The notes under the pieces were generated by a model. That model did not search any database, was not told the origin of the DNA, and saw only the letters and a list, made by a program, of their open reading frames with translations. Shown here piece by piece: positions 1 to 25,701 of a stretch of 25,701 nucleotides of DNA. The position numbers and the translations under genes were made by a program. Each line of letters starts with the position of its first letter. The stretch's first letter is position 1. The stretch is from a virus: IMG/VR virus record IMGVR_UViG_3300030060_002404, positions 1 through 25,701 of that record, one strand, 5' to 3'.

Positions 1-17
1 ATGTACATAAATACCCT

Positions 18-245
18 TTATACTTTTTCGCCCCCCCCCATAACATCTATGTAATCTTTAGTAATCACTTGTAGTTCTTCTTGTAAGTCTGCTAGTTGTT
101 TCTTGAGTAATAGCTCGTTTAGTTCTACTCCTTGCAGTCCTTGTTGCATTGTCTTAATTAAAGATTGTTGCATCTTTATAAGTGTTTCTTGCTTGTCTAT
201 TATTCGCTTTGCTTCATCGAATAAGTCTAGTAGTTCCTTTGTCAT
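18..245 (-). CDS. Small coiled-coil-like protein of unknown function
   Basis: The 75-residue product is rich in Leu, Gln, Glu and Lys and is predicted by eye to be mostly helical, with heptad-like spacing over about residues 5-60, so a coiled coil is likely. I do not recognise a family. Its start overlaps the stop of the upstream gene as ATGA, which indicates translational coupling. The last codons run through nine consecutive G residues (C on the plus strand, 31-39), giving a Gly-Gly-Gly near the C-terminus. A length change in that tract would alter the tail of the protein. If the window is circular, the next gene downstream is terS, about 98 bases away. Confidence 0.7.
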   Translation of the reverse strand: MTKELLDLFDEAKRIIDKQETLIKMQQSLIKTMQQGLQGVELNELLLKKQLADLQEELQVITKDYIDVMGGGEKV

Positions 246-529
246 TCTTCGTTGTTGTTTAGTTTATCTAATTCAAAGTTTAGATGATTAATTGCTTTCT
301 GTATATCTTCATAAGGTGAATCGTGTTTATAATTACAACGGAGAAGATAACTAACAGCGACTCCTATATTATAACTTAAATCCCAATCCTCTACAACCTT
401 ACGAGCTTCATAACCGTAAGTATTACCAATATAATAGTTTGGTATAGGATTGCTCTTTATGTCTTCTATAACTTCTAAAGCTTCTTCTATATTTCTTGTA
501 TAGTCGTAATAATATTTTGAGTGTTTCAT
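242..529 (-). CDS. Hypothetical acidic early protein
   Basis: This encodes 95 residues starting at MKHSKYYYDY. I chose the ATG at 529 because it overlaps the stop of the HNH gene as ATGA, whereas an upstream in-frame ATG at 556 would add a lysine-rich leader and a longer overlap. The protein is Tyr- and Asn-rich with several helical stretches. It has no membrane segment and no motif I recognise. It sits in a run of small coupled genes between the HNH endonuclease and the left end of the window. Confidence 0.65.
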   Translation of the reverse strand: MKHSKYYYDYTRNIEEALEVIEDIKSNPIPNYYIGNTYGYEARKVVEDWDLSYNIGVAVSYLLRCNYKHDSPYEDIQKAINHLNFELDKLNNNEE

Positions 530-858
530 TTCTTTTTTCTTTTTGCTTTTGTCCACGCTGTCTTCTGATTATGATGGGGTAAACATAATGTCATTAAGTT
601 ATCTTGATTAAGTCTGTCACCACCATCTTTTATTTCTACTATGTGATCTATTATCACTCTATCTTTATAGTTTACTTTACCTTCCTCAGTACACCATCTG
701 CAATGAGGCTCTCTTTCTATGTGCCACTTTCTAAGGTTACGCCAAGCTCTACTATTATAAAAATCATAGTTCTCGGACTTATGCTTTTCTGTAAAGCCTG
801 TTTTCTTTTTGCTACTTGCAATCCATTTCTTTTTCTTTCCCTTTGGTAGATTAGGCAT
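526..858 (-). CDS. HNH endonuclease
   Basis: The 110-residue product is a compact HNH nuclease. Visible features are a zinc-binding CxxC at residues 53-56, the DH pair at 71-72 that begins the beta-beta-alpha-metal motif, an Asn at 87, and a second metal cluster made by Cys92 with His95-His96. The N- and C-termini are very lysine rich, as is usual for small phage HNH proteins. In HK97-type phages a gene of this class commonly lies immediately before terS and assists terminase cleavage of concatemers. Here it lies at the left end, which would be just upstream of terS if the genome is circular. A homing-endonuclease role is less likely because it lies in a tight operon and interrupts nothing visible. 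Confidence 0.9.
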   Translation of the reverse strand: MPNLPKGKKKKWIASSKKKTGFTEKHKSENYDFYNSRAWRNLRKWHIEREPHCRWCTEEGKVNYKDRVIIDHIVEIKDGGDRLNQDNLMTLCLPHHNQKTAWTKAKRKKK

Positions 859-1052
859 TAGTTAATAAAGTCTTTATCATCATATTCAGGTAACTTATAC
901 TCTATTGATATTATTGGTGGTATTCCATTATCTGTCAACCATTCATCCAAAGTATCAACTAATTTATCTATTGCTCTATCTTTAGCATCATCAAGTAGTT
1001 CTGTATCTTTTACATCTATCTCAATACTTACACTTGCAATTATTTTCATCAT
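858..1052 (-). CDS. Small acidic protein of unknown function
   Basis: The 64-residue acidic product begins with two methionines. The first ATG overlaps the upstream stop as ATGA, and the downstream gene is reached through a TAATG overlap, so coupling is seen on both sides. The N-terminal strand-like segment (KIIASVSIEIDV) followed by a helix suggests a small alpha/beta fold. I cannot assign a family. Its position just before the HNH gene is the only functional hint. Confidence 0.65.
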   Translation of the reverse strand: MMKIIASVSIEIDVKDTELLDDAKDRAIDKLVDTLDEWLTDNGIPPIISIEYKLPEYDDKDFIN

Positions 1053-1270
1053 ATGTATTTTTTAAAGTCCTCAATGTTTAAATAGGTTTTTGTTGAATAC
1101 CTTTCATTGTTTTCTTTGAGTCTTTTTTCTTCTATTCTTTTATCTTCTCTATATCCAAACATTAATTGAAATCCTATGTCTGTTTTAATTTTTTTTGGTA
1201 ATACTAACTCTAGTCCGTTCTCCGTTCTTTTATAAATCTCTTGATGCTTGGTTGCCCTTTTAATCTTCAA
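1049..1270 (-). CDS. Small basic protein of unknown function, non-ATG start
   Basis: The 73-residue reading frame is strongly basic and charged in its second half (EDKRIEEKRLKENNER). No ATG exists near the N-terminus: the first available codon is TTG at 1270, which overlaps the end of the upstream gene by 11 bases. The next internal Met is at residue 37, too deep to be convincing. The stop overlaps the next start as ATGA, which supports the frame being translated. I do not recognise a family. Confidence 0.55.
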   Translation of the reverse strand: MKIKRATKHQEIYKRTENGLELVLPKKIKTDIGFQLMFGYREDKRIEEKRLKENNERYSTKTYLNIEDFKKYI

Positions 1271-1625
1271 GAGTTGATTTATATTTATTTATTATTCTTT
1301 CCATCTGAGATTCATAAAAAAGAACAAAATCATATTTTTGATCGGTTTGCTCCCATACTCTATATAATACAGCTCTAAGTCTTTGTGATGCAGTCTTAGT
1401 TTTACCGACTTCAAAGTCTGTTGTAAACTTTTCTACTTCTTCTTGTTCTGCTTTGCTTATGTCATCAGAACTTATTAAAACCATTCCAGGAGTTTTACGC
1501 AAACTAAATACTCTCATCATTGTTTCTTCTGGTAGCTCTTGAGTATGTATGTTAATACTTAGAGTTCCGTCAGATAATGTGCTTACCTTGTTCACTCCTC
1601 CCTCGAATATTACTGTCTTTTTCAT
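1260..1625 (-). CDS. Hypothetical phage protein
   Basis: The product is 121 residues starting MKKTVIFEGG. I placed the start at the ATG at 1625, because the longer frame to 1652 opens only with TTG and lies inside another possible small gene. The sequence has a beta-rich N-terminal half (TVIFEGGVNKVSTLSDGTL) and a helical C-terminal half. It looks like a small cytoplasmic protein without membrane segments. I do not recognise the family. It follows the methyltransferase gene and precedes a run of tiny genes leading to the HNH endonuclease. Confidence 0.65.
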   Translation of the reverse strand: MKKTVIFEGGVNKVSTLSDGTLSINIHTQELPEETMMRVFSLRKTPGMVLISSDDISKAEQEEVEKFTTDFEVGKTKTASQRLRAVLYRVWEQTDQKYDFVLFYESQMERIINKYKSTLED

Positions 1626-1722
1626 TTCGATAAATATATAAAATTGATTCAATTATCCAATCATCTGAATTAAAAATTATAAACAATCGGTTGTTAATCC
1701 ACCTCTCTAATCTTTTATTCAT
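1570..1722 (-). CDS. Possible 50-codon gene filling the gap after the DPPY methyltransferase
   Basis: An ATG at 1722 overlaps the methyltransferase stop as ATGAATAA and opens 50 codons ending in TGA at 1570-1572. It begins MNKRLERWINNRLFIIFNSD and carries an aromatic, Ile-rich middle. It overlaps the next gene by about 55 bases in another frame, so its last third may be fortuitous. The same eight-base ATGAATAA junction occurs at 3814-3821, where a more convincing small gene follows. The coding claim rests on that junction and on the absence of any other explanation for the gap. Confidence 0.4.
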   Translation of the reverse strand: MNKRLERWINNRLFIIFNSDDWIIESILYIYRNEKDSNIRGRSEQGKHII

Positions 1723-2239
1723 TGAATAAATTATTTAATTTTTTTTCTACTACACAAATAGTATCATTGTGACTTCCTCCGTGTGCTACTATAAGTATTT
1801 CTATTATTTCAAAATCTCTTTTTTTACCTATGCCATTACTATTCCAACCAAAAGAAATTACTATTGAATTGTTTTTAGTTATTCTAAATATTTCATTTTT
1901 TAACTTACTCCAAAAAGAACTTTGAGTAGTTTCCCAGTTTACTGACTTATTAAGTTTTTTGTAAACTTCGCTGACTTGTCTTGGACTATATGGTGGGTCG
2001 AATAATACTAAGTCTATTGTATTGCTTTTTATTTGTTTTAAAAAATCTAAAGCATCTAAATTAAAATCAGTCTTGTAAGATTTATCTAAATCATTAGTAA
2101 TTTTTGCTATTTTATTTTTATTAGCAAAAGGGTCAATACTTAATAAATTTTTGTTGTTATACTTATCTATCAATTTAGATATACATTTAATGTCAAATGT
2201 ATTTTTGTTAGGCATTTCCCACACTCTTTTAATTATCAT
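1715..2239 (-). CDS. DPPY-class DNA methyltransferase (N6-adenine or N4-cytosine)
   Basis: The 174-residue product carries the catalytic DPPY tetrapeptide of amino-methyltransferases at residues 81-84, preceded by a hydrophobic strand (DLVLF). A segment LSIDPFAN (about 33-40) occupies the place of the SAM-binding motif I, but lacks the usual glycine pattern. ISFGWNSNGIG (about 128-138) resembles the strand and loop that follow motif IV in short phage methyltransferases. DPPY implies transfer of a methyl group from SAM to the exocyclic amine of adenine, or less likely cytosine. No restriction partner is adjacent, so this looks like an orphan enzyme that could protect phage DNA. The start overlaps the NinG stop as ATGA. 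Confidence 0.8.
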   Translation of the reverse strand: MIIKRVWEMPNKNTFDIKCISKLIDKYNNKNLLSIDPFANKNKIAKITNDLDKSYKTDFNLDALDFLKQIKSNTIDLVLFDPPYSPRQVSEVYKKLNKSVNWETTQSSFWSKLKNEIFRITKNNSIVISFGWNSNGIGKKRDFEIIEILIVAHGGSHNDTICVVEKKLNNLFNE

Positions 2240-2625
2240 AGCTCTCTAATCTTTTGTTTATACCTTTCGATTGCTTCTTCATAGTCTACTCTGTTTAGTT
2301 TTATAATAGTGTTGCTTCTAATTTCTATTTCTTCAGCAGTACCTTTTCCAAATGTTTCATCTAAGTAAACTCCAAACTTATACTGCATTCCATTTTTAAA
2401 AATATTACAAGACACACATTGGTTTTGTACGTTATACTCGCAGTATCGAGTTGCCATCTTAGCTCTTGTCATAAAATGACCAGCTTGCATTCTATCCTTC
2501 CAATGTCTTTTAACTCCACAAGTGAAACAAGTAATAAAACCTAAATGGTCTGCATTTCTACGTCTTATATATTCGCTAAATACTTTGTCTAGCTTTTTCT
2601 TTAGTTTACTTATTGTTGTGGGCAT
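2236..2625 (-). CDS. ninG: NinG-family (Rap) recombination protein
   Basis: The 129-residue protein has the hallmark layout of the lambda NinG/Rap family: CxxC at residues 33-36, the QAGHFM motif at 47-52, ATRYCEYNV at 58-66, and a second CxxC at 70-73. These residues would form a zinc-bound, HNH-like fold. Lambda Rap is a structure-specific nuclease that helps resolve recombination intermediates. The length is somewhat shorter than lambda NinG. It lies between two methyltransferase genes, with TAATG and ATGA overlaps on its two sides, so it belongs to the DNA-metabolism operon. Confidence 0.9.
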   Translation of the reverse strand: MPTTISKLKKKLDKVFSEYIRRRNADHLGFITCFTCGVKRHWKDRMQAGHFMTRAKMATRYCEYNVQNQCVSCNIFKNGMQYKFGVYLDETFGKGTAEEIEIRSNTIIKLNRVDYEEAIERYKQKIREL

Positions 2626-3263
2626 TAGAATAGTACTTTTTGATTTGAGTCTTTTTTTTGTATTATACCCATAGCTGTATCTAATATAGTTTTACCAGCT
2701 TCATAATCTACTAAGTTTCTAGCTATTTTGGTTACGCTTTGTTTTCCCTTATATTTTCTAAAGTTGTAATCGTGAAACTTGCATAATCCATCAACTTCAT
2801 TTTTTGTTTGTGAAATAGAAAATTTTCTATCTCCTAAATCACTCGGAAGATTAAAATTTGTCCAGTATAAGTGTCTACCTCTTTTTTTAGGATTTAGCAT
2901 TGGTTGATAGTATGGTATAACATTTTCAACAACATATTTTCCTTTAAAATGATAATCTAAAAGAAGTATCTCTTGATAAAGTTTCATATTTGGATAAATT
3001 GGACTTTTACCATTTGCACCTATCGCCCAATATCTTGCTCTTGAATGTGTTGGACACGGTGGGCTACTCCATATAAAATCAAATTCTTTATAATGATTTA
3101 ACAAGTATTGGTGTGCATCAGATACTATAACTTTATCATTAGGAAACCTTTCTTGATATAACATAGCTAATTCTTCATCTAATTCTACTGATGTAATATC
3201 GTGTTCATCTCCCCACTTATAGCGATTACCACCTAAACAAGCGAATAAATTTAATATCTTCAT
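2625..3263 (-). CDS. Orphan C5-cytosine DNA methyltransferase
   Basis: The 212-residue product shows the ordered motifs of C5-cytosine methyltransferases: motif I LNLFACLGGN (4-13) for SAM binding, motif IV SSPPCPTHS (66-74) with catalytic Cys70, motif VI ENV (113-115), and a motif VIII-like GRHLYWTN (129-136). It is much shorter than Dcm or HhaI, so the target recognition region must be minimal, as in other short phage enzymes. No cognate restriction gene is nearby. The role is presumably self-protection against host restriction or marking of phage DNA. Its start overlaps the preceding gene as ATGA. Confidence 0.87.
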   Translation of the reverse strand: MKILNLFACLGGNRYKWGDEHDITSVELDEELAMLYQERFPNDKVIVSDAHQYLLNHYKEFDFIWSSPPCPTHSRARYWAIGANGKSPIYPNMKLYQEILLLDYHFKGKYVVENVIPYYQPMLNPKKRGRHLYWTNFNLPSDLGDRKFSISQTKNEVDGLCKFHDYNFRKYKGKQSVTKIARNLVDYEAGKTILDTAMGIIQKKDSNQKVLF

Positions 3264-3685
3264 TTTCCAATTTTTTTAATCTCTCTTTTATCAATAGCAT
3301 TTTTAAAACTACTTATTCTTTTTTTGTAGATTTCATATTCCTCTATTTGATTGGTTTGTCTTTTTAGAGCTTTTGTTTTTTTATAATCTCTCAACGCTTG
3401 ACTCCACATAGGAACATTAACAAAGTGAGGTCCGTCATTGTTTCTTATGTATTTATTTAATGCAAATCTAACCTCATCTAATTCCATTGATCCATAATCA
3501 TTAGCTAAATCATTAGTAAAAACATTAGTCATCTGAACTATTATCTCGGCTTCAGGGGATTGTCCTAATTGAACATAAAGAGTTGATATTATATCAAAAC
3601 ATTGTTTTTTTAACTCTTGTATGTTATTAGCATACATATACCACACTTGTTTACTTTTGTCTTCCATCTTTTCCTTTTTGAACAT
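3260..3685 (-). CDS. Hypothetical replication-module protein
   Basis: The frame encodes 141 residues from the ATG at 3685. A second ATG at 3667 (MEDKSKQVW) follows an AAAAAGGAAAAG stretch and is an equally good start. The protein is helical, with a conserved-looking core (LGQSPEAEIIVQMTNVF, then PHFVNVPMWSQALRDYKK) and a basic C-terminus. The P-x-x-W-x-x-A-L-R-D-Y segment and the position after the initiator gene are reminiscent of helicase-loader proteins. That is an inference from context and not a family match. It is coupled to the C5 methyltransferase gene by an ATGA overlap. Confidence 0.7.
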   Translation of the reverse strand: MFKKEKMEDKSKQVWYMYANNIQELKKQCFDIISTLYVQLGQSPEAEIIVQMTNVFTNDLANDYGSMELDEVRFALNKYIRNNDGPHFVNVPMWSQALRDYKKTKALKRQTNQIEEYEIYKKRISSFKNAIDKREIKKIGK

Positions 3686-3821
3686 ATTTCCAGCCAGTTA
3701 TTAAATAGTAATTATCCCAAGTTATCTTATCTTTAAATTTAGTACAGTTAGAATGCAACTTAAACATATTTTCAACTGTTACATCTTTTCTTTCTACTAT
3801 TTCGTTTTTATATTTATTCAT
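3651..3821 (-). CDS. Small 56-codon gene after the replication initiator
   Basis: An ATG at 3821 overlaps the stop of the replication gene as ATGAATAA and opens 56 codons ending in TAA at 3651-3653. This fills the otherwise empty gap between two genes. The product begins MNKYKNEIVERKDVTVENMF, continues with a Trp/Tyr-rich stretch (WDNYYLITGWKYV) and ends in a basic tail. It overlaps the next gene by 17 or 35 bases, depending on that gene's start. I recognise no family. The dense packing and the coupling junction make it a likely real gene. Confidence 0.65.
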   Translation of the reverse strand: MNKYKNEIVERKDVTVENMFKLHSNCTKFKDKITWDNYYLITGWKYVQKGKDGRQK

Positions 3822-4488
3822 TAAATTCTTTGTTTATCATTTCAAGTCCTTTATGATAGTTAGATAGTATCTTTTGAACTTTAGATTGTTTTTCTGTTTT
3901 AAGCTCAAATAATCCTTTCCAACCATTCTCTATTGATTGTTGGATAATTTGCGCCTGGTTTTCTTTGTTGTTGTTGGAGATTCTTAATAGCTTAGATATT
4001 GCAGCAGATTCACCTAAAGGCTTGTAAGATGATCTGAATTGTTCTTTACGAAATGCTTTCCATAATTCCCAAGCTTCAAGATTTAATTCAAAAGGATAGT
4101 CCCTTTCTGTTTTAATATTATTAGTATTTAGTTTAATATTAGTATTTAGTAGTGGTTGATTTTCTATATGTAGATTTTCTACTTCTTGAAAATCGGTATG
4201 TGGTTTTTCATAGACTATATAATCCCAACTAACAATCTTTCCTTTTTCTCTTTTCTGTTCTCTTTTCATATAGCCGTTAGATGTAAGTTCTTTAAATGCT
4301 GAGTAAATAGCAGACTTTCCATCTGTACTCCATTTTTCAACTTCTTCAACATATAGCCTCCAGTCATTAGGCAAAGCCAAGAGGTGACATAGCAACCCCT
4401 TAGCTTTTAAAGATAAGTTCTTATTAAAAATAAACTCATTGTTTATTGTAGTAAAGTTTTTATTCTTTTCTACTCTAATTCTTTTCAT
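3814..4488 (-). CDS. Phage replication initiator, O-like, with winged helix
   Basis: The 224-residue protein has an N-terminal winged-helix region (about residues 20-80, LSLKAKGLLCHLLALPNDWR, then SAIYSAFKELTSNGY) typical of phage replication proteins that bind an origin. An Asn-rich linker (114-128) is followed by a C-terminal helical region (139-196, with IIQQSIENGWKGLF). That region resembles the DnaD/DnaT-like or helicase-recruiting ends of such proteins. The linker is encoded by an AT-rich tandem repeat at 4111-4149. By analogy with lambda gene O, whose iterons lie inside the gene, this could be the origin. The gene follows a small HTH gene with an overlap of 14 bases. The domain reading is solid at the N-terminus and weaker at the C-terminus. 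Confidence 0.8.
   Translation of the reverse strand: MKRIRVEKNKNFTTINNEFIFNKNLSLKAKGLLCHLLALPNDWRLYVEEVEKWSTDGKSAIYSAFKELTSNGYMKREQKREKGKIVSWDYIVYEKPHTDFQEVENLHIENQPLLNTNIKLNTNNIKTERDYPFELNLEAWELWKAFRKEQFRSSYKPLGESAAISKLLRISNNNKENQAQIIQQSIENGWKGLFELKTEKQSKVQKILSNYHKGLEMINKEFNE
4111..4149. repeat. AT-rich tandem repeat inside the replication initiator gene, candidate origin
   Basis: On the plus strand TTTAATATT-att-AGTATTTAG (4111-4131) is followed directly by TTTAATATT-AGTATTTAG (4132-4149). The two copies are identical apart from a three-base insert. It encodes the repeated LNTNIK / LNTNNIK segment in the interdomain linker of the initiator. An AT-rich direct repeat in the linker of an O-like gene is where lambdoid origins sit. 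Only two copies are present, so slippage in low-complexity DNA is a simple alternative. Confidence 0.5.
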
Positions 4489-4702
4489 TTAAAGTATATT
4501 TTGAAAAAGTTACTTTTTCTTTGAATTTATTTATTCCTGATATTAATTCAGATTTTATGTTGTGTCCTTCATCTTTCAACTCGCATATTCTTGATGATAA
4601 TCTCATTATTGAATATTCACTAAGAGCATCAATTGGAGTAAGTGATCCAATTTCTTTAAGATGTCTTAAAACCTTTTCTTTTTGTGATAATTTAGTTTTC
4701 AT
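4475..4702 (-). CDS. Small winged-helix DNA-binding protein
   Basis: The 75-residue product starts MKTKLSQKEKVLRHLKEIGS and matches by eye the small helix-turn-helix family found beside phage replication genes. A first helix (KEKVLRHLKEIG) is followed by SLTPIDALSEYSIMRLSSRICELKDEG, where the helix-turn-helix and the start of a wing would lie. It probably binds DNA, perhaps as a regulator of this operon or an accessory replication factor. The gene is separated by 22 A/T-rich bases from the DnaA-like gene upstream and overlaps the initiator downstream. Confidence 0.75.
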   Translation of the reverse strand: MKTKLSQKEKVLRHLKEIGSLTPIDALSEYSIMRLSSRICELKDEGHNIKSELISGINKFKEKVTFSKYTLNEKN

Positions 4703-4724
4703 TGTTTTTATTTATTGGTTAATA

Positions 4725-5123
4725 TTAAATTCCTAATCCTTGATTTTCTTTCATTTTTTGTTTTAAATAATCATTATATCTTTTCTTTTTGATATTGACT
4801 ATTTCTCGTATTAGTTCTTTAGGCTCAATATAATCTATTTGAAGTTTAAAGAACTCTAATAAATCGTGATATTTATGTCCATAGTAATTATCAAACTCAA
4901 TTAACTCTTTATGTTTTTTATAATGATGTATGATTGAAGCGTGATTTAATTTAAAGGCATTTGCTATCTCAGTCCATTTTAACTCTAGTATGTCTTTACA
5001 TATAGCAAAAGCCATTCTTCGATTATCAACTATATGTCTTTTTCTACTTCTGGAAAGCAATTCTTTTTCTGACATCTTAGTCACAAAGCAAACCACTTTT
5101 TTAACTCTTTCAATTTTATTCAT
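4725..5123 (-). CDS. DnaA domain IV-like DNA-binding protein
   Basis: The 132-residue protein carries a segment that reads like the C-terminal DNA-binding domain of DnaA. Residues 25-45 (RSRKRHIVDNRRMAFAICKDI) recall the basic loop and helix of domain IV. LKWTEIANAFKLNHASIIHHYKKH (48-71) recalls the helix-turn-helix and the DnaA signature, with NHASIIHHY in place of DHSTVxHA. There is no AAA+ domain. It is therefore a stand-alone DnaA-box-type binder that could act at the phage origin, recruit or block host DnaA, or regulate transcription. It sits two genes upstream of the O-like initiator. Confidence 0.75.
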   Translation of the reverse strand: MNKIERVKKVVCFVTKMSEKELLSRSRKRHIVDNRRMAFAICKDILELKWTEIANAFKLNHASIIHHYKKHKELIEFDNYYGHKYHDLLEFFKLQIDYIEPKELIREIVNIKKKRYNDYLKQKMKENQGLGI

Positions 5124-5388
5124 TTGAATTTTTTGTTTTAATGTAATGATCCTCTAACTCTTGACAATTCTCTTGTCTAATGATTGTTTGAGTAATAAAT
5201 TTATCACCGATATTTATATACCAATCTGCAAGAGTAACTTCATAATGATTTTCTTTTTCTACTAGCTTAGTAGCTTTTTTGTTTAGATGCAACCATCCTT
5301 TGTTTCGTCTTAATTTAAAACAATAGCTAGTTTCCAAGTCATAAACTTCTTCTCTTGAATCTTTATTAAAAAGGTAAGTCTTTGCCAT
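5116..5388 (-). CDS. Hypothetical early protein
   Basis: I use the ATG at 5388 (MAKTYLFNKDS), which gives 90 residues. A longer frame begins at 5415 but overlaps the ssDNA-binding gene by 50 bases. The sequence contains beta-like stretches (YEVTLADWYINIGDKFITQTIIRQ) and a charged C-terminus. No family is recognised. Its place between the ssDNA-binding protein and the DnaA-like protein suggests a role in DNA metabolism. It overlaps both neighbours. Confidence 0.65.
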   Translation of the reverse strand: MAKTYLFNKDSREEVYDLETSYCFKLRRNKGWLHLNKKATKLVEKENHYEVTLADWYINIGDKFITQTIIRQENCQELEDHYIKTKNSNE

Positions 5389-5809
5389 TGCTATCGTTTT
5401 TTGGTTTAACATCATTTAACACCCACTCTTTAAAAGCATCTGCTATTTCTAATATCTTAGCAACATCATCAGTACCTACAATATTACAAGCATTAGTCAA
5501 AGCGTTCTGCTTTACTATATATTCTTGAGTCTTATTGTCTTTTGGTACTTGAGTAAAACTTTTAGATCCACCTTGTTGGAATGTTGAAGCTGGTTTTATT
5601 TTATTGATTTTAGTTCCGTTATATTCTCTTGTCGTTACTTCTATTGAAGCTGTCTGTCCCTCTATAAATTTGTTTTGAGTTTCTGTCTTTGACAAATACT
5701 CACCCTTAAATCCATCTTCAAACTCTAAGAGCCACTTATAAAAGTGTCCGTACTGAGATTCAAAATCTCCTACTTTTTTAACTGATTTGACTACTTTTTC
5801 CATTATCAT
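5366..5809 (-). CDS. Single-stranded DNA-binding protein (OB-fold type)
   Basis: The 147-residue protein has a beta-rich N-terminal region (residues 5-75, with YGHFYKWLLEFEDGFKGEYL and the QTASIEVTTREYNGTKINKI strands) that fits an OB fold. A Gln/Ser-rich linker and a helical region (95-131) follow. The protein ends in KDLPF, matching the acidic-Pro-Phe tip by which SSB proteins recruit partners. Phage SSBs of this layout lie in replication operons as here. An alternative start at 5803 (MEKVVKS) is equally plausible. The assignment rests on fold impression plus the C-terminal tip. Confidence 0.7.
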   Translation of the reverse strand: MIMEKVVKSVKKVGDFESQYGHFYKWLLEFEDGFKGEYLSKTETQNKFIEGQTASIEVTTREYNGTKINKIKPASTFQQGGSKSFTQVPKDNKTQEYIVKQNALTNACNIVGTDDVAKILEIADAFKEWVLNDVKPKNDSNGKDLPF

Positions 5810-6002
5810 AAAATTTTATTGGTTTAACTTTGTTTTTAATTTCATTTTGAATTTTGAGAAAATTATTAAAATGCTCTTGGCATTCATCATATAAATCTTC
5901 TAAAATTATTCTGTCACAAGCATATCTATAATCAAGATTATTTCTTTCTATTTGATTTGCTATATATCTAAGCTTGTCTACTAATTTATTTCTATCTTCC
6001 AT
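5778..6002 (-). CDS. Hypothetical early protein
   Basis: The 74-residue product is charged and helical (NKLVDKLRYIANQIERNNLD). It contains a Cys-Asp-Arg stretch and a second helical segment (EDLYDECQEHFNNFLKIQ). It has no membrane segment and no motif I can name. It overlaps the start of the ssDNA-binding gene by about 30 bases. It is probably a small DNA-metabolism accessory protein by context only. Confidence 0.6.
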   Translation of the reverse strand: MEDRNKLVDKLRYIANQIERNNLDYRYACDRIILEDLYDECQEHFNNFLKIQNEIKNKVKPIKFYDNGKSSQIS

Positions 6003-6008
6003 ATTAGT

Positions 6009-6245
6009 TTAATTAGTTCCGTATTTTATGTAAAATACCACCATAGTAACAAAAGAGCCACTATAAAGGCTTAACACCTCTGTGTAGTATGTAGGTATCA
6101 AAAACAATAGAAGTATCGTTAGAAACGCTAATACCATAGTATAACTACATAATTGGGTTAAAGTAAAGCTAAAGAATTGAACTTGAGTACCTAATTCCAT
6201 TTTAGCATCTAAATAGTTTGGCTTGTGTAAGTCGTTTGTCTTCAT
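6009..6245 (-). CDS. Small early membrane protein with two transmembrane segments
   Basis: The 78-residue product has a polar N-terminus and two hydrophobic segments, about residues 35-51 (YTMVLAFLTILLLFLIP) and 57-74 (LSLYSGSFVTMVVFYIKYG). It is expressed from the early/replication cluster and not the lysis cassette. Possible roles are membrane anchoring of replication or superinfection exclusion, and an early-placed holin is conceivable. Nothing in the sequence separates these. It lies 4 bases after the upstream gene's stop and 6 bases before the next gene. Confidence 0.65.
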   Translation of the reverse strand: MKTNDLHKPNYLDAKMELGTQVQFFSFTLTQLCSYTMVLAFLTILLLFLIPTYYTEVLSLYSGSFVTMVVFYIKYGTN

Positions 6246-6249
6246 AATA

Positions 6250-6570
6250 TTATAAATTAGGGATTATTTGTTTAGCTAACTCTCTTAATGCTTTTTTGTC
6301 CGTTATAACATTTTTTACACAATCTGTATATAGGCTAGGTTGTGCATCATATACTTGAATTAAATATTCCATTACTACCTTTTGTGTTGTCCAAAATTGT
6401 TTATATAGCATATTTTTATTTTTCATACCGTGTGCTTCCCACATTGACTCTCGCCATCCAAAATCGTTTACATAACTACAGAGCGAATCTGTTTCATATT
6501 TAGTAAAAAATTCTAAATCTCTTATTATTTCTTTTTCCATTGCTTTTTGTAATTTTTCTTCGTAAGTCAT
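6250..6570 (-). CDS. Hypothetical early protein
   Basis: The 106-residue product is acidic at the N-terminus and rich in aromatic residues and Met (FGWRESMWEAHGMKNKNMLYKQFW). The predicted structure is helical throughout, and no known motif is visible. It is the second gene after the early promoter, with a 20-base gap before it. Early phage genes in this position often modify host functions, but nothing in the sequence says which. Confidence 0.65.
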   Translation of the reverse strand: MTYEEKLQKAMEKEIIRDLEFFTKYETDSLCSYVNDFGWRESMWEAHGMKNKNMLYKQFWTTQKVVMEYLIQVYDAQPSLYTDCVKNVITDKKALRELAKQIIPNL

Positions 6571-6590
6571 AATTGTTAGTTGTTTTAAAA

Positions 6591-6854
6591 TTATCCTTTT
6601 AGTATTAATATTAATTCGTTTGTCATATCATCTGTAAAGCTACGAAAACAAAAATTAGTATAACAATCTAAATTGTTTTTGAATATCCTTTTGGCTTTAC
6701 TAAGCTTCTTATTTGTCTTTGCTCTTTCTTGTTTTATAAACTCGTGAGAATATGCAGATAATATAGCGATTTCGCTAGTTCTGAAAGTTCCTATACTTAT
6801 TAGAAAGTTACCTGCCTTTATTATAGTTCCTTTTTTTATTTCTAAATTTTCCAT
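6591..6854 (-). CDS. First early gene, hypothetical basic protein
   Basis: I place the start at the ATG at 6854 (MENLEIKKGTIIKAGNFLIS), giving 87 residues. The frame is open to 6929, but the promoter-like elements at 6887-6918 lie inside that extension, and the ATG at 6854 is preceded by an A-rich leader typical of Bacteroidota genes. The C-terminal half is lysine rich (KTNKKLSKAKRIFKNN) and contains two Cys in CYTNFC. I recognise no family. As the first gene of the early cluster it may be a host-takeover or regulatory protein. Confidence 0.6.
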   Translation of the reverse strand: MENLEIKKGTIIKAGNFLISIGTFRTSEIAILSAYSHEFIKQERAKTNKKLSKAKRIFKNNLDCYTNFCFRSFTDDMTNELILILKG

Positions 6855-6886
6855 TGTTTTGTGTTTTAGTTTGTTAATTTCTTTGG

Positions 6887-6918
6887 CTAAAGTAATACAT
6901 TCTAAACTTCTGTGCAAA
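6887..6918 (-). promoter_or_regulatory. Early promoter, Bacteroidota type
   Basis: On the minus strand TTTG (6918-6915) is followed after 20 bases by TACTTTAG (6894-6887). This matches the Bacteroidota -33 TTTG / -7 TAnnTTTG pattern with one mismatch in the -7 element. Transcription would start near 6880 and run into an A-rich leader ending at the ATG at 6854. It lies just downstream of the late terminator, as expected for the promoter of a new transcription unit. Confidence 0.6.
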
Positions 6919-6993
6919 CTTTTTAACAAAAAAAGTATGTTTTTTTTAGTTTACTAGAGTAAAAAAATGTTAAAGTTTTTTAAATATAGGTAT

Positions 6994-7026
6994 AAAAAAA
7001 GAGGATATTCGCTAAAATATCCCCTC
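6994..7026 (-). terminator. Intrinsic terminator ending the late/lysis operon
   Basis: In the minus-strand transcript GAGGGGATATT (7026-7016), a six-base loop and AATATCCTC (7009-7001) form a hairpin, with a two-base bulge. Seven U residues follow (plus-strand A run 6994-7000). It lies about 70 bases after the phosphoesterase stop and before the early promoter, so it separates the two clusters. The 6930-7092 stretch otherwise contains no gene. Confidence 0.8.
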
Positions 7027-7092
7027 AAAACAACTTAAAATTAACTTAATAACTAAGGTTTTTATAACCAAAACGCTGCAAATATATAAAAA

Positions 7093-7830
7093 TTATAATT
7101 CCATCATAACATTTATAGGAGTTTTTCCGTTGTTTAATATAACCCCACAAGCAATAGCTGGTTTTTTTCCAGCCTTAGCATAAGCCATAGCGTAAGATTT
7201 AAAGTCTATACCTGAGCCTATTTGCATTCCAAAGATTCTATATTTAGCTCCAACATAGTGTTCTGTATAGCATTGAGTATGCAAGTGTCCTTGAACAGTA
7301 TTCATCATATCTGCTCGGCATTTAGTCCTAGCTGTTCCAGCTTCACCGTGTATGTATTGAACATCATTTAAGACATACCTTTCTAAAAACTCCCATTGAG
7401 GCACTTCTAAGACTTCCTGATAGCTTTTAATCCATTTGCTTGGTATTGATGAGGTTTGTCCTTTACGGAATATCATACGATCGTGATTTCCGATTATAAC
7501 TTTAGCTACTGGAAATGCTTTATACCATTTAGCTATTTTACTTATTGCTAGTTCTAGTTCATCTGCTCCACCTAAACCATCAGCGTTAGTCTCGTGATAG
7601 CTTGAATAGTGATTATCTATGATGTCCCCTATGAATATGACATCAGTACATTTATAATGATAATAAGTGTTTAGACAAAATTCTAAATATCCATCTAAAC
7701 AGAAAGGCTCGTGTAAATCACCAATAACTAGGACATTGCTATCTTCACCTTTTTGATTTTTATAGTGTCTGTATTTATCAATAAGACTCCATTCATCAGG
7801 TTTTAGTCTGTACCTTTTTTGGTTTTTCAT
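7093..7830 (-). CDS. Calcineurin-like metallophosphoesterase
   Basis: The 245-residue protein has the full set of metallophosphoesterase motifs: GDLH (37-40) with Asp38 and His40, GDIID (68-72), GNHD (114-117), His161, and GHLH (181-184). These ligate the two metals and hydrolyse phosphoester bonds, so an active enzyme is expected. The substrate cannot be told from sequence; RNA or DNA ends, nucleotides, or phosphoproteins are all possible. It is the last gene of the late operon, overlapping the holin gene by ATGA and followed by the terminator. That is an unusual place for a DNA-metabolism enzyme. Confidence 0.85.
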   Translation of the reverse strand: MKNQKRYRLKPDEWSLIDKYRHYKNQKGEDSNVLVIGDLHEPFCLDGYLEFCLNTYYHYKCTDVIFIGDIIDNHYSSYHETNADGLGGADELELAISKIAKWYKAFPVAKVIIGNHDRMIFRKGQTSSIPSKWIKSYQEVLEVPQWEFLERYVLNDVQYIHGEAGTARTKCRADMMNTVQGHLHTQCYTEHYVGAKYRIFGMQIGSGIDFKSYAMAYAKAGKKPAIACGVILNNGKTPINVMMEL

Positions 7831-8213
7831 TTATTTTTTTTGATTTTCTCTAACCCTCTTGAGCCAAAATAAGCTCCATAAGCTAATAATAAAAGGCTTT
7901 GATATATAGGCTTATATCCTTCGTCAAGAGTAAATTTACCAATGTTGCCATCAGCAAAAGATATAATAGTAAATACTACCGTTATAAATATAAGACTCAT
8001 AGGACGAATATTTTTTGAAAGCCAATTATCACTCGAATTATCTGAAATCCACCTTTTTGATACTTGCTTTTCAATTAAAGATTCTTGCTCTTGAACTATC
8101 TTATGTAGTTGATTTTTAAGTTGCAGCTTTTCTTCTTTTGATGTGATTACCTCATCAACTATTGTATCTGCTTTGCCTAGTAAGTTTCCTAGTATGTTTC
8201 CTAATATAGCCAT
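7827..8213 (-). CDS. Holin of the 3TM holin superfamily
   Basis: The 128-residue product has an N-terminal amphipathic segment (residues 1-15), a charged coiled-coil region (20-55), and then the motif WLSKNIRPMSLIFI leading into a hydrophobic segment (72-88). A second hydrophobic segment (103-118) ends in YFGSRGLEKIKKNK. The W-x-x-x-x-I-R-P motif and the terminal Y-F-G-x-R-x-x-E-K are characteristic of phage and GTA holins of this superfamily. It would form lesions in the inner membrane at lysis. It sits between the DUF5675 gene and the phosphoesterase. Confidence 0.85.
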   Translation of the reverse strand: MAILGNILGNLLGKADTIVDEVITSKEEKLQLKNQLHKIVQEQESLIEKQVSKRWISDNSSDNWLSKNIRPMSLIFITVVFTIISFADGNIGKFTLDEGYKPIYQSLLLLAYGAYFGSRGLEKIKKNK

Positions 8214-8214
8214 A

Positions 8215-8679
8215 TTATATTGATTTATAAGTGATTTTCACTTCATTACCTAACTCTAACTCTTTAGCTATTTTTGGATAAATTCTTTTGTAAGCGTTAG
8301 TAGATTTTCCAATAAATCCATCTTTTATAATGTAGTTGTTTTCTTGAGAATCTCCTAATAACAAACAGCCTCCAGTATCTTCATCAGTATTACCACAATG
8401 AAAAAGAACATATTTAAAATATGGAACATCTAAAACTTCTATCATTCCCTTATGAATACCTTTAAACCTTTTACTGTATTTATTATGAAATCCACCCTCT
8501 TTTCTAAATCCTAGATAATAAACTCCATTAGGTATTCTAGTCTCTCCTTTTACTTTTAAGACTCTTTGTTCATCTTCTAAAGTATAACATAAAAAGTTAA
8601 GTCCTAAATCATTAACCTCAAATAAAAGTCCATTAGTACTATCTTGTTGAGAGCTAAATCTTAATACTAGCAATTCCAT
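8215..8679 (-). CDS. DUF5675-family protein, candidate cell-wall enzyme
   Basis: The 154-residue product matches the DUF5675 pattern: TRIPNGVYYLG (48-57), a glycine/His segment (GGFHNKYSKRF, 62-72), and VLFHCGN (91-97) followed by TGGCLLLG (102-109). The His94 and Gly-Gly-Cys105 pairing resembles the H...(S/T)xGC signature of YkuD-type L,D-transpeptidases. A peptidoglycan-acting role is therefore reasonable but unproven. No classical lysozyme, amidase or transglycosylase is visible anywhere in the window, and the gene is flanked by holin-like genes. It may therefore be the endolysin or a lysis accessory. Confidence 0.75.
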   Translation of the reverse strand: MELLVLRFSSQQDSTNGLLFEVNDLGLNFLCYTLEDEQRVLKVKGETRIPNGVYYLGFRKEGGFHNKYSKRFKGIHKGMIEVLDVPYFKYVLFHCGNTDEDTGGCLLLGDSQENNYIIKDGFIGKSTNAYKRIYPKIAKELELGNEVKITYKSI

Positions 8680-8765
8680 TATCTACAAGAACAGTTATTA
8701 CAAATGTTAAGAGATACCTTTTTAAAGGTTAAATAATATATTGTGAAGCAAATAATCTTTTTCAT
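8679..8765 (-). CDS. 28-codon coupled gene in the lysis cassette
   Basis: An ATG at 8765 overlaps the upstream stop as ATGA and its own stop overlaps the next start as TAATG, leaving 28 codons with no spare bases on either side. The peptide begins MKKIICFTIYYLTFKKVSLN and ends in a Cys-rich tail (ICNNCSCR). It has a short hydrophobic N-terminus after two lysines, like a minimal signal or anchor. It could be a short membrane peptide of the lysis system, but no family can be assigned at this length. Confidence 0.55.
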   Translation of the reverse strand: MKKIICFTIYYLTFKKVSLNICNNCSCR

Positions 8766-8971
8766 TTTTTTTGTTTTATAAATTCTAATATTATGTCTAT
8801 TTTTTTCTTAATTTCTTCCATATTTTCCGCAGCTCTTTCGTGATGTTTCGAGAATTGGTTACGAACTTCATACAACGAAAAAACGAGAAACCTATATAAA
8901 GCATATAAACTTCCCAACAATAACACTACTGACAAGCCATAGCTTTCAATTAATTTTAATATCTCTTCCAT
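8762..8971 (-). CDS. Small membrane protein, holin- or spanin-like
   Basis: The 69-residue product has one hydrophobic segment at about residues 12-33 (LSVVLLLGSLYALYRFLVFSLY), followed by a charged helical tail (HERAAENMEEIKKKIDIILEF) that could form a coiled coil. Single-span proteins with this layout occur in phage lysis cassettes as holins, pinholins or inner-membrane spanin partners. Its neighbours fit that setting: a basic 42-residue protein upstream, and a 28-codon gene and DUF5675 downstream. There is no lipobox. Confidence 0.65.
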   Translation of the reverse strand: MEEILKLIESYGLSVVLLLGSLYALYRFLVFSLYEVRNQFSKHHERAAENMEEIKKKIDIILEFIKQKK

Positions 8972-9099
8972 TATCTTCCTTGACTATTATAAGGCTTTAA
9001 ATATTGTGAGCCTCCTTTTGTTCTACTTTTATTCTTAGAGTGTACTTTGCGTTTTACTTTAGGTTTTCTAAAAAAACTATTTATTATTTTCTTTGCCAT
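8971..9099 (-). CDS. 42-residue highly basic coupled protein
   Basis: The frame from the ATG at 9099 overlaps the fibre-gene stop as TAATG, and its own TAA overlaps the next ATG in the same way. The 42-residue product is strongly basic (FFRKPKVKRKVHSKNKSRTK) and ends GGSQYLKPYNSQGR. The precise double junction makes expression very likely. The function is unknown; possibilities include a nucleic-acid-binding peptide or a membrane-disrupting lysis peptide. Confidence 0.7.
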   Translation of the reverse strand: MAKKIINSFFRKPKVKRKVHSKNKSRTKGGSQYLKPYNSQGR

Positions 9100-9575
9100 T
9101 ATCTTAATGCTAAATCAACGGTTTTAACGACTGGCCTTCCAGTAGTATTATCAGTAATTGTTATTCTTAGGGTATATGTACCCCTTGAATTATTTACATC
9201 AAATTGCATTGTCATATTAGCTGTATTTAACCCCTGACTTACTTTGGCTGTGTTTGTAGTTATTGCATTAGATTGGCTAGTAGTAATACCAACCTTAGCT
9301 GTGTTAGCTGTTATAGCATTAGCTTGAGCTGTTGTTAAAGTGTCAATATCATTAGATACATATCTTCTAAGTTCTTCAATATCCTCTTGCATTTGTTGAA
9401 CTATATAAACTAAACCAGCATTGAATAGTAAATTAGTTTCATCATTAATATATTCTTTATCATTAAAAGCATTTTGCAAAATAGATTCTTTTGTTGCATC
9501 AATAGTTTTAGTATCTGCACTAGCTCCTGTTTTTCTATTATAAAGTTCTTCTGATTTTTTATTTGCTAAAGCCAT
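9099..9575 (-). CDS. Tail fibre-like protein with NAIT.NTAKV repeats
   Basis: The 158-residue protein has an N-terminal helical region (1-80) and two copies of a repeat, QANAITANTAKVGITT (84-99) and QSNAITTNTAKVSQG (101-115). The C-terminal beta-rich part (120-158) is about 40 residues. Tandem A-I-T-x-N-T-A-K-V units are common in marine phage fibres, where they form trimeric coiled-coil shafts. The protein is therefore probably a short fibre or fibre-tip adaptor that projects from the tail. It lies between the tail genes and the lysis cassette. Its ATG directly abuts the TAG of the small membrane gene upstream. Confidence 0.75.
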   Translation of the reverse strand: MALANKKSEELYNRKTGASADTKTIDATKESILQNAFNDKEYINDETNLLFNAGLVYIVQQMQEDIEELRRYVSNDIDTLTTAQANAITANTAKVGITTSQSNAITTNTAKVSQGLNTANMTMQFDVNNSRGTYTLRITITDNTTGRPVVKTVDLALR

Positions 9576-9737
9576 CTATTTTCTATTTTTTCTATAATGA
9601 ATGTATTTGTCAAGTGTGTATATTATACCTAAAAGCAAACCTATGATCTGCAATATTTGTTCTACATTACTGAAGCTTATTCCAATACTTAAAGTATTTA
9701 TTGCTAATACATCGATATTGTCTTTAATAAAATTCAT
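9576..9737 (-). CDS. 53-residue single-span membrane protein
   Basis: An ATG at 9737 overlaps the stop of the preceding tail gene as ATGA and opens 53 codons ending in TAG at 9576-9578. That stop directly abuts the fibre gene start. The product begins MNFIKDNIDVLAINTLSIGI. It has one hydrophobic segment (about residues 27-41, EQILQIIGLLLGIIY) and a basic C-terminus (KYIHYRKNRK), a positive-inside anchor. It may be a holin-class or tail-associated membrane peptide. It fills an otherwise empty gap of 158 bases. Confidence 0.7.
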   Translation of the reverse strand: MNFIKDNIDVLAINTLSIGISFSNVEQILQIIGLLLGIIYTLDKYIHYRKNRK

Positions 9738-10522
9738 TGTCTTGGATCGAAAGAGATTAATAATTGAACTATTATATTATAAAAAACAGATTGATCTAGT
9801 TGCCCTGTTGCTCTAAAGACTGGTAATACACAAGTATTTGAAGCTAAAGCGTGAGTTGTACTATTTTTTACATAAAAATTATATGTTGCATCGTTTTGAC
9901 TTGTAAAGCTTTGAGATTCTATTAAAGATATAGTTTGACTTGAATTGTTATTCTGTGCAATAGGTAACTCAAAAAGTAAAACACTACAATTTCTATTTGT
10001 GCTTCCAGTTAAATTTGCAGTATATGTAATATGTTCTATTCTTGCTCCATTAGGAGGCGTTAAAAAAACACTATACAATGAGGCAAAATCAGCATCAACA
10101 GAGCTACCATCTGCAAAAGTACTAGATGAATCATTTGTAAAAGCAGCTGGTACATTATCATCTCGTAAAAAATCATTAGATGATCTTACTTTAGATGCGT
10201 ATATAGGAATATTGACTGTTGTATATTTTCGTAAAAGATTTTCGTATTTTGTTTGTTGTTTTTGAATAACAATACTACCTTCTGGAATAGGTGTGTCAAA
10301 TGTAGTAGAGCTAAAAGTTATTCTATCTAATGAAGTATCCAAATCTGCCGTTAGTGTGACTGGGTATTGTCTTCCAGTACCTTTATTAATTATAATAACT
10401 ACATCACCACTTTTAGCCATTGTTATAGGTACAGCAAAAACATTTATAGTCGTTAGTGTTCCGCTTACTGTTTCAGAAGTAGTAGCTAAAACATCATTAT
10501 TTAAGTATTGTTGTAAGCTCAT
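9734..10522 (-). CDS. Tail protein, probable tail-tip or receptor-binding component
   Basis: The 262-residue product is Ser/Thr/Asn-rich and almost entirely beta-like. It has a stretch (GDVVIIINKGTGRQYPVTLTADLD, about 39-62) resembling a small beta barrel of tail adaptors, and a C-terminal half typical of phage receptor-binding or fibre proteins. There is no enzymatic motif. It begins one base after the stop of the large tail-tip gene and precedes the fibre genes. A role at the distal end of the tail is likely. The family is not recognised. Confidence 0.65.
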   Translation of the reverse strand: MSLQQYLNNDVLATTSETVSGTLTTINVFAVPITMAKSGDVVIIINKGTGRQYPVTLTADLDTSLDRITFSSTTFDTPIPEGSIVIQKQQTKYENLLRKYTTVNIPIYASKVRSSNDFLRDDNVPAAFTNDSSSTFADGSSVDADFASLYSVFLTPPNGARIEHITYTANLTGSTNRNCSVLLFELPIAQNNNSSQTISLIESQSFTSQNDATYNFYVKNSTTHALASNTCVLPVFRATGQLDQSVFYNIIVQLLISFDPRQ

Positions 10523-10523
10523 A

Positions 10524-12683
10524 TTACCAAGTATTAGTGTTTATATTAGAATTATTAACTAAGCTTTGAGCTTCTATTGTGTCTGTTAATGTTGGTGATG
10601 AAGTGTTTATTTCGTACCATTCACCGTCCCAAGTATCAGTATTCGCTACAAAAGAACATTGATAAGGAATATAAAACTTTGAGTCAATAGTTATTCCATT
10701 GTCAAACTTGTAGCCATTTGTACCATCATTTTGAGATAGTATTTTTAATGAGCCATTGAATATCTTAGCTCCGTCATTTTGCCCTTTCATTACTTCATTT
10801 AAACAAAGCGCAGTAATTCTTTTACCTGTACCAGCTCCGTAAGCTTTCCAACTTGCAATAGTTCCATCATCAAAAGAGCTACCATTAGCACTAGCCTCTA
10901 GCCTACCTTGTGCTGAAGCATTAGGTCCTGTCCCAAAAAATACCTCGCCTAAATCTTGAGTTACGCCATTTGAAATATTTTGAGATGTAAGAAATAATTG
11001 TTGACTTGTTGATTCTCCATTAATATAAGCTTGTATTAATTGATTTTCTGAGTTTTCAGGTGGTGAATAAATATAAAATTTAGCTTGATCTGTTGGCGCA
11101 GTACCAGCTACCTCTGTCCCAAGAAGTGGATCATTACTCCCAAAATTAAAAAATACCCTAGCGTAAAATTCAAAAAATAAAGTACCATCAAAAGGGAGTT
11201 CTTCACTTTCAAACTCAAGTAGAAAAGTATTTTGTGGAGTATCATAAAAAAAATCAGTACTTCCAAAGAAATTAAAACCTCCTGGTATATTACCAAAAAC
11301 ATCATTAGTAGTCCAAGTTGCTAGTCCTCCATTAGTATAAGAAGAACGACAGTATTGAGTTGAAGATGAGCCAACTAATTTCAGTCTGTGATATACTAAG
11401 CATACTGTATTAGTTCCGCTAGTTATTGTATTAAATTCTGCATAACTACCATCAAAAGCTCTGTTAAAATTTCTTTTTACTTTAATAGTTTGTCCAGTTA
11501 TTTGTTGAACTTCGCCTAATTCATAAGATATAAAATCAGTTGTTGCATCATTTATTCCGTATATATCGCTTTCAGTTTGAAAATCCTCAGCGTTTGTATG
11601 ATAACCCTTCCAACAAACTAGAGCATTATTAGGAGCTGATGAGGACAAAACTCCCCCTGACTCATCTAAGATTCTTAAAGGATCTAAGTCATAAGCTTTA
11701 AACATTTCATATACTAATCTAACTTCTTTTAATATACTAAGTTGATCGAAGTCATTACCAGCCAACCTTTGTATATTAGTACCATCTTCTGTCTTGTTTA
11801 AAGTTTCTGAGCCAGTCGTGTCAGGTGTGTATGTGCTTCCGTTATTGCCTTTTTTATATGTTCTGAAAAACTGAGTTGAGCTATTCATTTGCTCGTAAGT
11901 GTTAACTTGGACAAAAGTCCAAACACCATTTGACAAAAATAATCTAGCTCCGAAAACTTTACAAATATCATCTAATAGCTTAAATGCTGTCTTTGGTTGT
12001 CTTACTCCGTTGTTATCAATAGGAGCATAAGCAGAAGCTTTAAATCGACATAAATTTAATGGATCATTACCAACAGCTCTAGTCATTGAAGCATTAGTCC
12101 AATCAACAATAGTTTTAATATATATATCATTTGTGTCCCAATTGTTCTCTGTGTCTACATCAGTAGTTAAACAGTTGTATATATATCTATATGGACTATA
12201 AGAAGCGTTAAACTCATAAACAACTTCTTCATTGAATGGAATATTATCTAAAGCTCCAAGTCCACAAATAGCCGTAAGAGTTACTTTTCTAGGGAGTGAT
12301 ATATCATCTTCAGCGTTTATATCATTCAATAAATTACCTACCCAAAATAAAGAGTATGATGAATCATTAGCTCCTGATTCAATTTTTAGCTGCCATCTTT
12401 TATAGTCTGATGTTCTTATTGAGTCTACGATTCCGTTGATATTAACTTGATTACCACCTCCTGAGCTGTCAGTTATAAAAAAACTAAAATCGCATTTAGA
12501 TGGTATAAGTCCAGTGAATCTGTTGTCATCCTCTGTTTCGTAAGTCAATACAAAACCCTCCTCAGAATTTTCAACATCTGTATATAGTGTTGATGTAGAG
12601 CTTAGAGTGTCAATGATAGTAACTCTATAAAAAGTATTTCTATCACTTGTAAACTCAGTCTGTATTCTATTATCTATCGCCAT
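10524..12683 (-). CDS. Large tail-tip (distal tail / hub) protein
   Basis: The 719-residue protein follows the tape measure gene with a TAATG overlap, the position of the distal tail and tail-associated proteins in siphoviruses. It is beta-rich and Thr/Ser/Asn/Gly-rich. The N-terminal region (about 1-150, with FTGLIPSKCDFSFFITD and a glycine loop SSGGGNQ) could form the hub-binding domain. The remainder has long beta stretches without a recognisable catalytic motif. I infer a hub or tip role from order, size and composition. Confidence 0.7.
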   Translation of the reverse strand: MAIDNRIQTEFTSDRNTFYRVTIIDTLSSTSTLYTDVENSEEGFVLTYETEDDNRFTGLIPSKCDFSFFITDSSGGGNQVNINGIVDSIRTSDYKRWQLKIESGANDSSYSLFWVGNLLNDINAEDDISLPRKVTLTAICGLGALDNIPFNEEVVYEFNASYSPYRYIYNCLTTDVDTENNWDTNDIYIKTIVDWTNASMTRAVGNDPLNLCRFKASAYAPIDNNGVRQPKTAFKLLDDICKVFGARLFLSNGVWTFVQVNTYEQMNSSTQFFRTYKKGNNGSTYTPDTTGSETLNKTEDGTNIQRLAGNDFDQLSILKEVRLVYEMFKAYDLDPLRILDESGGVLSSSAPNNALVCWKGYHTNAEDFQTESDIYGINDATTDFISYELGEVQQITGQTIKVKRNFNRAFDGSYAEFNTITSGTNTVCLVYHRLKLVGSSSTQYCRSSYTNGGLATWTTNDVFGNIPGGFNFFGSTDFFYDTPQNTFLLEFESEELPFDGTLFFEFYARVFFNFGSNDPLLGTEVAGTAPTDQAKFYIYSPPENSENQLIQAYINGESTSQQLFLTSQNISNGVTQDLGEVFFGTGPNASAQGRLEASANGSSFDDGTIASWKAYGAGTGKRITALCLNEVMKGQNDGAKIFNGSLKILSQNDGTNGYKFDNGITIDSKFYIPYQCSFVANTDTWDGEWYEINTSSPTLTDTIEAQSLVNNSNINTNTW

Positions 12684-14980
12684 TAGTAGCCTCTAGTTCT
12701 TGTTCTGTTGTTTCTTGCTCTTGTAGAGCTTAATAAAATATCTTGTCCACTTATTGAGCCAAAGACTTCAATACTTCCGTTTCCTTGTCCTATCATTGAT
12801 TTTAGGCGATCAAGTGGTGCGACTACCTCTGGATTGCTCATTGATGTCCCTCTTCCCTCACCGATTAATCCGAGTGTAGCTCCACTCACTAATCCACCTT
12901 CTGCAAAGGGAGGTATAGCTTTTGCAAATAAACTTCCCATTATACTAGTAGCCCCAGCAGCTAAAGCTAAATTAAAAGGGTAAGGCACAGTAGTAAATAT
13001 TGATTTAATTTTATTAGCTATCGCAACAGCTAATGCTGTTTTAATTTCTTGTCTTGCTGCATTTTTAGCAGAAGCAATCATTTGTTTACTACTTTGATCT
13101 GAAGCATCAGCCGTAGCCATAAAAGAGTTTATCATTGTTGATGATAGTCTTTGCATTACTCTTTCTGTTTCTAAGCCTTGTTCTGATAATGATTTTAGTT
13201 CTTCTTCTGTTTTTACAATTAATCCACTAAATGGTGTTTCTGCATCTTGAAAGTTTACGCTTTCTAAAATATTTTGTAAAGGATTGTTTTTAAAAAATGA
13301 TGAGTCTAAAGGACCAAGTATTCCTTGACTTGTATTAGTTGATGTTGTTTCATTTGATGGAGCTTCAGGTACACCACTTGGTCCACCTAAATTTAAAGAC
13401 TTAGCAACACTACCTAAAACATTTTTTAGTCTTGAGCCTTGTCTACCCATAAATGTTGTAAAGTCCTCAAAATCGTGCTTATAATCATCTGTTTCAATTA
13501 GAGCTTTTTCTACATTTTCAGCTAGTTTATCAAACTCATTAGAGGCTTTTAAGATACCAAGTTTTCCTCCACCAAGTTTATCTATCAATTTATTATATCC
13601 AGTAATTAAATGCCCAAAACCTTTTAAAGTCATAGCAACACCTTTTATAATAGAATTAAAAAGAAAATCAAAATTTACTCTTTCTTTGAAAGCATCAAAA
13701 TTATCTACTAAAAATAAGATTCCAGTAGCTAAAGCAGCGACACCTATAGCAATAGCAACAAACTTGATACTTAGTGCAGTAACAATTGTGACTAAACTAC
13801 CCATTATAACTAATAAAGGTCCTAAAGCTCCAGCCAATAAAGTAGCCGCAACCGCTAAATTTTGAGCTTCTGGTGAAAGGTTTTTGAAATCATCTAATAA
13901 ACCCTTAAAGGCATCAGCTAATTCTAAAACTACGGGAAGTAATATATTACCTATTTTAATTCCTACATTTTGCAGTTTAACTAATGTTTGATTGAATTTG
14001 AAACCAGCCGTACCTGATAAAGTATCAAAACCCTCATTGACATTTCCAAGACTATTATGCATCCCATCTAAAACCTGAGTATAGGTTTCAGATTGAAGTC
14101 CTATTGTTGACAACATACCTACTACAGACTTAGAGCCTCCAAACATTTTTAGGAGTTCTTCGTTGTTGTCTTTTAAGTTAGAGTGTAAAAATTCTAAAGT
14201 ACCTAGTAAACTCTCGCTTGTCATCTTGCCTAGTTCTTCAGTACTTATCCCTAGCTTATCTAAAATTTCTTCTTGTTGAGCTGTTGGCTTCAACAAAGCC
14301 ATAATCATAGACTTCATTGATGTAAGGGTGACGGCAGCATCACCTGAAAGCTTAGACATTGTAGCAGAAGCAGCTCCTAGTTCTTCAAAGCTTACCCCAG
14401 CAGCAGCAGCAACTGGAATAACACTACCTAGTTTATCCATAAACATAGCAGCCTCAAACTTACCTTGCTTCAAAGTTTCGTGTAATAAGTCACCAGCCTT
14501 AGCCGATGTCATATTCTCTTTCTCGTAAGCCGTCATAATAGAAGTAAGAGCATTAGCAATAGATGACATTTCACCCATTCCCATTGCAGCAGCTTTTGCT
14601 GATACTTCTAAAGCATCAAGTCCCTCTTTGCCTTGAAAACCAGCAGAAGTAATAAAGAATAAACCATCTGCTAACTGAGCAGCCGAAACTCCTACTCTTT
14701 CGGATAGCGACATTATCCCTGCCTCGTACTCTTTTAAGTCTTTAGCAGATGCTCCTACCAAAGTAGAAATTTTAGTCATTGAAGTTTGGAAGTCCGTAGC
14801 TAGTTTGACTGATGCGCCACCTAATGCTAAAATAGGCATAGTAAGACTACGAGTCATATTTCGCCCTGTTCTTTTCATTGAGCTCCCAAATCTTTTTAAG
14901 GATCTAGTCGCTTTCCTTAAAGAACTTTGAAATTGCTTATCATTTAAGCTTAATTTTATACTAAGATTCTTTTGAGCCAT
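12683..14980 (-). CDS. Tail tape measure protein, TP901 type
   Basis: The 765-residue protein is the longest helical protein in the window and has the TP901-type core. This runs from a basic N-terminus (KATRSLKRFGSSMKRTGRN), through the GASVKLATDFQTSMTKISTLVG segment near residues 55-76, to the alanine-rich helices to about 240. A hydrophobic stretch at about 375-425 is typical of tape measures, which insert into the host membrane during DNA ejection. Tail length scales with this protein, so the tail should be short to medium, near 115 nm at the usual 0.15 nm per residue. It overlaps the chaperone frame by 20 bases. Confidence 0.92.
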   Translation of the reverse strand: MAQKNLSIKLSLNDKQFQSSLRKATRSLKRFGSSMKRTGRNMTRSLTMPILALGGASVKLATDFQTSMTKISTLVGASAKDLKEYEAGIMSLSERVGVSAAQLADGLFFITSAGFQGKEGLDALEVSAKAAAMGMGEMSSIANALTSIMTAYEKENMTSAKAGDLLHETLKQGKFEAAMFMDKLGSVIPVAAAAGVSFEELGAASATMSKLSGDAAVTLTSMKSMIMALLKPTAQQEEILDKLGISTEELGKMTSESLLGTLEFLHSNLKDNNEELLKMFGGSKSVVGMLSTIGLQSETYTQVLDGMHNSLGNVNEGFDTLSGTAGFKFNQTLVKLQNVGIKIGNILLPVVLELADAFKGLLDDFKNLSPEAQNLAVAATLLAGALGPLLVIMGSLVTIVTALSIKFVAIAIGVAALATGILFLVDNFDAFKERVNFDFLFNSIIKGVAMTLKGFGHLITGYNKLIDKLGGGKLGILKASNEFDKLAENVEKALIETDDYKHDFEDFTTFMGRQGSRLKNVLGSVAKSLNLGGPSGVPEAPSNETTSTNTSQGILGPLDSSFFKNNPLQNILESVNFQDAETPFSGLIVKTEEELKSLSEQGLETERVMQRLSSTMINSFMATADASDQSSKQMIASAKNAARQEIKTALAVAIANKIKSIFTTVPYPFNLALAAGATSIMGSLFAKAIPPFAEGGLVSGATLGLIGEGRGTSMSNPEVVAPLDRLKSMIGQGNGSIEVFGSISGQDILLSSTRARNNRTRTRGY

Positions 14981-15308
14981 CTTTTTTGTTTAGCAATTCG
15001 TATTTCTTATTTATGTATTCTGCTCTTTGTCGTTGTTTCTTTGCGTTGGTTTTTCTTTTCTTTTTCTCCCAATCAAACTTAACTAACTTTTGAGGTGTTA
15101 GATTCTGTCCTTTCTTAGTGTGTGGCTGTAAATACACACACGCTAACCATCTTACTCTTTCCCATTCATACCTCTGTTCTAGTTCTAGTCTATCGTTTAT
15201 GCCTCTTTGTGTGCATAAAAACTCGTGAAATGTCATACTCCAAAAGTCTTTAGGTAACAACCCAAGTCCATAAGCAACAGCCTCTAACTTATCCCAAGTT
15301 ATTTCTTT
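14961..15308 (-). CDS. Tail assembly chaperone, -1 frame (T-like) half
   Basis: This is the reading frame downstream of the chaperone gene. It has no convincing start of its own: the first possible codons are TTG at 15260 and ATG at 15236. It stays open across the stop of the upstream gene, reading EITWDKLEAVAYGLGLLPKDFW, which looks like the natural beginning of a lambda T-like domain. The offset from the upstream gene is exactly -1. Residues further on are basic (KKKRKTNAKKQRQRAEYINK). I therefore read it as expressed by ribosomal frameshifting, giving a G-GT type fusion that helps load the tail tube onto the tape measure. Coordinates begin at the proposed slip. Confidence 0.75.
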   Translation of the reverse strand, partial: KEITWDKLEAVAYGLGLLPKDFWSMTFHEFLCTQRGINDRLELEQRYEWERVRWLACVYLQPHTKKGQNLTPQKLVKFDWEKKKRKTNAKKQRQRAEYINKKYELLNKKDGSKES

Positions 15309-15649
15309 TTCTTCGCCACCTTCTTCGTGGCTTTGTCGTTTCCCTCCGTTTCGAATTTAGCAGAAAACTGAGTTGAAAATATCTCTAAGACTTTATTTAA
15401 AGCCTCGAAATCTTCATCTAGCATATCTGCTATATCATCAACTGTTAAAGAACATTCTTGTCCACTTACTCTAGAGCCGTCTTTTATTCCGTTAAGAATT
15501 AAATAACAAGCATCATCTAAGCTTATTCCTTCCCCTAGCTTATCTAAGTCAGCTAAACTTCTGTTAGTATCTCGGCAAAATAATCTAAGACTATTTATTC
15601 CGAATCTTACAGCGTAATCTTTTCCGTTTATTAAAACTACTTCATACAT
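15299..15649 (-). CDS. Tail assembly chaperone, G-like first half
   Basis: The 116-residue product starts MYEVVLINGKDYAVRFGINS and has the small alpha/beta layout of gpG-type chaperones, including SLRLFCRDTNRSLADLDKLG and an acidic helical region (TVDDIADMLDEDFEALNKV). It ends in a lysine tail (KKVAKKKK) encoded by A-rich DNA where a -1 shift is proposed. It lies between the major tail protein and the tape measure, the conserved place for this gene. The chaperone is normally needed for tail assembly but absent from the virion. Confidence 0.8.
   Translation of the reverse strand: MYEVVLINGKDYAVRFGINSLRLFCRDTNRSLADLDKLGEGISLDDACYLILNGIKDGSRVSGQECSLTVDDIADMLDEDFEALNKVLEIFSTQFSAKFETEGNDKATKKVAKKKK
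15302..15313 (-). other. Probable programmed -1 ribosomal frameshift site
   Basis: Just before the chaperone stop the minus strand reads AAG AAA AAG AAA TAA. The segment G AAA AAG (15311-15305) is close to the A AAA AAG class, with only the first base departing from the X XXY YYZ rule. Slipping back one base here joins the frame directly to the T-like domain. I did not find an obvious strong stem-loop immediately downstream by eye. Confidence 0.6.
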
Positions 15650-15650
15650 A

Positions 15651-15713
15651 TTTTGTTGGTTTTAAGTTTGCTAGTTGGGAGACGAGCCGAAGCTCAATCC
15701 CCAACCAACAAAA
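15651..15713 (-). promoter_or_regulatory. RNA hairpin with cUUCGg tetraloop after the major tail gene
   Basis: In the minus-strand transcript, GTTGGG (15706-15701) pairs with CCCAAC (15678-15673). An inner stem GAGC/GCTC encloses UUCG (15696-15685), forming the very stable C(UUCG)G tetraloop. An outer perfect inverted repeat, plus-strand TTTTGTTGGTT (15651-15661) with AACCAACAAAA (15702-15712), competes with or extends it. No U tract follows, so this is not a standard terminator. It could block 3' exonucleases, protecting the abundant major tail mRNA, or attenuate the chaperone gene. Confidence 0.6.
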
Positions 15714-15721
15714 AGTAATAA

Positions 15722-16141
15722 TTATGCTACTGTCAGCGTTCCAGTTCCTTCAATTGCTACTGAATAAGTTGGAGCATCTTCAGTTCCTCCACTCACTTCA
15801 ATAGAAGTAATAAAGCCAGAGCCACTCATATTATAAGCAGAAGCGTCTGCAATACCAAATACAAATGTGACTGCAGTTCTTGCTAACATTTGAGTGAATA
15901 ATTCATCTAGTTCAGTATCAGAGCCACCAGTTGCAAAGTCCATAAGTCCATCTGCCGAAAGACTGAAAGACTTTTGTCCACCTATTAAATCTCTGAAACC
16001 AGCAGAGTCTTTAGTTGAGATGTCTATTGTGTCAGTATTTACCGACAATGATACAGTCTGAGAATGCATCAGTTTTACAGCCGTTCCACCATTAGATGGA
16101 CTGACTTTTAGGATTAAATCCGTTCCATTAAAAATTGCCAT
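15722..16141 (-). CDS. Major tail (tube) protein
   Basis: The 139-residue product starts MAIFNGTDLILKVSPSNGGT. It shows the pattern of TP901-1-type major tail proteins: an N-terminal beta segment, TVSLSVNTDTIDISTKDSAG (about 29-48) with the typical T-I-D-x-S-T-K-D motif, and a beta-rich C-terminus (GFITSIEVSGGTEDAPTYSV). It would polymerise into the tail tube. Position before the chaperone and tape measure genes agrees. A structured hairpin follows the stop codon. Confidence 0.9.
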   Translation of the reverse strand: MAIFNGTDLILKVSPSNGGTAVKLMHSQTVSLSVNTDTIDISTKDSAGFRDLIGGQKSFSLSADGLMDFATGGSDTELDELFTQMLARTAVTFVFGIADASAYNMSGSGFITSIEVSGGTEDAPTYSVAIEGTGTLTVA

Positions 16142-16165
16142 TGTGTTTTATTTTAAAATTTATAA

Positions 16166-16342
16166 TTAGCTAATATCCAAATCTTTAGAAGTTTCTTTCT
16201 TCTTAGATTTTTTCGTTTTTATATCGACTGCATCATTTGCTAGTAGAAAATTTCTTACGACTCTACCTACTTCGTAAGATTCGCCTTCTTTGTATTCTAC
16301 GCCTCTGCATTCAATATCTTTTTTTACTTTTATTTTATACAT
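16166..16342 (-). CDS. 58-residue small neck/tail-module protein
   Basis: An ATG at 16342, two bases after the TAG of the tail terminator gene, opens 58 codons ending at 16166-16168. The product reads MYKIKVKKDIECRGVEYKEG, then YEVGRVVRNFLLANDAVDI, then a lysine-rich tail (KTKKSKKKE). The compact beta-strand pattern with F-L-L-A-N-D-A-V looks like a small folded domain. I cannot name a family with confidence. It fills an otherwise unexplained 200-base gap between two structural genes. Confidence 0.75.
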   Translation of the reverse strand: MYKIKVKKDIECRGVEYKEGESYEVGRVVRNFLLANDAVDIKTKKSKKKETSKDLDIS

Positions 16343-16344
16343 AT

Positions 16345-16761
16345 CTATCTATTTATGTTAAATCTATAATCTTGTGCTAAACCATATAATCCTACTGTAC
16401 CAGCCGAATCATCATAAAGTTCGTTTTGATCTTGATAAAATATCTTATCAACTACTACTCCATTATAAGTACCACTTGCATAATCTAATGCAGTTCTAAC
16501 CAAACCAGCTAGAGTAGTCATATCCTTATAACTATTATGATATATGCTTATTTGCACTCTTACATAGTCATAAGTCGAAGCTCCGTTCTTTGTATTGTTT
16601 GGCTCATCAGAAACCATCTGATAAGTAATATATGGGAGCTTTACATTCTTAGGAAAGTTATATCTACTAGGAAATATTCTAGTGTTAGAATCAGTAGTCA
16701 ATAAATTGCTTATTGTTGCATTATTGCTTAATATATTATATATGACTTTGCCTACTTCCAT
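16345..16761 (-). CDS. Tail terminator / completion protein, DUF3168 type
   Basis: The 138-residue product contains the DUF3168-like pattern: a helical N-terminus (VGKVIYNILSNNATISNLL), RIFPSRYNFPKNVKLPYITY (28-47), then a strand with YDYVRVQISIYHNSY and a helix (LAGLVRTALDY). Proteins of this class cap the tail tube and join it to the head, as in the tail completion proteins of HK97-like phages. It lies between the gp10-like gene and the small 58-residue gene, the expected neck order. Confidence 0.8.
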   Translation of the reverse strand: MEVGKVIYNILSNNATISNLLTTDSNTRIFPSRYNFPKNVKLPYITYQMVSDEPNNTKNGASTYDYVRVQISIYHNSYKDMTTLAGLVRTALDYASGTYNGVVVDKIFYQDQNELYDDSAGTVGLYGLAQDYRFNINR

Positions 16762-16762
16762 T

Positions 16763-17293
16763 CTAAAACTTCTTTTTTACAAGTTTATCTATTACTTTTT
16801 TTATTTCATTTACAACATTAGATTGAGCCATTTTTGCAGTTGTACTATTATGAACTTTATCTAACATCCTAGCTCCTGGCTTACCTTTAAATCCATACTC
16901 TAAAAAGAAAAAATGAAAACCACTTCTTTCCTTATCAGCAAAAGCTCCTTTCACTCTAGGACCAACATAAACGGCTGGCTGTGCGCCCCTTCTCATTTTA
17001 CCATTTATTACAGCTATACTTTTTCTTAGTCTACCAGTTGCCCTATTTCTTTTACCGACATTGTCTTTACCTTCTATTTTTTTAATTTCTGATCTTAACT
17101 CTTTAACTAAAGGTGTGGCAGCTTTGCGCATACCTTGTCTAAGTTTTACTTTAGTTTGACTGTCAGACAAATTAAGTTTTTCCATAAAACGAATCAACGA
17201 TTTTAATTCTGTTTCATTTATTGAATAACCAACTAATCCCTGATGCCCTCCTTGATTACCTCTTAAATTTTTTTCTGTGAATACTGTAGCCAT
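16763..17293 (-). CDS. HK97 gp10-like neck / tail protein
   Basis: The 176-residue product has the HK97 gp10-like profile: a basic helix (MRKAATPLVKELRSEIKKIEG), TGRLRKSIAV (86-95), a strand segment AVYVGPRVKGAF, and the YGFKGKPGARML stretch near residue 135 that ends the family's core. It is a probable tail-completion or neck component in the head-tail joining region. The start overlaps the upstream stop as TAATG. Confidence 0.82.
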   Translation of the reverse strand: MATVFTEKNLRGNQGGHQGLVGYSINETELKSLIRFMEKLNLSDSQTKVKLRQGMRKAATPLVKELRSEIKKIEGKDNVGKRNRATGRLRKSIAVINGKMRRGAQPAVYVGPRVKGAFADKERSGFHFFFLEYGFKGKPGARMLDKVHNSTTAKMAQSNVVNEIKKVIDKLVKKKF

Positions 17294-17490
17294 TAGTCAA
17301 CTTCTATTTTATGAGATTCTAAAACCTTTTGCCATTCTTCCTTATCTAAATACATCTCTATATTAGTTTCCTTTGTTGATAAAACTTGAATAGGACTTAC
17401 CATTCCATAGCTTAAAACTTTGTCATCCTCATCAAATATAATCCAATAAGTATCAACTTCAGGGTTTTTTATTTTATCTATATCTTTCAT
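17293..17490 (-). CDS. Small acidic protein in the neck module
   Basis: I use the ATG at 17490 (MKDIDKIKNPEVDTYWIIFD), which overlaps the upstream stop as TAATG. The frame is open to 17520 but that extension overlaps the preceding gene. The 65-residue product is acidic and has a beta-like core (DTYWIIFDEDDKVLSYGMVS) and a helical end. I do not recognise a family. Stop-start coupling on both sides indicates it is expressed with the neck proteins. Confidence 0.65.
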   Translation of the reverse strand: MKDIDKIKNPEVDTYWIIFDEDDKVLSYGMVSPIQVLSTKETNIEMYLDKEEWQKVLESHKIEVD

Positions 17491-18797
17491 TATGCTGTTC
17501 CTCCGTCTGTTATTGTCCAACCTTTACTCACTAAAGAAGCTCTAGCTGCTGCTGCCTCACCTCCAGCGGTGTATTGAGAAGTACCAAAGTTTATACTCAC
17601 TCCACTATTAACATTTTGAGCAGCCCATCCTATAAGCGTATCATCATAGTTAGCTGTGGATAATCCAGAGCCTCCACCAAAGAAAGTTAATTGATTACTA
17701 CTTAAAGCCGTTACATTCCATAAAGCCAATGATTGATCAAATGCCGTTGCTCCTGAGAACATAGTTACAGCCGATGACAAACTACTTACATTCCACATTG
17801 AAACATCTTGATTAAATACTGTATTACCCCCAAACATTGAAGAAGTATTTGTGACAGAAGACAAGTCCCACTTTGATAAGCTTTTATTAAATGGACAATC
17901 ATCAAACATATTAGATAAGTCTGTTGCCTTGCTTATATTCCAATTATTGCAATCTTGATTGAATTGACTACCGTGAAAGAAATTACTAAAATTAGTTATA
18001 TTGCTAACATCCCAATTATCAACGACTCCGTTAAAGTTTGTATCTTGAAATGTGCTAGTCGCATCAGTTGTATTAAATTGTAAGTTATCAGTTGCACTAG
18101 AAGTTAAATTAGTACAATCTTTAAAAGCTAAACTGTCTTGAATAATCAAAGGCCCATAAGATTTAATATCTAAAATTTTTAAGGTATCAATTCTTCCAAA
18201 ATTCCAAGCTCCAGTATCAATAGTAGTATTAATCCCACTAAAGACTCCTTTTATTTTTATAGTATATGTCCCAGCACTTCCGTAAGTATGTAATCCGTTT
18301 GCATCATTGTAGGTTGTTATTGTGTTGGTGTTACCATCCCCCCAATCGACAGTAAAGTCATAAGTCCCTGATGCTCTTGTTGGTAGTCCGTACTGAGTAG
18401 CTGTCGAGCTTCCAGTACCAGTATTATTAGTATTGATTGTATATTCAAAGAAAGTATTAATACCACTTAAATCTATTACATCATTTTGTTCTAGTTTCAA
18501 AAGCATTGCATCTTTTCTACCTATTTCTTGAATACTTTTTATAGAATAGTTGGTTGTGCCGTTACTTATAAAGTATTGTGGTGAAGTACCTATGTCTGTT
18601 CTGTATCTAATAAGACAATCGATTGTATCTTCATTTATCAAAGCATCAGCATCAAAAGAGGTTTTCCCACCTTTGAAGTCAAAATTGCCCAATATGGTGA
18701 CAAATGTATTTGAAGAAACATCTCTCTCTCCGTATTCGTTGGTTGTGAATACTTGTTTAAAGAGCTTAAGTTTTCTATCTAGTTTGCCTATTATCAT
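17490..18797 (-). CDS. Head-closure protein fused to PKD-like and BspA-like (DUF285) domains
   Basis: Residues 1-108 resemble the SPP1 gp16-type head-closure fold: LDRKLKLFKQVFTTNEYGER, a central beta region, and a final strand AMLLKLEQND. An Asn/Thr/Gly-rich linker (120-140) follows, then a PKD-like segment (147-186, with DWGDGNTNT and LHTYGSAGTYTIKI). A series of DUF285/BspA-type repeats spans about 260-375 (W-x-V-S-x-x-T-x-x-x-x-M-F...F-N-Q units starting at 262, 286, 310, 335). The end (ANYDDTLIGW ... ARASLVSKGWTITDGG) is the usual cap of BspA-like proteins. So a virion joint protein carries a bacterial-surface-like domain, presumably exposed at the neck. ATGA and TAATG overlaps bound the gene. 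Confidence 0.85.
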   Translation of the reverse strand: MIIGKLDRKLKLFKQVFTTNEYGERDVSSNTFVTILGNFDFKGGKTSFDADALINEDTIDCLIRYRTDIGTSPQYFISNGTTNYSIKSIQEIGRKDAMLLKLEQNDVIDLSGINTFFEYTINTNNTGTGSSTATQYGLPTRASGTYDFTVDWGDGNTNTITTYNDANGLHTYGSAGTYTIKIKGVFSGINTTIDTGAWNFGRIDTLKILDIKSYGPLIIQDSLAFKDCTNLTSSATDNLQFNTTDATSTFQDTNFNGVVDNWDVSNITNFSNFFHGSQFNQDCNNWNISKATDLSNMFDDCPFNKSLSKWDLSSVTNTSSMFGGNTVFNQDVSMWNVSSLSSAVTMFSGATAFDQSLALWNVTALSSNQLTFFGGGSGLSTANYDDTLIGWAAQNVNSGVSINFGTSQYTAGGEAAAARASLVSKGWTITDGGTA

Positions 18798-19423
18798 AGT
18801 TCAAGCAAACGATAAGGAGTTAATAAGTGATTAACCATTAAAGGCACTTCATTTACTTGTGTTCCCATTACTACATCTTGTCGGTTTTCATAGTATCTTC
18901 CTACTATTATATATATAGCTTGAATTATTGGAGCTGGTATATCACCTGCAGCAGCTCCCACGATAAACTCAACCTCAACAGCGTTAGGCCTATCATATGT
19001 ATTAGGAAAGTCCCCATCTTCAGATTGATATATTCTTCCTGGCCTTATCTTAGTATCTACATCATAATTTGATGCAGCTAAAGTTTGTAAAGCATTACTC
19101 TCATCATAATACTTTATATGTGTAACACTAGCGACCTCTCCTATTTGTAAATCAATATAAGGTGGGAACTCATCGTGAAATAAGTTAAATGTCTGTGTTA
19201 TAAGTCTTCTTCTTGTAAATTCTTCAACCATACTTGTCGCAACATTAATCAATGAGGTGATATAAGTATTATCATCATCATAGTCTGAGTCTATCCTTAG
19301 AAATGACTTAGCTTCTGCCAAAGATATAGGAGTAGTAGTTGGCGCAGTTTTTAAAACTAGCTTACCATAAGGCACATAGTCTGAATATGTAAATGCATTA
19401 AAGTTATAGTTGTAGTATTCCAT
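18794..19423 (-). CDS. Head-tail connector, gp6-like
   Basis: The 209-residue product has the connector pattern: ISLAEAKSFLRIDSDYDDDN (33-52), a helix NVATSMVEEFTRRRLITQTF, and PPYIDLQIGEVASVTHIKYY. Near the C-terminus a helical stretch (APIIQAIYIIVGRYYENRQD) is followed by LTPYRLLEL. This matches phage gp6-like connector proteins (HK97 gp6, phiE125 gp8). These form the ring beneath the portal. Translation starts two bases after the U tract of an intrinsic terminator, so its expression should depend on read-through. Confidence 0.87.
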   Translation of the reverse strand: MEYYNYNFNAFTYSDYVPYGKLVLKTAPTTTPISLAEAKSFLRIDSDYDDDNTYITSLINVATSMVEEFTRRRLITQTFNLFHDEFPPYIDLQIGEVASVTHIKYYDESNALQTLAASNYDVDTKIRPGRIYQSEDGDFPNTYDRPNAVEVEFIVGAAAGDIPAPIIQAIYIIVGRYYENRQDVVMGTQVNEVPLMVNHLLTPYRLLEL

Positions 19424-19425
19424 TT

Positions 19426-19460
19426 AAAAAAAATTAATGGAGGGGCGATTAAACCCCTCC
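19426..19460 (-). terminator. Intrinsic terminator between major capsid and connector genes
   Basis: In the minus-strand transcript GGAGGGG (19460-19454), an eight-base loop and CCCCTCC (19445-19439) form a perfect 7-bp GC stem. After five bases comes a run of eight U residues (plus-strand A, 19433-19426). This lies 14 bases after the capsid stop. It is a strong rho-independent signal inside the late operon, and it should make capsid mRNA more abundant than downstream mRNA. Confidence 0.85.
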
Positions 19461-19474
19461 GTTAAAATAATCAA

Positions 19475-20680
19475 TTATGATGTTGTTTGTATTTCTACAA
19501 ATGCAGTTCCATTGTCAACGGCATTACCATCAACTAATGAAGTAGCAATCATTCTACCGACACCTGAAGCAGCAGAAGTATATGGGTCAAATAAGACATC
19601 CAATCCACCGAACTGTGCAATGTGTACTCTTGAGAAATCACCGAATAAAACACTATCAAAGTTACTAGCTTTATTACCTACATTTGAAGATACAAAGCTA
19701 AAGTAAGAATTGATAGTCTTATCTCTGTTATCATAGATAGGAGAAACAGATGCAACTTGAGCTAAACCTTTAATAACAGATAAAGCGTCAGGATTACAAA
19801 GGTAAGCAAATCTACCACCTAATAAAGGAACATTGTTACCTAATACAGTTGATTCCATTGCTAAAAGAGCAGCAGCATCAAGAGTAGCACCACCATCAGC
19901 AGCATCAGCTAAGATTGACTGAGGACCACCATCTGAGTTATCAGCAGCAGCTAATAAGTTCTTCTCTAATTGAGCAGCAACTGAAGCAGCCATATTTCTA
20001 CGGATTGCAGCCTCTATACCAGCGTTTTGAGTCATAGCCTCAGCAGAAATCTCAACAATTGAGATACATTTCTGAGGAGATAATGTTTCGCTTGTAGCAG
20101 AACCAGCAGCAGAAACAGAACCACTCGTCTCACCAACGAAAGTAGTAGTGATACCACTTATAACTGGAAACTTCATATTTTTTACTCCAGAATAGAAGTT
20201 TGCACCAGCACTAGCTAAAACTAAATTAGCTTGTAACTGATCTGTAAAACTCATTGTTTCAACTTCGTTAACATTAGAAGTTGTTATTGCTCTTGCTTCT
20301 AATACAGAGCTTGGTATTGCTATACCTTTATACATTTGTCCAGTATATCGAGCCTCATTACGAGCCTCTTGGTCCATCTCCTTAACTAATCCAGTTAATG
20401 AACCAGAATAAGCAGCCTTCATAGCATCTTGGAAAGAATACTCTCTAACTTCTTTTGGAGTGTTTTCTGTTACTTCTTTAACAGCTTTAGTAGCTTGAAG
20501 TTTCTCGAAAGACTCAGCTCTCTGAGCCATTCCGTTTAACTCCTCTACTTTTGTATTTAAAGAATCAAAGCTTACTTGCTCATCAGAAGTCATATCTCGT
20601 CCTTCAGCAGAAGATACAAGACTTTCCATCTTTTCGATAACCTCAGCTCTTTCTTCTTTATAAAGTTTTGATGTTTTCAT
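19475..20680 (-). CDS. Major capsid protein, HK97 fold
   Basis: The 401-residue protein has an N-terminal charged helical region (about 1-100), as in the scaffolding delta domain of HK97 gp5. The capsid core follows: MKFPVISGITTTFVGETSGS (about 169-188), SPQKCISIVEISAEAMTQN, and a C-terminal part ending in FVEIQTTS. It polymerises into the procapsid, and the protease encoded just upstream would remove the N-terminal region. It has 17 bases between its start and the protease stop, and its mRNA is bounded downstream by a strong terminator. Confidence 0.93.
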   Translation of the reverse strand: MKTSKLYKEERAEVIEKMESLVSSAEGRDMTSDEQVSFDSLNTKVEELNGMAQRAESFEKLQATKAVKEVTENTPKEVREYSFQDAMKAAYSGSLTGLVKEMDQEARNEARYTGQMYKGIAIPSSVLEARAITTSNVNEVETMSFTDQLQANLVLASAGANFYSGVKNMKFPVISGITTTFVGETSGSVSAAGSATSETLSPQKCISIVEISAEAMTQNAGIEAAIRRNMAASVAAQLEKNLLAAADNSDGGPQSILADAADGGATLDAAALLAMESTVLGNNVPLLGGRFAYLCNPDALSVIKGLAQVASVSPIYDNRDKTINSYFSFVSSNVGNKASNFDSVLFGDFSRVHIAQFGGLDVLFDPYTSAASGVGRMIATSLVDGNAVDNGTAFVEIQTTS

Positions 20681-20697
20681 TTTATAGAAAATTAATA

Positions 20698-22353
20698 TTA
20701 ATATTTATTTTTTAAGATTTTCAAACGCATTTCATTGAGGGAGCGTTTCTTTAAATCTTCTTCTTTTATACCCTCTGTGTTTTCTTCTTTTGACTTCCAT
20801 TCTTCTAGTGAGCGTAAAGCGACAGCACTACTTGCTTGGTTGTATGCTGGATAAGTGACTGAACTTACATCATATAATTGAGAAACTTTGTCAATAGTTC
20901 TTATATTCATTCCGTCTTTTACTTCCCAAGAATCTTCTTCAACAGTAAAAGCAAAGCTAGACTGACTTATAGTTCCGTTCTTTAATAGTTCCATTAAATC
21001 TCTAGCTGTTGAAGTATTAGGCATATCAGCCTCGTATCTTAAACCTTTCTCATCAACAGAAAGTCTTAGAGTTCCGTTAGTAGTTCTAGCTAGTATTAAA
21101 TTAGCATCGTGATTAACTAGAAATCTTACATCATCCTCTAATCTACCTTCAAAAGCGTTTGGCGATATAAACTCTCTAAAACCTCCTAAGTCATTTGACA
21201 TAGAGTTAAAGACAGCTCCGTAACCTACAACAGTTGGCTTATCTCCGTCCATTCTAAGCTCTAAGTCTTGAACATCAAAAGTCCTTACTTCTTTATTAGG
21301 ATTTGTTCTAATCTCAGACTTTTCTTCTTCATCGTGGTATGGAGTGTGTTCTGATTCATCCATCTCTTTGTCTTGTTCATCAATCATTTCTACATCATCA
21401 ACATTTTTACCATAGTAAATAATTATTGAATCATCTGTTTCTTCAATCTTTTGAATGTGTCTTAAATCGTGCTTTTTCATAAATCTATTATTTTCTTCCA
21501 TTTCTTTTTTTACTGGATGATTGTCAGGAAGTAAGTCTGTGTCGTGCTTACCACCTTGAAATCTACCTTTTTTTAGAGCAAATAAAAATGAGTTTACTCT
21601 TGCTAAACCCCAACTCTCAGGAGTCATATTTGGCCTAACCGAGCCTGGATTTGTATTGAAAGCTCCTACTCCTCTATCAAATACTTTTACAAGTTCAGCG
21701 TAAGTCGTACGCCCATTCCAAGCTAAATCAAGCTCTTTTATTTCTTCATTATGTTTTTCAACTTTATTTTCTAAAGCCTTTTTTATTTTAGCGCTAACTT
21801 GATTCTCCTCTTTTTTACCCTCTAGCTTTTTAGTTAGTTCTAAAATTACATCTTTCATTCCTTGCTCTCCTAGTGTTCCAATCGTTCCCCATTTAATCTG
21901 AGCTACTACACCACCAACATTTGAAAGGTTTGGCTCTGTATCGCCTTTGAATTGCTTACCATCTTCAAAGTGTCTTTTTATCCAAGCCTCTCTCTCTTTT
22001 ATCCATTCTCTGATGGCTTCAGTATCTTGGCCATCTCTTGCTCTACCCCATAACATAAAAGCTTCATTCCCTCTTATATTACCTCCAGCTTTCCATATCT
22101 CTGGAGTTTGTTCTTTTATATTTTTAGCAAAGTCATAGTCGAACTGTGGCTCGTCACTATTTCTTAAACTAATTTTTTTATCATCCCCTTTATTAGGGAA
22201 GTCTGTTTGTCTTTCTTCATCATCTTCCAACTGAGCATAACAGACAGCAAGTCGTTGAGAGTTATCGTCATACTCCTTCATAAACTCATCAGACATACAT
22301 CTCTCAATGAACTCCTCGTTAGTCTCGTCTGTTTCTTTAGTCGGTATTGGCAT
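20698..22353 (-). CDS. Prohead protease (S78) with long N-terminal fusion
   Basis: The C-terminal part, about residues 356-515, is an HK97-type S78 prohead protease: TVVGYGAVFNSMSNDLGGFR, catalytic His415 in VNHD, the Ser motif ISQSSFAF (462-469, Ser466), and LYDVSSVTYPAY (493-504). Before it lie about 350 extra residues. They are a short Cys-containing segment (EEFIERCMSDEF with LAVCYAQ, 13-41), a helical region (71-180), a segment RGVGAFNTNPGSVRPNMTPE followed by WGLARVNSFLFALKKGRF (227-264), and an acidic stretch (318-346). S78 proteases are normally 180-250 residues. The N-terminal part might be a scaffold or another head-assembly function removed by the protease. It overlaps the portal by 17 bases. 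Confidence 0.85.
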   Translation of the reverse strand: MPIPTKETDETNEEFIERCMSDEFMKEYDDNSQRLAVCYAQLEDDEERQTDFPNKGDDKKISLRNSDEPQFDYDFAKNIKEQTPEIWKAGGNIRGNEAFMLWGRARDGQDTEAIREWIKEREAWIKRHFEDGKQFKGDTEPNLSNVGGVVAQIKWGTIGTLGEQGMKDVILELTKKLEGKKEENQVSAKIKKALENKVEKHNEEIKELDLAWNGRTTYAELVKVFDRGVGAFNTNPGSVRPNMTPESWGLARVNSFLFALKKGRFQGGKHDTDLLPDNHPVKKEMEENNRFMKKHDLRHIQKIEETDDSIIIYYGKNVDDVEMIDEQDKEMDESEHTPYHDEEEKSEIRTNPNKEVRTFDVQDLELRMDGDKPTVVGYGAVFNSMSNDLGGFREFISPNAFEGRLEDDVRFLVNHDANLILARTTNGTLRLSVDEKGLRYEADMPNTSTARDLMELLKNGTISQSSFAFTVEEDSWEVKDGMNIRTIDKVSQLYDVSSVTYPAYNQASSAVALRSLEEWKSKEENTEGIKEEDLKKRSLNEMRLKILKNKY

Positions 22354-23536
22354 CGTCTTCTTCTTCTATGTCACCAATAGGTGCAAAATTTAAAGGCATA
22401 AATAACTGATCTCCTTCAGGCCCTACTCTATTTAAGTCCTCCATTCTTCTTACTTCATTAATAGACAAAGCTCCTATTGAAGTCATCTCTCTATAATATG
22501 AGGCTCTGCTAGAACTATCACCTCTCAATAGTCCTTTAGCATCTATCTTAATCGTAAATAAACCAAACTCGCTATCTCTGAACAGCTTTCTGTTTAGCTC
22601 TTGCTCTATCATTACCATATAAGGCATCAATGTAAATCTTACAAAGTCGATAGATAAAGCCTCAATGCTAGAATAGTTTGCAGCTTTTTCTAAATGTCCA
22701 ATCAAAGACAAGGGTACTTTGAAAGCTCTAGCCACTTCTTCAATTTGAAATCTACGAGTCTCTAAAAGTTGATACTTGTTAGCATCTATATTTGTTTGCT
22801 CGAATGTCATACCTTCTTCAAGGATTGCTGTCTTACCAGCAACAAACGAGCCTGAATAGTTTTGATTCCAAGAGTTTTTTAATCTTGCAACAGCCTCTTT
22901 GCTTAGTTTTCCAGGATGTTTTATTACTCCACCAACTTGAGCAGAGTTGCCTAGATAACTATTAGCCGTATCATTTGCAGCTATTGAAGTTGCTATTGTT
23001 GTGTTCTGTGCTTTCAATACGCTTATTCCCTCATATCCGTTAAAAGATAAGTTAAAGAAATGCAGCATATCTTCTTTCATTACTCCGATTTCATAATCTT
23101 TTATATCATAAAAAATCTGTCCTTCGTGCTTTACTACCTTAACATCTTGAGGATTTATTGGTATTAAAGACAAGGGTCTAGCCGAGCTATCGCGTTCTAT
23201 GTAAAAATAGCTGTTACCTTCTAGCAATAAGTTAGTCATCAAAGTATCAAGAAAGGTGTAAGGTGTCATAAACTGATTAGGCTCACGAGCTAAAAGCCGG
23301 TAGATTGGATGACTGATGTCTGTAATTTTATCATCGTCAACCTCAACTTTATAAACTTTAATGGGTAGACTTGCGATTGATTCGCTAATAACTCTTACAC
23401 AAGCAAAGACTGCGCTGAATGTTAATGATGTATCTCTATTAACGGCTGTCCTATTGGCTGCACCTTGCCCACCAAAGATAGCTCTTAAAAAATTATCACC
23501 TCGCTTTTCAGAACGAAGGAAGTCGAATAGTCCCAT
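22337..23536 (-). CDS. Portal protein, HK97 type
   Basis: The 399-residue product is of HK97 portal type: SLTFSAVFACVRVISESIAS (37-56), LPIKVYKVEVDDD, and the segment LLLEGNSYFYIERD. The crown region includes the motif FKVPLSLIGHLEKAANYSSI (about 276-295). It forms the dodecameric ring for DNA entry and tail attachment. The C-terminus is acidic. Upstream 42 bases contain a promoter-like element. It overlaps the protease gene by 17 bases. Confidence 0.92.
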   Translation of the reverse strand: MGLFDFLRSEKRGDNFLRAIFGGQGAANRTAVNRDTSLTFSAVFACVRVISESIASLPIKVYKVEVDDDKITDISHPIYRLLAREPNQFMTPYTFLDTLMTNLLLEGNSYFYIERDSSARPLSLIPINPQDVKVVKHEGQIFYDIKDYEIGVMKEDMLHFFNLSFNGYEGISVLKAQNTTIATSIAANDTANSYLGNSAQVGGVIKHPGKLSKEAVARLKNSWNQNYSGSFVAGKTAILEEGMTFEQTNIDANKYQLLETRRFQIEEVARAFKVPLSLIGHLEKAANYSSIEALSIDFVRFTLMPYMVMIEQELNRKLFRDSEFGLFTIKIDAKGLLRGDSSSRASYYREMTSIGALSINEVRRMEDLNRVGPEGDQLFMPLNFAPIGDIEEEDDANTD

Positions 23537-23554
23537 AAAATTGTAATTACTTTA

Positions 23555-23583
23555 CAAAGATAAGAGAAAAGTCAAAAGTCAAA
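23555..23583 (-). promoter_or_regulatory. Promoter-like element before the portal gene
   Basis: On the minus strand TTTG (23583-23580) is followed after 17 bases by TATCTTTG (23562-23555). This is a full match to the Bacteroidota -33 TTTG / -7 TAnnTTTG pattern. The start of transcription would be about 12 bases before the portal ATG at 23536. It overlaps the terL stop codon. A chance match is possible in AT-rich DNA, but it is the only non-coding gap between terL and the portal. Confidence 0.5.
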
Positions 23584-25147
23584 TCCAAATAATATCGTTG
23601 TCATCATAGGTAGATGAGTCGCTAGAATCGTTATTCATATAACATCCTAGAGCCATAACAAGAGCCACCATTCCGTCAATTTTTTCTGAGCTTTTAGATT
23701 TATCCATCTTAATGTTACCAGCAGGATCGGACTTCATAGCTAAGTTAGAACACATCCACCTTAAAACTTTATTGCCTCCGTGATTTATTTGTTTACCTAG
23801 TACAAGCTTCTCTAGTTCTTTAGTAGGTGTGGACATACTAGCAAATCCTTGTCCGTAGGGATGCATAGGAAAAGAATCATCTACAAGTGAATTGACTAGC
23901 ATTGAGCTATTCCATCTATCATATGCTATCTCTTTAATGTTTACAATCTCAGCTACTTCTTTGATTCTTTTTTCTATATAATTATAGTCAGTCACATCAC
24001 CAGGAGTTAATTCAATAAGTCCTTCTTTACCCCAACCAATATAGTCAACTTGATCTCTCCTACTTCTTATAAAAGCGTTATCCTTTGGAGCAAAGAAATA
24101 AGGTATTACAGTAAACCTATCATCCTCTGGAATAATTAAAACAAAAGCAGATATATCTCTTACTGTTGCAAGATCAAGTCCAGCGTAAGCTGTCATCCCT
24201 TTGTAATCTTCTAGCTTGATTGGAGATTTGTTGCACTCCATCCATTGAGCATCTGATAGCCACTTACTAGCTGATGACATCCATTGGTTGAGGTGTAACA
24301 TTCTGAAAGTGTTTTCATAACTCGGTAACTTGATTGCTTTTTCTTGTTCTCTTTTGAGATAGTCTAATTTAACGACTCCACTTTCTAAGCCAGGATTTGC
24401 AATCTTCAAAGCCTCCTCACTTGTCCAATCTGTTTCTAAATCACAACAATACTTGACATAGTAAAAACTCGAATCGTCTATGATTTGTTCAGCCACTTTT
24501 CTTCCATATTCCTCTGTCTTGTAGCATATAGACTCACGATTATATCCAGCCGTTGTTATTGCTATTGTTAATGGTTGTCTCCGACTACCAACCGAAGTAG
24601 TCAAGGCATCCCAAAGGCTAGAATCTTTTTGAACAAAGAACTCATCCATACAAATGAATGAAGCGTTATATCCAAACTTAGAACTTGCCTCAGAACTAAT
24701 AGCCTTAAAAGCTGAGTTGCTTTTTTCGTGGATAATAGAGTTCTTAAATACTTTGAGATTCTTGTTTAGTTGAGTGTCAGCTCTTACCATTCCACTAGCA
24801 ACATCAAATATAATACCAGCTTGTTGTCTATCACCAGCAGCAATGTAACATTCAGCAGATGGCTCATTGTCGGCTAGTAACATATACAAAGCAATAGCAC
24901 TTATAAGAGTTGACTTTCCGTTCTTTCTAGGTAGACAAATATAAGCCGTTCTAAATCTTCTTAGTCCACTATCTTTATACTTCCAACCGAATAAATCTCT
25001 GACTATTGTTTTCTGAAATGGCTCTAACTTGAAAGGTTGTCCTCCTAGCTCACCCTTAATATGCTTGATGTGATTCTCTATGAAGTAGACTACTCTATCT
25101 GCTGCCTTGTCATCAAAATAAAAAGTCTTATCCTCTTTAAGTTTCAT
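23579..25147 (-). CDS. terL: Terminase large subunit
   Basis: The 522-residue protein has a Walker A-type PRKNGKST at 73-80, Walker B FICMDE at 164-169, and the coupling motif TTAG at 198-201. Nuclease acidic residues are Asp325 in AGLDLATVRD, Asp410 in AYDRW, and Asp491 in KIDGMVALVMAL. These are the ATPase and RNase H-like nuclease domains of HK97-type (Terminase_1) large subunits. The enzyme pumps DNA into the head and cuts the concatemer. The start overlaps the terS stop as TAATG. Confidence 0.95.
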   Translation of the reverse strand: MKLKEDKTFYFDDKAADRVVYFIENHIKHIKGELGGQPFKLEPFQKTIVRDLFGWKYKDSGLRRFRTAYICLPRKNGKSTLISAIALYMLLADNEPSAECYIAAGDRQQAGIIFDVASGMVRADTQLNKNLKVFKNSIIHEKSNSAFKAISSEASSKFGYNASFICMDEFFVQKDSSLWDALTTSVGSRRQPLTIAITTAGYNRESICYKTEEYGRKVAEQIIDDSSFYYVKYCCDLETDWTSEEALKIANPGLESGVVKLDYLKREQEKAIKLPSYENTFRMLHLNQWMSSASKWLSDAQWMECNKSPIKLEDYKGMTAYAGLDLATVRDISAFVLIIPEDDRFTVIPYFFAPKDNAFIRSRRDQVDYIGWGKEGLIELTPGDVTDYNYIEKRIKEVAEIVNIKEIAYDRWNSSMLVNSLVDDSFPMHPYGQGFASMSTPTKELEKLVLGKQINHGGNKVLRWMCSNLAMKSDPAGNIKMDKSKSSEKIDGMVALVMALGCYMNNDSSDSSTYDDNDIIWI

Positions 25148-25620
25148 TAATCAAAGAAATTAAAATCGTCTGTCCTTTCCTCATCTTGTTCTGGCATACT
25201 AAGAGATGCTCTGCTGCTCGGAGTAAATCCAAATTGCGTAGCAATTTTCATTGCATTCTGTAAAGCGTTTTGCATTACCTTGTACTTTGGTGCAATCTTA
25301 CTCGACCTTAATCGACCATCTTTGTCCACAGTCTGTTCTGTAAAGTTGCCTTGTAACTCTTGAGCTATCTCTCGGTATATACCTATCTCATTACAATAAG
25401 CTGCTAAGATTGATAAGTCAGTTAAGTGCAACATCTTAATATTGGCTAGTTCGTTAGTAACTAAATGCCATTCATCTGCACCTTGTTGATTGAGAAAGGA
25501 GGGAGCTGAAGGCATACTCACAACCTGAGTTGTTTCCATCTCGTTTCCCACTAACCGAGATTTCTCAAGAGTACCCTTCAATTTTTTAACTTTTGTTGGT
25601 GTTCGCTTCCTACCTTTCAT
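25147..25620 (-). CDS. terS: Terminase small subunit, P27 type
   Basis: The 157-residue product starts MKGRKRTPTKVKKLKGTLEK, the basic N-terminus typical of P27-family small terminases (G-R-x-x-T-P-T-x-x-x-x-L-K-G). It continues with a helical core (EWHLVTNELANIKMLHLTDLS, AAYCNEIGIYREIAQELQGN) and an acidic, Phe-containing tail (DDFNFFD). It recognises the packaging site and recruits the large subunit. It is the first gene visible in this strand's order. A 14-bp dyad lies 27-40 bases upstream of its start. Confidence 0.9.
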   Translation of the reverse strand: MKGRKRTPTKVKKLKGTLEKSRLVGNEMETTQVVSMPSAPSFLNQQGADEWHLVTNELANIKMLHLTDLSILAAYCNEIGIYREIAQELQGNFTEQTVDKDGRLRSSKIAPKYKVMQNALQNAMKIATQFGFTPSSRASLSMPEQDEERTDDFNFFD

Positions 25621-25646
25621 AACTGAACTTAAACTGGTTTTAGTTT

Positions 25647-25660
25647 GGTATATCTATACC
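25647..25660. promoter_or_regulatory. Dyad-symmetric sequence upstream of terS
   Basis: GGTATA-TC-TATACC forms a 14-bp dyad with two central bases, located in the noncoding 25621-25701 segment before terS. It could be an operator or part of a terminase recognition (cos/pac) site. I see no promoter of the TTTG/TAnnTTTG type and no gene elsewhere in this segment. Confidence 0.4.
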
Positions 25661-25701
25661 CACACGATTTAGCTCTAATTTTGCGTATAAAATATCCTAA
25701 T

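Follow-up and report, generated by a model that had tools for sequence, protein, structure and literature searches.

A group of uncultured phages carries head-closure proteins to which a DUF285 leucine-rich repeat (LRR) domain is fused. Our example comes from the window, the 25,701 bases of IMG/VR record IMGVR_UViG_3300030060_002404 (positions 1 to 25,701), whose minus strand holds a siphophage-type structural operon. The usual view of head-closure proteins is that of an invariant plug in the DNA channel, yet in these phages the plug bears an adhesin-like domain, gained and lost as a cassette. We establish the fusion, the identities of its domains, the gain and loss of the cassette and the pattern of variability in a sister clade (clade B), where few parts of the structural genes change as fast as the LRR. 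The reading we favour, and consider rather likely, is an accessory adhesin cassette that can be exchanged, is held on the neck stopper by a covalent link and binds a variable ligand, which suggests that phages of this group grip surfaces with the neck as well as the tail.

The fusion gene (17490-18797, minus strand; ATG at 18797, stop at 17490) is uninterrupted and reads through all 435 residues, so that, as originally predicted, no frameshift or stop separates its two parts. The genes of the window run in the order TerS, TerL, portal, protease, capsid, adaptor, fusion gene, 65-aa gene, HK97-gp10-like gene, tail terminator and tail tube (Table 1); the names of the first four come from position and sequence, with profile support for some but not all of them. 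With the adaptor, HK97-gp10-like, tail terminator and tail tube genes as its neighbours, the fusion gene sits at the place of a head-closure gene, between the head-tail adaptor and neck/tail completion genes, and it does so in the relatives as well. Profiles and neighbours agree with the proposal that an LRR is covalently attached to a head-closure domain whose gene lies in its usual place. A chance reading frame or an assembly chimera can be ruled out, as the same architecture recurs in dozens of independent viral contigs. Phages that are otherwise similar carry the gp10-like gene with one of two N-terminal types, ..LRGNQGGH.. or MIVSAQI.., at a mean identity of 0.76 (the window gene; L040 9565-10044; L053 9181-9609).

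Table 1. Features of the neck locus in the window, and the LamG/CBM-like genes of clade B (positions refer to the window unless a contig is named).
Feature	Position	Strand	Basis or remark
Head-tail adaptor, upstream neighbour	18794..19423	-	PF05135, PHROG 442/40; 4-base overlap with fusion gene
Head-closure (stopper, Hc1/gp16-like) domain, residues 1-110	18468..18797	-	PF05521, PHROG 25, model, stand-alone relatives
Linker and PKD-like beta-sandwich, residues 111-190	18228..18467	-	PKD_4 weak
LRR N-terminal flank, residues 191-240	18078..18227	-	Alignable across clades A and B
DUF285 leucine-rich repeats, residues 241-375	17673..18077	-	PF03382, solenoid model
LRR C-terminal cap, residues 376-435 and stop	17490..17672	-	..GWTITDGG end kept in all relatives
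Small companion gene, 65 aa	17293..17490	-	Family undescribed; one-base overlap of its ATG with the stop of the fusion gene
HK97-gp10-like neck/tail completion protein, downstream neighbour	16763..17293	-	PF04883, PHROG 5
Tail terminator	16345..16761	-	PF11367, PHROG 347
Major tail tube protein	15722..16141	-	PF06199, PHROG 1407
LamG/CBM-like genes, clade B	L040 7407-9356; L154 440-3991; relatives		

Residues 1-96 of the fusion protein match Phage_HCP (PF05521) at 35.7 bits (cut-off 25), or 37.6 bits when residues 1-110 are searched alone, and PHROG 25 (head closure Hc1) covers residues 1-101 (E 7e-7). The N-terminus has no other Pfam or PHROG match, and the fusion protein also matches phrog_10356 (virion structural protein). 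We modelled the head-closure domain separately with AlphaFold, using 32 sequences from four clades, including a clade in which the protein stands alone (clade D, see below). Though the confidence of the model is low (pLDDT 56), it matches stoppers including SPP1 gp16, as had been foreseen for residues 1-108. Nearly all of the best 12 Foldseek rows are phage stopper or neck proteins or their relatives, as are most of the best 30 VIA rows, with Z scores of 8.7 over 96 residues for SPP1 gp16 (7z4w_1), 8.5 for RcGTA and 8-9 across phiXacJX1, SPP1 gp16, RcGTA, PBSX XkdH, Pam3, lambda and SF1141. We give moderate weight to the gp16-like fold that the model predicts for residues 1-110. A full-length AlphaFold run on a 48-sequence alignment gave no usable model of the head-closure part (pLDDT 23-45), and Foldseek with the full-length model returned nothing useful. 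Profiles and model uphold the head-closure assignment of the original prediction, with the edge of the domain nearer to residue 110 than to residue 108.

For the C-terminal part a Pfam search with the window protein finds DUF285 (PF03382) in two stretches (E 2.4e-29, 101.9 bits), the outcome the original prediction had led us to expect. The repeats are marked by tryptophans at 262, 286, 310, 335 and 360, a spacing of 24-25 residues, and a DUF285-type C-terminal cap ends in ..KGWTITDGG. The BspA-type family LRR_5 (PF13306) gave no reported match at E<=1 for the window protein. PKD_4 matches residues 141-182 weakly (17.3 bits, cut-off 27), and in the relative L040 PKD (PF00801) reaches 23.6 bits against a cut-off of 23.5. 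What had been described as a PKD-like segment with BspA-type repeats and cap is therefore sustained for the repeats and the cap, both of DUF285 type, but not for LRR_5, and the PKD match of the window protein stays below its cut-off. The domain had also been described as best known from Bacteroidota surface proteins; DUF285 is indeed present, but the family extends outside Bacteroidota, with plasmid matches that include Salinibacter, Helicobacter, Campylobacter, Vibrio and actinobacteria, and related repeats occur in >100 phage records. The LRR half is modelled as a solenoid (pLDDT about 90 over most of 241-430) that matches LRR proteins, including internalin F and a VLR-derived scaffold, at VIA Z 10-12.8; repeats of this kind are so common that these matches back the fold, not a function.

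Relatives of the fusion come only from viral contigs, which are metagenomic and often partial. Of the 87 distinct and complete head-closure genes that they contain, 69 carry the fusion and encode 429-470 aa, while the other 18 stand alone in the same gene order, encode 112 aa and stop where the extension of the fusion starts; in the stand-alone genes that we read, the gp10-like gene comes directly next. On a tree of adaptor plus head-closure residues, two changes account for the stand-alone state: one for a clade of 16 rows (clade D), the other for L076, a single contig nested among fused phages. In L076 the LRR and the adjoining 65-81-aa small gene are deleted together, plus any LamG gene, and head-closure codon 110 now runs on, without a change of frame, into the final two small-gene codons (..GACGTAGTAGACTTA followed directly by GAGCAATG..). 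Both the stand-alone relatives (n=18) and this in-frame deletion mark the extension as an accessory part that can be separated from head closure. DUF285 and LamG_3 are absent from all clade D contigs searched, partial as these are, which argues that the arms are dispensable for infection in general. Searches further afield gave no match of the head-closure domain to isolated phages (tblastn, even at E 0.1), pattern matches and no relatives in scans of prokaryote genome contigs with the fusion and portal alignments, and only distant phages with terminase and capsid. In the open-access texts searched we found no description of a stopper-LRR fusion.

Between the genes for head closure and the gp10-like protein lies an optional, exchangeable cassette of LRR, small gene and, in some phages, LamG genes; neither this cassette nor the hypervariability of the sister clade figured in the original prediction. 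The small gene is always last in the cassette and is of the same family in every complete locus inspected, with no Pfam match above cut-off and no PHROG. The same family is found directly 3' of PKD-LRR genes with unrelated N-termini (L017, L018, L019 and L022); the genes downstream of cyanophage and Zobellviridae DUF285 genes belong to other families. Given this linkage, the small protein may be a folding partner or chaperone, a cap or an attachment partner of the adhesin. A 64-aa gene of Acinetobacter phage MD-2021a (L191 3576-3770), directly overlapping the end of a gene for a surface protein with 26-residue repeats, matches the small-gene profile marginally (E 0.09). Clade B differs in that one or two lectin-like (LamG) genes precede the small gene; these large genes, between the LRR and small genes, encode 326-788 aa, with Laminin_G_3 in most of those scanned. 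The clade B LRR proteins share a conserved 33-aa C-terminal tail (..YISVLNTRVVAAGGVVENTT..FLQ.L; L040 7306-7404), which occurs only on LRR proteins with a LamG gene next and may be a docking segment.

Variation in clade B, taken over 35 distinct proteins, is concentrated in the LRR: 42 of 152 LRR sites exceed 1 bit of entropy compared to 0 of 210 in the head-closure and PKD parts (Fisher 3e-18). The variable sites lie at a fixed register of successive repeats (W+7, +9, +10, +11, +13, +14 and +16), whereas W, W+12 and W+18/19 hardly vary. Mean dN is 0.19-0.23 for the LRR and 0.025 for head closure, and in the 126 pairs with identical head-closure domains the LRR is identical in only 3 (mean LRR identity 0.77). 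Within the same cassette the small protein has a mean identity of 0.97, and the LamG protein beyond residue 60 is more variable than the LRR (0.47). In clade B pN/pS is about 1 at hypervariable codons and 0.14 at other LRR codons, and dN/dS is 0.08 for PKD; as dS is raised too in clade B, a pN/pS of about 1 leaves the import of diverged alleles and diversifying selection indistinguishable. Repeat positions share no alleles, and so give no sign of repeat shuffling. Alleles of different phages could be mixed by short-read assembly, a process that would not produce new codons at the register positions. The window's own clade has a mild LRR excess (dN 0.12 compared to 0.08). Tail-tip genes of the same contigs also diverge strongly, and the neck is thus not the sole variable place.

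An accessory adhesin is suggested by variability at fixed positions of a repeat scaffold, by lectin-like neighbours and by the optional presence of the cassette, and the sequences of clade B, with its LRR hypervariability and LamG lectin-fold neighbours, fit the binding of a variable surface. In the mechanism that we propose, the last strand of a siphophage stopper subunit would lead straight into a PKD-like spacer and the DUF285 LRR solenoid. Stoppers of long-tailed phages are hexamers below a dodecameric adaptor (PMC12886913). If the ring is hexameric here too, as in solved necks, the C-terminal extension would place about six LRR arms round the neck. These arms would serve as accessory adhesins and help to hold the particle at the host; their ligand, on the cell surface or in the environment, would be variable and is probably a glycan or a surface protein. 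The LRR, the small protein and, in relatives, the LamG lectin-like proteins would make up the exchangeable cassette. We infer the location in the virion, the copy number, the binding and the role of the small gene from these gene-level patterns. A bolder form, which we regard as possible but doubtful, has the stopper ring as a display platform for a hypervariable LRR binder resembling lamprey VLRs, with recognition of hosts or surfaces diversified at the neck through the fixed variable positions of successive repeats, and with exchangeable LamG lectins docked beside it.

Instead of touching the host, the arms might decorate the neck, where they would stiffen the head-tail joint, guide its assembly or serve as a dock for other fibres, LamG proteins for example. 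Phage 812 has neck decoration proteins that reinforce the joint (PMC12886913), and the 33-aa tail of clade B, with a LamG gene after only those proteins that carry it, is as one would expect of a dock. However, a decoration leaves unexplained both the hypervariability of fixed repeat positions beside a constant head-closure domain and the full absence of the arms in close relatives, and we think it unlikely. It is less probable still that the C-terminal part is a separate polypeptide off the stopper ring, arising by proteolysis or from an internal start at M98 (window 18504-18506). That methionine is invariant in all fused relatives and a leucine in the stand-alone clade, making an internal start possible, but it lies inside a strand of the modelled head-closure fold, neither a protease site nor a ribosome-binding site was identified, and M98 could be just a clade marker, since L076 keeps it without the LRR.

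A captured DUF285 gene riding along as a neutral passenger, with no function at the neck, could account for the loss of the extension in L076 and for a whole clade that lacks it. It is very hard to reconcile with an open frame kept in 69 distinct genes, with strong purifying selection outside the variable sites (the 0.14 and 0.08 given above for other LRR codons and PKD) and with the constant company of the small-gene family, and we give it little credence. Hypervariable codons in phage adhesins are typical of diversity-generating retroelements, but such an origin is most improbable here: 18 contigs (partial, the window among them) contain no reverse transcriptase (PF00078), codons change wholesale (AGA, TAT, GAC, CAA, TCA) and not from A to N, and the variable stretch covers >300 bp and four repeats.

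If the arms do bind hosts, as in the neck-anchored adhesin that we favour, host-range prediction for these phages must cover neck genes. The natural pairs with and without the cassette (clade D and L076) make a role as neck adhesin directly testable.

Several known systems share parts of this arrangement. Phage stoppers (SPP1 gp16, PF05521, PHROG 25) agree with residues 1-110 in sequence family, gene position and predicted fold, but most of the solved stoppers among our matches have 100-130 aa and no LRR arm. An external beta-sandwich domain is present in the stopper of phage 812 (PMC12886913). On the LRR side, DUF285 surface proteins of the 'BspA family' and phage DUF285 proteins (phage KZY1, Vibrio phage pir03) share the repeat family and a similar cap, but those inspected are stand-alone or have other N-termini, and none is joined to a neck protein. 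The adhesin-like gp10 protein from Nonlabens phage P12024S (L155 6549-8216), annotated as 'similar to putative tail fiber protein', shares homology with the clade B LamG-locus protein at the N-terminus and in the central region, after which repeat-like sequence follows; gp10 is neither encoded at nor fused to a recognised head-closure gene. The C-terminus of gp10 resembles degenerate repeats with an LRR-type cap.

The best functional parallel, by analogy, is the neck passage structure (NPS) of lactococcal phages. It is present in about two thirds of 936 phages and has a constant N-terminus, seven C-terminal groups and variable C-terminal CBMs, one of which bound host cells, and the TP901-1 NPS was reported to be non-essential (PMC6669499); domain shuffling has also been reported for neck passage proteins (PMC10684548). 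The NPS of 936 and P335 phages is thus an optional neck adhesin with a conserved N-terminal anchor and an exchangeable carbohydrate-binding C-terminus, and the fusion family shows the same optional presence and exchangeable C-terminal module. We rejected membership of the NPS family itself, as the anchor differs: the NPS has a protein of its own, in which a BppU-like ring domain is combined with a coiled-coil fibre, whereas the N-terminus here is Phage_HCP, so that the anchor is the stopper itself and the putative binder a DUF285 LRR.
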